DNA of 64,000 nt from Chelativorans multitrophicus (GTDB taxonomy: Bacteria > Pseudomonadota > Alphaproteobacteria > Rhizobiales > Rhizobiaceae), in contig NZ_JAAAPL010000001.1 of the NCBI RefSeq assembly GCF_011317445.1, positions 1,550,001 through 1,614,000 of the forward strand, read 5' to 3'. The notes under the pieces were generated by a model, which was not told the DNA's origin, did no database searches, and was given only the letters and a program-made list of their open reading frames with translations. The position numbers were made by a program, and so were the translations under genes. Positions 1 to 64,000 of this stretch are shown piece by piece (within the stretch, counting starts at the first letter, position 1; every line of letters starts with the position of its first letter).

Positions 1-1100
1 CGTCCGACCTCGGACGCCACGCGGAACGGCACCCGCGCCGCGACCTGCGCGTCGACGCGCGGCGGCAGTCCGGCCATGCGCCGCAGCACGGGCACGATCA
101 TGTCGTGGAATGTGAACATCGCCGAAGTGGGAAAACCCGGCAGGATGACGACCGGCTTGCCGTCGCAGACCGCGAGGCAAAGCGGCTTGCCCGGTTTCAG
201 CGCCACGCCGTGCGCGATAACGCCTGGGCTGCCGAGCCGGCCGAGAATGCGATAGCTGACATCCCCTGCTCCCTTCGACGTGCCGCCCGAGAGGATCAGC
301 ATGTCGTGAGCCGCGAGCGCATCGCGCATGGCTCGTTCGAGCGCAGCCTCGTCGTCCGGAAAGGCGCCGAGGAAGTCCGCCTCGCCACCATTTTCAGTGA
401 CAGCCGCGCTAATGATCGGGCCATTGGCATCGTAGATGCCGGCCTGACGCAATGGCGCACCGGGTTGGACAAGCTCGTCGCCGGTGGAGAGTATCGCGAC
501 GCGCGGCCTGCGAGCCACCGTTACCCGCGAGACCCCGCAGGCGGCAAGCATGCCGATCTCGCGCGCGCCGATTACGGTTCCGGTGCGCAGCACGACCTCG
601 CCTCGCGCCATATCCGAACCGGCGTTTGAAACGAACTGGCCGGGGGAGACGCCGCGCCTCACCTCGATCAAGCCGGCCTCTGCCGGCTGGGTGTGCTCCA
701 CCATTATGATTGCGTCGGCGCCACGGGGCATTGGGCCGCCGGTCGCGATGGCCGTGGCGGTGCCAGCCAGTACCGGCAGCTGCGGAACGGTGCCGCAGGC
801 GATGGACTCCGCGTTTAGCGTGAGCCGGGCGGGAAGCGCTTCCGATGCGGCGGCGAGATCGGCGGCGCGCACGGCGAAGCCGTCAACGTTGGAGCGGTCG
901 AAGGGCGGCACGTCGATCGGCGCTGTCACGTCTCCGGCAAGCGCCAGCCCAAGTGCCCCGGCCAGGGTCCGTTCTTCGGTCGGGATCGCCCATGGAAACA
1001 CTGCTGCCTCAAAGCGGGCCAGCGCCTCCTCGCGCGACAAGATCGTTAGGAACTGCTCCTGATGGGAATCGTGCCGGATGGAGTTGGGAGACTGAGACAT
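1..1100 (-). CDS. moeA: Molybdopterin molybdotransferase MoeA, C-terminus cut by window edge
   Basis: This is the first 366 residues of a MoeA-type protein that inserts molybdate or tungstate into adenylylated molybdopterin in the cytoplasm. The N-terminal MoeA signature PPFDRSNVDGFAVRA lies at residues 65-79. The MoCF fold follows from about residue 198, with LSTGDEL (204-210), YDANGP (223-228), LSGGTSKGAGD (270-280) and LPGFPTSAM (320-328). The ATG at 1100 was chosen because the MoeA domain begins soon after it and the upstream gene stops 8 bases earlier. It is the fifth gene of a leftward run behind tupB-tupC-tupA and a MoeA paralogue, so tungsten is a plausible metal here (inference). Any domain fused after residue 366 lies outside the window. 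Confidence 0.9.
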   Translation of the reverse strand, partial: MSQSPNSIRHDSHQEQFLTILSREEALARFEAAVFPWAIPTEERTLAGALGLALAGDVTAPIDVPPFDRSNVDGFAVRAADLAAASEALPARLTLNAESIACGTVPQLPVLAGTATAIATGGPMPRGADAIIMVEHTQPAEAGLIEVRRGVSPGQFVSNAGSDMARGEVVLRTGTVIGAREIGMLAACGVSRVTVARRPRVAILSTGDELVQPGAPLRQAGIYDANGPIISAAVTENGGEADFLGAFPDDEAALERAMRDALAAHDMLILSGGTSKGAGDVSYRILGRLGSPGVIAHGVALKPGKPLCLAVCDGKPVVILPGFPTSAMFTFHDMIVPVLRRMAGLPPRVDAQVAARVPFRVASEVG

Positions 1101-1108
1101 GTCCGGGC

Positions 1109-2260
1109 TCAATTCATGCTGCGGAGCGGAAAAGCTGCGACAGGCGTGCCGGCGGCATATCCCTCGCTGTCATCCGGCACCGCAAGCCAGGCGTCAGCCA
1201 GCCGCATGGCGTCCAGCGAGAAATTACCGACAGCGAGCGGCGCCCACGCTCCTTGCTCCAGGCCAAGCAGGGCGATCTCGCTTAATCCGATGGCTGACGG
1301 GACCTTCCGCGACAACGGCAAGGTGATGCCGCTCCGTTCGGAACGGCCGGACAAGTGATCGAGGACTGGCTGGACGAGTGCGAGAAAGGCGGCAAAGGCC
1401 TGGTCGGGCGAGCCGGGCAACGCAATCACCGGAACTTTTCCGAGCCGGCCGATTGCCGTGGTCCCGCCGGGCCGCAAGGCGAGCCGGTGCGCAATCAGCA
1501 CCCCGCGCCGCGCAAGCGCCTCGGCGGTCATATCGGAGCGACCGTCGCCCGTGCCTCCGATCAGGAGGAGCAGGTCGCAGCTCTCTCCATCAAGCGCGGC
1601 GGCAATCGAGGCTGCGTCTCGCGCCGTGGTTTCCATCGCGGTAACGGTCGCGCCCGCCTCCATCAGATACTCGGCGACGAACTGCCCCGAGAAGGTCTCC
1701 TGGCTCACGGCGGCGACATTTATCATGTGAGCACGCGGAGTCCGCACGGCAAGCTTGTCCAACCCTAGCCTCCGCGCGACCAGCAGGTCGATGCTGCAGA
1801 TCATATTTCCTGCAACGGCCGGCGGGCGGCCGGCCGCCAAATCCTCGCCCGCCCGACGCATGCCTTGGCCGGGCGCGGCCTCGCCGACGGCCTGGGCCAT
1901 CGGGCCGCTGCAATCGACCAGATCTGCTTCGAGTACGCAGTCACAATCCTCCGGCATGACTTCGCCCGTTTCCACCCAGATCGGAACCGTAGGCAGCGCC
2001 AGTGGCGAATAGGAAGACGCTCCCACAAGATCCAGCGCCCGGCACGCCCAGCCGTCGATGGCAGCGATATTCCGCTGGGGCTGCGCCGCTATGCCCGGCA
2101 TCTCGGCGGCAACGCGGCCCAGCGCCTGTTCGAGCGGCACAAAACAAGGGGCAACCGGCCTCACGCCATCAAGCAGTGCGGCGAGCGCCGCTTTGAGATT
2201 GGTCAGAATGCCGGCTGGAGGAGGCGTCGTCATCATCTCCCGATGATGGACAGTCGCCAA
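1109..2260 (-). CDS. MoeA-like molybdopterin-binding protein (divergent paralogue)
   Basis: This 383-residue protein has the MoeA layout but altered motifs. DGWACRA (69-75) stands for the usual DG(F/Y)A(V/L)RA. LIGGTGDGRSD (233-243) replaces the SGG(V/T)S.G..D loop of a canonical MoeA, and LPGSPDQAF (281-289) is retained. It sits between tupA (17 bases upstream) and a more canonical moeA (8 bases downstream), so co-transcription is likely. It could be a metal-insertion partner of that MoeA or a binding protein without catalysis; sequence alone does not decide. The first start in frame is TTG at 2260, with a GAGGA about 12 bases upstream. ATG codons at 2236 and 2233 directly follow GGGAG, so the true protein may be about 8 residues shorter. 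Confidence 0.8.
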   Translation of the reverse strand: MATVHHREMMTTPPPAGILTNLKAALAALLDGVRPVAPCFVPLEQALGRVAAEMPGIAAQPQRNIAAIDGWACRALDLVGASSYSPLALPTVPIWVETGEVMPEDCDCVLEADLVDCSGPMAQAVGEAAPGQGMRRAGEDLAAGRPPAVAGNMICSIDLLVARRLGLDKLAVRTPRAHMINVAAVSQETFSGQFVAEYLMEAGATVTAMETTARDAASIAAALDGESCDLLLLIGGTGDGRSDMTAEALARRGVLIAHRLALRPGGTTAIGRLGKVPVIALPGSPDQAFAAFLALVQPVLDHLSGRSERSGITLPLSRKVPSAIGLSEIALLGLEQGAWAPLAVGNFSLDAMRLADAWLAVPDDSEGYAAGTPVAAFPLRSMN

Positions 2261-2277
2261 GGGGTTTGCAACTGTCC

Positions 2278-3117
2278 TCAGGAACGATCCTGCTCCGCGT
2301 TCGGGAAGAACAGCTGCTGGCCACCAATCTTATATTCGCCGATCGCTTGCTGACCCTCAGGCGAGATCAGCCACTCGATGAAACGCTGCCCGGCCTCGGC
2401 CTGGACGCTCGGGTGCTTCTCCGGGTTGACCAGCATGACCCCATACTGGTTGAACAGTCGCCTGTCGCCCTCGACCATAATGTCGAGATCGCCGCGGTTC
2501 TTGAAAGACAGCCAGGTGCCGCGGTCGGACAGCACATAGGCATTCATGGCAGAGGCCGTATTGAGCGCCGCGCCCATTCCCTGCCCGATCTCCTTGTACC
2601 ACTGCCCCTTGGCGGTTTCGATGTCCACGCTGGCCGCCTCCCAGAGCTTCAGTTCCGCGGAATGGGTTCCGGATTTGTCGCCGCGCGAGATAAACGGCGC
2701 TTGCCTGCTCTGGATTGCGACAAGCGCAGCCGCGATATCGCCGCTACCGCCGATGCCCGCAGGATCACTCTTAGGACCGATCAAGACAAAATCGTTATAC
2801 ATCACGTCGAAGCGCCTCACACCGAAGCCTTCTTCGATGAACTTCTCCTCCTGTTCCCTCGCATGCACGAAGACCACATCGGCATCGCCGCGCCGCCCCG
2901 TATCGAGCGCCTGGCCGGTTCCCTGGGCGATCACCTTCACCTCGATGCCCGTTTTCTCTTCGAATAGCGGAAGAATGTGATCGAAGAGGCCGGAATCCTG
3001 CGTCGAGGTCGTCGAAGCGACGACAATGGACTGGTCCTGGGCGGCGGCAACTCCGGCCAGCATGAAAAGCGCGGCAAGCGCAGAGAACATTGGGCAGGGC
3101 AGCATTCCAAACTCCAT
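2278..3117 (-). CDS. tupA: Tungstate ABC transporter, periplasmic binding protein TupA
   Basis: This is the periplasmic oxyanion receptor of a tungstate-type ABC importer, 279 residues. A signal peptide ends near residue 26 (AGVAAA-QDQ). The mature protein opens with VVASTTSTQDSGL (32-44); the TTSTQDSGL segment is a hallmark of TupA and separates it from ModA. Downstream PFISRGDKSGTH also fits TupA. An ATG at 3105, preceded by GGAG at good spacing, may be the real start instead of 3117. It follows tupC by 6 bases. Tungstate rather than molybdate is a family-based inference; no ligand test is possible from sequence. Confidence 0.9.
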   Translation of the reverse strand: MEFGMLPCPMFSALAALFMLAGVAAAQDQSIVVASTTSTQDSGLFDHILPLFEEKTGIEVKVIAQGTGQALDTGRRGDADVVFVHAREQEEKFIEEGFGVRRFDVMYNDFVLIGPKSDPAGIGGSGDIAAALVAIQSRQAPFISRGDKSGTHSAELKLWEAASVDIETAKGQWYKEIGQGMGAALNTASAMNAYVLSDRGTWLSFKNRGDLDIMVEGDRRLFNQYGVMLVNPEKHPSVQAEAGQRFIEWLISPEGQQAIGEYKIGGQQLFFPNAEQDRS

Positions 3118-3123
3118 CGTTGA

Positions 3124-3846
3124 TCAGATAACGAGTTCGCCCTGCACGAAGGCTGCGGCTTCCGGGGTAGCGGGACGGTCCAGGAAGTCCGCTGCGTCGG
3201 CACGCTCACAAATACGCCCCCGAACAAGAAAGAGGACGTCCCCCGCGAGCCGGCGTACCTGGCCGAGATCGTGTGACGCCATGACGATCTTCGTGCCGGA
3301 TTGGGCGGCGGCGAGAATGATTTCTTCCACGAACCGGGTTGCTGCGGGATCAAGGCTCGCGGTCGGCTCGTCGAGAAGCAGGATTTCCGGCTCACGCGCC
3401 AAAGCGCGCGCAAGCGCCAGACGCTGCTGCTCACCGCCGGAAAGGCGGCGCGCGGGGCGGGACGCGAGGGCGAGCAATCCCACGCGGTCGAGCAGCTCTT
3501 CGGTGCGCCGGGCGCGGAGCGCGCGCGGACACCCGGCCTGCGCGAGGCCGTAGGCGACATTCGCGGCGGCAGAGCGGCGAAGCATCACCGGTTTCTGGAA
3601 CACGATCGCGCGCCTTGTTTGCGGCAGATGCGTTCGGCCGCCCCAGCTCACAGTTCCCTTGGACGGAGCGGCGAGCCCCATGCAAAGCCGCAGCAGGGAG
3701 GTCTTTCCCGAGCCATTGGGGCCAACGATCAGCGTCGGCGCCCCTGGCATGATTGTGAGGTTGAGGCGGTCGAGTATGGTCGTGCCGCCGGCCGCCAAAG
3801 AGACACCGTCGAGGACGAGAGGAAGATCGCTTGGGGCAGCGCGCAT
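3124..3846 (-). CDS. tupC: Tungstate ABC transporter ATP-binding protein TupC
   Basis: This 240-residue ABC ATPase powers the import channel formed by TupB. The Walker A motif VGPNGSGKTS is at residues 41-50, the Q-loop at FQKP (83-86), the signature LSGGEQQR at 135-142, Walker B ILLLDEP at 155-161, and the H-loop in MASHDLGQ near 189-196. It starts 3 bases after the tupB stop and ends 6 bases before tupA, so the three are one operon. The assignment to tungstate comes from the partner genes, because the ATPase alone would fit several oxyanion systems. Confidence 0.9.
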   Translation of the reverse strand: MRAAPSDLPLVLDGVSLAAGGTTILDRLNLTIMPGAPTLIVGPNGSGKTSLLRLCMGLAAPSKGTVSWGGRTHLPQTRRAIVFQKPVMLRRSAAANVAYGLAQAGCPRALRARRTEELLDRVGLLALASRPARRLSGGEQQRLALARALAREPEILLLDEPTASLDPAATRFVEEIILAAAQSGTKIVMASHDLGQVRRLAGDVLFLVRGRICERADAADFLDRPATPEAAAFVQGELVI

Positions 3847-3849
3847 TGG

Positions 3850-4542
3850 TCAGCCCGCCCGCCGCTCGGACCAAAGCCGCACGCCCCAGGCGGCGGCGTT
3901 GATCAGGAGGATAAGAACGATCAGAACGAGGCCCAGCCCCATCGCAAGCGGCAGGTTTCCCTTTGAAGTCTCCAACGCGATGGTGGTGGTCATGGTGCGG
4001 GTGAAGCCGTCGATATTGCCGCCGACGATCATAACCGTCCCGACCTCGGCCGCCGCCCGCCCAAAGCCCGCAAGCAGCGCCGTGACAAGGCTGAAGCGGC
4101 CGTCCCATAGCAGGGTCGCGACCTGGCCTGCCGGTCCGACACCCATCGCGGTCAGCTCCTCGCGGTATTCGAGCCACAGATCCTCAATCGTCTGGCGCGT
4201 CAGCGCGGCGATGATCGGCAGCACCAGGAGCGACTGCGCGATGACCATGGCGGCCGGCGTGAACAGGAGCCCAAGCTCTCCGAGCGGCCCTGACCGCGAC
4301 AGCAGCAGATAGACGGTGAGCCCCACCACAACCGGCGGCAGGCCCATGAAACCGTTGAGGACCACGACAATGGCCGAGCGCCCGGGAAATCGCGCCAGCG
4401 CCAAGAAAGCGCCGAGAGGGAGCCCCACGATTACCGCGATTGTCGCGGCGGCCATGCTGACCGAAAGCGACAGTCGCACGATCGAAAACAGCGTCGCATC
4501 ACCAGACGCAATAAGCTGCCACGCGCTGACTGTTTCCGACAT
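3850..4542 (-). CDS. tupB: Tungstate ABC transporter permease TupB
   Basis: This is the inner-membrane channel subunit of the tungstate importer, 230 residues with about six hydrophobic segments. The cytoplasmic loop containing AAAEVGTVMIVGGNI (about 163-177) is the coupling region typical of TupB. It is the first gene of the leftward tupB-tupC-tupA-moeA-like-moeA run. It diverges from a regulator across 96 bases that hold a candidate leftward -35 element (TTGACT, complement of 4594-4599). The ATG at 4542 is preceded by AGAGGCGAAGCGGCA. Confidence 0.9.
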   Translation of the reverse strand: MSETVSAWQLIASGDATLFSIVRLSLSVSMAAATIAVIVGLPLGAFLALARFPGRSAIVVVLNGFMGLPPVVVGLTVYLLLSRSGPLGELGLLFTPAAMVIAQSLLVLPIIAALTRQTIEDLWLEYREELTAMGVGPAGQVATLLWDGRFSLVTALLAGFGRAAAEVGTVMIVGGNIDGFTRTMTTTIALETSKGNLPLAMGLGLVLIVLILLINAAAWGVRLWSERRAG

Positions 4543-4603
4543 TGCCGCTTCGCCTCTGCACGAACCGGATCATTTTCGCTTTGATTCCGTGGAAGTCAAT
4601 TTA

Positions 4604-4636
4604 TTGAACTCAAGCAGAAATTTGCATATAAATGCA
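4604..4636 (+). promoter_or_regulatory. Sigma-70-like promoter for a leaderless transcript, with palindrome over the -10
   Basis: TTGAAC (4604-4609), a 17-base spacer and TATAAA (4627-4632) predict a transcription start at about 4639, exactly the ATG of the regulator. No Shine-Dalgarno fits between them. A perfect inverted repeat TGCAT-ATAA-ATGCA (4623-4636) covers the -10 element, which suits autorepression or metal-dependent control by a bound regulator (inference). The same site lies upstream of the divergent tupB promoter. Confidence 0.6.
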
Positions 4637-4638
4637 GG

Positions 4639-5514
4639 ATGGATCTGCTGACCACCGCCGAAGCGGCCGACTATCTGCGATTGGGAGAACGCAAGCTTTA
4701 CGAGCTGATCGCGGAAGGGCGCATCCCATGCAGCAAGGTAACCGGTAAATGGCTTTTCCCGCGCCATGAGCTCGACCGTTGGGTGATATCCGGACTGGCG
4801 CGCCCGGCGGGAGTGATCCCGCCCGAGCCACCGCCAATCGTCGGCGGCAGTCACGACGACCTGCTCGAATGGAGCCTGCGCCAGTCAGGCTCCGGGCTGG
4901 CCTCCCTCACGGAAGGCACGGAAGGAGGCGTTTCGCGGCTGCTGCGCGGTGAAGTCGTTGCCGCCGCAATCCACTACCACAGTGATTCCGCCGATGCGAA
5001 TATCGCCGCGGTGGCCGAAATGCCGCGGCTCTACGATGCCGTGCTGGTCGGCTTTGCCCGACGCGAGCAGGGCCTGCTGCTGCCGCCCGGCAATCCGAAA
5101 TCGCTTCAGACCCTCGCCGATTTGCTGGCTGGCGGCGCAAAAGTGGCGGTCCGGCAGCGCGGCGCCGGGGCGAATATGCTGCTGACCCTGCTGCTGGCCG
5201 GTGCCGGCGCGAAGCAAACGGACCTGAACCGGCTGGAGCCGCCCTGCCTGACAGGGTCAGACCTGGCGGCCGCTGTCCGGAGCGGGCGCGCGGATTGCGG
5301 CATAGCAACACGCTCGGCCGCGCGCGCCGCCGGCCTGGATTTCGTGCCGCTGGCCTGGGAGAGCTTTGACCTTGTGATGCGGCAGCGGGCCTATTTTGGG
5401 CCGTCGATCCAAAGGTTCCTGCGGTTCCTCAGCGAAGAAAGCTTCACCGGACGTGCCGCCGAGCTTGCCGGCTACGACGTCAGCCCGGCGGGGCAGATCC
5501 GGTTCTTCAAGTAG
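4639..5514 (+). CDS. HTH regulator with periplasmic-binding-type sensor domain, likely oxyanion-responsive
   Basis: Residues 3-50 form an excisionase/MerR-like helix-turn-helix (LLTTAEAADYLRLGERKLYE, then W-LFPRHELDRW). Residues of about 72-285 resemble the substrate-binding fold shared by TupA/ModA and LysR effector domains. The combination is known beside tungstate and molybdate uptake genes and is thought to sense the oxyanion. At 291 residues the length is usual for that family. It diverges from tupB, so control of the tup-moe run is the likely role. The start at 4639 has no ribosome-binding site and coincides with the predicted transcription start. Confidence 0.8.
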   Translation: MDLLTTAEAADYLRLGERKLYELIAEGRIPCSKVTGKWLFPRHELDRWVISGLARPAGVIPPEPPPIVGGSHDDLLEWSLRQSGSGLASLTEGTEGGVSRLLRGEVVAAAIHYHSDSADANIAAVAEMPRLYDAVLVGFARREQGLLLPPGNPKSLQTLADLLAGGAKVAVRQRGAGANMLLTLLLAGAGAKQTDLNRLEPPCLTGSDLAAAVRSGRADCGIATRSAARAAGLDFVPLAWESFDLVMRQRAYFGPSIQRFLRFLSEESFTGRAAELAGYDVSPAGQIRFFK

Positions 5515-5545
5515 AAGGCGGCCCCGCAATCAGGACCGCGCGCGC

Positions 5546-5752
5546 TCAACCGAGATCGATCTCGCCTTCCACGACATGGTGGAGGCCGGCCGCTTCGGAC
5601 GTGATGACAGCTCTTACGGTCAGGCGACCCTGACCTTTCAGCCCCTTCTGCTCCACCGCCTTCTCGATAGCCTGCTGTGAGGTCACGCCGACCTGCTTGA
5701 GGAATTTGCGCATGGAGACGTTGAAGGGATCGGTTTCCATATTCTGGGTCAT
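5546..5752 (-). CDS. DUF6494 family small protein
   Basis: This is a 68-residue protein with the DUF6494 pattern: an N-terminal NVSMRKFLKQVGVTSQQAIE segment, then VRAVITSEAAGLHHVVEGEIDL at the end. Function is unknown. It converges on the oxyanion regulator and diverges from the WD40-cytochrome gene. The ATG at 5752 opens MTQNMETDPFN; an alternative ATG at 5740 would give 64 residues. It is soluble by composition with no signal peptide. Confidence 0.75.
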   Translation of the reverse strand: MTQNMETDPFNVSMRKFLKQVGVTSQQAIEKAVEQKGLKGQGRLTVRAVITSEAAGLHHVVEGEIDLG

Positions 5753-5830
5753 AGGATTGCCTCGAACGATTTGAAAGGTAACCTGTTCGGCAAGCACACG
5801 GCATGTGCAATACTGCCAACGGAGCACGGA

Positions 5831-7132
5831 ATGATCTGGTGCGCAATGAGGACAACGCTTGCGATACGCGTAATGGCGCTCATTCTCCTCATCGGCGTGC
5901 CCGCGCATGGTGCGGAGCTGCGTGGCCATGGCGGGCCGGTGCGGTCGATTGCCGTAACCCCCGATGGTGAAGCGGCGATCACCGGCAGCTTCGACACAAA
6001 GGCAATCGTCTGGTCGCTTGAGACTGGCGAAGCGCGTGAAGTGTTGCTGTTCCACGAAGGCCAGGTCAATGCCGTCGCCGTACTGCCAGATGGCCGCTTC
6101 GCCAGCGCCGGCGCGGATGGCCGAATTGCTATCTGGGAGAGCGGTCAAAGCGCGCCCGCTTCCGTCCTGGAGGGCCATACGGCGCCGGTCGCGGCGCTCG
6201 CCATCTCACCGGATGGCTCTGCGCTCGCCTCCGCTTCCTGGGACGCCAGCGTGCGCCTCTGGCCCCTTGCCGGCGGTGAACCGAAGATCCTCAAGGGGCA
6301 TCTTGGCAATGTGAACGCGGTCGCCTTCCTCTCGGATGGCACGCTGGTCAGCGCGGGTTATGACGCCGCCGTCATGCTGTGGCCGCGCCAAGGCGAGGAT
6401 GTTCCCATCCGGGTTGCCGTGCCGACTCCGCTCAGCACGCTTGCGGCAACCGCGGACGACCGCCTGTTCGCTGGAGGCGCGGATGGAAAGCTGTATGAGC
6501 TCGATCGCAGCGGCGATATCTTGGCGGAGGTCCGGGTTTCATCGAAACCGATAGTGGCCCTCGCCGCTTCAGCGAATGGAAGATATCTCGCGGCCGCCGG
6601 GGTCGACGATGCCATCGTGCTTCTCGACGCAAACGGCCTGAAATCCGTCCGCAGCCTCAGCGGGGCCGGAACGCCCGTATGGTCACTCGCCTTTTCATCC
6701 AGCGGCAAGAGGCTTCTGGCCGGTGGCGCAGACCATCTGGTGCGGGAGTGGGATGTCGAGACGGGGGAGCAGCTCGGGCCCGCAACAGAGGCCTCCGCCG
6801 ATCCGATGGCTGAATATGCCGGCAATCCAGATGCGCAGGTTTTCCGTGCCTGCGTTGCCTGCCACACGCTGGACCCTGACGACGGGAACCGTGCAGGCCC
6901 GACCTTGCACGGCATCTTCGGCCGCCGCATAGCGTCGGTGCCGGGCTATCACTACTCGCCTGCCTTCCGGGGAATGGACATTATCTGGACGCCGGAGACC
7001 GTATCGAGGCTGTTTGAGATCGGCCCCAGCGAATTCACGCCGGGCACCAAAATGCCCGAGCAGACAATCAGCGATCCAGAGGATCGGGCGGCGCTGATCC
7101 GCTTCCTGCAGGCTGAGACCCGCGACGACTGA
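5831..7132 (+). CDS. Exported seven-bladed WD40 propeller fused to a c-type cytochrome
   Basis: This 433-residue protein has a signal peptide (1-27, ending PAHG), seven WD40-type repeats (about 30-320; blades 1-4 and 7 keep GH or equivalent and the terminal W-D or W-x signatures), and a C-terminal class I cytochrome c. Haem attachment CVACH is at 341-345 and a probable axial Met lies in GTKMPE near 408. It is periplasmic. GGAG six bases ahead favours ATG 5831 over the upstream ATG at 5771. It ends 2 bases before the convergent ferredoxin-like gene of the formate dehydrogenase region, so a role in that electron chain is possible (inference). The partner protein bound by the propeller is unknown. 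Confidence 0.85.
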   Translation: MIWCAMRTTLAIRVMALILLIGVPAHGAELRGHGGPVRSIAVTPDGEAAITGSFDTKAIVWSLETGEAREVLLFHEGQVNAVAVLPDGRFASAGADGRIAIWESGQSAPASVLEGHTAPVAALAISPDGSALASASWDASVRLWPLAGGEPKILKGHLGNVNAVAFLSDGTLVSAGYDAAVMLWPRQGEDVPIRVAVPTPLSTLAATADDRLFAGGADGKLYELDRSGDILAEVRVSSKPIVALAASANGRYLAAAGVDDAIVLLDANGLKSVRSLSGAGTPVWSLAFSSSGKRLLAGGADHLVREWDVETGEQLGPATEASADPMAEYAGNPDAQVFRACVACHTLDPDDGNRAGPTLHGIFGRRIASVPGYHYSPAFRGMDIIWTPETVSRLFEIGPSEFTPGTKMPEQTISDPEDRAALIRFLQAETRDD

Positions 7133-7134
7133 GC

Positions 7135-9177
7135 TCACACGGTCTTGTTTTTGTCAGGGGTATCGCGCGCCTGGAGATAATCTTCCGTCGTTCGCGGCGC
7201 CGGGCGGGGTGAAGCCTGGTAGGGATCGAACCCTTCATTCATCACGGCGTCGACGCGGCAATTGTCGCACATCCGGACCAAATCCAGCCGCTTTGCATTC
7301 TCCCCCGCGAACATCCAGTGCTTTCCTTCGAGCTTGGCGACGATCCGCTCGATCGTGCTGCGGGTGCCGAACGCCTTGCCGCAAGCGATACAATTATAGG
7401 GTTCCTCTTCCTTCACAGCGCGGCGCGGGGCGTTCCATGCCTGGAAATCCACCTGGGGCACCAAGGTGATGACCTGTTCCGGACAGGTTGCTGCACACAG
7501 GCCACATTGGACGCAGGCGCTCTCGGAAAAATACAACGCGGGCCGGTCTTCGCTGTCAGAAAGCGCGCCGGTCGGACAGGCCGACACGCATGACAGGCAC
7601 AGCGTGCAGCCCTCGACATCGACCTCGATCCCGCCGAACGGCGCAGCCGCCGGCATGGCGACGCAATCGACCGGCGCAGGTGCTGCACGATGCAGCTCGA
7701 CCATCGTGCTTCGCAGCAGGCTGCGTTTCGTGCCCAGCGGCAGAAAACTCGCGGGCTTGCGCGTTGTCGCGCCCGGCTTCACCCCGTCGAGCGCCGATCT
7801 GAGAATATCCGGATCGTCCGCCTCGATCACCCCGCAGACATCCGCTCCATAGCCAAGCGACTGGCCAAGAAGGTTTGCGATCGAGACGTTCCTCTCCACT
7901 CCGGTGAGTTCATGCTTCGGCTTTGCCGAGCAGAGAGCCCGGACCGCCACGGCGCCCCAGGCAACAGGCGCAGTCCACGCCTCCACGCCCAACTGCGTTA
8001 TCTCGTTCACCGCCACGGGCAGAACATTCGCCGGCAGCCCCGGCCCGAAGCGCGCGAGGGCATCGATGAGCGGCTCGCCATGCGCAGCATCGTGGAACAG
8101 CACGATCGGCTCGCTGCCGCCTGCCTCCCGATAGGTCACAAGAACGGTGCGCAACCGCTGCAGCAGCGTCTCGGCATCCGGGATGGCATAGGCGGCAGCG
8201 CCGGTCGGGCAGACCGCCGCGCAGTTGCCGCAGCCGGCACAGATTTCCGCGTCGATAGCGACATGGTTGCCTGCGGGCGTAATCGCACCCGTCGGGCACA
8301 AGTCTAGGCAGCGCGTGCACCCGGTGATGCGCGAGCGCGAATGGGCACAGAGATCGGCGTGGAAATCGACATAGCGCGGTTTCTCGAACTCGCCCACGAG
8401 ACCGGTGGCCTTGGCGATCGCGATGGCGACCCCAGCACGGTCGGCAGGGTCGGCCCTCAAATAGCCCTCGCGCAGATCATGGGCCGGAAAGAGCGGCACG
8501 CCGCCGGAAAGGTCGAGGATGATGTCCGCCTTCGAAACCGCGCCGTCGCGCGAAAGCCCGAAGCGCAGGCGATCGCGCGATGAAGGCGCCGGTACCGCGA
8601 AGTCGTCGACCGTCAGCTCGAAGGCGCCGAGATGGCCGCGCGCATTGCGGATCGTTCCCTGCACGACCGGGAAATTCCATACGCGGCTTGGCGCTACGTC
8701 TTCCGGGCGCGTCAGCAGAACGGTCACGTCGAGTTCATCGTCGAGCTGCCGGCCGGCCTCGATTGCCACTTCGTCGCGGCCATAGACCAGCACCACGCCC
8801 TTGCTCGCAAGCGTTACGAGTGCGGGCGGTGCAACAGGTACCGCCGCCATTGCGACCAGCGCTGCCGCCTTCGCACCGGCGGACGAGGCTTCGCGCGACC
8901 AACCCGCCGTTTCGCGGATATTCGCGAACACCAGATCGCCAGCAAAGGCGGCGTCCTCCGCGACTTCGCGGAAAAGCGGCGCCTGCTGCGTACAGGCTAT
9001 CGTGACGGCTTCACCCGCACTCAATGCGCTGCGAACGCGATCAAGCTCGGCGCCGCAGAACTGGTCACCCGATTGGATAGAAACGTTTTTGCATCCACGA
9101 GCCACGCTTTCGCCATAGCTCGGCATGCTCCGTTCACAGGAACAGACGAAAACCGTACGTGATCGGCCCAAGGTCAT
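7135..9177 (-). CDS. Large 4Fe-4S ferredoxin-type protein of the formate dehydrogenase locus
   Basis: This is a 680-residue cytoplasmic iron-sulfur protein. An N-terminal CSC...GC...C region (about 12-41) is followed by two ferredoxin pairs: CTRCLDLCPTG and CAGCGNCAAVCPTG (about 287-325), then CTLCLSCVSACPTG and CVQCGLCAATCPE (about 524-566). The tail carries CIACGK (596-601) and CDNC (637-640), which could form a further metal site. Homologues of this kind are commonly annotated beside formate dehydrogenase genes; redox relay or maturation is the likely role. ATG 9177 was chosen over the upstream start at 9234 because GGGAGGCAGA directly precedes it. It diverges from the ligase-like gene at 9279. 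Confidence 0.82.
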   Translation of the reverse strand: MTLGRSRTVFVCSCERSMPSYGESVARGCKNVSIQSGDQFCGAELDRVRSALSAGEAVTIACTQQAPLFREVAEDAAFAGDLVFANIRETAGWSREASSAGAKAAALVAMAAVPVAPPALVTLASKGVVLVYGRDEVAIEAGRQLDDELDVTVLLTRPEDVAPSRVWNFPVVQGTIRNARGHLGAFELTVDDFAVPAPSSRDRLRFGLSRDGAVSKADIILDLSGGVPLFPAHDLREGYLRADPADRAGVAIAIAKATGLVGEFEKPRYVDFHADLCAHSRSRITGCTRCLDLCPTGAITPAGNHVAIDAEICAGCGNCAAVCPTGAAAYAIPDAETLLQRLRTVLVTYREAGGSEPIVLFHDAAHGEPLIDALARFGPGLPANVLPVAVNEITQLGVEAWTAPVAWGAVAVRALCSAKPKHELTGVERNVSIANLLGQSLGYGADVCGVIEADDPDILRSALDGVKPGATTRKPASFLPLGTKRSLLRSTMVELHRAAPAPVDCVAMPAAAPFGGIEVDVEGCTLCLSCVSACPTGALSDSEDRPALYFSESACVQCGLCAATCPEQVITLVPQVDFQAWNAPRRAVKEEEPYNCIACGKAFGTRSTIERIVAKLEGKHWMFAGENAKRLDLVRMCDNCRVDAVMNEGFDPYQASPRPAPRTTEDYLQARDTPDKNKTV

Positions 9178-9278
9178 TCTGCCTCCCGCGGCGCTGCAAC
9201 GCCCGTTTCGGTAGCGCCATGGCTTTAGACGCATTATAAAGGCAAAACGGTCGCCGTCATCAGAAATGGACCGGCATC

Positions 9279-10025
9279 ATGTCCCTTAGCGCTTCGGTCA
9301 CCGCCCGCGCCCTCGATCTGCCCCCGCTCTACAGCCTCGTTGCTTTGCGGGAGGCGGGCGACGCATTCGCACATGCCCGCGCGATCGCCGCCGAAAAAGG
9401 AGCCGGGACACTGGTCTGGGTGGGGCGTTACGATCTGGCGGAATTTGCCGTCGTGCTTGAACCGGACGAGGCATTGGTGAAGGCGCGCCTTGCCCTTTAT
9501 GCCTGCATGAACGCACTGGCCGATGCGCTTGCATCGCTTGCGCCGCCAGGGCGGCCGATCACCTTCGATTGGCCGGACGCGATCCACATCGACGGCGTTC
9601 TCGTCGGCGGGGGACGCCTCGGCTGGCCCGAAGGAACGCGCGAGGACGAGACGCCGGACTGGCTGGTTTTCTCGGCCATGATCCGCACCGCGGTTGCCCG
9701 AGAGGACGAGTCTGGCCGGAAGCCGATGGCCGGCGCGCTCGAAGAGCTTGGCTTCGACGCGATCGATACAGGCGAGATCATCGCCAGCTTCTCCCGCCAT
9801 TTGATGACCGCGTTCTACGAACGGAGCGAAATCGGCTTCACGCCGCTCGCCAGACGATGGCTGGAACGCTTTGCGTCAAAGGATCAGAATGTCCAGATCG
9901 CCGACAATGGCGACCTGCTGGTTTCGGAAAAGGCGCAGCGAGGGCTCACCGGAAGAAGAAGCTTGGCCGAAGCCCTCGCCTCTCCATCATGGCTCGACCC
10001 TGTGACTGGAATGCCATGGCTCTGA
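9279..10025 (+). CDS. Biotin/lipoate protein ligase-like protein (DUF4444 C-terminus)
   Basis: This 248-residue protein has a biotin/lipoate ligase fold (about 1-185) and a short C-terminal DUF4444-like segment (RRWLERFASKDQNVQIADNG...). The biotin-ligase KWPND motif is replaced by DWPDA (about 97-101) with GVLVGG following, so ordinary biotinylation is doubtful. It heads the ten-gene formate dehydrogenase run and overlaps the next gene by 10 bases. A cofactor or protein-modification job specific to formate dehydrogenase maturation is an inference from that position. Confidence 0.75.
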   Translation: MSLSASVTARALDLPPLYSLVALREAGDAFAHARAIAAEKGAGTLVWVGRYDLAEFAVVLEPDEALVKARLALYACMNALADALASLAPPGRPITFDWPDAIHIDGVLVGGGRLGWPEGTREDETPDWLVFSAMIRTAVAREDESGRKPMAGALEELGFDAIDTGEIIASFSRHLMTAFYERSEIGFTPLARRWLERFASKDQNVQIADNGDLLVSEKAQRGLTGRRSLAEALASPSWLDPVTGMPWL

Positions 10026-10558
10026 AACTGCCTCGCACCATCCGCCTCGATCCTTCGGACACTTTCGTCTATTCCCGTGCCGCGGAACCCGGCGAATGGG
10101 CCGTCACGGGCACCTTCCTTTTTTTCGGCGCCGATGTCGAGAACCTCTCGGGCAAGCAACGGCAGGCGTTCCGGGCCGGCTTTCTCGGCATCGAGAGCTT
10201 TGGATGGTCCACCCTGGTGGTGGTGACGGAAGCGACGTTGGAGGAGCGCGCCGCCGCAGTTGAGCGCTTGGCAGAGCAACTCGTGACGCACTGCGGTGCG
10301 CCGGACATCGGGACCGCCCGCCCGGCTGCGAAAGAGGAGGTCGCCTTCGCACAATCGCTTTGCGACCACCCGCCGAACACCCTGCTTGCCCTGCACCGCG
10401 TCGTCGAGGATGGCGGGATAAGGGAGGCGTTCCGAACCCTTCACCGCAAGGTAAGCCGGCTGGAGCCCGCCACCGCATTTCGTTTCGTCGAAGTCGAGGA
10501 AGAGGATCAGCCGGCGGAAGATATCGACATCCTGAGCCTGGGCGGGAGGCGCAAGTGA
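10016..10558 (+). CDS. DUF6505 family protein
   Basis: This 180-residue soluble protein begins MALKLPRTIRLDPSDTFVY and contains the FRAGFLGIESFGWSTLVVV core recognised as DUF6505. No enzyme motif is visible. The ATG at 10016 overlaps the end of the ligase-like gene, and the TGA overlaps the GTG start of the next gene, showing translational coupling inside the operon. Families of this type occur with formate dehydrogenase accessory genes; the biochemical role is unknown. Confidence 0.75.
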   Translation: MALKLPRTIRLDPSDTFVYSRAAEPGEWAVTGTFLFFGADVENLSGKQRQAFRAGFLGIESFGWSTLVVVTEATLEERAAAVERLAEQLVTHCGAPDIGTARPAAKEEVAFAQSLCDHPPNTLLALHRVVEDGGIREAFRTLHRKVSRLEPATAFRFVEVEEEDQPAEDIDILSLGGRRK

Positions 10559-11565
10559 AGGACTTCTGGATCTCGTCGGGTCATCATCTGCTCGATCGAG
10601 ACGAGGCAGGCCGGCTGAGGGTGACGGACGCCTTTATCAAGGCTTATCTCGCACGGCCCGAGCTTCTCCCCCCCGATTCCGCCTGCGAAGCGGAATTGCG
10701 CCTGCATCACGACCTCCTGATGCATCATCCGCGCCGGCCGGTCGGGAAGGAGGAGATCGCCGCCATTGAAGATCCGGATGCGCGGGAAAACTGGGAATTC
10801 ATGATCGCCTTCCGCGACCGTTTGCTGGCGGCGCCATCTCTCGAAGCCGTTTATCTGGAGCTGGCGCGCGGCGCGGCGGCAGGAATACCGCCTCTCTTCA
10901 TGAATCAGCTTGCGCAGGTGGTGCTGCGCAATGCGCTCGACGGCGAGCGCGATCCTTTCGTCCTGCGCGCGGCCGAGCTGTTCTACCGTACGCAGCGGGT
11001 GACCTTTCATGAAGGAGCGCTACTGCTGGCCGATACGGAAACCGTGGAGGTGCATGAGCAGAACCGCCACGCCTCCCCTCTCCTGAACACGCTCGGCGGG
11101 CCAGCCGTCACCGAGCTCGAAATCCTCGAGCAGGAGAATGCCGACGGCTATTTCGAAAGGAGCGATGCCTTCGACCTGGTGCTGAATCTTGGTAGCGCCG
11201 ACAGCCCCGCGCGGAAGGGGCTCGCCGCCGCAATGGAGGCGTGGATACGCCATCTGCTCGCCATCGAGGTGAGGATAGAGCCGGTCGAGCGGATCGAGGA
11301 CGACGACTGGGCCTGGTTCGTTGGCCTTGATGCGGAGGCCACGCGCATCGGCAATGCATTGTGGACGGACAGAGAGCTTGATCCCGAGGCGACAGAGCGC
11401 ATAATAGCATTGTTCCGGCTCAGCTTTTCCGACATCGGCGTGGTCAGGCCAGATGTTGGCGCGCGGCCGGTCTGGCTGATCCTTGCCATGACGCCCGATC
11501 GGACAATCCGCATGAAGCCGCAGAACCTCATTGCCGGCCTGCCGCTTGGCGCAGCCGCGAGCTAG
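10555..11565 (+). CDS. DUF6352 family protein
   Basis: This is a 336-residue soluble protein starting MKDFWISSGHHLLDRDEAGRL. It is rich in acidic helices and has conserved-looking stretches DRLLAAPSLEAVY and NTLGGPAVTELEIL. Function is unknown; the family is known from formate dehydrogenase loci. The GTG at 10555 follows GGGAGG and shares bases with the preceding stop (GTGA). An in-frame ORF extends further upstream, but that part overlaps the DUF6505 gene and is not expected to be translated. Confidence 0.75.
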   Translation: MKDFWISSGHHLLDRDEAGRLRVTDAFIKAYLARPELLPPDSACEAELRLHHDLLMHHPRRPVGKEEIAAIEDPDARENWEFMIAFRDRLLAAPSLEAVYLELARGAAAGIPPLFMNQLAQVVLRNALDGERDPFVLRAAELFYRTQRVTFHEGALLLADTETVEVHEQNRHASPLLNTLGGPAVTELEILEQENADGYFERSDAFDLVLNLGSADSPARKGLAAAMEAWIRHLLAIEVRIEPVERIEDDDWAWFVGLDAEATRIGNALWTDRELDPEATERIIALFRLSFSDIGVVRPDVGARPVWLILAMTPDRTIRMKPQNLIAGLPLGAAAS

Positions 11566-11570
11566 GATAC

Positions 11571-12089
11571 GTGACCATGGTACGGGAAACGGCCGAAGTC
11601 GGTGTTATCGTGGAGCGGCGGGCACAGAAAAGCCCCTGGGTGGACCATGCCTGGGTCCCGGTTGCCGTGCTCGCGGGCGCGCCGGCGGCGGCGCCTTGGA
11701 CGGTTCTCGACCAGACGGCCAGTCTGACCCGGTATTATGCGGGAACGATAGAGATCGAATTCTTCGGAACGGACACCACGATGTATCGCGAGAATCTTCG
11801 TTCTCAGCGGCCGAGCCTGTGGGTGTCGCTCCGGCATATCGATGCGTCTCCCGGAGTTTCGCTGCACCTGGTCACCGCCGATCCATCGGATGCCGAGGCC
11901 CTGACCGAAACCGGCACCGACATTATCGAAGCCGTTCCGATGCCCGTTGAGATACAGCAGCGGCTCGCGGCCTTCGTCGAAACCCACCACGTCGAGCGCC
12001 CCTTCATCAAACGTAAGCGCGACCGCGCCAGCCCGGAGGCATTGGCGAGGCGCGAGCCGAATTACCCGCGCAGGGGTGACGTGGAATGA
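11571..12089 (+). CDS. DUF3305 domain protein, formate dehydrogenase accessory
   Basis: This 172-residue protein has the DUF3305 core PWVDHAWVPVAVL (about 22-34) and YYAGTIEIEFFGTDTTMYREN (about 55-75). Its C-terminus is basic (FIKRKRDRASPEALARRE). DUF3305 and DUF3306 proteins typically occur as a pair next to formate dehydrogenase and are presumed maturation factors. The start is GTG 11571 or ATG 11577. It overlaps the DUF3306 gene by 4 bases. Confidence 0.8.
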   Translation: MTMVRETAEVGVIVERRAQKSPWVDHAWVPVAVLAGAPAAAPWTVLDQTASLTRYYAGTIEIEFFGTDTTMYRENLRSQRPSLWVSLRHIDASPGVSLHLVTADPSDAEALTETGTDIIEAVPMPVEIQQRLAAFVETHHVERPFIKRKRDRASPEALARREPNYPRRGDVE

Positions 12090-12796
12090 GCAGCGGAAAC
12101 GACAATCTCATTTCCCGCTGGTCGCGCCGAAAACTTGCCGCCCGGTCGGCCGAAGCTCCCGCTGCGGATGAGAAGGAGCATGCGCCAGGCGAGGCGGCTG
12201 CGGTTATCGAAGCGAGCGGTCCCGCGCTGCAACCCGAAGTCCCGGAGGAAACGACGGCCGAAGGGGAAGCCGCTGAGACCCCGGAACCTCTCCCCCGCAT
12301 TGAAGACCTGACTGCCGAAAGTGACCTTACCGCCTTCCTGAGAAAGGGCATTCCCATGGCGCTGAAAAGCGCTGCGATGCGCAAGATGTGGTCGCTCAAT
12401 CCGGCAATCCGCGATTATGTCGGTCCTGCGGAATATGCATGGGATTTCAACCAGCCGGGCTCGATGGGGGGGTTTGGACCGCTCGAAGCAAAGGAAACCG
12501 TGGTCAGCTTCCTGTCGAAAACAGTGCGCGAGCTGGAAGGCGGCACTGATGAACCGGCCGCTGTTCCGGCAGAACCGCAGGCGGCGGATAGCGAGCAACG
12601 CGCGGACGCTACATCGGAAGGCGGACCCGATATGGACTTGGCACAGTCCCCCCAGTACGAAGAGCCTATTCAGTCTGAGCCGAGGGACCAACCGCCTTCA
12701 GACGCGCCGCAGCAAATAGCGGAGGTTCGGCCAACAACCGAGCCAGCAACCCCGTCCCGGCCCGGGCCGCGCCACGGAAGTGCGCTGCCGCGCTGA
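12086..12796 (+). CDS. DUF3306 domain protein, formate dehydrogenase accessory
   Basis: This 236-residue protein starts with FLSRWSRRKL-like NLISRWSRRKL (7-17). Its central block LPRIEDLTAESDLTAFLRKGI...ALRKMWSLNPAIRDY-type (about 70-112) matches DUF3306. Long Ala/Glu/Pro-rich stretches flank that block and look disordered. It overlaps the DUF3305 gene (ATGA), so the two products are probably made together and may act as a complex in formate dehydrogenase maturation (inference). Confidence 0.8.
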   Translation: MSSGNDNLISRWSRRKLAARSAEAPAADEKEHAPGEAAAVIEASGPALQPEVPEETTAEGEAAETPEPLPRIEDLTAESDLTAFLRKGIPMALKSAAMRKMWSLNPAIRDYVGPAEYAWDFNQPGSMGGFGPLEAKETVVSFLSKTVRELEGGTDEPAAVPAEPQAADSEQRADATSEGGPDMDLAQSPQYEEPIQSEPRDQPPSDAPQQIAEVRPTTEPATPSRPGPRHGSALPR

Positions 12797-12919
12797 GACG
12801 GCGCATACCGGCAACTTGAACGGTGATGGGCCGGTGTAAGCTCCCGGTATATGCTATTGCAATTCCTTAGGGTCGGACTACTATGAACGAACCCAATCTT
12901 GGGCAGTCGAGGTCAGCCA

Positions 12920-13588
12920 ATGAACCCAGACTTGCCGCTGGACCAGGCACGTGGAACGTCAGGCGGAGTGGAGGCTCCGGCCATGGGCGCGGGGGTTGAC
13001 GCTGACGATTTAGACCACGCCCGTTCGCAGGAATACGCGCTCCTCGCCTCGCTGTTGCTCGCCCCGCCAGACGCAGACTTTCTTGCTCGGCTTTCATGCC
13101 TTCAGCATGGCGACGCCACACCGCTCGGCCGCGCTCACGCCGATCTTGGTCGGGCGGCGGCTTCCGCTTCCGCGGATGCGGTAGGGCGCGAGTATTTCGA
13201 CCTCTTCATCGGTATCGGGCGCGGAGAGCTTCTGCCCTATGCATCCTATTACCTGACCGGCTTCCTCAACGAGCGGCCGCTCGCCCGCCTGCGTGGAGAC
13301 ATGATGCGCCTCGGCCTCGAACGCGCCGACGGCCATTGCGACCCGGAGGACCATCTCGGCACTCTCTGCGAGATCATGAGCGGCTTCGCCGGCAATCACT
13401 TCGTGGTGCCGGCAAACGACGAACAGGATTTCTTCGCCCGGCATATCGCGCCCTGGGCCGGGCGCTTCTTCGCCGATCTGGAAAACGCGAAAGCAGCGAA
13501 GTTTTACCGCGCGGTCGGCACGATCGGGCGGCTTTTCATCGAGATCGAAAGCGAAGCCTTCGCCATGGAGATGCGGCGAAGTACCTAG
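12920..13588 (+). CDS. TorD/DmsD-family molybdoenzyme chaperone
   Basis: This 222-residue, mostly helical cytoplasmic protein belongs to the Tat proofreading chaperone family. The family core shows as REYFDLFIGIGRGELLPYASYYLTGFL (about 87-113), followed by the DHLGTLCEIM helix. Such chaperones hold the apo-catalytic subunit until the molybdopterin cofactor is loaded and then release it for export. ATG 12920 is preceded by GAGGTCAGCC; a TTG 21 bases upstream has no such site. It lies 122 bases after the DUF3306 gene and 42 bases before the Tat small protein. Confidence 0.8.
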   Translation: MNPDLPLDQARGTSGGVEAPAMGAGVDADDLDHARSQEYALLASLLLAPPDADFLARLSCLQHGDATPLGRAHADLGRAAASASADAVGREYFDLFIGIGRGELLPYASYYLTGFLNERPLARLRGDMMRLGLERADGHCDPEDHLGTLCEIMSGFAGNHFVVPANDEQDFFARHIAPWAGRFFADLENAKAAKFYRAVGTIGRLFIEIESEAFAMEMRRST

Positions 13589-13630
13589 AACGAGATAGCG
13601 ACCGGGTGGAGGCCCGAGAACCTAGGGAGG

Positions 13631-13846
13631 ATGAAGATGCAGGACAAGCGATCGAGGGAACTCAGCCGACGCAACTTCCTCCGCGCGTTCGGCGGCGTTT
13701 CCACCACCGCAGTGGCGGCTGCCACGCTCGCCCCAGGCGAGGCGCATGCCTATGACCCCGGCGAGGAGGAGACGCGGGCACGCTATCGCGAGACGGATCA
13801 CATCAAGGCCTTCTACCGCGTGAACAGCTATCCCGAGAAGAAGTGA
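13631..13846 (+). CDS. Formate dehydrogenase region Tat-targeted small protein
   Basis: This is a 71-residue protein with a twin-arginine signal SRRNFLRAFGG (12-22), a hydrophobic stretch and an AHA cleavage site, leaving an acidic mature tail of about 30 residues (RARYRETDHIKAFYRVNSYPEKK). Small Tat targets of this kind are regularly found directly before the formate dehydrogenase catalytic gene and may be a small periplasmic subunit. GGAGGATGAAG precedes the ATG, and fdhA starts 7 bases downstream. Confidence 0.85.
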   Translation: MKMQDKRSRELSRRNFLRAFGGVSTTAVAAATLAPGEAHAYDPGEEETRARYRETDHIKAFYRVNSYPEKK

Positions 13847-13853
13847 GGGCGCC

Positions 13854-16775
13854 ATGCTGACGAAGCGCAAAGGCGGACAAACCAACCGCACAGGCCTGCA
13901 GGCTATGATGGGGAGCGCGGCGTCTGCTCCCATGGACCGCCGGACATTCCTCCGCCGCTCCGGCCTCGTCGCCGGCGGCGTGGCCGCGCTCGGCACGTTC
14001 CAGCTCGGCACCGTCAGGAAGGCCGCCGCGATCGCCCCGCCGCAGCCGGGCGTGCCGATCGAATTGAAGAAGAGCATCTGCACGCACTGCGCGGTCGGCT
14101 GCACGGTCACGGCCGAAGTCCAGAACGGCGTGTGGACCGGTCAGGAGCCGTCCTGGGACAGCCCCATCAATCGCGGCTCACACTGCGCCAAGGGCGCCAG
14201 CGTGCGCGAGCTGGTGCACAGCGACCGCCGCCTGAAATACCCGATGCGGCTTTCCGGCGGGCAGTGGGAGCGCGTCTCCTGGGAAGAGGCCATCAACGGG
14301 ATCGGCGACAAGCTGCTGGAGATCCGGGAGGCGTCCGGGCCGGAATCCGTCTATTGGATGGGGTCGGCCAAGTTCTCCAACGAGGGAACCTATCTCTTCC
14401 GCAAGCTCGCGGCCCTGTGGGGAACCAACAACCAGGACCATCAGGCCCGCATCTGTCATTCGACGACGGTTGCTGGCGTAGCCAATACCTGGGGCTACGG
14501 CGCGATGACCAATTCGTTCAACGACATCCGCAACTCCAAAACCATGATGATCATGGGCGGGAATCCGGCGGAGGCGCACCCGATCGCTATGCAGCACCTG
14601 CTGGAAGGCAAGGAGCTCAACAACGCGAATTTGATCGTGGTAGACCCGCGCTTCACCCGCACCGCCGCGCATGCGACCGAATATGTGCGGTTCCGGTCCG
14701 GCACCGATATCGCCCTCATTTGGGGGATGCTCTGGCACATCTTCGAGAATGGCTGGGAGGATAAGGAATTCATCGCGCAGCGCGTCTACGGGATGGATGA
14801 GATCCGCAAGGAAGTCGCTAAATACACGCCCGACGAGGTGGAACTGATCACGGGCGTTCCCGAGGAGCAGGTGAAGCGCGTGGCCGAGATGTTCGCCACC
14901 CAGCGCCCCTCGACCATGATCTGGTGCATGGGCCAGACGCACCATACGGTCGGCACCGCCAATACCCGGGCGAGCTGCATCCTGTGCCTGGCCACCGGCA
15001 ATGTCGGCAAGCCCGGCACCGGCGCCAACATCTTCCGCGGCCACGACAACGTTCAGGGCGCGACCGATATCGGGCTCGATGTGGTCACACTGCCCTTCTA
15101 CTACGGGCTGACCGAGGGCGCCTGGAAACACTGGGCGCGGGTCTGGGAAATCCCCTATGAGGATCTGGTCGGGCAATTCTCCTCCAAGGAACTGATGGAG
15201 ACGCCCGGCATTCCACTGACGCGGTGGTTCGACTCGGTTTCGCTCCCAAAGGAGGACGTTCAGCAGCCCGACGTCATGCGGGCGATGTTCGTCCAGGGCC
15301 ATGCCAGCAACAGCATTGCCCGTATACCCGAGTCCATGAAGGGCTTGGCCGGCCTTGAACTGCTTGTCATTGCCGATCCACATCCGACCACATGGGCCTC
15401 GCTCGCGGTGCAGGCGGGGCGACAGGACAACACTTATCTCCTGCCGGTTTGCACGCAGTTCGAGACGTCGGGCTCGCGGGTCGCGTCCAATCGCGCCATC
15501 CAGTGGGGCGAGCAGATCGTCAAACCGAGCTTCGAGCAGAAGGACGATTATCAGGTCCTTTATCTTCTGTCGCAGAAGCTTGGATTGTCGGACTGGATGT
15601 TCAAGAACATCGCCGTCGAAGGCGACCGCCCTGTTCCGGAGGACGTGCTGCGCGAGATGAACCGCGGGAGTTGGTCCACCGGCTACTGCGGCCAGTCCCC
15701 GGAACGTCTCAAGGCGCATATGCGCAACCAGCACAAGTTCGACCTGGTGACGATGCGCGCACCAAAGGAGGATCCCGAGGTCGGCGGCGACTACTACGGC
15801 CTGCCTTGGCCGTGCTGGGGAAAGCCGGAACTCCGCCATCCGGGAACCGCCAATCTTTACAGCACCGGCTTGCACGTGATGGACGGCGGAAGCCCATTCC
15901 GCGCCCGCTTCGGCGTGGAACGGAACGGAGAGACCCTTCTTGCGGAAGGCTCCTACACCGAAGGCTCCGAACTGACCGACGGCTATCCGGAGTTCACCAT
16001 GGCCGTGCTGCAGAAGCTCGGCTGGGACCAGGATCTGACGCCCGAGGAACGTTCGATCATCGAGCAAATCGGCGCCGACATGGGCGACGTCGGCAAGGTA
16101 TCCTGGTCGACCGACCTGTCCGGCGGGATTCAGCGAGTGGCGCTCAGCCATGGCTGCCATCCCTACGGCAATGGCAAGGCACGTGCGGTTGCCTGGAACC
16201 TGCCCGACCCGGTGCCGATCCATCGCGAGCCGATCTACACGCCAAAGGTCGATCTGGTGGCGAAGTACCCGACATATCCTGACGCCAAGCAGTTCCGCCT
16301 GCCCAATATCGGCTTCAGCGTGCAGAAGGCGGCGGTGGACAATGGCATCGCCAACTCCTTCCCCATCATCCTGACCAGCGGCCGCCTTGTCGAGTACGAG
16401 GGCGGCGGCGAGGAGACCCGGTCGAACCGGTGGCTGGCCGAGCTGCAGCAGGAGATGTTCGTCGAAATCAATCCGGCCGATGCGGCCGAGCGCGGCATCA
16501 GCGACGGCGCGTGGGTGTGGGTGAACGGCGCGGAAAACAACGCCAAGGCGCGTGTGAGGGCGCTTGTGACCGAACGCGTCGGCAAGGGCGTGGCATTCAT
16601 GCCCTTCCACTTCGGCGGCTGGTTTCAGGGCCAGGATCTGCGGGCGAACTACCCGCAAGGCACTGATCCCTATGTGCTCGGCGAAAGCGCCAACACCATC
16701 ACGACCTACGGCTACGATCCGGTGACCGGCATGCAGGAGCCCAAGGTCACGCTTTGCCAGATCGCGGCGGCGTAA
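13854..16775 (+). CDS. fdhA: Formate dehydrogenase catalytic subunit alpha, Cys-type, Tat-exported
   Basis: This 973-residue molybdopterin oxidoreductase oxidises formate to CO2 in the periplasm. The Tat signal MDRRTFLRRSGLVAGG is at 27-42. The 4Fe-4S site is C76-x2-C79-x3-C83...C111 with K113 (CAKGA). The metal ligand is Cys201 in QARICHSTTVAG, followed by His202, where E. coli FdnG has selenocysteine; no in-frame TGA is needed. The C-terminal dinucleotide-binding region includes LTSGRLVEYEGGGEETRSN. The metal could be W or Mo; the linked tup genes favour W (inference). Beta and gamma subunits follow directly. Confidence 0.95.
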   Translation: MLTKRKGGQTNRTGLQAMMGSAASAPMDRRTFLRRSGLVAGGVAALGTFQLGTVRKAAAIAPPQPGVPIELKKSICTHCAVGCTVTAEVQNGVWTGQEPSWDSPINRGSHCAKGASVRELVHSDRRLKYPMRLSGGQWERVSWEEAINGIGDKLLEIREASGPESVYWMGSAKFSNEGTYLFRKLAALWGTNNQDHQARICHSTTVAGVANTWGYGAMTNSFNDIRNSKTMMIMGGNPAEAHPIAMQHLLEGKELNNANLIVVDPRFTRTAAHATEYVRFRSGTDIALIWGMLWHIFENGWEDKEFIAQRVYGMDEIRKEVAKYTPDEVELITGVPEEQVKRVAEMFATQRPSTMIWCMGQTHHTVGTANTRASCILCLATGNVGKPGTGANIFRGHDNVQGATDIGLDVVTLPFYYGLTEGAWKHWARVWEIPYEDLVGQFSSKELMETPGIPLTRWFDSVSLPKEDVQQPDVMRAMFVQGHASNSIARIPESMKGLAGLELLVIADPHPTTWASLAVQAGRQDNTYLLPVCTQFETSGSRVASNRAIQWGEQIVKPSFEQKDDYQVLYLLSQKLGLSDWMFKNIAVEGDRPVPEDVLREMNRGSWSTGYCGQSPERLKAHMRNQHKFDLVTMRAPKEDPEVGGDYYGLPWPCWGKPELRHPGTANLYSTGLHVMDGGSPFRARFGVERNGETLLAEGSYTEGSELTDGYPEFTMAVLQKLGWDQDLTPEERSIIEQIGADMGDVGKVSWSTDLSGGIQRVALSHGCHPYGNGKARAVAWNLPDPVPIHREPIYTPKVDLVAKYPTYPDAKQFRLPNIGFSVQKAAVDNGIANSFPIILTSGRLVEYEGGGEETRSNRWLAELQQEMFVEINPADAAERGISDGAWVWVNGAENNAKARVRALVTERVGKGVAFMPFHFGGWFQGQDLRANYPQGTDPYVLGESANTITTYGYDPVTGMQEPKVTLCQIAAA

Positions 16776-16792
16776 CAGGGAGGAACGAAAAA

Positions 16793-17389
16793 ATGGCCAG
16801 GATGAAGTTCCTTTGCGATGCCGACCGCTGCATCGAGTGCAACGCATGCGTCACCGCCTGCAAGAACGAGCATGACGTGCCCTGGGGCATCAACCGGCGG
16901 CGCGTCGTCACGATCAACGACGGCAAGCCGGGCGAGCGCTCGGTTTCGATGGCCTGCATGCACTGCACGGACGCTCCCTGCGCAGCGGTGTGTCCGGTCG
17001 ACTGCTTCTACACGACAGCCGATGCGGTGGTGCTGCACTCAAAGGATCTATGTATCGGCTGCGGCTATTGCTTCTACGCCTGCCCTTTCGGCGCTCCGCA
17101 ATATCCGCGCGTCGGCAATTTCGGCACGCGCGGCAAGATGGACAAATGCACCTTCTGTGCGGCCGGCCCGGAAGAGGACTCAACCGAGATCGAATATGCG
17201 AAATACGGCGCCAACCGCCTGGCGGAAGGCAAGCTGCCGCTCTGTGCCGAAATGTGCTCGACCAAATCGCTGCTCGCCGGCGACGGCGAAATCATCGCCG
17301 CCATCTACAAGGAGCGGGTCACACAGCGCGGCTACGGCTCGGGGGCATGGGGATGGCAGACCGCGTACAGGGAGACGGTGGAAGTCTAG
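16793..17389 (+). CDS. fdhB: Formate dehydrogenase beta subunit, 4Fe-4S electron transfer
   Basis: This 198-residue iron-sulfur subunit carries electrons from the alpha to the gamma subunit. Four cysteine clusters are visible: CIECNACVTACKNEH (13-27), CMHCTDAPCAAVCP, CIGCGYCFYACPFGAP, and C-x2-C followed by CAEMC near the end. There is no C-terminal membrane anchor, so it is shorter than E. coli FdnH. ATG 16793 follows GGGAGGAACGAAAAA. It starts 17 bases after fdhA. Confidence 0.93.
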   Translation: MARMKFLCDADRCIECNACVTACKNEHDVPWGINRRRVVTINDGKPGERSVSMACMHCTDAPCAAVCPVDCFYTTADAVVLHSKDLCIGCGYCFYACPFGAPQYPRVGNFGTRGKMDKCTFCAAGPEEDSTEIEYAKYGANRLAEGKLPLCAEMCSTKSLLAGDGEIIAAIYKERVTQRGYGSGAWGWQTAYRETVEV

Positions 17390-17432
17390 GCATTTTGCAG
17401 GCAAGCGGAATTGCTTGCCGTCGCACAAATGC
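17390..17432 (+). promoter_or_regulatory. Strong intercistronic hairpin between fdhB and fdhC
   Basis: GGCAAGC-GGAATT-GCTTGCC (17400-17419) forms a perfect 7-bp stem. It is extended by GCATTTTGC (17390-17398) pairing with GCACAAATGC (17423-17432) with one bulged C, about 16 bp in total. No T-run follows, so it is unlikely to be a simple terminator. Processing or mRNA stability control is more likely (inference). Confidence 0.6.
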
Positions 17433-17543
17433 GGCCAAAAAAACAGCCAGAGCGAAGGCGCGAACATGGAGGAGCGCATTCGCTCCAGCACTGAAGGCGG
17501 TGGGCTGATCCCGCCGGTGCAGCAGCTCAGGAGGACGGAGGAA

Positions 17544-18563
17544 ATGCGCATCTGGAGGCTTGGTCAACTGATTGCGCCGGTTGTCGCAGCATTCATTCTT
17601 GCTGTCGGTCTGGTTGTCGTTCCGGCGGGAGCACAGGAGGGGTCGTCGGGAAGCAATCCGACCGCCCAGGCGGTGAACGAGCAGCAACTCCTGAACGAGC
17701 TGCAGAAGATCGAGGGGCGCGTCAGCCTACCCAACACGGCGGCCGGTTTGCTCCAGCAGCCGCAAGGGCGTGATTATCGTGCTTTCCACGAGGGCGCACT
17801 GCCCTGGATCGGTGGCATCGTCATCATCGGTATGCTTCTGTTGCTGGCGCTGTTCTACTTCGTCAGGGGCCGCATCCGCACGCTGGCCGGTGAATCGGGC
17901 GTCAAGATCCTGCGCTTCAATGCAATCGAACGGCTCGCCCATTGGACCACGGCTACGGCCTTCATCATCCTTGCCATCACCGGCCTGAACTTCATCTTCG
18001 GCAAGCGCCTGCTTATGCCTTTGATCGGGCCGGAAGCGTTCTCCACATGGTCCATCTGGGCGAAATACGCGCACGATTTCGTTGCCTGGGCTTTCATGCT
18101 CGGCGTGCTGGTTATGCTGGTCGCCTGGGTGTGGGACAACCTCCCGGACCGCTATGACGTGAATTGGCTGAAGGTCGGCGGCGGATTTTTCGACCGGTCG
18201 AACAGGACGCACCCGCCAGCGAGACGCTTCAACACCGGCCAGAAACTCATCTTCTGGGCCGTCGTGTTGGGGGGCATTGCGCTGTCGGTGTCCGGCATCT
18301 TCATGCTGTTTCCGTTCGCTTTCACCGACATCAATGGAATGCAGACGGCCCAATATGTCCATGCGACCGTGGGCGTCATCCTGATCGGGGTGATCATCGC
18401 ACACATTTATATCGGCACGCTCGGCATGGAAGGCGCCTACGAGGCCATGGGCTCGGGCACCGTCGACCTGAACTGGGCCAAGGAGCACCACAGCGCCTGG
18501 GTGGAGGAGCAGCAGGCAAAGTCAGGCGCGCTGCCGCGCGCTGCTGCGGAACCAGCCGAGTAA
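17544..18563 (+). CDS. fdhC: Formate dehydrogenase gamma subunit, cytochrome b
   Basis: This 339-residue membrane cytochrome b556-type subunit accepts electrons from fdhB and passes them to quinone. A signal sequence (about 1-31) precedes a periplasmic segment, one membrane span near 90-112, and a four-helix cytochrome b core. Haem-ligand candidates are H in ERLAHWTTA, YAHDFVAW and QYVHATVGV. ATG 17544 has CGGAGGA directly ahead, and the upstream in-frame codons overlap the hairpin region. It is the last gene of the operon; an intrinsic terminator begins 18 bases after the stop. Confidence 0.9.
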   Translation: MRIWRLGQLIAPVVAAFILAVGLVVVPAGAQEGSSGSNPTAQAVNEQQLLNELQKIEGRVSLPNTAAGLLQQPQGRDYRAFHEGALPWIGGIVIIGMLLLLALFYFVRGRIRTLAGESGVKILRFNAIERLAHWTTATAFIILAITGLNFIFGKRLLMPLIGPEAFSTWSIWAKYAHDFVAWAFMLGVLVMLVAWVWDNLPDRYDVNWLKVGGGFFDRSNRTHPPARRFNTGQKLIFWAVVLGGIALSVSGIFMLFPFAFTDINGMQTAQYVHATVGVILIGVIIAHIYIGTLGMEGAYEAMGSGTVDLNWAKEHHSAWVEEQQAKSGALPRAAAEPAE

Positions 18564-18581
18564 CGGAACCATACCTGCAGC

Positions 18582-18615
18582 AAAACGCCCGGACGAAGGT
18601 CCGGGCGTTTTCTTT
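18582..18615 (+). terminator. Intrinsic terminator of the formate dehydrogenase operon
   Basis: AAAACGCCCGGAC (18582-18594), GAAG loop, GTCCGGGCGTTTT (18599-18611), then TCTTT. The stem is a perfect 13 bp with A and T flanks, so it should work in both directions, ending the operon and the convergent gene at 18637. Confidence 0.9.
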
Positions 18616-18636
18616 CGCCTCTGTGCCATCCTGCGG

Positions 18637-18846
18637 TCAGGAGGCGGTCTCGCCGTCAGCGGCGGCGACGGTGCCGCCCGGCTCGCCGGTCCAGTTCGGC
18701 CCGACCAGATTGTGGCCCGGATCGCCCACGCGCGTGCTGTCACTGCTGAAGACCTGCCAGGATGGTTCCTGTCGCGCCTGTAGAGCATATCCGGCGCCGA
18801 CCGCGATGACAGCGGCAAGGACAATTCCCATCAAGATCATGCGCAT
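18637..18846 (-). CDS. Small secreted or membrane-anchored protein of unknown function
   Basis: This 69-residue ORF has an N-terminal hydrophobic segment (MRMILMGIVLAAVIAVGAGYAL) and a polar tail containing EPSWQVFSSDSTRVGDPGHNLVGPNWTGE. A good site (GGAGGGAG) lies ahead of the ATG at 18846. It converges on fdhC across a bidirectional terminator and follows the low-complexity secreted protein gene on the same strand by 63 bases. I do not recognise a family. Confidence 0.6.
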   Translation of the reverse strand: MRMILMGIVLAAVIAVGAGYALQARQEPSWQVFSSDSTRVGDPGHNLVGPNWTGEPGGTVAAADGETAS

Positions 18847-18909
18847 CGTGGCCTACTCCCTCCTGTTGCCTTCGCAGCGGACCGCCGCCACGTTCCCCGG
18901 CCTTCGTCT

Positions 18910-19662
18910 CTATTGCTGCGGCGCTGGCTCCTGCCCGCCGGCTGCCGGATCGGTAACGCCGGTCGGCTGCGCCCCAGCGCCCGAATTCTGCTGATATTGC
19001 AGATCGAGCGCAGTCAGTGCAATCAGCGGCGGCGGCATGTCGACCCCCGCAACTCTCAAGTCGCGCGCCGCTTTCTGGCACTGCGCCACATCGTTAGCAT
19101 CGGCGAGTTGCTGAGCCGCTTCGACCGTCATCACCGACTCCTTCGGCGTGCTGGCTACATCGGCTGGGGGCGTCGGCGCTGCTCTCGTATCCTTCTGCGG
19201 CGCGTTTGCCACTGAACCGGAGGCCGCCTGATCATCGCCTTCCTCTGGCGCATCGGTTGCTACGCCCTCCTGCCCGGTGACCGCTTGCGCCGAATTCGAG
19301 CCGGACTCCGGCTTCGCCGAGGCGCCTTCACCGGCAGCGGTCGTACCGGCCAAGGCCTGCGATCCCTGCTGGTTTGAACCTGACGGCTGAGCGGGCGCCG
19401 CCTGCTGTGCCGGCGCCGCCTGCTGAGCAGGGGCTGCGGCCGGTTTTGCTGCACCGGCCTGTTCAGCCGGCTCTGGCGGAGGCGCCTCCATGAAGGCGAG
19501 GAGTTCCTGACAGAGATTGGCCGGGCCGCCCTCCTGCGAAGCGGCAGTATTGCCGCCTGGCGCTTCTACAGCGGGAGCGGTCTGCTGGGGCGACGTGGTG
19601 GATTGTGCCAGGCATGTCGAAGCCGAGAGCGCGAATACTCCCGCAAGGACTATTTTTCTCAT
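18910..19662 (-). CDS. Secreted low-complexity Ala/Gln/Pro-rich protein
   Basis: This is a 250-residue predicted exported protein with a signal peptide (MRKIVLAGVFALSASTCLAQ). A long Ala/Gln/Pro/Gly/Ser-rich middle includes tandem AAPAQQ units near 75-92. A more ordered C-terminal part (VEAAQQLADANDVAQCQKAARDLRVAGVDMPPPLIALTALD) holds a Cys that may pair with the N-terminal LCQELLAF Cys. GGGAGGAGCTAGC precedes ATG 19662. Function is unknown; the folded end looks like a small helical hairpin. Confidence 0.7.
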   Translation of the reverse strand: MRKIVLAGVFALSASTCLAQSTTSPQQTAPAVEAPGGNTAASQEGGPANLCQELLAFMEAPPPEPAEQAGAAKPAAAPAQQAAPAQQAAPAQPSGSNQQGSQALAGTTAAGEGASAKPESGSNSAQAVTGQEGVATDAPEEGDDQAASGSVANAPQKDTRAAPTPPADVASTPKESVMTVEAAQQLADANDVAQCQKAARDLRVAGVDMPPPLIALTALDLQYQQNSGAGAQPTGVTDPAAGGQEPAPQQ

Positions 19663-19794
19663 CGCTAGCTCCTCCCATATCTTCCGACGGTCGCCGCCGA
19701 AATTCCATGGCATGTCGCGCAGGACCGGCGCACGACCTGAGTTAGAATGAAATGACTATTGTCGAACTTACGTTCCATTGCCGACAAAAGCTAG

Positions 19795-19957
19795 GGTCAG
19801 GACTCATTTGCCGAGCCAGGAAAATACTGTCGCACGATGCATTCGCGTTAAAGGAGTGGGCGCAGCGGCCATAGCGGGTTGAGAAGCGCCTTTAATCCTC
19901 GAGCTTCACGAACATGTTCTCTACCCGGTGGCGCTGCTGCGGCGCGGGATTTTGTGG
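19795..19957 (-). mobile_element. Decayed 3' remnant of an IS5-type transposase
   Basis: Read leftward, this stretch encodes QQRHRVENMFVKLED, a stop, then RRFSTRYGRCAHSF. That matches the C-terminal QRHRVENMF.KLKDWRR..TRYDRC pattern of IS5-group transposases, with the Trp codon replaced by TAA. The reading frame dissolves afterwards, and GGGTCAGGACTCAT near 19794-19807 may be the old element end. The rest of the element is absent, so this is a fossil abutting the stop of the glyoxalase-fold gene. The remaining bases from 19663 to 19794 hold nothing else I recognise. Confidence 0.65.
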
Positions 19958-19964
19958 ACCGTGG

Positions 19965-20330
19965 TCATGATCTGGCAGGCTCGAAGAGCTCGACCAGGTT
20001 GCCCGAAGGGTCCTCCAAGAGGATCTGCCGGCCGCCTATTCCGCTGGCTATTTCTCCGCGAAACCGCGCGCCGGCGTCGCGTAGTCTGCTGATCAGCCAA
20101 TCCAGATCGTCAACTTCGATTTGGAATCGGTTCCAGCCGCCTGGCTCGGGCGTTCCTCCCGCCTTGCCGGCGCTGCCCACCCCCGGCGCGTTGAGATAGA
20201 GGCGCAAGTCCCCAAGAGACAGGGCCGCAAACCCGGGGCTTGGATGCATCTCCACTTTGAATCCAAGCCGCTCACGATAGAAGTCAACGCAGATTGCAAC
20301 GTCAGAGACAATGTAGCGAACGGATGCCAT
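19965..20330 (-). CDS. VOC (glyoxalase/bleomycin resistance fold) protein
   Basis: This 121-residue single-domain protein of the vicinal oxygen chelate fold has paired beta-alpha-beta modules: VRYIVSDVAICVDFYRERLGFKVE at the start and RQILLEDPSGNLVELFEPA at the end. The Glu in LVELFEP is the usual metal-side residue, and the N-terminal metal His of many members is not evident. ATG 20330 follows GGAGGAACAG; longer in-frame starts cross the operator. It diverges from a TetR gene and is likely its target (inference). Substrate unknown. Confidence 0.8.
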   Translation of the reverse strand: MASVRYIVSDVAICVDFYRERLGFKVEMHPSPGFAALSLGDLRLYLNAPGVGSAGKAGGTPEPGGWNRFQIEVDDLDWLISRLRDAGARFRGEIASGIGGRQILLEDPSGNLVELFEPARS

Positions 20331-20377
20331 CTGTTCCTCCAGCGGTTTGCGCGATAGCGCTTTTATCGTACGGTATC

Positions 20378-20408
20378 GTTTCATAAAATATTATGAAACG
20401 CAAGCGTT
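20378..20408. promoter_or_regulatory. Palindromic operator between the VOC and TetR genes
   Basis: GTTTCATAA (20378-20386), AATA, TTATGAAAC (20391-20399) is a perfect 9-bp inverted repeat. A second palindrome AACGC-AA-GCGTT (20397-20408) overlaps its end and abuts a candidate rightward -10 (TATAAA, 20410-20415). Size and position fit a TetR dimer site controlling both genes. Confidence 0.7.
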
Positions 20409-20437
20409 CTATAAATTGAAGGTCTCAGGAGCCTGAC

Positions 20438-20995
20438 ATGGACAAGCGTATCGAACGCACCAAGCGCGAGGTTCGCAGCGCGGCCATCGCGCTGCTCGGC
20501 CGGCGTGGCTATGCGGCATTCAACATGGAAGCAGTGGCCGGGGAGGCAGGGGTGTCGAAGAGCACGCTTTACCGGCATTGGCCGACAAAGCTGTCGCTCA
20601 TCGCAGATGCACTCGAGACGCTGAACATCCAACCGCAGCTAGGACCCGTTGATGGCGATGTCAGGCAGCGGGTGACGGTGTTACTATGCCACCTCGCCGA
20701 GGCGCTCTCCACCTCTCCTTTTGCCGCTTGCATCCCCGGGCTCATCGAGGCCGCCAAACACCATCCCGAAGTCGCGGACTTCCTGCATGGATACAGTGCG
20801 CGCCGGCGCGAGACGCTGGTTGCGCTACTGCGCGATGCGATCGCAGCGGGGGAACTGCCCGCGAATTTTGATGCCGAAACAGTCGCCTTTGCATTCAGCG
20901 GAGCGATCTTCTATCGCCGCCTCATGACGCCACAGCCCTATTCGACAGAAGATATACCGGCCCTTGTGGCGGCGATTCTTGGATCAGACGTTTGA
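20438..20995 (+). CDS. TetR/AcrR family regulator
   Basis: This is a 185-residue repressor. The N-terminal HTH covers about residues 8-53, with IALLGRRGYAAFNMEAVAGEAGVSKSTLYRHWPTK as the diagnostic stretch. The C-terminal ligand domain (TetR_C type, HHPEVADFLHGYSARRRETL) is shorter than average but complete. CAGGAGCCTGAC precedes the ATG. It diverges from the VOC gene and very likely binds the 9-bp inverted repeat between them. Confidence 0.88.
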   Translation: MDKRIERTKREVRSAAIALLGRRGYAAFNMEAVAGEAGVSKSTLYRHWPTKLSLIADALETLNIQPQLGPVDGDVRQRVTVLLCHLAEALSTSPFAACIPGLIEAAKHHPEVADFLHGYSARRRETLVALLRDAIAAGELPANFDAETVAFAFSGAIFYRRLMTPQPYSTEDIPALVAAILGSDV

Positions 20996-21056
20996 GAGCC
21001 AGGCGAAGTCGCTTGGCCATGACACGCCTAGCGATGACCGGCAGCTTGGGCTTGCA

Positions 21057-21503
21057 TTACCTGCTTGAGCGGATTTTCAGGACCTCCTCCAGCCGGTCGA
21101 GCGCCTTAAAGAGGGACGAAGCCTCGGGCCCGAACGCTTCCAGAATAGCCGCTTCGAAGGCGACTGCGCGCGGTATGATTTCCCCATAAGCCGTTCGGCC
21201 AAGAGCAGTCAGTGACAGGATTTCCTCGCGACGGTCGTCAACGCTCCGGCGGCGCTTGAGCCAGCGCCGCTCCTCCAAGGCGCTTACAGCACGGCTGACC
21301 TTGGTCTTGTGCATGGAGGAGTGACGACCGATCGCCTTCGCGCCCATTTCTTCAAATTGACCCAGCGTCGCCAGCACGCGCCATTCCGGGACCGTCAGGT
21401 CATGATGCGGGCCATAAACAGCCCTGAATTCCTGCGAGACCACTGCCGCGATCCGGTTGAGACGGTAGGGCAGGAACTGTTCGAGATGAAGCTTGGCCAT
21501 CAT
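21057..21503 (-). CDS. MarR family regulator, divergent from hmgA
   Basis: This winged-helix repressor is 148 residues long if ATG 21503 is used; ATG 21500 is equally possible and no strong ribosome site distinguishes them. The HTH covers [52 protein letters not shown], and the wing contains [10 protein letters not shown]. It diverges from homogentisate dioxygenase across 55 bases containing repeated GTTACA/GTTGCAA motifs, so control of hmgA by an aromatic intermediate is likely (inference). Confidence 0.85.
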
Positions 21504-21510
21504 GTTGATA

Positions 21511-21539
21511 GTTACAAAAACGACAGTTACATTTGCAAC
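21511..21539. promoter_or_regulatory. Candidate MarR operator upstream of hmgA
   Basis: GTTACA occurs twice (21511-21516, 21526-21531), and GTTAC-ATTT-GCAAC (21526-21539) is a near-perfect inverted repeat. This lies between the two divergent start codons and is AT-rich relative to its surroundings, as expected of a shared promoter-operator. Confidence 0.5.
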
Positions 21540-21558
21540 AAAGTTAGGAGAACCCATC

Positions 21559-22917
21559 ATGAATGTCGAGAACCTATCTTTGCAGACTCAAAAAACCGAC
21601 CGGCCGGAGAGCGCTATCCAGCCAGGCTACATGTCAGGTTTCGGCAATGGTTTTGAGACCGAAGCCCTCCCCGGCGCGCTTCCCATCGGCCGCAACTCGC
21701 CGCAGAAGTGCTCATACGGCCTTTATGCGGAACAGCTCAGCGGATCGCCCTTCACCGCGCCGCGGACCACCAACGAGCGCTCCTGGCTCTACCGCATAAG
21801 GCCGACCGTGACGCATTGGGGCCAGTTCCAGAAGGCCGATATCGGGCTTTGGCGAACAGCGCCAGCGCAGGAGGTCGAGGTGCCGATCGCCCCGATGCGC
21901 TGGGACCCGATCCCGCTTCCCAGCGAAAAGGTATCATTCATAGATGGCGTGCGAACAATCACCACCGCCGGCGACGCGGGAACGCAGGCCGGCATGGGCG
22001 CGCATGTCTATCTCATCACCCGCTCGATGGTGGACGAATACTTCTACAATGCCGACGGCGAAATGCTGTTTGTGCCCCAAGAGGGCAGCCTGCGCATTTG
22101 CACCGAGTTCGGCATCATCGACATCGAGCCCGGTGAAATCGCGGTGATCCCCCGCGGCGTGAAGATCCGGGTGGAACTCACCGGCGGCCCCGCACGCGGC
22201 TATCTCTGCGAGAACTACGGCGGCGCCTTCACCCTGCCCGAGCGCGGCCCCATCGGCGCCAACTGCCTGGCCAACCCGCGCGATTTTCTGACACCCGTCG
22301 CAGCATACGAGGACAGGGACACGCCTTCCAGGATGTATGTGAAATGGGGCGGCTCTCTCTGGACAGCCGAGATGGACCACTCGCCCCTCGATGTCGTCGC
22401 GTGGCATGGCAATTATGCGCCCTACAAATACGACCTGCGGCGCTACTCGCCGGTGGGACCGATCCTGTACGACCATGCCGATCCGTCGATCTTCACCGTG
22501 CTCACCTCGCCCTCGGAAACACCCGGCACCGCCAATGTCGATTTCGTGATCTTCCCCGACCGTTGGCTTGTGACGGAAAACACCTTCCGGCCGCCGTGGT
22601 ACCACATGAACGTGATGAGCGAATTCATGGGGCTGATCTACGGCGTCTATGACGCGAAGACCGGCGGCGGCTTCGTTCCTGGCGGCATATCCCTCCACAA
22701 CACCATGCTGCCGCACGGACCCGACGTGGACGCCTTCGAAAAGGCAAGCAACGTCGAGTTGAAGCCACATAAGCTGGAGGGCACGCTGGCATTCATGTTC
22801 GAGACGCGGTTCCCGCAGAAGGTGACGGCCTTTGCCGCCCAAACAGAAGCGTTCCAAAAGGTCTATGGAGCTTACGGCCATAAGCTCAAGAAGCACTTCA
22901 ATCCGAACGAGCGATAG
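21559..22917 (+). CDS. hmgA: Homogentisate 1,2-dioxygenase
   Basis: This 452-residue Fe(II) ring-cleavage enzyme converts homogentisate to maleylacetoacetate in tyrosine and phenylalanine breakdown. Family landmarks are [19 protein letters not shown] (24-42), a central jelly-roll ([36 protein letters not shown]), and the iron-binding region [20 protein letters not shown]...[10 protein letters not shown], where the two His and Glu ligands sit. Length matches the family. TTAGGAGAACCCATC precedes ATG 21559; an upstream in-frame ATG lies inside the operator region. Maleylacetoacetate isomerase and fumarylacetoacetase are not in this window. Confidence 0.95.
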
Positions 22918-22993
22918 GCTTCGAATAGCCACTGCGGCCTAGAGCCCGCGGCTTCATCTTGTTAATGTTCTGCGTTCGCCGGAACAAACATGG

Positions 22994-24658
22994 ATGGAAA
23001 GCTCGGATTCGATGCCGCGTGGCAACCTCTATGGCAAACCGGATCACATCGCTCTGGGTCACCAGGCCTATGAGCGAAAGGCCTGGTATGACGCTTACCG
23101 AAGGCTGTCGCGCGCGGGTGAGGCGGCGCCCCTCGACGTTGAAGACCTGGAGCGGCTGGCCGTGTCGGCTTACCTGGTCGGACGCGACGAGGATTACCTA
23201 CGGGTTTTGGAGCGGGTCCATCACGCCCATCTCGACAGCGGCAATCTGATCCGTGCCGCGCGCGCAGCCTTCTGGGTGGGGCTGCGCCTGGCCCTGCGTG
23301 GCGAGGCCGGTCCGGCGAGCGGGTGGTTCGGCCGTGCCCATCGGCTGCTCGAACGCGAAGGCAAGTCCTGCGTCGAGGAAGGGTATCTCTTGCTGCCGCT
23401 CGCGGAGCAGCAACTCGGTGCCAAAGCCGCTGACACCGCCCTCGGCACGGCGACCCGCGCTGCCGAGATCGCGGAGAAATTTGGGGAAGCCGATCTAGGA
23501 GCCTGCGCCCGTCATATGCAGGGCCGGATACTTATCCAGCAGGGTGAGGTGGAAAAGGGGCTCGCTCTGCTGGACGAAGCGATGGTGGCGGTCACTGCCG
23601 GAGAACTGTCGCCGATTATGACGGGCCTGATCTATTGCAGCGTCATCGATGCCTGTCAGCAGATTTATGCCGTGGATCGTGCGCGCCAATGGACGAACGC
23701 CCTGGCGCAGTGGTGCGCGGAGCAGCCGCAGCTTGTGAGCTTTACCGGCAGCTGCCTGGTTCATCGTGCCGAGATCATGCAGATGAACGGTTTTTGGCCC
23801 CAGGCGATAGAGGAAGCTCGCCGCGCATGCGCCGTTACGCGGGGGTCGGAACTGCCGCCACCGGGAACTGCCTATTATCAGCAGGCGGAAATTCACCGCC
23901 TGCGCGGCGAATTCGCGGAGGCCGAGAAGGCGTTCCGGCAGGCCAGCAGTCGCGGCTGTGAGCCGCTGCCCGGCCTTGCTTTGCTGCGGCTTGCCCAAAA
24001 GCGAACCGAAGCTGCGGCTGCGGCAATCAAGCGGGCCCTTGGAGCGACGGAGGATCGGCTGCTGCGCGCCAAGTTTCTACCGGCCTGCGTGGAGATCATG
24101 CTTGCAAGCGGCGATATTGCCTCGGCCGGCGAGGCATGCCGGGAGTTGGAGGAAAGCGCCGATCGTTTCCGGACTGTTGTCCTGCAGGCGATGGCCGGCC
24201 ATGCGGCCGGTGCCGTCGCCTTGTCTGCCGATGATCACCAAAACGCGTTGAAAGCCCTCAGGGCCGCATTTGAGCTTTGGCTCCAGGTCGAGGCGCCCTA
24301 TCCTGCCGCGCGCACGCGGGAGCTCATGGCATTGGCGTGCCGCGGCATGGGCGACGAGGAGGGCGCGAGCCTGGAACTCGCTGCGGCCCGCGAAGCGTTC
24401 CAGGCGTTGGGCGCTGCGCCGGATATGGCCAGGATCGATCGCTTGGCGCTTCCGCGCAACACGCGCAAGGGACTGACCCGGCGCGAACTTGAGGTGCTGC
24501 GGTTGGTTACGGCTGGCAAGCCGAACAAGGTGATCGCGGCCGAGTTGTTTCTAAGTGAGAAGACGATCGACCGGCATCTTAGCAACATCTTCGACAAGCT
24601 TGGTGTCTCCTCGCGAACGGCCGCTGCCGCCTGGGCGTTCCGCCAAGGGCTCGTTTGA
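22994..24658 (+). CDS. LuxR-type HTH regulator with TPR-like sensor region
   Basis: This 554-residue protein has residues of about 15-470 as repeated helical pairs of TPR type (for example SGNLIRAARAAFWVGLRLALRGEAGPASGWFGRAH). The C-terminal GerE/LuxR HTH spans about 491-552 (LTRRELEVLRLVTAGKPNKVIAAELFLSEKTIDRHLSNIFDKLGV). There is no receiver domain and no Walker A, so it is not a response regulator or a MalT-type ATPase. It immediately precedes the hydrolase-methyltransferase fusion and is probably its activator, perhaps through the palindrome at 24677. Confidence 0.85.
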   Translation: MESSDSMPRGNLYGKPDHIALGHQAYERKAWYDAYRRLSRAGEAAPLDVEDLERLAVSAYLVGRDEDYLRVLERVHHAHLDSGNLIRAARAAFWVGLRLALRGEAGPASGWFGRAHRLLEREGKSCVEEGYLLLPLAEQQLGAKAADTALGTATRAAEIAEKFGEADLGACARHMQGRILIQQGEVEKGLALLDEAMVAVTAGELSPIMTGLIYCSVIDACQQIYAVDRARQWTNALAQWCAEQPQLVSFTGSCLVHRAEIMQMNGFWPQAIEEARRACAVTRGSELPPPGTAYYQQAEIHRLRGEFAEAEKAFRQASSRGCEPLPGLALLRLAQKRTEAAAAAIKRALGATEDRLLRAKFLPACVEIMLASGDIASAGEACRELEESADRFRTVVLQAMAGHAAGAVALSADDHQNALKALRAAFELWLQVEAPYPAARTRELMALACRGMGDEEGASLELAAAREAFQALGAAPDMARIDRLALPRNTRKGLTRRELEVLRLVTAGKPNKVIAAELFLSEKTIDRHLSNIFDKLGVSSRTAAAAWAFRQGLV

Positions 24659-24676
24659 GCCAGGGTCGAGCATGCG

Positions 24677-24692
24677 TGGGTGAAATCACCCA
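24677..24692. promoter_or_regulatory. 16-bp palindrome upstream of the fusion gene
   Basis: TGGGTGA-AA-TCACCCA is a perfect inverted repeat with 7-bp arms and a 2-base centre, 100 bases before the fusion-gene start. AAAGCGCTTT follows at 24694-24703. Size and placement suit a dimeric LuxR-type HTH, so the neighbouring regulator is the first candidate. Confidence 0.55.
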
Positions 24693-24791
24693 TAAAGCGC
24701 TTTGCGACAAATTGGGGAATCTTGCCGAAGCGGCGCGTAGACAACGGTCATAGGCTTTGCCGAGCCTCAACGCATGAGCTTGGAGGAAGCC

Positions 24792-26537
24792 ATGACCATT
24801 ACCGATACTGCAGCGGCCAAGCAGCCACCCAACACGCATGAACAAAAAGCGATGGCCGGCAGTGCCCGTGAGCTTCTGCTCTCCGGCTTGCCGGTCACGG
24901 AGCGTCGACTCCACCTAGCGGGCATTTCGACGGCCGTATTGGAAGGCGGAGACGGTCCGCCAATCATTCTCCTGCACGGTCCAGGCGAATATGCGGCCAA
25001 ATGGCTGCGGATCTTGCCCGAGCTGGTCAAGACGCATCGCGTGATCGCGCCCGATCTGCCCGGGCACGGCGCGACTGAAGCGGTTGGCCCGATCGATCGC
25101 GATCGCGTGCTGGCCTGGCTTGACGAACTGATCACACGGACATGCAAAACGCCGCCCATTCTTGTCGGCCAGATCATTGGCGGCGCGATCGCCCTACGCT
25201 TTGCCGCCGCGCATGGGGAGCGGCTGCGTGGCTTGATCCTCTCTGACACGCTCGGCTTGGCAAGCTTTCAGCCTGCGCCTGAATTCGCCGAGGCCCTTGC
25301 CGCGTTCGTGACGGAGCCGAGTCCGGAAAATCATGACAGACTTTGGCAGCGGTGCGCGTTCGATCTCGACGCATTGCGTGATGGAATGGGCCGGAGCTGG
25401 GATTATCTGCGCACGTATAATCTGGACCGGGCGCAGCTTGCGGATTTGAAGCCGACCCAGCAAAGCCTCTTCGAGCAGTTCGCGCTGCCAGCGACTCCCC
25501 AGGAGGAGTTGGAGCGCGTACAGATTCCGACCTTCCTGATCTGGGGACGGCATGATCTAGCAACCCCGCTGCAGATCGCCGAGGCGGCAAGCACCCGCTT
25601 CGGCTGGCCGCTCCATGTCATCGACGGTGCCGCCGACGATCCTCCGATAGAACAGCCGGCCGCATTCATGAAGGTGCTCCGCACCGTGCTGGCGGAGCGA
25701 ACCGTTATAGAATCCGCATCGATTGCGCGAGAGGCTTGGAACCGGATCGCGCCGGGATACGACCGGTACATCACGCCGTCTCATTTTTGGCTCGCCCAAG
25801 AGGGCCTTCGCCGCGCGGGGCTGCGCCCCGGCATGCGGTTCCTGGACGTGGCGGCAGGCAGTGGTGGCCTTTCAATTCCGGCAGCGCGCCTGGGGGCGGA
25901 TGTCGTGGCGACGGATATTTCGCCCGCGATGATCGAGAAGCTGCGCGCCCGCGCTGCCGGCGAAGGCCTCGCGATTGAAGCCCGCGTCATGGACGGACAC
26001 GCGCTCGAGCTGGCGGACGAAAGCTTCGATATGGCCGGTTCTCAGTTCGGTGTCATGCTGTTTCCCGACATGCCGAGGGGCATTCGGGAAATGGTTCGCG
26101 TGGTCAGGCCCGGCGGACGCGTTCTTCTCACCGCCTTCGGTGATCCGCGCAGGATCGATTTCCTCGCCTTCTTTATCGAAGCGATCAAGGCTGTCCGTCC
26201 CGCCTTTGCGGGACTTCCGGCGGACCCACCGCCCCTGCCCTTCCAGCTTCGCGACCCGGAACGGCTCCGCTTTGAGCTTGAGACCGCCGGGCTGCAGGAT
26301 GTTCGGGTCGAGTCGACCACCGAGCGCCTTGAATTCACGGCGGGCGAGCAGTTGTGGCAATGGCTGACGCAGAGCAACCCCATTCCCGGTGCCGTTTTGG
26401 CCGGGCTTGAGCTGAGCGAGGAGGAAAGAGGGAAGATCCGGCAGGCGCTCGATCGTCTTGTCGCGGCCCGCGCAAAGGCTGACGGCACGGCGGTGCTCAC
26501 CAGCCCCATCAACATTGGCATTGGGACCAAGCGTTAG
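24792..26537 (+). CDS. Degenerate alpha/beta-hydrolase domain fused to a class I SAM methyltransferase
   Basis: This 581-residue fusion has an alpha/beta-hydrolase fold at about 30-305 (ILLHGPG oxyanion loop at 59-65, APDLPGHG at 86-93). The nucleophile elbow reads GQIIGG, placing Ile128 where Ser, Asp or Cys is expected. The acid Asp255 survives in WGRHD, and the His position in the GAADDPPIEQP loop is Asp282. Ser and His are thus both lost, so hydrolysis is unlikely. Residues of about 310-520 are a Rossmann methyltransferase with FLDVAAGSGG (350-359), VVATDIS and FDMAGSQFGVMLFPD. ATG 24792 follows GGAGGAAGCC. The methyl acceptor is unknown. A scaffold or substrate-binding role for the first domain is inference. 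Confidence 0.85.
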   Translation: MTITDTAAAKQPPNTHEQKAMAGSARELLLSGLPVTERRLHLAGISTAVLEGGDGPPIILLHGPGEYAAKWLRILPELVKTHRVIAPDLPGHGATEAVGPIDRDRVLAWLDELITRTCKTPPILVGQIIGGAIALRFAAAHGERLRGLILSDTLGLASFQPAPEFAEALAAFVTEPSPENHDRLWQRCAFDLDALRDGMGRSWDYLRTYNLDRAQLADLKPTQQSLFEQFALPATPQEELERVQIPTFLIWGRHDLATPLQIAEAASTRFGWPLHVIDGAADDPPIEQPAAFMKVLRTVLAERTVIESASIAREAWNRIAPGYDRYITPSHFWLAQEGLRRAGLRPGMRFLDVAAGSGGLSIPAARLGADVVATDISPAMIEKLRARAAGEGLAIEARVMDGHALELADESFDMAGSQFGVMLFPDMPRGIREMVRVVRPGGRVLLTAFGDPRRIDFLAFFIEAIKAVRPAFAGLPADPPPLPFQLRDPERLRFELETAGLQDVRVESTTERLEFTAGEQLWQWLTQSNPIPGAVLAGLELSEEERGKIRQALDRLVAARAKADGTAVLTSPINIGIGTKR

Positions 26538-26565
26538 GCTCCATTGACGGAGGTAGCAGTGGCTT

Positions 26566-26601
26566 GTCCCGCCGGCCGGTTGGCGCCCTGGCCGGCGGGA
26601 C
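26566..26601. terminator. Convergent hairpin between the fusion gene and the FAD oxidase gene
   Basis: GTCCCGCCGGCC (26566-26577) and GGCCGGCGGGAC (26590-26601) form a perfect 12-bp stem with a 12-base loop. It lies between two convergent stops. It lacks a T-run on either side, so it may act as an mRNA 3'-end barrier more than as a classical intrinsic terminator. Confidence 0.55.
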
Positions 26602-26613
26602 TTGGCCCCTTGC

Positions 26614-28053
26614 TCACGCGGCTCTCAACTCGGCGGTCGGACGCACATTCTGGTTCAAGCGGAACAGGTTTGTGGGATCGTAGCGCGCCTTGAGCTCCGC
26701 AAGCCTTTGATAGTTTGGGCCGTAAGCCGCCGCGACACGATCGGTTTCGTCCGCAGGCATGAAATTGATATAGGCCGTTCCGATGGCATAAGGCTTGGCG
26801 GCCTCGAACAGCCCGCGCGCCCAGTCGATGCAGGCCTGATCCATCTCCGGCTCGCGCCAGCGGGCATGCACATTCATGACATAATGCGAGCTGCGCTGCG
26901 GGAAGGACGTGGCTTCCGTCGCTATCCGGCCGGCGGCGCCGCCCACATGGCCGATGAAAACTTCGCATTCCGGCCCCGGCAGCCGCCGGATCGCTTCGAG
27001 AACGACGTCGATCGTCTCGTCGGAAAGCCCGCCGAAATCATGGCTCTTCCAGTAGTTGCGCGCGCCTGGGGTCAGCAAAGGATCGAACGCCTGCTGCCAG
27101 GCGGTAAAGGGTGTGGGAGCAACAACATCGGCAATAGGGCGGCCGATGGACCGCAGCCGGGCCGTCGCCTTCTCCCCCTCTGCGATGTCGCCGCAATAGC
27201 ACATCGCAAGGGCCAGAATTTCCTTACCGTGCCACTCTGCCGGCAGGAATGGAAGTGGAGGCGCCTGCCGCATTACCGCCCAGCAGGTCAGCTCGTCCGG
27301 TGCATCGTCGAGCGCTTCCCGGTACTGTTGAAGGACCGAGGCGGCGTTGTCGAACGGGTGAACGACAAGACCTGACAGAACCTGCGGCCCGAAATCGTGG
27401 AGCTGGAATTCAAATGCGGTGACAACACCGAAATTGCCGCCCCCGCCGCGGATGGCCCAGAACAGGTCCGGGTTTTCCGAAAGGCTGGTACGCAGAAGCT
27501 CGCCATTGGCGGTCACCACGTCTGCGGAGAGAAGATTGTCGAGCGTCAGGCCGAACTTGCGGGTGAGCCAGCCAAAGCCGCCGCCCAGCGTGAGGCCGGC
27601 GATGCCGGTCGTCGAATTGATGCCGCTGGGAACGACGAGGCCGAATGCCTGCGTTTCCTTGTCTACGTCGGCCAGCGTGGCCCCCGGTTCGACCCAGGCC
27701 CGCCGCAAAGCTGCGTCGACGCGGACGGATTTCATGGGCGACAAATCGATCAGGAGGCCGCCGTCGCAAACTGCATTGCCGGCGATGTTGTGGCCTCCAC
27801 CGCGCACCGCGACGAGCAGATTGTTCTCGCGCGCGAACCGCACCGCGCTCACCACATCAGCCGCCCCGGCGCAGCGTATGATAAGGCCGGGACGCCGGTC
27901 AATCATAGCGTTCCAGATCGTCCTCGGCTCTTCATAGCCGGCATCTGCGGGAGTGAGCGCAATGCCGCGCAGCTGGCTGGAAAGCGCCTCGATTATCGGT
28001 ACGCTGATGGTAGTCTGGCCTCCCTCGAGGGTGGTCAGGTTGAGATCGTTCAT
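26614..28053 (-). CDS. FAD-linked oxidoreductase of the berberine-bridge/PCMH type
   Basis: This 479-residue flavoenzyme has the FAD-binding PCMH domain at about 52-225. RGGGHNIAG (84-92) supplies His88 for covalent 8-alpha-histidyl attachment. The second, cysteinyl attachment position of bicovalent members is Asn146 here (GINSTTGIAG), so the flavin should be singly linked. The C-terminal BBE segment ends YDPTNLFRLNQNV. Family members oxidise sugars, alkaloids or aromatic alcohols; the substrate here is unknown. It is the last gene of a three-gene leftward operon, 23 bases after the methyltransferase. AAGGGAGGATAGACC precedes the ATG. Confidence 0.85.
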   Translation of the reverse strand: MNDLNLTTLEGGQTTISVPIIEALSSQLRGIALTPADAGYEEPRTIWNAMIDRRPGLIIRCAGAADVVSAVRFARENNLLVAVRGGGHNIAGNAVCDGGLLIDLSPMKSVRVDAALRRAWVEPGATLADVDKETQAFGLVVPSGINSTTGIAGLTLGGGFGWLTRKFGLTLDNLLSADVVTANGELLRTSLSENPDLFWAIRGGGGNFGVVTAFEFQLHDFGPQVLSGLVVHPFDNAASVLQQYREALDDAPDELTCWAVMRQAPPLPFLPAEWHGKEILALAMCYCGDIAEGEKATARLRSIGRPIADVVAPTPFTAWQQAFDPLLTPGARNYWKSHDFGGLSDETIDVVLEAIRRLPGPECEVFIGHVGGAAGRIATEATSFPQRSSHYVMNVHARWREPEMDQACIDWARGLFEAAKPYAIGTAYINFMPADETDRVAAAYGPNYQRLAELKARYDPTNLFRLNQNVRPTAELRAA

Positions 28054-28076
28054 GGTCTATCCTCCCTTTTCTGGAG

Positions 28077-28859
28077 CTAGTTCCTCCTGGTCATGGTCCA
28101 GCGAAATCGGTTGCTCCAGACGACAGATCCGTCCGGGCGTGTGACTGAAGGCAATGTGGCGCTGATGGCTTCCCTCACGCGAGCTTCGCCTACCTGCCGC
28201 GCCGCCTTGACGTTCACCCCGGCGGCAAGGTTCGCGCGGATAGCAGTTTCAGCGTCGGGGAAAACGAGGTCAGCGGCGAACTCCCCGGTTTCGACGGCCT
28301 GGAGCCCGGCTTTGTCCAGCGCGGCTTTGATCGTGCCCTCGTCTACGAGCGGGCCTGGCGCATTTCCGCCTGGCGGCGGCAAAAGGGCCATGACCGCAGA
28401 AACGGTGATCGTCATCAGCTGGCAGTCTTCACGCCGCCCCCAGGTGAGAATGAAAACCGTACCGTTGCGCCGGCAGACGCGGCGCGCCTCCGAGAGCGCT
28501 CGGGTAACGTCCGCGGCGAACTGAAACGCGTTTATGCCTGTAACGATTTCGAAGCTTTCATCGTTATAGGGAAGCTCCTCCATCTCGCCGACATCGATCC
28601 GGGCACCCGGCAAGCGCTGACGGGCGATAGCGACGAGATTCTCCGCGCCATCAAGCCCAGTGACCTCCGCGCCGAGCTTGCGCGCCACCACCAGCGCGCC
28701 TCCTGCGCCGCAGCCGACATCGAGCAGTTTCTTTCCCGGACCTGCGCCCGCATGTGCCATCGCAGCTTCGTAGATTCGCTGCCAAGCCGGCTCCTGCAAC
28801 TCTGCCCAATCACGAGCCTTCGCACCCCAGAGTTCGCCCTGAACCTGTGCCGTTCCCAT
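28077..28859 (-). CDS. Class I SAM-dependent methyltransferase
   Basis: This 260-residue cytoplasmic methyltransferase has motif I LLDVGCGAGGALV (45-57), an acidic motif II end VTGLDGAE, and motif IV GEMEELPYNDESFEIVTGINAFQF, the UbiE/Methyltransf_11 pattern for small-molecule acceptors. It is the middle gene of the operon with the ferredoxin-like-fold protein (66 bases upstream) and the FAD oxidase (23 bases downstream). It is not closely similar to the methyltransferase half of the facing fusion gene, so two distinct methylation steps are possible. Confidence 0.88.
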   Translation of the reverse strand: MGTAQVQGELWGAKARDWAELQEPAWQRIYEAAMAHAGAGPGKKLLDVGCGAGGALVVARKLGAEVTGLDGAENLVAIARQRLPGARIDVGEMEELPYNDESFEIVTGINAFQFAADVTRALSEARRVCRRNGTVFILTWGRREDCQLMTITVSAVMALLPPPGGNAPGPLVDEGTIKAALDKAGLQAVETGEFAADLVFPDAETAIRANLAAGVNVKAARQVGEARVREAISATLPSVTRPDGSVVWSNRFRWTMTRRN

Positions 28860-28925
28860 GCCGATCCCGCCAAAGTGAGAGATAAAGGACGGGCACCGGT
28901 GAGCACCGGCGCCCTCGCAGCGATA

Positions 28926-29264
28926 TCACTCGGCGGCAACCTTTGACCGCACGTCGATGCTCAAGGCGGCTTCGCCCGAAACGGGATCCGTAACTCCAAG
29001 CCCGCCTCCAAGGTCCTCCAAGATGTTCCGCATCTTGTCAAGCTCGCCGATCATCTCCTGCCTGCTTTGCACGATGCTGTCGAAACTGTCCCATTCGCCG
29101 ATAAAGCAGTAGGAATGCTCGTCGGTTTTGACGAGCGAAAATCGGCGTAAACCTGCCTTCCGCATCCGCTCCAGCTTTGCTGGATCAATCCGGCGATGCA
29201 ATTCGATGTACTCCTCATCGTGACCCGGTTTCACGCGCATCCTGACGATGTTAAAGGCAACCAT
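28926..29264 (-). CDS. Dimeric alpha/beta-barrel protein, antibiotic-biosynthesis-monooxygenase-like
   Basis: This 112-residue ferredoxin-like-fold protein contains MRVKPGHDEEYIELHRRIDPAKLERMRKAGLRRFSLVKTDEHSYCFIGEWDS, resembling ABM, EthD and mutarotase-type stress-response barrels. Such proteins act as cofactor-free monooxygenases or isomerases, or bind ligands. ATG 29264 follows GGAGGAACAAAG; longer in-frame starts run into the divergent promoter. First gene of the leftward operon with the methyltransferase and FAD oxidase, divergent from a LysR gene. Confidence 0.75.
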   Translation of the reverse strand: MVAFNIVRMRVKPGHDEEYIELHRRIDPAKLERMRKAGLRRFSLVKTDEHSYCFIGEWDSFDSIVQSRQEMIGELDKMRNILEDLGGGLGVTDPVSGEAALSIDVRSKVAAE

Positions 29265-29385
29265 CTTTGTTCCTCCGAACGCACCTGTGACGGACACAAT
29301 TTGAGCAAGGTGCGGTACAATCAAATGCAGCGGAGAGTTTACAGACGCGGACAAATGGCGAAAAATGCCAAGAATTCATCGCAAT

Positions 29386-29393
29386 GATGCATC
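29386..29393. promoter_or_regulatory. Possible LysR-site core in the divergent promoter
   Basis: The 8-bp perfect palindrome GATGCATC, followed by CGCTTGCATC, lies 25 bases ahead of the LysR start in the 153-base gap separating it from the leftward operon. LysR sites are loosely palindromic, so this is only a candidate. Confidence 0.3.
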
Positions 29394-29417
29394 GCTTGCA
29401 TCGGCGGGAGAACTCCC

Positions 29418-30302
29418 ATGGAAATGCACGAAATACGGTATTTCCTCGCGGCCAGCCGCACGCTGAACTTTCATCGGGCCGCGGAGTTGGCGCATGTCAC
29501 ACAACCGGCTCTGACCCGGGCCATCCAAAAGCTTGAAGCAGAACTCGGCGGCCTGCTGTTTTACCGCGAACGCAACCACGTCCAGCTTACCGATTTCGGC
29601 TGCGTCATGCGAAGCCATCTGGAGGAGGTTGTCCGGCGATCGGAGGTAGCCAAGGAAACGGCGCGGGATTTCCTGAAACTGGAAGCGGCACTCCTGAAGC
29701 TTGGGGTCATGTGCACGATCGGCCCCTTACGTTTCGTGGGCTTCCTCAACGCCTTTCACCAGACCAATCCGAGCGTTGGCGTTACGGTCGTGGAAGGCGT
29801 GCCATCCCGCCTTGCCGCGCTTCTTCTCGAAGGTAAGCTGGACGTTGCGCTGATGGCGCAGCCGCAGCCTTTTGACGAGCGGCTACGGACAGAACCCATC
29901 TACGCGGAGCGCTTCGGGCTGGCTTTCTGCACCGGTCATCCCTTTGAAAAGCGCAATACGCTCCACCTGAGCGATGTTGAGTGCGCGCCTTACCTCGACC
30001 GCATCAATTGCGAATACAGCGACAATATCGGCGCGTTGTGCAGTGAGCGCGGCATTCGCATTACCGTCGCCTATCGAAGCGAGCGGGAAGACTGGATAAT
30101 GGCCATGGTGGCTGCCGGAATGGGTATCTGCTTCTCGCCCGAATTCTCCGCCTGCCTGCCGGGCGTGTGCCACCGCCCCGTTGCCGATCCGGAAATAGTG
30201 AGGAAGGTTTCGCTCGTCTCTGTCGCAGGGCGCGTTCCCTCACCCGCCGTGAAAGCCTTCCGGGAGGCAGTTTGCAACTACGACTGGACCCAGCCTAGAT
30301 GA
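29418..30302 (+). CDS. LysR family regulator
   Basis: This 294-residue protein has an N-terminal winged HTH (MHEIRYFLAASRTLNFHRAAELAHVTQPALTRAIQKLEAELGGLLFYRERNHVQLTDFG) and a C-terminal effector-binding domain. GGGAGAACTCCC lies ahead of the ATG. It diverges from the monooxygenase-like/methyltransferase/FAD-oxidase operon and is the likely regulator of it (context inference). The inducer is unknown. Confidence 0.88.
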   Translation: MEMHEIRYFLAASRTLNFHRAAELAHVTQPALTRAIQKLEAELGGLLFYRERNHVQLTDFGCVMRSHLEEVVRRSEVAKETARDFLKLEAALLKLGVMCTIGPLRFVGFLNAFHQTNPSVGVTVVEGVPSRLAALLLEGKLDVALMAQPQPFDERLRTEPIYAERFGLAFCTGHPFEKRNTLHLSDVECAPYLDRINCEYSDNIGALCSERGIRITVAYRSEREDWIMAMVAAGMGICFSPEFSACLPGVCHRPVADPEIVRKVSLVSVAGRVPSPAVKAFREAVCNYDWTQPR

Positions 30303-30524
30303 CAGCCCTTCCTTCGACTGGATCGTGATTGCAAGATATCAGCCCTTCCGAAATCATCGGCCTGACGGACTTCGTCTGTTCAGGAAAGGCGATGTCGAAC
30401 ACCGTGCATCCTCACCAAGCTTCAGTGAACTTGGCATCGCCAAATTAACTACGAACGCCAACAATTCGATCTGCGCATTTATCCATATGGCTTGCAAGCT
30501 GCTCCGCGTTGCAACTTTGTTTTC

Positions 30525-30534
30525 TAACGAGTTA
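30525..30534. promoter_or_regulatory. Candidate operator upstream of the HpaR-like gene
   Basis: TAAC-GA-GTTA is a small perfect inverted repeat about 40 bases before the MarR start, next to AGTTAACT and GTTGCAAC. It could be an autoregulatory site. The rest of 30303-30565 shows no gene or other structure I can support. Confidence 0.35.
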
Positions 30535-30565
30535 ACTGAAGTGTGCAAATATCGCGGGAGTGGCG

Positions 30566-31030
30566 ATGAAGAAGCAGGAAATCAAGGACGGCTTCGGCCT
30601 GTACACGACGCGGAGAACTCTCCCGATGGCGCTCCTGCGCGCCCGCGAGGTTGTAATGGAACGGTTCCGTCCCCTGCTCGGCGATTACGGGTTGACCGAG
30701 CAGCAGTGGCGCGTGTTGCGCGTCCTCAACGAGGTCGACGAGATGGACGCCACCAAGCTTGCCAGGCAAGCAAGTGTGCTGTTGCCGTCGCTGACCCGGA
30801 TTATCAAGCTTCTGGTAAGTCGTGGCTTGATCGAAACGCGGAAGGACCCCGAGGATAGCCGCCGCGCTCTGGCCCGACTGACATCGGAAGGGCGGAACCT
30901 GATCTTCGGCGTGGCGCCGGACAGCGTGAAGATTTACCGCCAGATCGAGGCACTTTACGGCGCGGACCGCTTGTCTCACCTTCTCGACGAACTTGAGCTT
31001 CTCATCAACGCGCTCGAAACCGAGGCTTAA
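30566..31030 (+). CDS. hpaR: MarR family regulator, HpaR-like
   Basis: This 154-residue winged-helix repressor resembles HpaR of homoprotocatechuate operons: TRRTLPMALLRAREVVMERFRPLL (15-38), LTEQQWRVLRVLNEVDEMDATKLARQASVLLPSLTRIIKLLVSRGLIETRKDPEDSRRA, and a helical tail. ATG 30566 follows GGGAG; a GTG six bases upstream is the alternative. It faces hpaC-hpaB, so those genes are the probable targets, although the meta-cleavage genes usually controlled by HpaR are not in the window. Confidence 0.8.
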   Translation: MKKQEIKDGFGLYTTRRTLPMALLRAREVVMERFRPLLGDYGLTEQQWRVLRVLNEVDEMDATKLARQASVLLPSLTRIIKLLVSRGLIETRKDPEDSRRALARLTSEGRNLIFGVAPDSVKIYRQIEALYGADRLSHLLDELELLINALETEA

Positions 31031-31114
31031 GATAGAGATTATTCATCGCAGTCGATCCCGTGAGCCAGTTCACCGATCGCGCCTCCGGTCGGTCATCCGT
31101 GGTGGTATTAATCG

Positions 31115-31627
31115 TTACCCGCCGAAGCTGCCCGTTTGGGTAGGCACGTGCACAAAATTGCGGTCGAAATAGAGAAGGGCGTGACCATCCTTACGGGTGC
31201 GAATTTCGACAACCTGGCCCATGAAGATATTGTGCGTGCCGACAGGACGCGCGTCGATCAATTGGCAGTCGAAAGAGACGATTGCGTCACTGAGCGCCAG
31301 ATTGCCGGAGAGCAAATTGACCCACTCCGCGGCAGCGTAGCGGGCATCCATGTCCGCTTGCTGCCCGGCGAAATAGCCGGCAAGGTCCTTGTGTTCCTGC
31401 GTAAGCACGTTGACGCAAAAGCGGCGGTTCTCGATGAAGAGACCTGCCTGGGCCGAGCGGCTGTTCATGCAGACCAGAAGCGTGGGCGGCTCATCGGTGA
31501 CCGAGCACATCGCGGTGGCGGTGAACCCGCCCCGCCCGGCGGGTCCGTTGGTGGTGATCACGTTGACCGGAGCGCAGACCCGAGCCATCGCATCGCGGAA
31601 TTCGGTCTTGGAGACTGCGGTTCCCAT
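31115..31627 (-). CDS. hpaC: 4-Hydroxyphenylacetate 3-monooxygenase reductase component
   Basis: This 170-residue flavin reductase of the HpaC/flavin_Reduct family supplies reduced FAD to HpaB. Core motifs are FRDAMARVCAPVNVITTNGPAGRGGFTATAMCSVTDEPPTLLVC and CVNVLTQEHKDLAGYFAG, with the HNIFMGQVVEI segment near the end. ATG 31627 starts 10 bases after the hpaB stop, so the two genes are co-transcribed leftward. Confidence 0.9.
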   Translation of the reverse strand: MGTAVSKTEFRDAMARVCAPVNVITTNGPAGRGGFTATAMCSVTDEPPTLLVCMNSRSAQAGLFIENRRFCVNVLTQEHKDLAGYFAGQQADMDARYAAAEWVNLLSGNLALSDAIVSFDCQLIDARPVGTHNIFMGQVVEIRTRKDGHALLYFDRNFVHVPTQTGSFGG

Positions 31628-31637
31628 CACTGCGTTC

Positions 31638-33200
31638 TCACTCGGCCGCGTCCCGCACCGTGGACGCGTCGTCAAGCGCCGGCAGCCAAGTATCACCGGT
31701 CCAGCCGTTTTCGTCATAATCGGCCATGCACCGGTCGACGAGTGCCTCCATTTCTTTGAGCCTGCCCCCGCGCTCGGCAACCTTCAGCACCTGAAGGCGA
31801 ACCTCTTCCGGCGCGCCGGCATAATTCAGCTCGTATAGCGCGTGCCGGCCGCCAAATTCGGTGCCGGTCGCATCCCAGAGCAGTTTCATGATCTTGATGC
31901 GCTCGATATGCCCCATATCGTTCGAGCCGCGGACATATTGCGAGAGATAACGATCGATTTCCGGATTGGCGAAGTCCTTAGCGGAGGAAGGCAGATAGAT
32001 AAGACCAGACGCAACCGTGCGCCTTATGATGTCGATGACCTTGGGATACGCCTCCGACATGAAGGTGCGGTAGCAAAGCGCGGCTTCAAGGTTCGGCAGC
32101 ACCGCGCCATTGCTCCACGGGATCGGGTTATAAGCCATGGCGTTGGAGAACGACCAGAACTGGTGGCGGATGGCGAACACCTCTCCCAGCATCGCCTGAT
32201 TTCCACGAAAGGCATCGCCCCCGGTAGCGCGCAACGCCTTGGCAAGAAGGCCGGCGAGGAAATCCAGCTTCACTGCAAGCCGGGTGCAGCCCTGGAAGCA
32301 ATACCCATGCATGAAGCCCGAGGCCGGATGGAAAGACAGGATCTTGGCCGCGTCGCGCAGCACCAGAACGTCTTCCCAGGGCACGAAGACATTGTCGAGC
32401 ACAAGGATCGCGTCGTTCTCGTCAAAACGCGAAGAAAGCGGATAGTCGAACGGATGGCCGACGGAATTGGCGGTCTGCTCGTAGGAGACACGGCAGAACA
32501 TCTTTATGCCCGGCGCGTTCATCGGAACGATGAACATCACCGAAAGGGAGGGATCCTCGGTCACCGTTGCCGATCCCTGGGCGAGAAAATTGTAGTGCGT
32601 CAAGGCAGATGAAGTGGCGACCACCTTCGCGCCCGAAACGTAAATACCCGCGTCGGTTTCCTTGGTGATATGAACGAAGACGTCCTTCACCGCATCGGCT
32701 GGCTTATGGCGGTCAACCGGCGGATTGACGATCGCATGGTTCATGAAAAGAACCGCTTCCTGCGCGCGCTTGTGCCAGGAAAGCGCATTCTCCTTGAATG
32801 GGCCATACCAGTCCGCATTGGCCCCGAGCGTATTCATCAGCGCCGCCTTGTAGTCCGCGGTGCGGCCCATCCAGCCATAGGACATGCGCGCCCACTCGGC
32901 GATGGCGCCCTGCTGCGCGACCAGTTCGTTCGACGACCGGGCCACGCGGAAATATCTGTGCGTGTAGCCGCCCGAGCCTGTATCGGTAGGAGAGGTTAGG
33001 ATGTCCTTCGTCTTCCCGTCATGCAGCGCGTCATACAACCGCGCGATCGAACGGGCAGCGTTGCGCATCGAGGGATGGTCCGTGACGTCTGCGATACGCT
33101 CGCCATTTATATACACCTCGCGGCCATCGCGCAGACTTTCGAGATATTCGGCCCCCGTGAACGGGCGGGTTTTGTCGGTCCGATAATCCTCTGCTCGCAT
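31638..33200 (-). CDS. hpaB: 4-Hydroxyphenylacetate 3-monooxygenase oxygenase component
   Basis: This 520-residue FADH2-dependent aromatic hydroxylase is the same length as the E. coli enzyme. It converts 4-hydroxyphenylacetate to 3,4-dihydroxyphenylacetate. Visible family features are YRTDKTRPFTGAEYLESLRDGREVYINGERI at the start, the flavin-binding middle (RVSYEQTANSVGHPFDYPLSSRFDENDAILVLDNVFVPWEDV), and YVRGSNDMGHIERIKIMKLLWDATGTEFGGRH. CTAAGGGAGGATTGCGCC precedes ATG 33200. It diverges from an AraC-type gene. Confidence 0.93.
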   Translation of the reverse strand: MRAEDYRTDKTRPFTGAEYLESLRDGREVYINGERIADVTDHPSMRNAARSIARLYDALHDGKTKDILTSPTDTGSGGYTHRYFRVARSSNELVAQQGAIAEWARMSYGWMGRTADYKAALMNTLGANADWYGPFKENALSWHKRAQEAVLFMNHAIVNPPVDRHKPADAVKDVFVHITKETDAGIYVSGAKVVATSSALTHYNFLAQGSATVTEDPSLSVMFIVPMNAPGIKMFCRVSYEQTANSVGHPFDYPLSSRFDENDAILVLDNVFVPWEDVLVLRDAAKILSFHPASGFMHGYCFQGCTRLAVKLDFLAGLLAKALRATGGDAFRGNQAMLGEVFAIRHQFWSFSNAMAYNPIPWSNGAVLPNLEAALCYRTFMSEAYPKVIDIIRRTVASGLIYLPSSAKDFANPEIDRYLSQYVRGSNDMGHIERIKIMKLLWDATGTEFGGRHALYELNYAGAPEEVRLQVLKVAERGGRLKEMEALVDRCMADYDENGWTGDTWLPALDDASTVRDAAE

Positions 33201-33292
33201 GGCGCAATCCTCCCTTAGCGTTGAAAAAGGTAAAACGAGAATGGAGGCCCCACCATGGACAAAGAACACAATTCGCTTGTACTTTTTCCGGC

Positions 33293-34168
33293 ATGATCAT
33301 GAGAACTGATGTCCCCGCTTTCTTCGTCTACGGCGAGCCAAGCCGCGCTCTGGATGTCGGCTTTCTTCACGTAGAGACCGTGATGGAGCGAAAAAGCCTG
33401 CATCTTGGCCATGTCGCGCCGCACCAGCACCCCCTAATGGGACAAATTAGCTATTGGTTCAAAGGAGGCGGGACATACCGAATAGAGGACATGACTTGGA
33501 ATTTTTCGGCTCCCACCATCAGTTTTGTGCCCAGCAACGTGGTGCATGGTTTCGATGTCGATGAGCAATCGGACGCAACCGTCATCTCAATCTCGGACGA
33601 TCTATTACGGGCCGCGGCTCCGCATGTGGATCTCAGACTAGATGTGCCCGTGCTGATTTCGGGAGAACGACCTGACGACAACTGGACGAAGCTGGACGCG
33701 CTTTTCAACATGATTGCGGATGAGTACCGCGCGGGCGCGGGCGCCAGCGAGAAAGTGCTCGTGGGATTGGTATCGGTTGTGCTTTCAGTGATGGGGCGCC
33801 TTGGCGGGAGCAGCGGCTTCGATACCGCTTCGCCCACGGTCGCGCTGGGCATGGCGCTGCGGCGGGCGATCGACCAGCACTACAAGGAGGACTGGCCCGT
33901 GCGCCGCTATGTGGAATTGCTGGCGACGACACCGCATCTTTTGGACAAGTCCGCCCGGGAGGTCTTCGGAAAAACCGTCAAGGAAATGGTGCTTGAGCGG
34001 CGGCTTCTGGAGGCCAAGCGGCTGCTCAAATTCACTATTCGGCCTGTCGAAGATATTGGCCGCGCGATCGGTTTTGACGATCCCGCCTATTTCTCACGGT
34101 TCTTCCGCAAGCGCACGGGCGAAGCCCCCGCCGCGTGGCGCCGGCGGCATCTGGGAACCAACGCTTGA
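33293..34168 (+). CDS. hpaA: AraC family regulator, HpaA-like
   Basis: This 291-residue protein pairs an N-terminal cupin-type sensing domain (LGHVAPHQHPLMGQISYWFKGGGTYRIED...FVPSNVVHGFD) with a C-terminal double HTH (YVELLATTPHLLDKSAREVFGKTVKEMVLERRLLEAKRLLKFT, IGFDDPAYFSRFFRKRTGEAPAAWRR). It matches the arrangement of HpaA, which activates hpaBC with 4-hydroxyphenylacetate. ATG 33293 (or 33299) was chosen; the in-frame TTG at 33221 has no ribosome site. The symbol rests on position and architecture. Confidence 0.78.
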   Translation: MIMRTDVPAFFVYGEPSRALDVGFLHVETVMERKSLHLGHVAPHQHPLMGQISYWFKGGGTYRIEDMTWNFSAPTISFVPSNVVHGFDVDEQSDATVISISDDLLRAAAPHVDLRLDVPVLISGERPDDNWTKLDALFNMIADEYRAGAGASEKVLVGLVSVVLSVMGRLGGSSGFDTASPTVALGMALRRAIDQHYKEDWPVRRYVELLATTPHLLDKSAREVFGKTVKEMVLERRLLEAKRLLKFTIRPVEDIGRAIGFDDPAYFSRFFRKRTGEAPAAWRRRHLGTNA

Positions 34169-34241
34169 ATTCTTTCATGTGTTTGAAAAAGCGAGAGTGG
34201 CACGAGAGGCAAGCAGATATCGGCAGCTATTTCCGCTTTCC

Positions 34242-35000
34242 CTATGCGGCTATCCCTGGCCCGTCTTTTGAGATGAGCCGGTTTCGTCCCTTCGACTTCG
34301 CCCGATAGAGCCTTTTATCGGCAAGCTTCATCAACTCGTTAAAGCCCTGGCCGGGCCGATGTGAAATCATACCCGCACTCAGCGAGACGTGCCTATCGTC
34401 GAGGCCAAGCTCCTGTCCGATCTCCTTGGCACGCTGGGCAATGCGGCTATAAACAGCCGCCGCATCCTCATCGTCACCGGCAGGAAGGAAGATCCCGAAT
34501 TCCTCACCGCCGAGCCGGCCTACGATGTCTCCATGCCGAACGCAGGATTGAAGTAGTGCACCCATTCGCCGAATGACCTCGTCGCCCATCGCATGTCCTC
34601 TCTCGTCATTGATTGTCTTGAACCAGTCGATGTCGAGATAGAGGAATGTTCCTGCACCGGATGGTGAAGAAGAGGCTGCAAGAAGATCGTCAGCAGCATC
34701 GAGAAAGCTTTTGCGGTTGAGCACCTGGCTCAGATCGTCAATTCGGGACCGCCGTTCGATTTCCTCAGCCATGCGCATCAGTCGCACGCTTTGGGTGAGG
34801 AAGATGTAGGAGAGTGGATACGCGACAACCAAAACGATAATGCCGCTCAGCAGCAGGTCGAGAAAAAGGCGGTCGCTGAAAAAGATTGAATAAAAGATGA
34901 GCGTGAGAATTTCCGCTCCGAGGAGCGCGATGATAGCCAGCAGGCTACATTGCCAAAACATCGGCAATCGCCAAAACCTACGAGCCCACGCACTGACCAT
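34242..35000 (-). CDS. Membrane-anchored GGDEF diguanylate cyclase
   Basis: This 252-residue protein has two hydrophobic segments (SLLAIIALLGAEILTLIFYSIFF and LLLSGIIVLVVAYPLSYIFL) followed by a GGDEF domain. The active-site signature is GGEEF, with YLDIDWFKTINDERGHAMGDEVIRRMG for metal and substrate binding, so it should make cyclic di-GMP. No RxxD inhibitory site is evident before GGEEF. ATG 35000 follows GGCAGGTAAC; an ATG at 35072 in frame is possible but poorly supported. Confidence 0.85.
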   Translation of the reverse strand: MVSAWARRFWRLPMFWQCSLLAIIALLGAEILTLIFYSIFFSDRLFLDLLLSGIIVLVVAYPLSYIFLTQSVRLMRMAEEIERRSRIDDLSQVLNRKSFLDAADDLLAASSSPSGAGTFLYLDIDWFKTINDERGHAMGDEVIRRMGALLQSCVRHGDIVGRLGGEEFGIFLPAGDDEDAAAVYSRIAQRAKEIGQELGLDDRHVSLSAGMISHRPGQGFNELMKLADKRLYRAKSKGRNRLISKDGPGIAA

Positions 35001-35301
35001 GTTACCTGCCCCAACCCACCAAGCAGAATAACAGAGCTTAGTGAAGAAAGTTATTCCTGCGCGTCCCGCCATGCCCGGCGCCGCGAGTTAACGACGCGCC
35101 TGATCAGCCGCCTTTTCGACACGCAGATGGCGTTATCGTTGAAGGCTCAAAAAACCCGGCACAATCCGCTTCGTCTGCAATCTAGACATCCTTCGGCACC
35201 GTTTCCAGGTTACAGGCTAAGGAAGGATATCCAAGCCTGTTCATTTTTTCGCGTGCGGCGGCGGATCTGATACCATGTCAAAGACATGAGCTTTTTGCGG
35301 A
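35001..35301. other. Intergenic stretch with one small hairpin
   Basis: No coding region is supported here. CATGTC-AAA-GACATG (35274-35288) followed by AGCTTTTTG on the plus strand is a short hairpin 13 bases past the ngg stop. It could mark the 3' end of the leftward asnO-ngg transcript but lacks a T-run in that direction. Confidence 0.4.
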
Positions 35302-37083
35302 TTACGCCTCCTCGAACCGCGACTGAGGGAACAGAAGGTCCATGAAGCGTTGAGCCGTGGGTTGCGGCTCGTGGTTGGCAAGTCCCGGCCGCTCGTTGGC
35401 TTCGATGAACACATAGTCCGGTTTGGAGGGTGCCTTCACCATCAGATCGATGCCGGTGACGGGAATATCGATGGCGCGAGCGGCACGGCAAGCCGCGTCG
35501 ACCAGCTTCGGATGCACGATATCCGTCACATCGTGAATCGACCCGCCGGTGTGGAGATTGGCGGTCTTGCGTACCAGCACCTCATTGCCTTTCGCGGGAA
35601 CCGTTTCGAGGGTGCAGCCGGAAGCGGCGAGGCAGCGCTGCGTCTCGTCGTCGATGGGAATCGTGCTTTCCCCGCCTGTGGCTGCGGCACGGCGGCGCGA
35701 CTGCTGTTCAATGAGCTCCCTGAGCGTCTTCCGTCCATCGCCGACTACGGAAGGGGGGCGGCGCACCGCAGCGGCCACAACCTTACCTCCGATCACCACA
35801 AGACGGAGATCCTGGCCATCGAAACAGGCCTCGACCAGCACACGATCGTTCACCTCGCGAGCCTTCGCCACCGCGCGGCTGATATCCTCCATGTTTGTAA
35901 GGCCCACCGAGACACCGCGCCCCTGCTCGCCGCGGGCGGGCTTCACGACCACGCTTCCGTGCTTGGCCAGGAAGGCTTCTAGCTCCTCCTCATCCCCCGC
36001 CACGATCTGCTCGGGCACGCGGAGCCCCGCCTTTTCGATCACGCGGCGCGTCACAGCCTTATCGTCGCATATGGAGACTGCAACGCCGGACGTAAGCTCC
36101 GAAAGGCTCTCCCGGCAGTGAATGGAGCGCCCGCCGTGAGAGAGGCGGAAGAAACCACCGGCCCCATCCGTCACCTCGATGTGGACGCCGCGCCGGCGCG
36201 CCTCGTCCACGATGATGCGCGCATATGGGTTGAGCTCGTCATAATGCTCGATAGGGGCTACGAACAGTTTCTCGTTGATCGGGTTCTTGCGCTTGACCGT
36301 GAAAGTCGGCACGCGCTGGAACCCAAGCTTCTCGTAAAGACGGATTGCCTGCTCGTTGTCGTGGAGCACTGAAAGATCCAGATAGGCGGCTCCGCGGGCC
36401 TGGAAATATTCAGCAAGCCGCCGCACCAGCGTCTCGCCGATGCCGGGATGGCGCGACTGCGGATCCACCGCCAGGCACCAGAGGGAGGCACCGCGTTCGG
36501 GATCATTGAACAGCCGATGGTGGTCCACCCCGGTTACTGTGCCGATGACGTCGCCCGTCGCCTCCTCCTCGGCCACCAGATAGGTGAGCGAGCGGCTGTC
36601 TCGTTTCGACCAGAAGAACTCTGGCGCGACCGGCACCATGCCTCGCGCCGCATAGATGGCATTGACCGCCTTTGCGTCGGCCTCCGAGGCGAGCCGCCGG
36701 ATAAAGAAGCCCTTGGGCTGGCGCCTGCTGGAGCGGTAGGTCGAAAGATCCAGACGATATGTGTGCGACGGATCGAGAAAGGTCTCGCCGGGTGCGAGCT
36801 GAAGAAGCACATGCGGATCGCGCACATAGAAGGCGATGTCGCGCTGATTGTCTTCCTCGTTGCGCAACGCCTCTATGATCCCTTCGTTGCTGGTATATGT
36901 TTGGGCGAAGATCAGCCGCCCCCAGCCGCAATCGAGCGCCACGGATCGGCGCATCTGCTCCCCTTCGCCCATCCTCTCGATAGGCGCCTTGGCATGGGCG
37001 CGCAGCCTTCTCAGCCGGTGGTCGAGCGCCTTGTCGCTCCGGCCTGCACTCCCTTTCCTGTTCGCGCCGGAAGTTTTCGTCAT
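35302..37083 (-). CDS. ngg: N-acetylglutaminylglutamine synthetase (GNAT plus ATP-grasp)
   Basis: This 593-residue bifunctional enzyme makes the dipeptide precursor of the osmoprotectant NAGGN. A GNAT acetyltransferase region lies at about 110-255 (FIRRLASEADAKAVNAIYAARGMVPV...WCLAVDPQSRHPGIGETLVRRLAEYF). It is followed by an ATP-grasp domain of cyanophycin-synthetase type at about 330-590 (VVVKPARGEQGRGVSVGL, VLVEACFDGQDLRLVVIGGKVVAA, DYVFIEANERPGL). ATG 37083 lies 4 bases past the asnO stop and fits the known N-terminus; the longer in-frame extension would run inside asnO. Confidence 0.92.
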   Translation of the reverse strand: MTKTSGANRKGSAGRSDKALDHRLRRLRAHAKAPIERMGEGEQMRRSVALDCGWGRLIFAQTYTSNEGIIEALRNEEDNQRDIAFYVRDPHVLLQLAPGETFLDPSHTYRLDLSTYRSSRRQPKGFFIRRLASEADAKAVNAIYAARGMVPVAPEFFWSKRDSRSLTYLVAEEEATGDVIGTVTGVDHHRLFNDPERGASLWCLAVDPQSRHPGIGETLVRRLAEYFQARGAAYLDLSVLHDNEQAIRLYEKLGFQRVPTFTVKRKNPINEKLFVAPIEHYDELNPYARIIVDEARRRGVHIEVTDGAGGFFRLSHGGRSIHCRESLSELTSGVAVSICDDKAVTRRVIEKAGLRVPEQIVAGDEEELEAFLAKHGSVVVKPARGEQGRGVSVGLTNMEDISRAVAKAREVNDRVLVEACFDGQDLRLVVIGGKVVAAAVRRPPSVVGDGRKTLRELIEQQSRRRAAATGGESTIPIDDETQRCLAASGCTLETVPAKGNEVLVRKTANLHTGGSIHDVTDIVHPKLVDAACRAARAIDIPVTGIDLMVKAPSKPDYVFIEANERPGLANHEPQPTAQRFMDLLFPQSRFEEA

Positions 37084-37087
37084 CTCG

Positions 37088-38863
37088 CTAGATCCCATGG
37101 GTCTGAAGCCACAATTCCAGAAGTCCGGCCTGCCAGAGCTCGGAACCGCGCAGCGGCGTGATGTGGTCGGCGGGCTGAGCGAAAAGCCGATCGAGATAAT
37201 CCTGGCGAAACAGCCCGCGCTCGCGAGCGCGTTGAGAGCCCAACGCGTCACGCACCATCTCAAGATAGGGACCGGCCACATATTTGAGCTGCGGCACCGG
37301 GAAATAACCCTTCGGTCGATCGATGACCTCATGCGGCACGACAAGCCGGGCCACATCCTTGAGCACGCCTTTGCCGCCGTCTTTCAGCTTTTCTTCGGGC
37401 GGAATGCGCGCGGCGAGCTCAACCAGCTCGTGATCGAGGAAGGGAACACGAGCCTCCAGCCCCCAGGCCATCGTCATGTTGTCGACCCGCTTCACCGGAT
37501 CGTCCACCAGCATCACATTGGCATCGAGCCTCAAAGCACGATCGACAGGCGAGTCCGCACCCGGCCGCATCAGCTCCGCGGCGACAAGGCCGCGGCTGTA
37601 GTCTTCGCCATTGATCCAGTTCGCTCCGAGCTGACGCTTCAGCGTCTCGTGCGAGCGGTCAAAGAAGACCTTTGCGTAGTCTGCCACCACGTCGTTGGAG
37701 CGGGCAAGCGGCGGATACCAGTGATAGCCGCCGAACACCTCGTCAGCTCCCTGCCCCGACTGCACCACCTTGATGTGCTTGGAAACCTCCTGCGAGAGCA
37801 GATAGAAGCCCACATTGTCGTAGGACACCATCGGCTCGGACATGGCGGCGAAGGTGCCGGGGAGCGCATCCATCAGCCGGTCGGAAGGCACGAATATCTT
37901 GTGATGATCGGTGCCGAACTCCTTCGCGATCAAGTCGGAATAGACGAACTCGTCCCCTTTCTCGCCATTCGCTTCCTCGAAACCGACGGAAAAGCTCATG
38001 AGCCCGGTCTGGCCGGCCTCGGCCAGAAGGCCGACAATGAGGCTCGAATCCACACCGCCTGAAAGCAGCACGCCCACGGGTACATCAGCCACCATGCGCC
38101 GCTTCACGGCAAGCCGTAGCGCCTCGTGCACACGGTCGCGCCACTCTTCTGCCGAAACGCCGGCATCGGCCGGGTCGCGGCGATAGGGCGGATCCCAGTA
38201 GCGCCGTTCCGTCGAGCGGCCGTCGGCCTCGATGACGCGGATCGTGGCGGGCGGCAGCTTGCGCACACCATTGAGGATAGTGCGGGGCGGCGGAACGACC
38301 GCGTGGAAGGTCATGTAGTGATGCAGCGCCACCCGGTCGATGGAGGTATCCACGTCCCCGGCTTTCACGAGCGCCGGGAGCGAGGAGGCGAAGCGGAGCA
38401 CGCCGCTCTTCTCGGCGAGGTAGAGCGGCTTGATGCCGAAGCGGTCCCGCGCCATCACGATACGGCCGGTGTCGCGCTCCTGGATCACGAAAGCGAACAT
38501 GCCATGGAAGCGCTCCACGCAGGTTTCACCCCAGGCATGCCACGCCTTGAGGATGACCTCCGTGTCGCCGTGCGAGAAAAAGCTATAGCCCTTTGCCTCG
38601 AGCGCCTCGCGCAGCTCGGGGTAATTGTAGATGCAGCCGTTGAAGGCGATGGTCAGGCCCAACGCGGAGTCCACCATCGGCTGCTGCGCCTTTTCCGAAA
38701 GATCGATGATCCTGAGCCGCCGGTGGCCGAATCCCGCATTGCCGTGGGACACGATGCCCGCGCCGTCGGGCCCTCTCGGAGCCAGCGCTTCCATCATTCC
38801 GGATATGGCCGATACGGACGGAGTCCGGCCGTCAAATCTCACTTCACCGCAAATGCCGCACAT
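37088..38863 (-). CDS. asnO: N-acetylglutaminylglutamine amidotransferase, asparagine-synthetase type
   Basis: This 591-residue class II glutamine amidotransferase amidates N-acetylglutaminylglutamine to NAGGN. The N-terminal glutaminase has Cys2 as nucleophile (MCGICGEV) and GHRRLRIIDLS. The synthetase domain carries VLLSGGVDSS for ATP pyrophosphate binding. It is directly followed by ngg, the arrangement established for NAGGN synthesis in Sinorhizobium meliloti and Pseudomonas. The promoter region shared with a MarR gene carries a 15-bp palindrome inside the predicted asnO spacer. Confidence 0.93.
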   Translation of the reverse strand: MCGICGEVRFDGRTPSVSAISGMMEALAPRGPDGAGIVSHGNAGFGHRRLRIIDLSEKAQQPMVDSALGLTIAFNGCIYNYPELREALEAKGYSFFSHGDTEVILKAWHAWGETCVERFHGMFAFVIQERDTGRIVMARDRFGIKPLYLAEKSGVLRFASSLPALVKAGDVDTSIDRVALHHYMTFHAVVPPPRTILNGVRKLPPATIRVIEADGRSTERRYWDPPYRRDPADAGVSAEEWRDRVHEALRLAVKRRMVADVPVGVLLSGGVDSSLIVGLLAEAGQTGLMSFSVGFEEANGEKGDEFVYSDLIAKEFGTDHHKIFVPSDRLMDALPGTFAAMSEPMVSYDNVGFYLLSQEVSKHIKVVQSGQGADEVFGGYHWYPPLARSNDVVADYAKVFFDRSHETLKRQLGANWINGEDYSRGLVAAELMRPGADSPVDRALRLDANVMLVDDPVKRVDNMTMAWGLEARVPFLDHELVELAARIPPEEKLKDGGKGVLKDVARLVVPHEVIDRPKGYFPVPQLKYVAGPYLEMVRDALGSQRARERGLFRQDYLDRLFAQPADHITPLRGSELWQAGLLELWLQTHGI

Positions 38864-38928
38864 CGGCGGGCGTTTACCTCCATTGTCTTTGTTGATTGAT
38901 CTCTTGTCGAGTGGCTTGCCTGGACCTA

Positions 38929-38957
38929 TAGTTAGGGTTCAAATGATTTGAAGTCAA
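38929..38957 (-). promoter_or_regulatory. asnO promoter with an embedded MarR-type operator
   Basis: On the minus strand TTGACT (38957-38952), a 17-base spacer and TAACTA (38934-38929) form a sigma-70-like promoter pointing at asnO. The spacer is almost filled by the perfect palindrome TTCAAAT-G-ATTTGAA (38938-38952). TCAAATGA recurs at 38954-38961. A protein bound there would block the promoter; the divergent MarR product is the natural candidate. Confidence 0.6.
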
Positions 38958-38964
38958 ATGAACC

Positions 38965-39453
38965 ATGGCAAACTTTGTCGCCGCATCGCCGCACGGGGCG
39001 GTCTCGCCCGAGCAAACGCGGCTCCTGCTAAAATCGATCCGAAGAATCGTACGCGCGAACGATTTGCAATCTCGCGCCCTGGCGCGCTCCATCGGGCTTA
39101 CCGGACCTCAGCTCGTGATCCTGATGGCAGTCACAGAACTGGGCGAGGTGACGACAAAGGCGCTTGCTGACCACGCAGACTTGAGCCCCGCGACAGTGGT
39201 GACGGTGCTCGAAAATCTGGAGCAGCGCGGCATTGTCCAGCGCTACAGGTCAGGAACAGACCGCCGCGTGGTATTCACGCGCCTCACCCCCAAGGGGCAG
39301 GAGCTCATTTCCCACGCGCCCAGCGTTTTCGGTGCGCAGTTTGCACGCCGTTTCGCCGAGCTGCCGCCCGAGCGGCGCAACGTATTGGTAGAAAGCCTTG
39401 CGGAACTGGCCAACCTCATGACGGCCCGGCCGGAGCCCGAATCTCCGTCCTGA
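38965..39453 (+). CDS. MarR family regulator of the NAGGN locus
   Basis: This 162-residue winged-helix protein has the HTH LTGPQLVILMAVTELGEVTTKALADHADLSPATVVTVLENLEQRGIVQRYRSGTDRRVVFTRLTPKGQELI. It begins 12 bases after the palindrome overlapping the asnO promoter, so autoregulation and asnO-ngg control are both likely (inference). The effector is unknown; osmotic signals are suggested only by the target genes. Confidence 0.85.
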   Translation: MANFVAASPHGAVSPEQTRLLLKSIRRIVRANDLQSRALARSIGLTGPQLVILMAVTELGEVTTKALADHADLSPATVVTVLENLEQRGIVQRYRSGTDRRVVFTRLTPKGQELISHAPSVFGAQFARRFAELPPERRNVLVESLAELANLMTARPEPESPS

Positions 39454-39497
39454 GGGAGAAAGGGCAGAAGCACGCAAACTTCCGCAAACTCCATTCC

Positions 39498-39522
39498 GGA
39501 ACTGTTGGCGTTCTGCCGGGTT
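39498..39522 (+). promoter_or_regulatory. EcfG-like general stress promoter
   Basis: GGAAC (39498-39502), 17 bases, then GTT (39520-39522), matching the alphaproteobacterial EcfG pattern GGAAC-N16/17-GTT; the C often preceding GTT is G here. It lies 35 bases before a strong ribosome site and the 57-residue ORF. Confidence 0.5.
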
Positions 39523-39556
39523 CGGGCCCGCGTAATCGAACAGCAAGGAGGAACCG

Positions 39557-39730
39557 ATGGCATTCGCGCTCGAAAGCCCGGCCTTCCACGACAGCAAGCA
39601 GATTCCTGCCCGCGACGAAGAGCACATTTCGACTCCGCTCAGCAATGCGAAGATCGCAGAGATGCCGGAGCAGGCAAAGCCGAATGTGATCGCGGAAAGC
39701 GAACTCGCCGGCACTTACCAGAATGCGTGA
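39557..39730 (+). CDS. 57-residue protein of unknown function behind a stress-type promoter
   Basis: This short ORF has a near-ideal ribosome site (AAGGAGGAACCG) before ATG 39557. The product starts MAFALESPAFHDSKQIPARD and ends AESELAGTYQNA; it is acidic to neutral, has no Cys or membrane segment, and is probably flexible. It lies between the NAGGN regulator and the BCCT transporter. I recognise no family. The EcfG-like promoter 35 bases upstream suggests expression under osmotic or general stress. Confidence 0.6.
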   Translation: MAFALESPAFHDSKQIPARDEEHISTPLSNAKIAEMPEQAKPNVIAESELAGTYQNA

Positions 39731-39963
39731 GGCGGGCCGCACGCTTCAGCTCCAGAGCCGGCCGCGCGTATCTCGAGCCAGCCCTGCCCCGGCTCAACAT
39801 TGCCGCGAAAGAGTTATCCACGGCCTGTTAGAAAATCGCTTCCGAAAGTTGAGCGATAGATTTTTATCGTTAGAATGGAAGCTGCAGCCATCAACGAACT
39901 CCAACCTTCAATCCACCAACAGAAATATCGAAGCCGAACCGGCTATCTCCTGTCAACGGGAGC

Positions 39964-39993
39964 TTGAATTTTCTCCCTTTGGCACGCTTTAAA
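39964..39993 (+). promoter_or_regulatory. Candidate promoter of the BCCT transporter gene
   Basis: TTGAAT (39964-39969), an 18-base spacer and TTTAAA (39988-39993), followed by GAGGTGCAGCC and the ATG at 40009. The leader would be only about 10 bases. The rest of 39731-39963 shows no further gene. Confidence 0.35.
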
Positions 39994-40008
39994 CTTTGAG
40001 GTGCAGCC

Positions 40009-42012
40009 ATGTCTAAGTTTGTAATCAATCCGCCGGTATTTTTCGGCTCAGTAGCTATTACCGCGATATTTCTCGGTGTCGGCGTTCTTTTTCCGGGCCA
40101 AGCGGAGGCGATCTTCACCGCTGTGCAGACCTGGATTCTCGGCTCCTTTGGCTGGCTGTACCTGCTCGCAGTTGGGATCTTCATCGGTTCGGTGATCCTC
40201 TTTGCCGCCAGCGGGTTCGGCCATCTGAAGCTGGGGCCGGACGATTCCACGCCCGACTTCCATTACATGTCCTGGGTGGCCATGCTCTTTGCGGCGGGCA
40301 TGGGCATCGGCCTCATGTATTTCGCCGTCGGCGAACCGATGACGCATTTCGCTGCTCCGCCCGAGGCAGAGCCACTCACCATCGCTGCCCAGCGGCAGGC
40401 CATGAGCGTGACCTTTTTCCACTGGGGTCTCCACGCCTGGGCTATTTATGCCGTGGTGGGCCTCTCGCTTGCCTATTTCGGCTATCGCTACAATCTTCCT
40501 CTCACCGTGCGGTCGGGCCTTTACCCGCTGCTCAAGAACCGCATCGACGGGCCGATCGGGCATGCGGTCGACATCTTCGCAATCTGCGGCACCCTTTTTG
40601 GCATCGCGACATCACTCGGCTTCGGCGTTCTGCAGATCAATGCGGGTCTTAGCTATCTTCTCGGCGTGCCGAACAGCGCCGCCGTTCAGCTGGTGCTTAT
40701 CGCCGTAATCACCACCGTTGCGACCATCTCCGTCGTCACCGGAGTGGATAAGGGCATCCGGCGTTTGAGCGAGCTGAACCTGATCCTCGCGGTACTGCTC
40801 ATGCTCTTCGTGCTGGCGGTCGGCCCCACGGCGCAGCTCTTGCGCGATTTCGTGCAGAATATCGGCTTCTATCTTGACACGATCGTATTGCGGACCTTCA
40901 ACATCTATGCCTATGAGCCGCGGCCCTGGATCGACGCCTGGACGCTCTTTTACTGGGCGTGGTGGATCTCATGGTCGCCCTTTGTCGGCATGTTCATCGC
41001 CCGCATTTCGCGCGGCCGCACCGTGCGGGAGTTCGTGATCGCCGTCCTTTTCATTCCCGCCGGCTTCACGTTTTTCTGGATGACGGTTTTCGGCAACACC
41101 GCCCTTTTCATCGATACGACCGTCGCCAATGGGGCCCTGTCCACTGCGGTCACCGATGATCTTTCCGTGGCGCTGTTCCAGTTCTTCCAATATCTTCCGC
41201 TTCCAGCCGTCACTTCCTCGCTCGCTGTCCTGCTGGTGGCGGTGTTCTTCATCACCTCCTCCGATTCCGGCTCTCTTGTCGTCGATACGATCGCGGCAGG
41301 CGGCGAGACGGAGACCAGCATCGCCCAGCGCGTGTTCTGGTGTGTCCTGGAAGGTCTGATCGCGGCCGTGCTTTTGGTTGCCGGCGGGCTTGCGGCGCTG
41401 CAATCAGCCACCATCGCAACGGCACTCCCCTTCACGCTTATCATGCTTGTGCTGATCTGGGCGCTCTTCAAGGGCATGAAGTCAGACCTGGCGCAGCGGC
41501 AGGTCGGGCATATGGCTGTCACGCCTCAAGCCTATCCGGCGGCCGGGCTGACTTGGCAGCGCCGGCTGGGGTTGATCCTGAATGCGCCCACGGAGCAGGA
41601 GGTGGCCGACTATATCGCGAAGGTGGTCACGCCGGCGCTCGAAAATGTGGCGCAGGAAATGGAGAAACGGGGAAGCAAGGCGACCGTCTCACACGAAAAC
41701 GGGGAGCATTCGGTCTCGCTCACAGTTCCCGCCAGTGGGGTGCGAGATTTCGTCTATGGGGTCCAGCCGGCGGCCCATCGTCTGCCGGCCTTCTCCGCCC
41801 TTGAAGCGGCGCAAGGGGATCTGCGTTTCGAGGCACGCACCTTCTTCAGCGATGGCAGCCGTGGCTACGATCTTATGGGCATGACGCAGGAGCAGATCAT
41901 CGCGGATGTGCTTGCGCAATTTGACCGTTACCTGCAGCTCGTGCAATCGCCCGAGGCTTCACTGGTGATCGGCGCGCCTGAGCACGCGCCGGATATGCCT
42001 GTCCGGCACTGA
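40009..42012 (+). CDS. BCCT family choline/betaine transporter
   Basis: This 667-residue secondary transporter has about twelve membrane helices. The BCCT signature region reads [29 protein letters not shown], and [17 protein letters not shown] forms the family's glycine-rich TM3 area. The Trp-rich aromatic box suits a quaternary-amine substrate. A long soluble C-terminal domain (about 500-667) resembles BetT-type regulatory tails. Position beside NAGGN genes fits an osmoprotection role. Choline, glycine betaine or proline betaine cannot be told apart from sequence. Confidence 0.88.
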
Positions 42013-42045
42013 GGGCACGCCGGTTGTTGGTCGCTGGAGGGCTAT

Positions 42046-42663
42046 TTGGAGTGGATCGCGAACCGCCCTGAACTGATCTCGGCGCTAACCGGGCTGGGCA
42101 TGTTGCTTGTCTGGGTGATTTACCTGCAAGTCTTCGTCAGCAACTATCGCAGGCAGCTTCGCGCGACGCTCCTCATCACGCGAGGTGCGGGAAACGGGCT
42201 GGAGGCGCGCTGCTTGCTCAGCAATATGAGTGCTGGACCGGTCTATGTGCAAAGCGTGATCGTCACGCTTGAAACAGCCAAGGAAACACTCATCTGCCCC
42301 GCGACCGATATCCTCGAATTGGAAGGCGAGGCGCCTTCCGATCCCATGCAGCGCACGAGGCAGGGCCCGCTCGCGAGCGGAGAAATCAGGGACATCGGCA
42401 CCTTCGGCGGGTTGATGCGCCACGCCCTTTTGGGCAAAGCCGCCAAATCGGATGCCGAGTTCCTGCAGTCGGTTCACTCAATCACAATCGAGATCCTTGG
42501 CATCTACGGGTCCGAAGACCTGCCGATTGGTGCCCGCAGGTGTTTCGTCGTGCTCCATAAGGATGGGCATCCGCTCATTCAGGGGCAGGATTTGTCAACC
42601 GAGCAAATCAGGAAACGGCGTGAAAGAAGACGGCTGATTACCGATCTGGAACGTGACCGGTAG
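42046..42663 (+). CDS. Membrane-anchored protein of unknown function
   Basis: This 205-residue protein has a single N-terminal membrane helix (LISALTGLGMLLVWVIYLQVFV) and a cytoplasmic domain with beta-rich character (LLSNMSAGPVYVQSVIVTLETAKETLICPATDILELEGEAP...). TTG 42046 is the predicted start because GGAGGG lies 5 bases ahead. It follows the BCCT gene by 33 bases and may be co-transcribed. No family is recognised with confidence. Confidence 0.6.
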   Translation: MEWIANRPELISALTGLGMLLVWVIYLQVFVSNYRRQLRATLLITRGAGNGLEARCLLSNMSAGPVYVQSVIVTLETAKETLICPATDILELEGEAPSDPMQRTRQGPLASGEIRDIGTFGGLMRHALLGKAAKSDAEFLQSVHSITIEILGIYGSEDLPIGARRCFVVLHKDGHPLIQGQDLSTEQIRKRRERRRLITDLERDR

Positions 42664-42768
42664 CGCCCTCGACGTTGCCACAGGCTTGAGCCCTGTTCTC
42701 TGCCGGCCGGCGCCGCCAGCGTAGGAATTCCCGCCGGCTCGGGCGCCGTCTTCCCCTAGACTGGAAAT

Positions 42769-42783
42769 CTCAAATCATTTCAG
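42769..42783. promoter_or_regulatory. Imperfect copy of the NAGGN-locus palindrome ahead of the oxidase operon
   Basis: CTCAAATCATTTCAG matches 12 of 15 positions of TTCAAATCATTTGAA, the reverse complement of the operator at 38938-38952. It lies 77 bases before the coxB start codon. The same MarR protein might bind here, but a chance match is not excluded. Confidence 0.35.
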
Positions 42784-42796
42784 GTTATGATGAACG

Positions 42797-42831
42797 CGGT
42801 CCCCTAGTGGATAGGAGGTCCCAGGGGACCG
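42797..42831 (+). promoter_or_regulatory. 5' leader hairpin abutting the coxB ribosome site
   Basis: CGGTCCCCT (42797-42805) pairs perfectly with AGGGGACCG (42823-42831) around a 17-base loop that itself contains AGGAGG. The coxB Shine-Dalgarno (GGAGG, 42832-42836) starts at the foot of the stem. This could affect access of ribosomes. Confidence 0.5.
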
Positions 42832-42845
42832 GGAGGAACGGGAAG

Positions 42846-43667
42846 ATGGTCCCGGCATTTATACTCGTCCTCGTTGTCCTGGGCTCGATATTGTTTCACA
42901 TTTTGAGCCCATGGTGGTGGCCGCCCATAGCTTCGAACTGGAGCTATATAGACCATACGCTCGTCATCACATTCTGGATCACGGGAGCCGTATTTTCCGC
43001 GGTCGTCCTGTTCATGGCGTATTGCGTCTACCGGTTCCGGCACCGCCCGGGCTCCAAGGCCGCCTATGAACCGGAAAGCAAGAAGCTGGAATGGTGGCTC
43101 ACCATCGGCACGGCAGTAGGGGTGGCGGCCATGCTTGCGCCCGGCCTCTATGTCTGGGCGCAGTTTGTCACCGTCCCCGATGACGCGACCGAGATAGAGG
43201 TGGTCGCGCAGCAGTGGCAGTGGAACTACAGGTTGCCGGGCGAAGACGGAAGGCTCGGCAAATCCGATAGTCAGCTCATCTCATTCGAAAACCCGTTAGG
43301 CATCAACCCTGATGATCCCAATGGCCAAGACGATATCGTGATCGAAGCAAGCGATCTGCATCTGCCGGTCGATAAGCCCGTGAAGGTGCTGCTGCGCTCG
43401 ATCGATGTTCTCCACGATTTCTATGTACCCGAGTTCCGCGCCAAGATGGACATGGTGCCTGGCATGGTCACCTATTTCTGGTTCACGCCCACGAAGACCG
43501 GAACCTATGAAGTCTTGTGCGCGGAGCTGTGCGGCGTGGGCCATAGCTATATGCGCGGCGCGGTTCTGGTCGACACCGAGGAGGATTACCAGGCCTGGCT
43601 GCAGGAACAATCAACCTTTGCAGAGCTAACCGACCTCCGGAACGTGGCTGAGGAGGTCAAGCCGTGA
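42846..43667 (+). CDS. coxB: Cytochrome c oxidase subunit II
   Basis: This 273-residue subunit accepts electrons from cytochrome c through the CuA centre. Two N-terminal membrane helices (about 3-22 and 38-62) are followed by a periplasmic cupredoxin domain with VLHDFYVPEF and the CuA ligands in CAELCGVGHSYM (C-x3-C, H, M). QQWQWNYRLPG is the aromatic electron-entry patch. No fused cytochrome c domain is present. ATG 42846 follows GGGAGGAACGGGAAG. First gene of the oxidase operon. Confidence 0.93.
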   Translation: MVPAFILVLVVLGSILFHILSPWWWPPIASNWSYIDHTLVITFWITGAVFSAVVLFMAYCVYRFRHRPGSKAAYEPESKKLEWWLTIGTAVGVAAMLAPGLYVWAQFVTVPDDATEIEVVAQQWQWNYRLPGEDGRLGKSDSQLISFENPLGINPDDPNGQDDIVIEASDLHLPVDKPVKVLLRSIDVLHDFYVPEFRAKMDMVPGMVTYFWFTPTKTGTYEVLCAELCGVGHSYMRGAVLVDTEEDYQAWLQEQSTFAELTDLRNVAEEVKP

Positions 43668-43697
43668 TCAGGGAGACCCAAGCATAGCGCAAGCAAT

Positions 43698-43728
43698 TCC
43701 ATTGCAGGCGGGATCAGCCTGCAATGGA
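43698..43728 (+). promoter_or_regulatory. 12-bp perfect hairpin between coxB and coxA
   Basis: TCCATTGCAGGC (43698-43709), GGGATCA loop, GCCTGCAATGGA (43717-43728). The gap between the two genes is only 78 bases and the coxA ribosome site follows directly. No T-run follows, so attenuation by simple termination is unlikely. Confidence 0.6.
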
Positions 43729-43745
43729 GCCAGGGAGGATGAGCG

Positions 43746-45521
43746 ATGGTCGACGCCACGCCCCGAATGCATGAAGGCATTTCGCCCGCCGAAGTGCCTG
43801 AGCTGGAGCTTTATCACCCAAAAGGCTGGTGGACGACCTATGTCTTCTCTCAGGATGCGAAGATAATCGCCATTCAGTATGCCGGCACAGCGATGGCAAT
43901 CGGTCTCGTTGCGCTGGTCCTTTCCTGGCTTATGCGCCTGCAGTTGGGCTTTCCCGGCACATTCGATTTCATCACGCCTGACGCCTACTACCAGTTCATC
44001 ACCATGCACGGCATGATCATGGTGATCTACCTGCTCACCGCTCTTTTCCTCGGCGGTTTCGGCAACTACCTGATCCCGCTCATGGTTGGCGCGCGGGACA
44101 TGGTGTTCCCCTATGTCAACATGCTGAGCTACTGGATCTACCTACTCGCCGTGATCGTGCTGGTTGCAAGCTTCTTCGCACCAGGGGGGCCGACCGGCGC
44201 CGGCTGGACGCTTTATCCGCCGCAGGCGATCCTCTCCGGCACGCCGGGCGGCCAGGACTGGGGCATCATCCTGATGCTCGCCTCGCTCATCCTCTTCATC
44301 ATCGGCTTCACCATGGGCGGGCTCAATTATGTGGTGACTGTCATTCAGGGCCGCACGCGCGGCATGACGCTGATGCGCATGCCCCTCACCGTATGGGGTA
44401 TCTTCACCGCGACCGTTATGGCGCTGCTCGCCTTCCCTGCGCTGTTCGTCGCCTGCGTCATGATGCTGTTCGACCGGTTGCTCGGCACATCCTTCTTCAT
44501 GCCGGCGCTGGTCGAAATGGGAGAGCAGCTTTCCTACGGCGGAGGTAGCCCGATCCTGTTCCAGCACCTTTTCTGGTTCTTCGGCCATCCGGAAGTCTAT
44601 ATCGTCGCCCTGCCAGCCTTCGGCATTGTGTCGGACCTGATCTCGACCCACGCGCGGAAGAACATATTCGGCTACCGAATGATGGTCTGGGCCATCGTCG
44701 TTATCGGCGCGCTCTCGTTCATCGTTTGGGCGCACCACATGTATGTCTCCGGCATGCACCCATGGTTCGGCTTCTTCTTTGCCACCACCACGCTCATCAT
44801 CGCCATCCCGACGGCCATTAAGGTCTATAATTGGGTGCTCACCCTCTGGCGCGGGGACATCCATCTGACGATCCCGATGCTCTTCGCGCTGGCCTTCATC
44901 GTCACCTTCGTCAATGGCGGGCTGACGGGCCTGTTCCTCGGCAATGTGGTGGTGGACGTGCCCTTGTCGGACACGATGTTCGTCGTTGCCCATTTCCACA
45001 TGGTAATGGGCGTGGCGCCGATCCTCGTCATCTTCGGCGCGATTTATCACTGGTATCCGAAGATCACCGGCCGCATGCTCGACGAGTGGATGGGCCAGTT
45101 TCATTTCTGGGTGACCTTCGTCGGCGCATACGCCATTTTCTTCCCCATGCATTATGTCGGCTTGGTGGGCGTGCCGCGGCGCTATGTGGAGATCGGCGAG
45201 TCGGCCTTCATTCCGCCATCGGTGCAGGATCTCAACGCCTTCATCACCGTGGCCGCTCTCATTGTCGGCTTCGCCCAGATGGTGTTCCTTTTCAACCTCT
45301 TCTGGAGCCTGCGCTACGGCAGGGAAGCAGGCGGCAATCCATGGCGCGCCACGAGCCTCGAATGGCAGACTCCAACAACACCGCCTCCGCATGGAAACTG
45401 GGGCGACGAGCGGCCGGTGGTCTACCGCTGGGCCTATGACTATTCGGTGCCGGGAGCACCGCAGGATTTCATCCCGCAGAACGATCCTTGGCCGCAAAAG
45501 GCTGTCGCGGGGACGGCATGA
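43746..45521 (+). CDS. coxA: Cytochrome c oxidase subunit I
   Basis: This 591-residue haem-copper catalytic subunit has about twelve helices. Haem a ligand is in TMHGMIMVIY. CuB site residues are in FGHPEVYIVALPAFG (His cross-linked to Tyr, with the Glu of the D channel) and VWAHHMYVSGM. The haem a3/haem a pair is in VAHFHMVMG. These features place it in the A1 type (aa3-like). An N-terminal extension of about 35 residues precedes the first helix. It overlaps the next gene by 4 bases (ATGA). Confidence 0.95.
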   Translation: MVDATPRMHEGISPAEVPELELYHPKGWWTTYVFSQDAKIIAIQYAGTAMAIGLVALVLSWLMRLQLGFPGTFDFITPDAYYQFITMHGMIMVIYLLTALFLGGFGNYLIPLMVGARDMVFPYVNMLSYWIYLLAVIVLVASFFAPGGPTGAGWTLYPPQAILSGTPGGQDWGIILMLASLILFIIGFTMGGLNYVVTVIQGRTRGMTLMRMPLTVWGIFTATVMALLAFPALFVACVMMLFDRLLGTSFFMPALVEMGEQLSYGGGSPILFQHLFWFFGHPEVYIVALPAFGIVSDLISTHARKNIFGYRMMVWAIVVIGALSFIVWAHHMYVSGMHPWFGFFFATTTLIIAIPTAIKVYNWVLTLWRGDIHLTIPMLFALAFIVTFVNGGLTGLFLGNVVVDVPLSDTMFVVAHFHMVMGVAPILVIFGAIYHWYPKITGRMLDEWMGQFHFWVTFVGAYAIFFPMHYVGLVGVPRRYVEIGESAFIPPSVQDLNAFITVAALIVGFAQMVFLFNLFWSLRYGREAGGNPWRATSLEWQTPTTPPPHGNWGDERPVVYRWAYDYSVPGAPQDFIPQNDPWPQKAVAGTA

Positions 45522-46225
45522 GCGTCATCCTGGTCTTCATCCTCGTGGTGGCCGGATTCTCTTTCTGGTGGCTGCTCCAGCATCGGGTGCTGTCAAAGCC
45601 GTGGCTTGAGCATGGCGTGCACGCCGCCTTGCCCGAAACGGACATCTCCAACATGCCGACGGCCAAGATCGGGCTCGGCATCTTTCTTGCTGTGATTGGC
45701 GCGCTCTTCGCCCTTTTCGCCAGCGCATATTTCATGCGCATGGAGTATTCGGACTGGCAGGCGCCACCGCTGCCGCGGATTTTGTGGATCAACACCGGCG
45801 TCTTGATCCTCGCCAGTATCGCGCTCCATTGCGCCGTGCGCGCCGTCCGCGAACGACGCATGGGGATGACGCGCCTTGCGCTGGTGACGGGCGGGTTTGC
45901 AACCCTTGTCTTCCTGACCGGGCAGCTTACGGCCTGGCGGGACCTGTCGGCCGGCGGTCATTTTCTGGATTCCAATCCGGCCAACGGCTTCTTCTATCTC
46001 ATCACCGGCGCGCACGGGCTGCATATCTTGGGCGGCCTGGTCGCGCTTGGGCGGACAACCGCCAAAACATGGGATGAGACGTTGCCCACCGAGCGGCTGC
46101 GCCTGAGCGTGGAGCTTTGCGCGGCCTATTGGCATTTTCTTTTGCTTATCTGGCTCGGACTTTTCGTCCTGCTGGCCGGTTGGGCTGGCGATCTCGTCGC
46201 ATTGTGCAGACAGTTGCTCACATGA
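45518..46225 (+). CDS. Haem-copper oxidase subunit III-like protein (first copy)
   Basis: This 235-residue membrane protein has about six helices. The C-terminal half has subunit III hallmarks: NPANGFFYLITGAHGLHILGGLVALG and ELCAAYWHFLLLIWLGLFVLL. The N-terminal half is atypical, with a single anchor and a soluble loop containing ISNMPTAKIGLGIFLAVIGALFALFASAYFMRM. Coupled to coxA by ATGA overlap. It may replace or assist canonical subunit III, which is encoded next. Confidence 0.8.
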   Translation: MSVILVFILVVAGFSFWWLLQHRVLSKPWLEHGVHAALPETDISNMPTAKIGLGIFLAVIGALFALFASAYFMRMEYSDWQAPPLPRILWINTGVLILASIALHCAVRAVRERRMGMTRLALVTGGFATLVFLTGQLTAWRDLSAGGHFLDSNPANGFFYLITGAHGLHILGGLVALGRTTAKTWDETLPTERLRLSVELCAAYWHFLLLIWLGLFVLLAGWAGDLVALCRQLLT

Positions 46226-46237
46226 AGGGGACAAGAA

Positions 46238-46960
46238 ATGGCTGAGACCACGCTGAACGGCTTCGAAGCCAAGGAGGCGCACCAGAACGGCCTCAGGGGC
46301 GTGGCCGCCGACTGGTCGTCCGACCAGCGCGCTTTCAAAAGCGCATCCTGGGGGAAGGCCATGATGTGGATCTTCCTCCTGTCCGATACCTTCGTCTTCT
46401 CTTGTTTCCTGCTCGCCTACATGACGGTGCGCATGTCCACCGTCGAACCCTGGCCGAACGCCAGCGAGGTCTTCGCCCTCCATATTGCCGGCGCTGACAT
46501 CCCCCTCATCCTGATCGCCATCATGACCTTCGTGCTCATCTCCTCGAGCGGCACCATGGCAATGGCCGTGAATTTTGCTTACCGGCGCAACAGAAGCGCG
46601 ACCGTGGCGCTGCTTCTTGCGACAGCGCTGCTTGGCGCGGCCTTCGTCGGCATGCAGGCTTTCGAATGGACGAAGCTCATTACCGAGGGCGTGCGCCCGT
46701 GGGGCAACCCGTGGGGAGCACCGCAATTCGGCGCTACCTTTTTCATGATCACCGGCTTTCACGGAACCCACGTCACGTTCGGCGTCATATTCCTCTTGAT
46801 CGTGGCGTTCAAAGTATGGCGCGGCGAGTACGACCGGGGTGAACGCGGCTTTTTCACCACCCGCCGCGGCGATTATGAGCACGTGGAGATCATGGGCCTC
46901 TACTGGCACTTCGTCGATCTCGTCTGGGTATTCATTTTCGCATTCTTCTATCTCTGGTGA
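46238..46960 (+). CDS. Cytochrome c oxidase subunit III family protein (second copy)
   Basis: This 240-residue protein with about five to six helices resembles subunit III of CyoC/NorE type: SWGKAMMWIFLLSDTFVFSCFLLAYMTVRMS, TGFHGTHVTFGVIFLLIVAFKVWRG, and VEIMGLYWHFVDLVWVFIFAFFYLW. Subunit III stabilises subunit I and its proton uptake path. It follows the first III-like gene by 12 bases. Two III-type genes in one oxidase operon are unusual but known in some alphaproteobacterial branches. Confidence 0.88.
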   Translation: MAETTLNGFEAKEAHQNGLRGVAADWSSDQRAFKSASWGKAMMWIFLLSDTFVFSCFLLAYMTVRMSTVEPWPNASEVFALHIAGADIPLILIAIMTFVLISSSGTMAMAVNFAYRRNRSATVALLLATALLGAAFVGMQAFEWTKLITEGVRPWGNPWGAPQFGATFFMITGFHGTHVTFGVIFLLIVAFKVWRGEYDRGERGFFTTRRGDYEHVEIMGLYWHFVDLVWVFIFAFFYLW

Positions 46961-46969
46961 GGAACGGCT

Positions 46970-47344
46970 ATGGCAACGCATACGGAGCAGACCGGTCACG
47001 GATATTCGCAGACCGCCATCGCCGCCCACGCAGAGAGCCAGCAGCACCCGATCAGGATTTATCTGATCGTCTGGTTCTGGCTGTTCGTCTTGAGCGCCTG
47101 TTCTTATCTCATCGATTATATCGGCCTGCAGGGCATGCTGCGTTGGAGCCTGATCATCACCTTCATGCTGCTGAAGGCGGGGCTGATCGTGGCGGTGTTC
47201 ATGCACATGGTGTGGGAGCGCCTGGCGCTGGTCTACGCGATCCTGCTGCCGCCGCTCGCGGTACTCGTGTTCGTCATCATCATGGCGATCGAATCCGATT
47301 ACACCGCGCTCACCCGCATGATGTCCTTCGTCAACGGCGGCTGA
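46970..47344 (+). CDS. Cytochrome c oxidase subunit IV family protein
   Basis: This 124-residue protein has three membrane helices after a short His-rich N-terminus. The pattern IYLIVWFWLFVLSACSYLIDYI, LIITFMLLKAGLIVAVFMHMVWE and LALVYAILLPPLAVLVFVIIMAIESDYT matches bacterial subunit IV (COX4_pro type). The M-H-M-x-x-E motif is typical. It is the last gene of the oxidase operon; a hairpin begins 4 bases past its stop. Confidence 0.88.
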   Translation: MATHTEQTGHGYSQTAIAAHAESQQHPIRIYLIVWFWLFVLSACSYLIDYIGLQGMLRWSLIITFMLLKAGLIVAVFMHMVWERLALVYAILLPPLAVLVFVIIMAIESDYTALTRMMSFVNGG

Positions 47345-47348
47345 TACG

Positions 47349-47391
47349 ACGCAGGCGATCCCCGCTGACTGCGGGGACCGACGCGCTGCGT
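47349..47391. terminator. Hairpin between convergent oxidase and DUF2189 genes
   Basis: Inner stem TCCCCGC-TGACT-GCGGGGA (47359-47377) lies inside an outer pairing ACGCAG (47349-47354) with CTGCGT (47386-47391). There is no clear T-run, so termination strength is uncertain; the location between two convergent stops supports the call. Confidence 0.55.
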
Positions 47392-47393
47392 TG

Positions 47394-48221
47394 TTACAAT
47401 GACTGGCGGTTGGCGCGCTGCTCCGGCGACAGGACCACAGTCTTGCGATAGAGATGCCATGTCGCATGCCCAAGCACGGGGAAGATTACCGCCAGCCCAA
47501 CGAACAAGGTGAGGGAGCCGACCACCAGCAGAGCGGCCACAATCAGCCCCCAGAAAAGCATTTGAAGGGGATTGGTCAACATGACACGCGCCGAGGTCTG
47601 GATAGCGGCATAGGCGCCGACATCCCTGTCGAGAAGCAGCGGGAAAGCCACGGATGTCGTGCTAAGCACGACAAGCGCGAAAAGGAACCCGATCAGATTG
47701 CCCCAAAAAAGCAGCATCCAGCCGCGCTGGGTGGTCAGGACCTCCTGGATAAAGCCAATGAACGATTCCGGCGCCGCCGGCCCGAAAATGCGTGCATAGA
47801 TCGCCTGCGCGGTGAAAAGCCAGACGAGGAAAATCACGGCAAGCATTCCGCCGACCGCCATAATGGAGGGAATGGCCGGGGATTTCAGCACATCGAAGGC
47901 ATGGAGCCATGACGTGTCCATATTGCTCTGGCGCCGCCTGCTGATCTCATAAAGGCCGATCGCCGCGAGCGGCCCCAAAAGGGCGAAACCCGCGATGAGC
48001 GGGAAGATCAGCTGCAAAGCGTTTCCAGTCGATGCCCATGTGATGAGGACCATGCCGAGGATCGGATAGATGATGCACAGGAAGACATAGTGAGACGGCT
48101 TCTCCCAGAAATCCGCGAAGCCGGCGCGCAGCGCATCCAAAACATCGGCAAATGCAATATGGCGCACCCCCAAAGGTGCGATCGTTTCAGTGGAACCTGC
48201 TACGACATGAAAGTTCGCCAT
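47394..48221 (-). CDS. DUF2189 integral membrane protein
   Basis: This is a 275-residue protein with about six hydrophobic helices in the DUF2189 pattern: an N-terminal VLDALRAGFADFWEKPSHYVFLCIIYPILG, and later FPLLLDRDVGAYAAIQTSARVMLTNPLQMLFWGLIVAALLVVGSLTLFVGLAVIFPVLGHATWHLYRK. Function is unknown, although the family is often near oxidase genes. ATG 48221 is preferred over 48227 because AGGAGGG is then properly spaced. It converges on the oxidase operon. Confidence 0.83.
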   Translation of the reverse strand: MANFHVVAGSTETIAPLGVRHIAFADVLDALRAGFADFWEKPSHYVFLCIIYPILGMVLITWASTGNALQLIFPLIAGFALLGPLAAIGLYEISRRRQSNMDTSWLHAFDVLKSPAIPSIMAVGGMLAVIFLVWLFTAQAIYARIFGPAAPESFIGFIQEVLTTQRGWMLLFWGNLIGFLFALVVLSTTSVAFPLLLDRDVGAYAAIQTSARVMLTNPLQMLFWGLIVAALLVVGSLTLFVGLAVIFPVLGHATWHLYRKTVVLSPEQRANRQSL

Positions 48222-48528
48222 GACCATCCCTCCTGGACTTCAGTCCGGGTTTGGCCGCGGCTCACGTGCCCCATCATGGCCGGTCACGAGCAACCGCGAC
48301 CCTTTGCCCAAGGGGAAATGATACTACGCAAAGCTCCATTTGTCGTTCACTTTTGAGACATACGGCATCACACGGCCGCGTCTGCCTCAGGCCTGATCAC
48401 AAGTCTCAGCATCTGCGCTCGCTTCTTTTGCTGCTGCCGGTAACTGTGGTGGACAGGCAGCCTGTACCCCAGCGGAAGAGTTATTCAGGCGAGTTCGCCA
48501 AACGGCACGTCCGGCACTGTCTTTCAAT
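48222..48528. other. Intergenic stretch without recognised content
   Basis: These 307 bases between the DUF2189 start and the RidA stop presumably hold the DUF2189 promoter. I see no ORF with a credible start, no hairpin terminator and no convincing promoter hexamers. Confidence 0.5.
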
Positions 48529-48924
48529 TTACTCCGGAATGACGGCCATGGCCTGGATTTCGACCTTGGCCCGGTCTTCCATCAGCGACACGACCTCCAT
48601 GGCGGTGATGGCGGGATAATACCAGCCCATCACCTCGCGATAGACCACGCCAATTCTCTTGAGATTGGCGCGATATTCGGCCTTATCGGTGAAATACCAG
48701 GTCATGGAGGTGATGTGCTCCGGCTTCGCTCGCGCTTCCGCAAGCACCGCCGCCACATTTTTAAGAGCCCGGCTGACCTGCTCGGCGAGATCGTCGCTCT
48801 CGAATTCGCAATTCTCGTTCCAGCCCACCTGGCCGGTTACAAAAACGAGCCGCCCGCTGGCGACAACGCCGTGCACGTAGCCTTTTGGTTGTTTCCACCC
48901 CCTGGGCCGCAAAATGTGATGCAT
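48529..48924 (-). CDS. RidA/YjgF family protein lacking the usual Arg
   Basis: This 131-residue RidA-fold protein has VVASGRLVFVTGQVGWN and LAEQVSRALKNVAAVLAEARAKPEHIT in the conserved places. The segment equivalent to the PARS-CVEV motif reads PAITAMEV, so the Arg needed for imine deamination in archetypal RidA is Ile here. It is therefore probably a divergent subgroup with another ligand or activity. GAGGAGTTTTC precedes the ATG. It lies downstream of gcdH on the same strand, separated by 165 bases. Confidence 0.82.
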   Translation of the reverse strand: MHHILRPRGWKQPKGYVHGVVASGRLVFVTGQVGWNENCEFESDDLAEQVSRALKNVAAVLAEARAKPEHITSMTWYFTDKAEYRANLKRIGVVYREVMGWYYPAITAMEVVSLMEDRAKVEIQAMAVIPE

Positions 48925-49004
48925 GAAAACTCCTCAATCAAGGGCGCCTCGCTCGCGCGGCGCTCAGGATTTGACGCACAGGAGTCCTCTACTCGATCAT
49001 CGAA

Positions 49005-49033
49005 CAGAGCGCAGCTTCTTCGGCTGCGCTCTG
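49005..49033 (-). terminator. Hairpin downstream of gcdH
   Basis: CAGAGCGCAGC (49005-49015) and GCTGCGCTCTG (49023-49033) form a perfect 11-bp stem with a 7-base loop, 57 bases past the gcdH stop in the leftward direction. Only TTCG follows on that strand, so it is a weak intrinsic terminator or a 3'-end protector. Confidence 0.5.
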
Positions 49034-49089
49034 CAAAATTAGTATTCGCCCTGTTCTGAAGGTTTTCGCGAGCAGCGTGCCTGAGCTGA

Positions 49090-50310
49090 TCAGAAAAAGG
49101 CCTGCAAACCGGTCTGCGCTCGACCCAGGATAAGGGCATGCACGTCATGCGTACCCTCATAGGTGTTCACCGTCTCCAGGTTCTGCGAATGCCGCATCAC
49201 CTGATACTCGATCTGAATGCCGTTGCCCCCATGCATGTCACGCGCCATTCGGGCAATATCAAGCGCCTTGCCGCAATTGTTGCGCTTCACGATCGAAATC
49301 ATCTCCGGCGCAAATTTATGCTCGTCCATAAGCCGCCCGACACGCAAGCTCGCCTGCAGCCCGAGCGCGATTTCCGTCTGCATGTCGGCCAGCTTCTTTT
49401 GGAATAGCTGCGTCGCCGCCAACGGCCGGCCAAACTGCTGGCGCTCCAACCCATATTGGCGGGCGCGGTGCCAACAATCTTCAGCCGCTCCCATCACGCC
49501 CCAGGAAATGCCGTAGCGGGCGCGGTTCAGGCAGCCGAATGGCCCCTTAAGTCCCGAGACATTAGGAAGAAGGGCATCCTCCGGCACTTCCACGCCATCC
49601 ATCACGACCTCTCCGGTGATGGAAGCACGCAATGAAAGCTTTCCGCCGATCTTGGGCGCCGAAAGGCCCTTCATCCCCTTTTCGAGAACAAAACCGCGTA
49701 TCTGGTTGTCGTGAGCGGCCGACTTGGCCCAGACCACGAAGACATCGGCGATCGGCGCGTTCGAGATCCACATCTTGGAGCCGACGAGCCTATAGCCGCC
49801 GTCTATCTTCTCCGCTCTCGTTTTCATCGAACCGGGATCGGAGCCCGCATCAGGCTCCGTGAGCCCAAAGCATCCGATGAACTCACCCGAGGCGAGCTTC
49901 GGCAGATATTTCTTCCGCTGATCCTCGGAGCCATAGGCGTAGATTGGAAACATGACCAGCGAGGACTGCACGCTCATCATCGAGCGGTAGCCCGAATCCA
50001 CCCGCTCCACCTCGCGGGCGACGAGACCATAGGACACGTAGTTGGCCCCTGCCCCGCCATACTCCTCGGGAATGGTGACCCCAAGCAAACCCGCCTCGCC
50101 CATCTCGCGGAAAATGGCCGGATCGGTCTCCTCATTCATATAGGCATGCTCGACGCGCGTACGGAGACGATCGGCGGCAAAAGCTGCCGCGGCATCGCGG
50201 ATCATCCGCTCTTCTTCCGTAAGCTGGTCCTCGAGCAGGAATGGGTCGTCCCAAGCAAAACTGACGCGTTCCGCCTCGTTGCGGGGGGCCTGATGCGAAG
50301 TGTTGGACAT
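49090..50310 (-). CDS. gcdH: Glutaryl-CoA dehydrogenase
   Basis: This 406-residue FAD enzyme of the acyl-CoA dehydrogenase family converts glutaryl-CoA to crotonyl-CoA in lysine, tryptophan and aromatic acid breakdown. Landmarks are [81 protein letters not shown] and the catalytic Glu region [19 protein letters not shown]. These separate it from short-chain acyl-CoA dehydrogenases. It diverges from a LysR gene. AGGAGCAGGA precedes the ATG. Confidence 0.94.
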
Positions 50311-50420
50311 TCCTGCTCCTCGGTTAGATCGCGTGAAGGATCACCTGCAGATGCGTTTACCTGTAGCATACGGGCCGGAAAAATCCTATTTGAGCGTAAG
50401 TTGATGCATAAAACTCATAT

Positions 50421-51335
50421 GTGATGACCCGCCCGCGCCGCTTTCTTCCTTCTATCAGCCTCCTCTCGGCCTTTGAGGCCGTGCTTCGGACGGGATCGAC
50501 CGCCGCCGCGGCGCGCGAGCTCGACCTGACGCAGGGCGCCGTCAGCAGGCTTTTGCAGAACCTGGAGGAGCAGCTTGGGCAACAGCTCTTCATCCGCCAT
50601 CGCCGCCGCCTCATCGTAACAGAAGCCGCTCGATCTTATGGACGCGATATCACGCGAGCGCTGGACCTGATCCAGCGCGCCAGCATAGAGCTTACGACCA
50701 ATCCGGGTGGCGGTGTGCTTTCGCTTGCCATCCTGCCTGCCTTCGGCACACGCTGGCTGGCGCCGCGCCTCGGCTCCTTTCTCGGTGCGCATCCAGGCAT
50801 CACCATCAATCTCGCAACACGGCTGAAGCGCTTCAATTTCTCCGCCGAAGGCTTTGATGCCGCAATCCATTTCGGGTCGGACGACTGGCGCGATGCAGAG
50901 CACATGAAACTGTTCGAAGAACAGCTTACCGCCTGCGCGGCCCCTTCTCTTCTGGCCAAGGTCCCTGTTGAAACCGCAGAGGATCTGAGGCGCCTGCAAC
51001 TCTTTCAGATGGAGTCGCGGCGAAATGCCTGGTCCGTTTGGTTCACGGCTCAGGGCGCCGAGGCCACACCGAGCCGCGGCATGCTATTCGACCAATATGC
51101 CCCCATGACACAGGCGGCTGTGGCAGGCCTCGGCGTGGCCCTTCTGCCCGAATACCTCGCGGAGCCGGAAATCGCCGACGGTCGCCTAGTGCCGCTTCTC
51201 AAACGCGCCGTGCGGGGCGACGGCTCCTATTGGCTGGTCTGGCCCGAAGCCCGCGCCAGCTACCCTCCCCTGGAAGCGTTTCGAACCTGGCTTGCGGGGG
51301 AAACGGCGCCTCTGCGGGAACGCACGGAAGGCTGA
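50421..51335 (+). CDS. gcdR: LysR family regulator, GcdR-like
   Basis: This 304-residue protein has the N-terminal HTH PSISLLSAFEAVLRTGSTAAAARELDLTQGAVSRLLQNLEEQLGQQLFIRHRRRLIVTEAA and a LysR effector domain of the GcvA/GcdR kind. It diverges from gcdH, the standard arrangement for GcdR; the symbol rests on that. The start is GTG 50421 or ATG 50424. No ribosome-binding site is visible ahead of either, so a leaderless or weakly translated message is possible. Confidence 0.82.
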   Translation: MMTRPRRFLPSISLLSAFEAVLRTGSTAAAARELDLTQGAVSRLLQNLEEQLGQQLFIRHRRRLIVTEAARSYGRDITRALDLIQRASIELTTNPGGGVLSLAILPAFGTRWLAPRLGSFLGAHPGITINLATRLKRFNFSAEGFDAAIHFGSDDWRDAEHMKLFEEQLTACAAPSLLAKVPVETAEDLRRLQLFQMESRRNAWSVWFTAQGAEATPSRGMLFDQYAPMTQAAVAGLGVALLPEYLAEPEIADGRLVPLLKRAVRGDGSYWLVWPEARASYPPLEAFRTWLAGETAPLRERTEG

Positions 51336-51388
51336 CTGAGGCCCGCCGCGCTTCTGGCCGGCGGATTAACTTCCCCGCTACCCGTACC

Positions 51389-51413
51389 GGAACGTAGTCG
51401 ATTGGCGCTCGTT
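51389..51413 (+). promoter_or_regulatory. Consensus-like EcfG stress promoter ahead of the SIR2 gene
   Basis: GGAAC (51389-51393), 16 bases, CGTT (51410-51413) fits the alphaproteobacterial EcfG consensus GGAAC-N16-CGTT. Transcription would start near 51420, 20 bases before the ATG at 51440, leaving room for the CCAGGAGCACTGC ribosome site. Confidence 0.65.
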
Positions 51414-51439
51414 AGTTCGGACGGCCCCAGGAGCACTGC

Positions 51440-52300
51440 ATGTCCGATCCGATGCAACAGCTTGCTGAAGCAATTAAGCGCAGAAGCGCCGTCCTGTTCG
51501 TTGGTGCGGGGGTATCCATGAGTGTCGGCCTGCCGTCATGGGACAAGCTGATCAGACAGATGGAGCAGGAACTCGGTATCGATCCTGAAACCACCAAATC
51601 TTCCCGCTATAGCTACCAGACACTCGCCGAATATTACCGTCTGAAGCAGGGCAGCTTAGGCCCGCTGCGGAGTTGGATGGACCGGAACTGGAGCGTTTCG
51701 CGCGAAAAGGTGAAAGAATCTCTCCTCCATCGACTGATCGTCGAACTCGACTTTCCAATCATCTACACCACGAACTACGATCGGAACCTTGAAGTCGCCT
51801 TCGAACTCTATGGACGCGATTTCGTGAAGGTCGCCAATGCTCGAGATATCAGCCGGATTGCCGACGGCGTGACGCAGATCATAAAATATCACGGCGATTT
51901 CGATGAGGATGCCTCGCTGGTCCTGACGGAAACGGATTACTTCAACCGGCTCTCCTTCGATTCCCCTCTCGACGTGAAATTTCGCGCCGATGCGCTGGGC
52001 CGCACAATCCTTTTTATCGGCTATAGCCTGTCCGACATGAACATCAGGCTTCTGCTCCACCGTCTCTGGCAGACCTGGCGCGATTCCGGCTACGAAAAGG
52101 ACCGCCCGCCCTCCTTCGTTTTCATGCCGAACCGAAATCCCGTGGAGGAGGCGGTTCTGGCGCGGTGGGGCATCACCGCTTTAAGCGAGGAAAGCGAAAG
52201 CGCTCAAGAAGCTCTCGGCACGTTCCTGAAGCATTTGCTTCAGATGACGTGCAAGAGCGCGGGCGAGTCCGAAAAACTAGGCCGCACCCAACGTCCTTAG
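51440..52300 (+). CDS. Stand-alone SIR2-domain protein
   Basis: This 286-residue protein is made almost wholly of a SIR2-like NAD-binding domain. The nucleotide-binding start is LFVGAGVSMSVGLPSW (19-34). Asn112 is in YTTNYDRNLE, His151 in IKYHGDFDED, and LFIGYSLSDMNIRLLL (191-206) closes the fold, so the catalytic Asn and His are kept. In antiviral systems (ThsA, DSR types) such domains degrade NAD, usually fused to other domains; none is visible here. An EcfG-like promoter precedes it and no defence neighbours are present, so a stress role is as likely as phage defence. Confidence 0.85.
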   Translation: MSDPMQQLAEAIKRRSAVLFVGAGVSMSVGLPSWDKLIRQMEQELGIDPETTKSSRYSYQTLAEYYRLKQGSLGPLRSWMDRNWSVSREKVKESLLHRLIVELDFPIIYTTNYDRNLEVAFELYGRDFVKVANARDISRIADGVTQIIKYHGDFDEDASLVLTETDYFNRLSFDSPLDVKFRADALGRTILFIGYSLSDMNIRLLLHRLWQTWRDSGYEKDRPPSFVFMPNRNPVEEAVLARWGITALSEESESAQEALGTFLKHLLQMTCKSAGESEKLGRTQRP

Positions 52301-52557
52301 GAAGCGGTGTCTTTGAGCAATCAACGAAAACACCCCACGGCATTGTGGTTCATGGGGGCGTAGTCTATAGGGCGGGCATCGGGCGGACGAAATCGGACGG
52401 GACATGGAAGAGCGGAAACGACAGATCTGCGGCAAGATCGATGCGCTCTCGGATGTGTAGATCAGGCCATTTCAAGTTCATCCCTATGCGGCGTTTCCAG
52501 GCGCCTGATCGGCTGGTTGTGACCGCGGCCGAATAGCCGCGCAGACGGAGAGCACGA
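52301..52557. other. Intergenic stretch with a 6-bp hairpin before the transporter
   Basis: CGCGGC-CGAATA-GCCGCG (52524-52541) is a short perfect hairpin ending 16 bases before the next start codon. No credible ORF or clear promoter is visible in the remaining bases. Confidence 0.4.
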
Positions 52558-53544
52558 ATGTCCTTGTTCGCGCGGCTGAAGCGCATCGGCATCGACACCT
52601 ATATGCTGCTGCTCATAGCCACTGTGTTTTTGGCGACTGTGTTGCCGGCAACAGGCCGCGGAGCAGTCGTCCTGTCCCACGTGGCTTATTATGCTATCGC
52701 CCTGCTGTTCTTTGTCTATGGCGCCAAGCTTAACACTTCGGCCGTGGTGGCGGGTCTGACGAATTGGCGGCTCCAGTTCCTGGTGCTCGCCTTCACCTAC
52801 ATCGTCTTTCCTCTGCTCGGATTGGGGCTCTTCTATTCTCTAAAGCCGTTTCTCGATGAGTTTCTCGGCATAGGACTGCTCTTCCTCGCGGTGCTGCCAT
52901 CCACAGTGCAGGCGTCGATTGCCTTTACGTCTCTTGCCCAGGGGAACGTTCCCGCGGCTGTTTGTGCGGCCTCACTCTCCAATGTCATCGGTGTCTTCTT
53001 GACGCCGGCACTCGCCGCACTCCTTCTGCAAACCAGCGGAAGCGGCATCAATACCGATGCGATCAAAGGGATAGCTCTCCAGATTTTGCTGCCCTTCATC
53101 CTGGGACAACTGGCGAGGCCTCTGATCGGAGGCTGGATTGTGCGGCAGAAGATGTTCACGCTTTCCGTTGATCGCGGCTCCATCCTCCTCATCGTCTACT
53201 CCGCTTTCAGCGCCGGCATGGTGGCCGGCATTTGGAGCCAGATCGACGGGCAGATGCTCGCCATTGTCATCGGCGCCGATGTCCTGCTGCTCGCCGTAAT
53301 AATTCTCCTCGGCAGTGGGGTGGGTCGATTGGCTAAACTTCCGCGCGAGGATCGGATGGCGCTGTTCTTCTGCGGAGTTACGAAAAGCCTCGCCAGCGGA
53401 TTGCCTATCGCCAACATCCTCTTCATTGGCAAGCCGGTGAGCCTGATCATTGTCCCGCTGATGCTGTTCCATCAGATACAGCTGTTCGTCTGCGCTATCA
53501 TCGCCCGGCGCCACGCGAACCGGTTGGTTGTGGTACCGGGCTAA
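52558..53544 (+). CDS. Bile acid:sodium symporter (BASS) family transporter
   Basis: This 328-residue membrane protein has nine to ten helices. BASS features are VYGAKLNTSAVVAGLTNWRLQFLVLAFTYIVFPLLGLGL, AVLPSTVQASIAFTSLAQGNVPAAVCAASLSNVIGVFLTPAL (the crossover helix region) and FFCGVTKSLASGLPIANILF. Family members use a sodium gradient to move organic acids; bacterial substrates of this subgroup are mostly unknown. CGGAGAGCACGA precedes the ATG. It converges on the YbhN-type gene. Confidence 0.87.
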   Translation: MSLFARLKRIGIDTYMLLLIATVFLATVLPATGRGAVVLSHVAYYAIALLFFVYGAKLNTSAVVAGLTNWRLQFLVLAFTYIVFPLLGLGLFYSLKPFLDEFLGIGLLFLAVLPSTVQASIAFTSLAQGNVPAAVCAASLSNVIGVFLTPALAALLLQTSGSGINTDAIKGIALQILLPFILGQLARPLIGGWIVRQKMFTLSVDRGSILLIVYSAFSAGMVAGIWSQIDGQMLAIVIGADVLLLAVIILLGSGVGRLAKLPREDRMALFFCGVTKSLASGLPIANILFIGKPVSLIIVPLMLFHQIQLFVCAIIARRHANRLVVVPG

Positions 53545-53654
53545 CCGGCTCCGCGTCGGCGGTTTTCCTCTGGCGGCTTGGGCTCGTAACGAGAATTGAC
53601 GATCATGCCCGAGGCGCCCCCGATGGCACCGACCGGCGCTTTATATCGTGAGCC

Positions 53655-54587
53655 TCAAGCCCGCTCGTTCGCGAATTGCTGGCGCTCAAAGCCGAGAACA
53701 ACGATCAAAGCGGCGATAAATGGGATGATGAGATATAGCAGCCTGAAGACCAGCAGGGCAGCCAGCACGTCGGCCGGGTCCATCTCGGGCAAGCCGGAGA
53801 TGAAAGCAAGTTCAAGCACCCCCAACCCGCCCGGAGCGTGCGAAAGAAGCGCCAGCGAAAACGAGATCAGGAAAATGCCGGTGATGGTAACAAAGCCCGG
53901 ATTGCCTGCTGCGGGCAGCGCAAAATAGATAATCGCTGCCGCGCCGATGATCTCCAACGGGCCGATCAGCAGTTGCTTCAGTGCAATCGAAAGACGCGGA
54001 TATGACAGCTCGACCTTGCCGATATGCAATGGCCTGAATTTCAACGCGCTGCCCACCACATAAAGCAGAACTCCGACCAGCAATAGCGCACCAGTCACCG
54101 CCGATGCCTCCACCGGGAGCACGTCGACGAAGCGGTCTGCGATTCCTGGTTCCACTAACAGCACGACGCCGGTGAGGACGACAATACCTAGAGCAAAGGT
54201 AAAAGAGCAGAACGCCACCAGCACCCCGACCTCGGCTCCGGTCAGCCCCTTGGCGGTATAGGCCCTGTAGCGGACAACGGAGCCGGAAAACACCGACGCG
54301 CCGATATTGTGTGAAAACGCATAGGTGGTGAACGAGGTGACGGTGATATAAAGCCAGCCCACCCGTTTTCTCAGATGTGTAAGCGCCAGATGATCATACG
54401 CTGCCAGCGCGCCATAGGCCAAAAGCGTGGAAGCCACGCACAACAGCCAGTTAGGCATTGGAATGGCGGCGAGACTACCCCAGAGCTCATCGAGCGAAAG
54501 CCCTCGTAATTCGTGGTAGAGAAGCCAGGCAGAAAAAACCACCGCGGCAAAGCCGATTATCGGCCAGATATATCTCTTTAGCTGCAT
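53655..54587 (-). CDS. YbhN/lysylphosphatidylglycerol-synthase transmembrane family protein
   Basis: This 310-residue protein has about eight helices and matches the membrane domain of MprF-like flippases (YAFSHNIGASVFSGSVVRYRAYTAKGLTGAEVGVLVAFCSFTFALG, and HAPGGLGVLELAFISGLPEMDP). The soluble synthase domain is absent, as usual for YbhN proteins. A lipid-translocation role is family inference. Past its TGA stop the same frame stays open for another 37 codons (53541-53654), ending at TAG. That tail, GSRYKAPVGAIGG...EENRRRGAG, has coding-like composition. Confidence 0.83.
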   Translation of the reverse strand: MQLKRYIWPIIGFAAVVFSAWLLYHELRGLSLDELWGSLAAIPMPNWLLCVASTLLAYGALAAYDHLALTHLRKRVGWLYITVTSFTTYAFSHNIGASVFSGSVVRYRAYTAKGLTGAEVGVLVAFCSFTFALGIVVLTGVVLLVEPGIADRFVDVLPVEASAVTGALLLVGVLLYVVGSALKFRPLHIGKVELSYPRLSIALKQLLIGPLEIIGAAAIIYFALPAAGNPGFVTITGIFLISFSLALLSHAPGGLGVLELAFISGLPEMDPADVLAALLVFRLLYLIIPFIAALIVVLGFERQQFANERA

Positions 54588-54979
54588 TGCTTAATGCCCG
54601 CTGGTGCTTACGGGATGTAGCCAACCGGCCCGGTGTGCCGTAAGAGAAAGCCTCCGCTCTCCACTCACTCGGCGGGAAGGGGACGAAAGCGCCTGACAGT
54701 GCGATCAGCCGCCGGCGTCCCGCGAAAGCACATTAATTACATTCACCGCCCATAGGCGGCAAAAACACTGTTCCGAAAACTGATTAAAGAAATTGCTTCC
54801 ATCATAACTATCAATCCACTCAGCGTCTGCGCACCAAACTCAAGTAAGCTCGCGATCTCTCTGCAGGAAATGCGGCAGTCCTAGGACGCATTCCCATCCG
54901 GCGCGATAACTTTTCCGTTTGAAAAAAGTGCCGAAGTCGACACGATGAGCGGGAAGAGCACCTCAATCTTGATGACGGA
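54588..54979. other. Intergenic stretch, 392 bases
   Basis: It presumably contains the YbhN-type gene promoter. CCGCC-CATA-GGCGG near 54748-54761 is a minor hairpin, and the surrounding sequence up to 54860 is more AT-rich than its neighbours. No ORF, repeat or RNA gene can be supported. Confidence 0.4.
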
Positions 54980-55387
54980 TCAGTTCGCGGTCGGAACCGG
55001 ACAGCTCAGATCGCCTTCTTCGCAATTCAGATAACCCTCGAAGGCTTCGACACGCACTTGCGTGAGGCTTTCCATGCATGTGGCGGTGAGCATTGGCATA
55101 ACGCTTCCCCCGGCAGCAGACGCTGTCTGGAAACTGCACTCCGCGTCGCGGAACTTGACCCAATCGCGCTGGGCTTGCACAAGCAGATTCTTCGTTTCCG
55201 CATCGTCTGAGAGACGGGCTTCGATCTGTTTATAAAGCTCATTGAGTTTCTTGTCGGCTTCCCTGAACGCGGCATCGGCACATTCGTTCATGGTGGCCTG
55301 ATCCTCGGCAGCACTGCAATTATCTTGGGCAAAGGCAGATGCCGGAATGGCCAGCATCATGACCGTGGCCAATATAATGGTTCTCAT
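54980..55387 (-). CDS. LprI-like (DUF1311) exported protein
   Basis: This 135-residue periplasmic protein has a signal peptide (MRTIILATVMMLAIPASAFAQ). The mature domain has the DUF1311 pattern: CSAAEDQATMNECADAAFREADKKLNELYKQI, AQRDWVKFRDAEC and ATCMESLTQVRVEAFEGYL. Six Cys suggest three disulfides. LprI-type proteins inhibit lysozyme in some bacteria; that role here is unproven. GGAGGGACAGTCA precedes ATG 55387. Confidence 0.85.
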   Translation of the reverse strand: MRTIILATVMMLAIPASAFAQDNCSAAEDQATMNECADAAFREADKKLNELYKQIEARLSDDAETKNLLVQAQRDWVKFRDAECSFQTASAAGGSVMPMLTATCMESLTQVRVEAFEGYLNCEEGDLSCPVPTAN

Positions 55388-55703
55388 TGACTGTCCCTCC
55401 ATGAAAATGCCTGGCGCGCCGTTGCCATCAAAGGGCGACGGACTGCCCTGGCATCAGGCCGCGTAATCTCGTTTCAGACGAGGACTACCGTCGATCTACC
55501 CTAGTGAAGCTGAATCATGAATTTAAACAAAGTCACAAAGTATAACATGCTATACATTATCAAGATGATCAGCACTGCTGGCGGCCTCTAACCATTGAGC
55601 TCGCGATGGAAAACTCACCGCGCAGGCCTTCCCCTTGCCCGCCGCAATCACCTGTGGCGAATTCGTCTGGTTCTCCCGTATTGCACCAGAATGGAAACCG
55701 TTG
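55388..55703. other. Divergent intergenic stretch, AT-rich in the middle
   Basis: Bases of about 55505-55565 are markedly AT-rich and include the inverted repeat GTATA-ACATGC-TATAC (55540-55555). This is the likely promoter zone for the lprI-like gene, the dedA gene or both, but no -35/-10 pair is convincing. No coding region is supported. Confidence 0.4.
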
Positions 55704-56288
55704 ATGATCGATGCGATTCACCTTCTTATCGAGCGCTTTGGATTGATTGCCGTCTTCCTGGGCTGCGTCGCCGAAGGCGAAAGCGTAGCCATCCTTGGCG
55801 GTTTTTTTGCCCATCAGGGGCTGCTTGAAACGTGGCAGGTGATCGCAATGGCCTTCGCCGGGTCCTTCATGAGCGATACGCTTTTCTTCCTGGCCGGAAA
55901 ATACTTCTCAGGCAGTTCCATGGTACGGAAGGCGCGCCAAAAGCCCGCCTTCTCCTATGCCTGCCGGATGGTAGAGCGGTATCCTGCGCCTTATGTCCTC
56001 ATCAACCGCTATGTTTATGGTTTCCGGCTCATTGGCGGTGTCGTAGCTGGCCTTTCCAGTATCAGCCTGCCGAAATTCATGGCTCTCAATGCTGCTTCCT
56101 CGTTGATTTGGGCGCTCCTCTTCATCGGTATCGGATATGTCTTCGGCCTGGGCGCTGAACAGCTCGTCGGCGGGGAACTTGCCAAGCATGAGCGCCTTCT
56201 GTTCGGTTTTGGATTCTGCCTGATTGGGATAGGCGCGGGGTGGTATGCCACGCGCAGATTCAGCCGGTATTTCCTTGGGCAGATTTAA
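55704..56288 (+). CDS. DedA family membrane protein
   Basis: This is a 194-residue protein of the DedA/SNARE-associated superfamily, now linked to undecaprenyl-phosphate and phospholipid recycling. Typical features are LIAVFLGCVAEGESVAILGGFFAHQG, AFAGSFMSDTLFFLAGKYFSG, RYVYGFRLIGGVVAGLSSISLPKFMALNAASSLIWALLFIGIGYVFG. ATG 55704 was taken because the DedA domain starts there; ribosome site is weak. It converges on an AraC gene. Confidence 0.85.
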   Translation: MIDAIHLLIERFGLIAVFLGCVAEGESVAILGGFFAHQGLLETWQVIAMAFAGSFMSDTLFFLAGKYFSGSSMVRKARQKPAFSYACRMVERYPAPYVLINRYVYGFRLIGGVVAGLSSISLPKFMALNAASSLIWALLFIGIGYVFGLGAEQLVGGELAKHERLLFGFGFCLIGIGAGWYATRRFSRYFLGQI

Positions 56289-56344
56289 GAACGCATGACC
56301 TGCGGGAACGCGACGGCTGAAACGGTCGGCGCTGCGCGTGCTGT

Positions 56345-57208
56345 TCACGGCCAGGCAGCGAAGGAATGACCGCTATGCGAGCGCAGTGCGGAATTCTGAC
56401 GGTGTTTATTCGGTGAGCGCCCGGTCTGGCGCTTGAAGAAGCGGCTGAAATAGGCCGGATCGTGAAATCCTAGCGTCTCGGCTATGTCGGCGATCGGAAG
56501 ATTGCTGCTGTCGAGAAGGCTGATTGCCTCCTGAGTCAGCCGCGCATGTACGATAGCCAGCGGCGAGCGGCCCGTCACGCGCCTGACCGTGGCGTTGAGA
56601 CATTCGGCGGTGATGCCAACTTCCTGCGCATAGCGCGCGATCGTCCAGTGCTCGCGCATGTGCAGTTCCACCGCGTGCAGGAAGCGATGCATGATCGTGC
56701 GCGGCAGTGGCTGCGCTTCGCGCATGACCGGTCCTGAAAGCCGCCAGGCGCCGATCAGCAGAAGAGCCAGCCTGTGCCGCACGGCGTCATCCATGCCGGG
56801 CCAGTCTTGCATGCCCTCCTCCAGAATACCCTCGACGCTGTCCGCCAGCCGCCGGGCCTGCTTTGATTCGAGCTTCACAACGAGGAGCGGCCGCGACAGC
56901 GCCTCGCGGATAGCGCGTGCGTTCGGGCCCATGCCAACGGCTCGCGCGAAGCTGATTTCGGACACCGACAGAGAGACCCCGCGGGAGCCCGCATTCGCCC
57001 GCAAGCTGCCGCCGCGTCTGGCCTGCAGCCAGATTAGGCACGGAGCGGCGAAAGGCACCTCTCCATCGCCGCTGCGCACCGATCCGCTGCCGGAAAGAAA
57101 TATGAAGCTGCGATAGCCGGATTCGGAAAAGGTCCACTCGCTGGCCGCCAGCTCCCCCTTGAGAAGTTGGACCTCCGGATCCGGTGGCGGCCTCTGCCAT
57201 CGGTTCAT
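56345..57208 (-). CDS. AraC family regulator of the TRAP module
   Basis: This 287-residue protein has an N-terminal cupin-type sensor (SGYRSFIFLSGSGSVRSGDGEVPFAAPCLIWL) and a C-terminal HTH pair (HMREHWTIARYAQEVGITAECLNATVRRVTGRSPLAIVHARLTQEAISLLDSSNLPIADIAETLGFHDPAYFSRFFKRQTGRSPNKHR). GGGGAGGGAAAATATA precedes ATG 57208. It diverges from dctP and probably controls the TRAP-cupin operon in response to its substrate (inference). A minus-strand promoter candidate is TAGACA-N17-TACTTT in the shared gap. Confidence 0.85.
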   Translation of the reverse strand: MNRWQRPPPDPEVQLLKGELAASEWTFSESGYRSFIFLSGSGSVRSGDGEVPFAAPCLIWLQARRGGSLRANAGSRGVSLSVSEISFARAVGMGPNARAIREALSRPLLVVKLESKQARRLADSVEGILEEGMQDWPGMDDAVRHRLALLLIGAWRLSGPVMREAQPLPRTIMHRFLHAVELHMREHWTIARYAQEVGITAECLNATVRRVTGRSPLAIVHARLTQEAISLLDSSNLPIADIAETLGFHDPAYFSRFFKRQTGRSPNKHRQNSALRSHSGHSFAAWP

Positions 57209-57304
57209 TATATTTTCCCTCCCCGTCACAACCATGAAAAGTACAAAAAAAGGCCGATAATGTCTATTCTTACCCTTGAACCACTGCCTTAGCTTGTGTC
57301 GGAT

Positions 57305-57331
57305 TATATGCGTGGAGGAAAGTCGCATATA
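57305..57331. promoter_or_regulatory. Inverted repeat upstream of the TRAP operon
   Basis: TATATGCG (57305-57312) and CGCATATA (57324-57331) are perfect 8-bp arms 11 bases apart, 42 bases before the dctP ATG. A spacing close to one helical turn per half-site suits a dimeric activator such as the divergent AraC protein. Confidence 0.5.
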
Positions 57332-57372
57332 GAATGACGGGTGATCATCAGGATCGCAGACGGGAGGAAAAT

Positions 57373-58419
57373 ATGATCAGGCGCAGAGATTTTCTGGTAG
57401 GTTCGGCGTCCGCGCTGGCGCTGCCGGCTTATATTCGCTCCGGCTTCGCGCAGAGCGCAGAGTACACGCTGAAGCTGCATCACTTTTTGGGCCCCCAAGC
57501 ACCAGCTCAGACGCAGATGCTGGAGCCTTGGGCCAAGCGGATCGAGGATGATTCCGGCGGCCGAGTGAAGATAGAGCTCTACCCCGCTATGTCGCTTGGG
57601 GGCGCGCCGAACCAGCTTTTCCGGCAGGCGGCGGAAGGCGTCGTCGACATTATCTGGGCTGTCAACGGCTACACGCCGGGCCTTTTCCCGCGCTCGGAGG
57701 TGTTCGAGCTTCCGACAATTTTCACCAATGACATCGTGGCGGCGAATCTCGCCATGCGCGATCTGTTCGAAAGCCATCTCGCTCCTGAATTCGCCGATGT
57801 GCACGTGCTTTTCATGCATGTCCATGCCGGTCAGGCGCTTCATATGGCCAGTGAACTCGTTCGCACGCCCGACGATACCAAAGGCAAGAAGCTGCGTGTG
57901 CCCGGCCCGACCGGTAATGCGGTGGTCGAGGCCATGGGCGCAACACCCGTCACCATGCCGGTGCCGGACCTGCCTCAGGCGCTATCCACAAACGCCGTCG
58001 ATGGAGCGCTGATACCCTGGGAGATCATTCCTGCGCTGCAGCTTTGGGAAACCACGAAATACCAGATCGAAGGACCTGATAACAACCGCTTCGGCACGAC
58101 CACCTTCCAGGTCTCGATGAACCAGGGGCGGTGGGAAGAACTGCCTGATGATCTCAAGGAGGTCTTCAACAAGCACTCCGGCGAGGACTGGTTGCGCGAA
58201 GTCGGCCAGATCTGGCGCGGTATCGACGACCGTGGCATTCAACTCGCGGTGGAGCAAGGTAACGAGCATGTGGTGCTCACCGAGGAGGAAATGGGTGCCT
58301 TCAATACCGCGCTCGCGCCGGTCGTCGACCGGTGGGTCGCGGAACATTCAAATGCGGGCTTCGACCCCGCCGAGCTGGTCGAGGCCGCCAGGCAGGCGCT
58401 GGCGGCGCACCAGTCTTGA
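57373..58419 (+). CDS. dctP: TRAP transporter solute-binding protein DctP, Tat-exported
   Basis: This 348-residue periplasmic receptor has a twin-arginine leader RRRDFLVGSASALALPAY (3-20), so it may fold before export. The DctP core shows as LKLHHFLGPQAPAQTQMLEPWAKRIEDDSGGRVKIELYPAMSLGG and LRVPGPTGNAVVEAMGATPVTMPVPDLPQALSTNAVDGALIPWEI, the latter containing the carboxylate-binding Arg of the family. Organic acids are the usual ligands. GGGAGGAAAAT precedes ATG 57373. The downstream cupin suggests an aromatic or hydroxy-ketone related substrate. Confidence 0.92.
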   Translation: MIRRRDFLVGSASALALPAYIRSGFAQSAEYTLKLHHFLGPQAPAQTQMLEPWAKRIEDDSGGRVKIELYPAMSLGGAPNQLFRQAAEGVVDIIWAVNGYTPGLFPRSEVFELPTIFTNDIVAANLAMRDLFESHLAPEFADVHVLFMHVHAGQALHMASELVRTPDDTKGKKLRVPGPTGNAVVEAMGATPVTMPVPDLPQALSTNAVDGALIPWEIIPALQLWETTKYQIEGPDNNRFGTTTFQVSMNQGRWEELPDDLKEVFNKHSGEDWLREVGQIWRGIDDRGIQLAVEQGNEHVVLTEEEMGAFNTALAPVVDRWVAEHSNAGFDPAELVEAARQALAAHQS

Positions 58420-58991
58420 GCAAGATACCCGGCAGACAGGCGGAGACGGGCGATAAGCCGCCCGTTACGCCGGTCCTCGCGCAGATCGCCGCCCTGATTG
58501 CCAGCCTCTCCCGCTGGTGGGCGATGACGGGCGGCGTTCTGATCTTGATCCTTTCCGTCATGGCGGCGGCAAGTGCCGCGTCGAACCTCTTTTTCGGGCG
58601 GCCCTTTTCGGCCGATCACGAGCTGGTCAAGCACGTCACGGCCATCGCCATCTTCATGTTCCTGCCCTACTGCCAGATCAGCGGAGCGAACATCACGCTC
58701 GACTTCTTTACGGACGATCTGAGCGAACGCGCCAAGCAAGCAATGAGCGCCTTCTCCTCGCTTTTCGCCCTTGCCTTTGCGGTGCTGCTTTTCGTGCAGA
58801 TGTTGCAGGGCTTTCAAAGCTATATCCGATTCCAGGAGGTTACGCCCGTGCTGCGACTGCCCTTGTGGACGGCTTTTCCGCCGATTCTCCTGTCGCTTGC
58901 GCTGCTTGCAGCCGCGTCTTTCATCAACTTGGCCGAAGGGCTTCGCAGGGTTCAAAACCCTCAGTATGAATCGGGAGCGGAGCGCTCGTGA
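58416..58991 (+). CDS. dctQ: TRAP transporter small permease DctQ
   Basis: This 191-residue subunit has four predicted membrane helices after a polar N-terminus of about 35 residues. SAASNLFFGRPFSADHELVKHVTAIAIFMFLPYCQISGANITLDFFTDDLSERAKQ carries the DctQ pattern. The most economical start is TTG 58416, which overlaps the dctP stop (TTGA) and indicates translational coupling. Its end overlaps dctM by 4 bases. DctQ supports assembly of the large permease. Confidence 0.88.
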   Translation: MSKIPGRQAETGDKPPVTPVLAQIAALIASLSRWWAMTGGVLILILSVMAAASAASNLFFGRPFSADHELVKHVTAIAIFMFLPYCQISGANITLDFFTDDLSERAKQAMSAFSSLFALAFAVLLFVQMLQGFQSYIRFQEVTPVLRLPLWTAFPPILLSLALLAAASFINLAEGLRRVQNPQYESGAERS

Positions 58992-60307
58992 ACAGCCTCG
59001 TTCTTGGTCTTGTAGGACTCGGCCTCCTGCTCGGACTCATTGTTGTCCGGGTGCCGATCGCCTACACAATGCTTCTCGTAGGGATCGGTGGTGTGGCCAT
59101 CCAATCCGGGCCTTTCATCGTTCTCAATCAGCTCAAGGATCTCGCCTACGCGCAGTTTGCGAATTACGACCTTTCGGTGCTGCCCATGTTCCTCCTGATG
59201 GGAGGGCTAGCCGCACGCTCCGGCCTGTCGACGGATCTCTTCCGGGCGGCTCATGCCTGGTTCGGCCGCTTCAGGGGCGGAGTGGCGATGGCGGCGGTGG
59301 CCGCTTGCGCAGGCTTCGGCGCCGTCTGCGGCTCCTCGACGGCGACCGCCTCCACCATGGGGCAGGTCGCCCTGCCTGAACTCAGGCGCTACAAATATTC
59401 CGACGCGCTTGCCACCGGCACACTGGCGGCCGGCGGCACGCTCGGCATTCTCATTCCGCCCTCCGTGGTGCTGATTGTCTATGCGATCATCGTAGAGGTG
59501 AACATAGTAACCATGTTCGCCGCAGCCCTGATTCCCGGTCTCATCGCAACAGCGATGTTCCTGGCGACGGTTGCGCTCTATTCGCGTTTCGTATCCGGTG
59601 CGGGCCCAAAGGGAGAGCCGGTCAGCGCCGCTGAACTGTGGTCCGCCTCGATCAATGTAATTCCGGTGCTTGTGGTGTTCGCGATCGTGATCGGCGGCAT
59701 CTATGCCGGCATCTACAACCCGACCGCAGCGGCGGCGATCGGCGTGTTCCTGGTGCTTGCCTATGGCCTCGTGGCGCGCCGGCTGTCACTTGCCGGCATA
59801 CGCGACAGCCTGCTCGACACGGCGCGCACCGGCGGCATGATCTTCCTCATCCTGTTGGGAGCGGAATTGCTCAAGATCTTCATGTCGCGCGCCGGCGTGC
59901 CGCAGGCGGGCGCGGAGATGTTGCAGGCAAGCGGCCTTCAGCCCATGGCGATCCTCCTCCTGGTTATCTTCGCCTTCCTCCTGCTGGGCTGCTTGATGGA
60001 CAGCCTGTCGATGATCATCCTGGCCATTCCGTTCTTCTGGCCGGTGATCGCGGGGCTCGATTTCGGGCTGACGCCTAACGACACCAAGATCTGGTTCGGC
60101 ATCATTATCCTGATCGTCGTGGAGCTCGGGCTCATAACGCCGCCGGTGGGGCTCAACGTCTTTATCATCAGCGCCATGGCGAAGGACGTGCCCATGCGGG
60201 AGACGTTCAAGGGTGTCATGCCCTTCTTCGGCGCGGAGGTTGTGAGGATCGCGCTGCTGATTGCCTTTCCGGCAATCACGCTGTTCCTGCCACACCTGCT
60301 GCGCTAG
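58988..60307 (+). CDS. dctM: TRAP transporter large permease DctM
   Basis: This 439-residue sodium-coupled permease has about twelve to fourteen helices. DctM signatures include GFGAVCGSSTATASTMGQVALPELRRYKYSDALATGTLAAGGTLGILIPPSVVLIVYAIIVE and the C-terminal ELGLITPPVGLNVFIISAMAKDVPM, which hold the paired GIL(I)PPS and TPPVG sodium-site loops. GTG 58988 overlaps the dctQ stop. Confidence 0.93.
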   Translation: MNSLVLGLVGLGLLLGLIVVRVPIAYTMLLVGIGGVAIQSGPFIVLNQLKDLAYAQFANYDLSVLPMFLLMGGLAARSGLSTDLFRAAHAWFGRFRGGVAMAAVAACAGFGAVCGSSTATASTMGQVALPELRRYKYSDALATGTLAAGGTLGILIPPSVVLIVYAIIVEVNIVTMFAAALIPGLIATAMFLATVALYSRFVSGAGPKGEPVSAAELWSASINVIPVLVVFAIVIGGIYAGIYNPTAAAAIGVFLVLAYGLVARRLSLAGIRDSLLDTARTGGMIFLILLGAELLKIFMSRAGVPQAGAEMLQASGLQPMAILLLVIFAFLLLGCLMDSLSMIILAIPFFWPVIAGLDFGLTPNDTKIWFGIIILIVVELGLITPPVGLNVFIISAMAKDVPMRETFKGVMPFFGAEVVRIALLIAFPAITLFLPHLLR

Positions 60308-60439
60308 AGCCGCCCTGGACAGGACGTGTGAAGGCCGGTGCCGATCTTCTGCAATTCTCGACAAAGCCATCCGGCATGTCGAACAAAAGCACAGCCCTGC
60401 GTTTCTGTAGTGAGAGTGCGGCCGTAGGAGGAGAGTCCG

Positions 60440-60973
60440 ATGCCCGAAGCCCCAACGAGCGAGTTCTGGCGCGACCTGAAGCCGATCAAGAAGGTGTTCC
60501 AGCGAGACGCGAAGCCCGAGGTCTATCTTGCTGACGCGGCTACGGAAGACGAGCGCTATTATGTTCCCTTCACCGAAACGGTATTTTCGCGACCGCTATG
60601 GATCTCGCCCACGCAGAACAAGTGGTGCGACATCCTGATGGCCAAGAAGGCCGGGCTCGTGAATCGCCATTATCACCCGCATGAGGTCTTTGCCTACACC
60701 ATCTCCGGAAAGTGGGGTTATCTCGAGCACGATTGGACGGCGACCGCGGGCGATTTCGTTTACGAGACGCCCGGCGAAGGCCACACGCTGGTCGCCTATG
60801 ACCATCCCGACCCCATGAAAGTGTTCTTTCAGGTGCAAGGGCCGCTCATCTGGCTTAACGAGAATGGCGAGCCGGATGGGTTCTTCGACGTCCATAACTA
60901 TATCGAGCTGTGCCGCAACCACTATGAGAAGGTCGGTATCGGCGCGGAGTACATCGAGACGCTGTTCCGATAA
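60440..60973 (+). CDS. Cupin protein of the 2,4'-dihydroxyacetophenone dioxygenase family
   Basis: This is a 177-residue single-domain cupin. The metal motif is NRHYHPHEVFAYTISGKWGYLEHDW (about 75-99, with two His and a Glu) and a second cupin block GDFVYETPGEGHTLVAY. It resembles the non-haem iron dioxygenase cleaving 2,4'-dihydroxyacetophenone, so an aromatic ketone or related C-C cleavage is possible, but the family also has members of unknown function. GGAGGAGAGTCCG precedes the ATG. It is 132 bases after dctM and likely in the same operon. Confidence 0.78.
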   Translation: MPEAPTSEFWRDLKPIKKVFQRDAKPEVYLADAATEDERYYVPFTETVFSRPLWISPTQNKWCDILMAKKAGLVNRHYHPHEVFAYTISGKWGYLEHDWTATAGDFVYETPGEGHTLVAYDHPDPMKVFFQVQGPLIWLNENGEPDGFFDVHNYIELCRNHYEKVGIGAEYIETLFR

Positions 60974-61004
60974 GCGCCAGGCCGCAACCAGGCTAGCAGC
61001 CGTT

Positions 61005-61766
61005 TCACACGCTCATGCCGCCGTCCACCATCAGTGTGGTGCCGGTCGTGAAACTCGATTCGTCCGAGGCGAGGTAGAGCACCGAGCGGGCGATTTCCTG
61101 AGGCGTGGCATGGCGGGCAAGCGGAATGAGGCGGTTGAAGAATTCCGCCCCGTCGACGTCCAGCGCCTTGCCCACACCCTCCTCCACGGAGAGCTGAAAT
61201 CCATTCTCGACCGGCCCCGGATGGATGGTGTTGACGCGGATGCCGCGTGGTGCGAGCTCCTTGGCAAGGCACCGCATCAGGCCGACCTGGGCATGTTTTG
61301 CTGTGATGTAGGCATAAACGCCCGCATCTCCCCTCACCCCGGCCACGCTCGAAGTAATGATGATGGAGCCGCCATCGCGCATCTTCGGAACCGTGTGCTT
61401 TGCAGCGAGATAGGCCCCCCGCACATGCACCGCCATTACCGCCTCGAACACCTCATCGGGATAGTCGGCAATCGGGCGGACGACACCGAAATTTCCGGCA
61501 TTCGAGAACAGAACGTCGACGGGACCGAAGGTCTGGACAGCCTTCTCCACATAAGCGGCTGTTTGCGCGGCGTCGGAAACGTCGGCCGCCGCCCAGGCCA
61601 GCCGCTCGCGCCCGCCGAGCTCGGCTGCCAGGCGCTGGAGGCCTGCCGCATCCCGGTCGACAAGAAGCACCCGCGCGCCCTCTTGAAGAAAAAGGCGCGC
61701 GGTCGCGCTGCCGATGCTCCCTGCACCGCCGGTGACGATGCAGGTTTTTTCCTGAAGCCTTCCCAT
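61005..61766 (-). CDS. Short-chain dehydrogenase/reductase
   Basis: This is a 253-residue classical SDR. The NAD(P)-binding motif is TGGAGSIG (12-19), with Asp in VDRDAAG suggesting NAD preference. The active site is ITSSVAG (Ser) and YITAKH (Y-x3-K), and the tail ends LMVDGGMSV. It lies 7 bases after the aldehyde dehydrogenase gene, so alcohol-to-aldehyde-to-acid oxidation is a plausible joint job. Substrate unknown. Confidence 0.9.
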   Translation of the reverse strand: MGRLQEKTCIVTGGAGSIGSATARLFLQEGARVLLVDRDAAGLQRLAAELGGRERLAWAAADVSDAAQTAAYVEKAVQTFGPVDVLFSNAGNFGVVRPIADYPDEVFEAVMAVHVRGAYLAAKHTVPKMRDGGSIIITSSVAGVRGDAGVYAYITAKHAQVGLMRCLAKELAPRGIRVNTIHPGPVENGFQLSVEEGVGKALDVDGAEFFNRLIPLARHATPQEIARSVLYLASDESSFTTGTTLMVDGGMSV

Positions 61767-61773
61767 GCCCGCC

Positions 61774-63237
61774 CTAGAACGGATAGTGCAAGGGACCGTC
61801 CTGGATCGTCACCCAGCGCAGTTCCGTGAACTCGTGAATGCCGGCGGAGCCGCCGAAGCGGCCCCAGCCGGAGGCCTTCACACCGCCGAAGGGCATCTGC
61901 GCCTCGTCGTGCACCGTTGGGCCGTTGATATGGCAGATGCCGGATTGGATGCGGCGCGCAACAGACATAGCGCGGTTGACGTCTCGGCCGAAGACGGCGG
62001 CGGAAAGGCCGTATTCCGTGTCATTCGCCACACGCACGGCCTCCTCCACACTGCCCACGCGGAGAACGGCCACCACCGGCCCGAAACTTTCCTCCGAATA
62101 GATGCGCATCGAAGGCGTTACCTTGTCGAGCACCGTTGCCTGGATGATCGTACCGTCCACCCCGCCGCCGGCCGAAAGCACTGCGCCCTTGGCCACTGCG
62201 TCGCTGATGAGCTGGCTGATGCGGCTGGCAGCGCCCGCATCCACCACACAGCCGAGCGGGGTGTTCCCTTCGCGTGGGTCGGAGGCCTTCAGCGTTTTGG
62301 CCTTTGCCGCGAGCGCTCCGACGAATTCGTCGGCAACCTTTTCGTCGACGACGATGCGGTCCGTCGACATGCAGATCTGGCCCTGATTCATGAAAGAGCC
62401 AAAAGCGGCGGCGGCCACCGCCGCATCGAGGTCTGCATCGTCGAGGACCACGAGCGGCGCCTTGCCGCCAAGCTCCATCAGTGCGGGCTTCAGATACCGC
62501 CCGGATAGCTCGGCAATGATGCGGCCCACGCGAGTCGAGCCGGTGAAGTTCACGCGGCGGACGGCGGGCTGGGCGATGAGCGTCTCGACGATTTCGGCCG
62601 CGTCTTCCGGCGCGTTTGAAACGGCGTTGAGCACGCCTTTGGGCAGTCCTGCTTCGTTCAGCGCCTGAACGATGAGGCTGTGGGTGCGCGGGCAGATTTC
62701 CGAAGTCTTCATCACCACCGTGTTGCCGCAGGCAAGCGGAGCTGCGAGGGAGCGCACACCGAGGATGATCGGCGCGTTCCACGGTGCAATCGAAAGCACC
62801 ACGCCGGCGGGCTGACGGATCGCCATGGCAAGCGATCCCGGCCGGTTGGAGGGAATGATCTCTCCCTTAATCTGGGTCGTAAGCCCCGCAGCTTCGCGCA
62901 GCATATCCGCGGCAAGCCCGACATTGAACAGCGCCCAGCCGGCTGTGGCTCCGATCTCGGCGGCCATCGCCGCCACGATATCGTCCGACATCGCCTGCAG
63001 CCGGTCCGCCGCCGCCGTGAGAATGGCCCGCCGCTCGCCCGGTGAGGTCTGTGACCAAGCCGGGAATGCGGCTGCCGCCGCGTCCACAGCCGCGATGGCG
63101 TCATCCACGTTCACCGCAGCTGCTCGAGTGGCGACGTCGCCCGTCACCGGGTTATAGCGTTCGAAAACGCGGCCGTCGGATGCAGCGCGTTCTTCTCCGT
63201 CGATCGTCAGTCCAAGCACATCCATCATTGTCTCCAT
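61774..63237 (-). CDS. NAD(P)-dependent aldehyde dehydrogenase
   Basis: This 487-residue ALDH superfamily protein has the oxyanion Asn in SIAPWNAPIILGVRSLA, VNFTGSTRVGRII for cofactor binding, ELGGKAPLVVLDDAD containing the general base Glu, and FMNQGQICMSTDRIVV with the catalytic Cys. The C-terminal FGGVKASGWGRFGG is typical of aromatic/salicylaldehyde-type members. It begins 2 bases after livF, hence is part of the same leftward operon. An ATG at 63228 with GGAGACA ahead may be the true start. Confidence 0.9.
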   Translation of the reverse strand: METMMDVLGLTIDGEERAASDGRVFERYNPVTGDVATRAAAVNVDDAIAAVDAAAAAFPAWSQTSPGERRAILTAAADRLQAMSDDIVAAMAAEIGATAGWALFNVGLAADMLREAAGLTTQIKGEIIPSNRPGSLAMAIRQPAGVVLSIAPWNAPIILGVRSLAAPLACGNTVVMKTSEICPRTHSLIVQALNEAGLPKGVLNAVSNAPEDAAEIVETLIAQPAVRRVNFTGSTRVGRIIAELSGRYLKPALMELGGKAPLVVLDDADLDAAVAAAAFGSFMNQGQICMSTDRIVVDEKVADEFVGALAAKAKTLKASDPREGNTPLGCVVDAGAASRISQLISDAVAKGAVLSAGGGVDGTIIQATVLDKVTPSMRIYSEESFGPVVAVLRVGSVEEAVRVANDTEYGLSAAVFGRDVNRAMSVARRIQSGICHINGPTVHDEAQMPFGGVKASGWGRFGGSAGIHEFTELRWVTIQDGPLHYPF

Positions 63238-63239
63238 CT

Positions 63240-63959
63240 TCAGGCGTCCTCAGCCATTCCGAGAAAGGCGTTTTGGACGAGGGGATTATCTTTGAGCGAG
63301 GTAGCGTCCCCCTCCCCCACTATGCGGCCGGCCTCGAGTACATAGCCGCGATCGGCCAGGCTCAGGCTCTTGCGCACATTTTGTTCCACCATCAGCAAAG
63401 ACACACCGGTCTGCCGAATCCGTCCGAGTGCCGAAAACAGCTCCCCGACCATTACGGGGGCAAGCCCCAGGCTCGGCTCGTCGAGCATAAGAAGCTGCGG
63501 CGAAGACATAAGCGCGCGGCCAATCGCCACCATCTGCTGCTCGCCGCCGGACATGGTTGCCACAATCTGGCGACGGCGTTCGGCAAGCCGGGGAAAGAGC
63601 TCGAACACGAGATCGCGATTGCGGGCTGCATTGGTCCGAGCGCGGCGCGCATAGGCGCCAAGATCGAGGTTTTCCGAAACGGTCAGGTCGACAAAAATGC
63701 CGCGCCCCTCGGGCACGAGCGCGATGCCTGCTTCCAGCACCTCATGGGCGGGAAGGCCCAAGAGAGGACGGCCGCCGAGCCTCACTTGCGCGCCTGGCGC
63801 AGGTTGCGCCAGTCCCGCAATCGCCTTCAGCAGAGAGGATTTCCCCGCGCCGTTGGCACCCAGGATAACCACAGCCTCGCCGTCGGCAACGGAGATCGCG
63901 ATGTTGGTCAGCGCCACATGCTTCCCGTAACTGACAGACAGGTTTCGCACCTCAATCAT
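63240..63959 (-). CDS. livF: Branched-chain-type ABC transporter ATPase LivF
   Basis: This 239-residue ABC ATPase is of the LivF class that drives uptake of branched-chain amino acids or, in catabolic operons, aromatic acids and amides. Walker A is LGANGAGKSSLL, the signature MSGGEQQMVAIGRALM, Walker B LLMLDEPSLGLAP, and the LivF-specific VPEGRGIFVDLTVSENLDLGAYARR is present. GGGAGGCGCTG precedes ATG 63959. The following ALDH and SDR genes suggest it imports their substrate precursor (inference). Confidence 0.92.
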   Translation of the reverse strand: MIEVRNLSVSYGKHVALTNIAISVADGEAVVILGANGAGKSSLLKAIAGLAQPAPGAQVRLGGRPLLGLPAHEVLEAGIALVPEGRGIFVDLTVSENLDLGAYARRARTNAARNRDLVFELFPRLAERRRQIVATMSGGEQQMVAIGRALMSSPQLLMLDEPSLGLAPVMVGELFSALGRIRQTGVSLLMVEQNVRKSLSLADRGYVLEAGRIVGEGDATSLKDNPLVQNAFLGMAEDA

Positions 63960-64000
63960 CAGCGCCTCCCAAATAGGCGCGAACAACCTCTGCGTCCGCG
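63952..64000 (-). CDS. livG: Branched-chain-type ABC transporter ATPase LivG, C-terminal fragment
   Basis: Only the last 15 codons are in the window: ADAEVVRAYLGGADD followed by TGA at 63954-63952. The V-x-x-AYLG ending is typical of LivG proteins. It overlaps the start of livF by 8 bases, as expected for a coupled livG-livF pair. The rest lies beyond the right edge. Confidence 0.75.
   Translation of the reverse strand, partial: ADAEVVRAYLGGADD

Follow-up and report, generated by a model that had tools for sequence, protein, structure and literature searches.

The window analysed here, a stretch of 64,000 nucleotides from Chelativorans multitrophicus, holds a forward-strand gene in which an alpha/beta-hydrolase domain is joined in one frame to a class I SAM methyltransferase (MTase) domain (Table 1). 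The original prediction had proposed such a fusion of a pseudo-hydrolase and a methyltransferase, and translation, which runs through 581 residues without an internal stop, together with Pfam confirmed it. The frame opens with an ATG at 24792, directly 5' of which lies the ribosome-binding-site-like GGAGGAAG (24782-24789), and a longer form starting at the ATG of 24774 is also possible. Abhydrolase_1 matched residues 56-265 (3.8e-18) and Methyltransf_11 residues 351-445 (5.4e-20), with Ubie_methyltran also matching the C-terminal half. Membership of the alpha/beta-hydrolase fold superfamily is indicated by the Pfam profile and by the Foldseek fold match of the AlphaFold model, which among the best 50 matches reached a TM-score of up to 0.85 by target length; the phospholipase A 6i8w ranked first, and HsaD, CumD, CarC and BphD were among those behind it. 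In the other half, the profile identifies the SAM-binding domain of class I SAM-dependent methyltransferases, methyl transfer itself being predicted from the sequence, and DVAAGSGG resembles what is presumably SAM motif I. Among the best 25 of 54 NCBIfam families, none reached its cut-off on this half. The resemblance to UbiE/COQ5-like class I SAM methyltransferases lies in the Methyltransf_11 and Ubie_methyltran matches, and the difference in the fusion to a pseudo-hydrolase. The model of the fusion had a pLDDT of 85 overall and a pTM of 0.59, with the hydrolase half well predicted and the methyltransferase half less certain; the interdomain stretch 309-326 has a pLDDT below 50, and the model does not fix the arrangement of the domains. 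Within its own genome the fusion has one full-length match, whereas 10 others cover only a portion of one half, with 24-34% identity. A further alpha/beta-hydrolase-like stretch of this genome (G000:C1:1646528-1647301) contains an internal TGA.

Table 1. Features of the locus, with positions counted in the window
Feature	Position	Strand	Basis or remark
TPR-LuxR (GerE) transcriptional regulator, 554 aa, constant bacterial neighbour	22994..24658	+	Pfam, locus comparison
Operator-like box 1, TGGGTGAAATCACCCA, palindromic	24677..24692	+	promoter comparison
Operator-like box 2, TTGGGGAATCTTGCCGAAGCG	24712..24732	+	starts 35 bases after box 1
Possible -10 element, CATAGGCTT	24749..24757	+	by eye
Fusion gene, triad-less alpha/beta-hydrolase and class I SAM methyltransferase	24792..26537	+	581 aa
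Alpha/beta-hydrolase domain, about residues 36-300	24897..25691	+	Pfam, PDB alignments; AlphaFold pLDDT mostly above 90
Codon ATC, Ile128 at the nucleophile-Ser position	25173..25175	+	PDB alignments and family column
Asp255, retained triad acid (WGRHD)	25554..25556	+	Asp in 31/32 members and 58/59 outgroup rows
Codon GAC, Asp282 at the catalytic-His position	25635..25637	+	PDB alignments and family column
Class I SAM methyltransferase domain, about residues 305-581	25704..26534	+	Pfam
BBE-type FAD-linked oxidase, convergent neighbour	26614..28053	-	Pfam, identity

Directly upstream of the regulator gene lies hmgA (21493-22917, forward strand), which encodes homogentisate 1,2-dioxygenase of aromatic degradation and gives no more than a hint of the molecule handled at this locus. 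On the other side of the fusion, the reverse strand carries three consecutive genes (26614-29354), for the FAD oxidase, for a further SAM methyltransferase and for a protein with an ABM domain; they diverge from a LysR gene located at 29418.

The PDB alignments (among those listed, 1j1i, 2d0d and 1iun) identify GQIIGG as the nucleophile elbow, with Ile128 in the place of Ser, and set the first Asp of AADDPP, Asp282, at the position of the catalytic His. Both codons had been named beforehand with these assignments, and both were found as described. As for the claim that two of the three triad residues are gone, it also held, the acid Asp255 being kept. To place these changes, 32 members from different loci, including that of the window, were aligned with 59 outgroup hydrolases of the same scan, leaving out one truncated member (L099) and one fragment (L041). 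In the Ser column the members have I (12), L (12), V (4), A (2), M (1) or G (1) and never Ser (0/32), which is present in 59/59 outgroup hydrolases; in the His column they have D (31) or G (1) and never His (0/32), against 56/59 outgroup rows, the remaining three being gaps (56/56 of the aligned rows). A haloarchaeal member found later, beyond the 32 (L170), reads GHLLGG and AGDDP and is without Ser or His too. The family therefore lacks the Ser nucleophile in GxSxG and the catalytic His of serine hydrolases with the alpha/beta-hydrolase fold, and retains their acid residue. The closest known enzymes are the meta-cleavage-product C-C hydrolases CarC, CumD, BphD and HsaD, which give the best PDB sequence matches and, among the best 50, many of the top fold matches; they share the fold, the HG of the oxyanion loop and the acid Asp with the family, which differs from them by the absence of the triad Ser and His in 32/32 members and by its fusions to a methyltransferase or a FAD oxidase.

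The members were found in Proteobacteria, Actinomycetota, a Gemmatimonadota MAG and haloarchaea. At E 1e-40 or better and with the own genome counted, 4/16 genomes of the same genus and 5/247 of the same family had a match, and in an order-level draw, in which three candidates per genome were scored, the own genome was the one match among 397; the multi-genome searches in general scored few candidates per genome. A profile scan of the contigs of named species genomes, which rested on two peptide patterns, gave at least 20 loci at 51-76% identity and then matches at 24-44%. The exception among these weaker matches was L041, a contig-edge fragment with 71% identity over 51 residues, which is probably a further family member; being without a usable ORF it was left out of the family, yet it is one of the 60 outgroup loci in the regulator comparison below. 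Sinorhizobium meliloti LMB1 and haloarchaea came in addition from plasmid records. Among 298 genomes around a Pseudonocardia, five had a match, four of them new, and L155-L158 came from this search alone, having been missed by the pattern scan. Among 381 genomes of the class of one haloarchaeon, four had a match, two of these being apparently the plasmid matches already found. In viral contigs there were 29 pattern matches, none of which was a family relative. The family is thus larger than the sampled set, and the host labels of several members may be wrong because their contigs are metagenome-assembled.

In a maximum-likelihood tree of the 32 members and 30 outgroups, the family forms one clade with a support of 100/100 on a long stem, with the caveat that L036, which adjoins it, was flagged as a long branch. 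The 11 Rhizobiales fusions constitute one clade inside the family (100/99), and on this tree the Rhizobiales hydrolase-MTase fusion is a single later event. Since the fusion clade is nested inside a clade in which all members are triad-less, the loss of Ser and His is older than the fusion; judged from the aligned proteins, triad loss is a trait of an old and widespread family and not a local event. A set of conserved residues distinguishes the family from the outgroup: Cys118, Cys188 and Trp272 are present in 32/32 members and 0/59 outgroup rows, Asp282 and Asp283 in 31/32 members and in no outgroup row, Tyr209 and Arg253 in 32/32 members against 1 and 5 outgroup rows, respectively, and Asp191 in 32/32 members, 55/59 outgroup rows being gapped there. 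By the Nei-Gojobori method, dN/dS of the hydrolase part in six pairs was 0.21 (L017/L022), 0.22 (L017/L021), 0.14 (window/L013, with a high dS), 0.54 (L019/L020, with few changes), 0.14 (L033/L035) and 0.37 (L157/L158), and that of the methyltransferase part in four fused pairs was 0.17-0.27.

Decay of the hydrolase half is rejected on the family-wide conservation and the dN/dS values. The view of the original prediction that the protein was repurposed under selection is supported by the clade-wide loss of Ser and His, by dN/dS of 0.14-0.54 and by the invariant new positions, and the contrary case that it had named, the same fusion with an intact triad, was seen in none of the 11 hydrolase-MTase fusions. 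Damage does occur in some relatives, the hydrolase being truncated in L099 and frame-broken in L171, and L124 carrying a methyltransferase remnant without hydrolase. The first two cases would agree with relaxed selection on a degenerate hydrolase that is carried by its fusion partner, an explanation which is nevertheless strongly disfavoured, given the one old clade, the invariant residues, dN/dS below 1 and the existence of unfused copies.

A different explanation of the same residues is that the altered pocket has become a new active site, formed by Asp282/Asp283, Arg253, the retained His62 and Asp255, which could carry out a non-hydrolytic reaction such as that of a lyase, an isomerase or a cyclase, while the fused enzymes perform another step. 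The constraint measured by dN/dS would be expected of such a site, as would the appearance of new invariant polar residues in the loops that formerly bore the triad. However, this invariance fits specific ligand binding equally well, and no metal- or cofactor-binding motif was identified. We hold a new active site to be possible rather than probable.

The enzyme to which the pseudo-hydrolase is coupled varies. Among the 32 members, 11 are hydrolase-MTase fusions, one is an MTase-hydrolase fusion (L147) and one a hydrolase-FAD oxidase fusion (L030); a methyltransferase is encoded by an adjacent gene in 5/32 (L011, L029, L031, L096, L097) and a FAD enzyme in another 5/32 (L023, L024, L026, L032, L034), so that a FAD enzyme, either a BBE-type FAD oxidase or a FAD-binding_3 enzyme, is fused or adjacent in 6/32. 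Neither enzyme is fused or adjacent in 9/32 members (L025, L027, L028, L033, L035, L155-L158), a count that is uncertain, chiefly for L025, L027 and L028, because the genes next to the relatives were predicted with a codon-usage script of our own. Since these nine members are without either enzyme, neither the methyltransferase nor the FAD enzyme is obligatory. The methyltransferase as an obligatory partner was also considered by itself, and is ruled out by the same nine members and by the 6/32 that have a FAD enzyme instead. It had been suggested that the domain binds or positions the substrate for the attached methyltransferase; a binding role is retained in the reading that we prefer, but the tie to this particular enzyme is supported only in part, because the loss of the triad predates the fusion, the partners vary, and the one partner common to all bacterial loci is a TPR-LuxR regulator, which the original prediction had not named. 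The nine loci without an adjacent enzyme also speak against a pure enzyme helper and keep the rival explanations alive, among them the new active site, as in these members the domain may act alone.

Several further observations concern the partner enzymes. The reverse-order fusion (L147:4977-6695) has a methyltransferase that is only about 31% identical, and its genome (G647) holds both this fusion and the hydrolase-FAD oxidase fusion L030. L031 is an actinobacterial MAG in which a small methyltransferase (6154-6762) follows the pseudo-hydrolase, as in the haloarchaeal L096 (9776-10390); the two are 63% identical, as is the L031 enzyme to one in L100. The FAD oxidase of the window shares 40-43% identity with those encoded next to, or fused with, five other members and 48% with another that lies farther on in the region of L147, from which we infer that it belongs to the system.

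In haloarchaea, the methyltransferase gene precedes the hydrolase gene and a different kind of regulator stands upstream. By Pfam, that of L096 is of the HVO_A0261/FilR1 type, with 80-81% identical ones in L170 and L171, and the upstream gene of L097 and L099-L101 is annotated merely as a transcriptional regulator. An intact hydrolase is present in L096, L097 and L170 and a broken one in L099 and L171, and none was found in the locus DNA examined of L100 and L101; another annotated hydrolase lies further on in L100, without a match to the family. The methyltransferase is present in all seven loci (L096, L097, L099-L101, L170, L171), and since it persists without an intact pseudo-hydrolase in L099, L100, L101 and L171, the hydrolase is not strictly needed by it.

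A related TPR-LuxR gene was nearby in 30/30 bacterial member loci examined, namely the 20/20 of the scan, L010, L011, L013, L098, L147, L155-L158 and the window, against 0/60 outgroup hydrolase loci, for which a mean of 12.9 kb of DNA each was available and one of which, L041, has its upstream side missing. The regulator mostly lies directly upstream of the pseudo-hydrolase. It is divergent in L027, and in L013, L016, L017 and L019-L022 its distance upstream reaches 1.7 kb, in most cases with one or two intervening genes. One of these encodes a probable membrane protein without a Pfam match (L017:6393-7085), and similar ones were seen by eye between regulator and fusion in the Rhizobiales loci L013, L016, L019 and L020. 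The regulator frame is split in L016 and L136, and the match is interrupted in L029. In the own genome the regulator has one full-length match. Its Pfam matches are TPR and GerE only, an ATPase (NOD) domain being absent, and its AlphaFold model (pLDDT 91) consists of helices throughout and carries an HTH at its C terminus; TPR proteins account for many of its best PDB fold matches, and no LuxR regulator was among the best 50. Hydrolase and regulator distances are correlated over 29 loci (rho 0.90, 0/2000 permutations as high), and in the 12 loci with a fused or paired related methyltransferase, rho was 0.78 for hydrolase and regulator and 0.44 for hydrolase and methyltransferase. As far as sequence distances can tell, such a correlation shows shared history and not contact.

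This linkage raises the question of a signalling partner, that is, a pseudo-hydrolase that binds a ligand and thereupon binds or releases the TPR-LuxR protein, by analogy with Aes and MalT in E. coli or with GID1 in plants. That the regulator is the only constant bacterial neighbour (30/30), that its distances follow those of the hydrolase, and that L033, L035 and L155-L158 have regulator and pseudo-hydrolase without an adjacent methyltransferase or FAD enzyme would all agree with it. The likeness to MalT-Aes consists in the pairing of an esterase-type protein with a LuxR regulator whose TPR region resembles that of MalT; Aes belongs to a different hydrolase family, and the regulator here differs from MalT in having TPR and HTH only, without the ATPase domain. 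Aes is described as having acetyl esterase activity and as inhibiting MalT through direct interaction, its site of action being that very ATPase domain (PMC10427625). The distance correlation would also be expected if the genes simply move as a unit. Four loci (L124-L127) have, in the DNA examined, TPR-LuxR proteins of at least 55% identity and no pseudo-hydrolase, and in the haloarchaea the TPR-LuxR gene, when searched in L170 and L171, was not found, L096 having its different kind of regulator. A signalling partner is considered rather unlikely.

Other regulators of this group also stand beside similar enzymes. Among the four without pseudo-hydrolase, the methyltransferase of L124 is a remnant, and L125 and L126 carry another methyltransferase; more distant regulators adjoin methyltransferases (L128, L129, L132) or flavin enzymes (L130-L133). 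The regulators of L028 and L124 have an N-terminal nucleotide-cyclase domain, and in L124 the genes after the regulator are a SnoaL-like one, two of the FAD-binding_3 type and the methyltransferase remnant.

In most loci, TGGGTGRAATCACCCA is found 3' of the regulator stop and, further on, TTGGGTGGTTCGCCCGAAGCG or a variant of it. These boxes were scored in 29 pseudo-hydrolase loci, with L029, L096 and L097 outside the set, against 200 dinucleotide shuffles each. The best match to box 2 was equalled in at most 0.5% of the shuffles in 22/29 loci and was poor in L027, L032, L147 and L155-L158 (7/29), the match statistics of the Rhizobiales being partly circular because the consensus was derived from the Rhizobiales loci themselves. 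The distance between the starts of the best matches to the two boxes is 33-36 bases in 19/29 loci and 25 bases in L026 and L034. The four related regulators without pseudo-hydrolase (L124-L127) are likewise followed by boxes. As to a wider regulon in the own genome, the exact pattern of box 1 occurs at the window site only; with up to two mismatches there were eight forward sites and two reverse sites that overlap some of them, whereas the control with the pattern reversed gave 0. Conserved boxes follow the regulator gene, and therefore the pseudo-hydrolase or its operon is likely a target of the TPR-LuxR regulator at these putative sites.

What the comparisons show directly is the loss of the triad throughout the family, the constraint on the domain, its physical linkage with the regulator gene, the exchange of fused enzymes and the conservation of the promoter boxes. 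Taken together, we favour the reading, with a probability of about one half, that the pseudo-hydrolase binds a ligand without hydrolysing it, as one module of a small-molecule modification cassette under local regulation. The neighbouring TPR-LuxR regulator would most likely turn on a dedicated promoter before the fusion gene, the pocket of the pseudo-hydrolase would capture a small molecule, and the attached or neighbouring enzyme, here the SAM methyltransferase and elsewhere a FAD enzyme, would modify it, here presumably by methylation. The regulator would act at the boxes, and the biological role may be detoxification or tailoring. Against this reading stand the nine members without a fused or adjacent enzyme, the four haloarchaeal loci in which the methyltransferase persists without an intact pseudo-hydrolase, the hydrolase distances, which in the 12 loci appear to track the regulator better than the methyltransferase, and the boxes, which by their scores seem weak or missing in 7/29 loci. 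Even so, we prefer a binding module to new chemistry, and both to a signalling partner. A broader proposal, in which the family is a ligand-gated hub that unites signal capture, the TPR-LuxR regulator with its two-box promoter and a plug-in enzyme acting on the same molecule, with the Asp-Asp/Arg residues as the new centre, is doubtful.

In the titles and abstract openings of the open-licence papers that our searches listed, neither this family nor its plug-in fusions nor its link to TPR-LuxR regulators was found. NDRG proteins have a non-enzymatic role and, to our knowledge, are animal proteins without such an operon, and we know of no methyltransferase fusion of GID1, DAD2/D14 or KAI2. Non-catalytic members of the alpha/beta-hydrolase fold are already known. 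NDRG proteins have this fold (PMC7022630), and GID1, DAD2/D14 and KAI2 are small-molecule receptors built on it; of these, GID1 has no catalytic role and is considered to have lost its His with the Ser kept, and DAD2 keeps both the active-site Ser and His (PMC3531792). The family described here is without both.

The members of L096 and L097 are annotated simply as alpha/beta hydrolases, in contrast with 0/32 members having the nucleophile or the base. If the domain is indeed a binding module, the family would be a clean natural case in which an enzyme fold has become an exchangeable substrate-capturing part, the modularity of which is shown by the occurrence of both fusion orders. At the same time, this group of TPR-LuxR regulators gains a promoter as its candidate target and a candidate partner that would bind a ligand.
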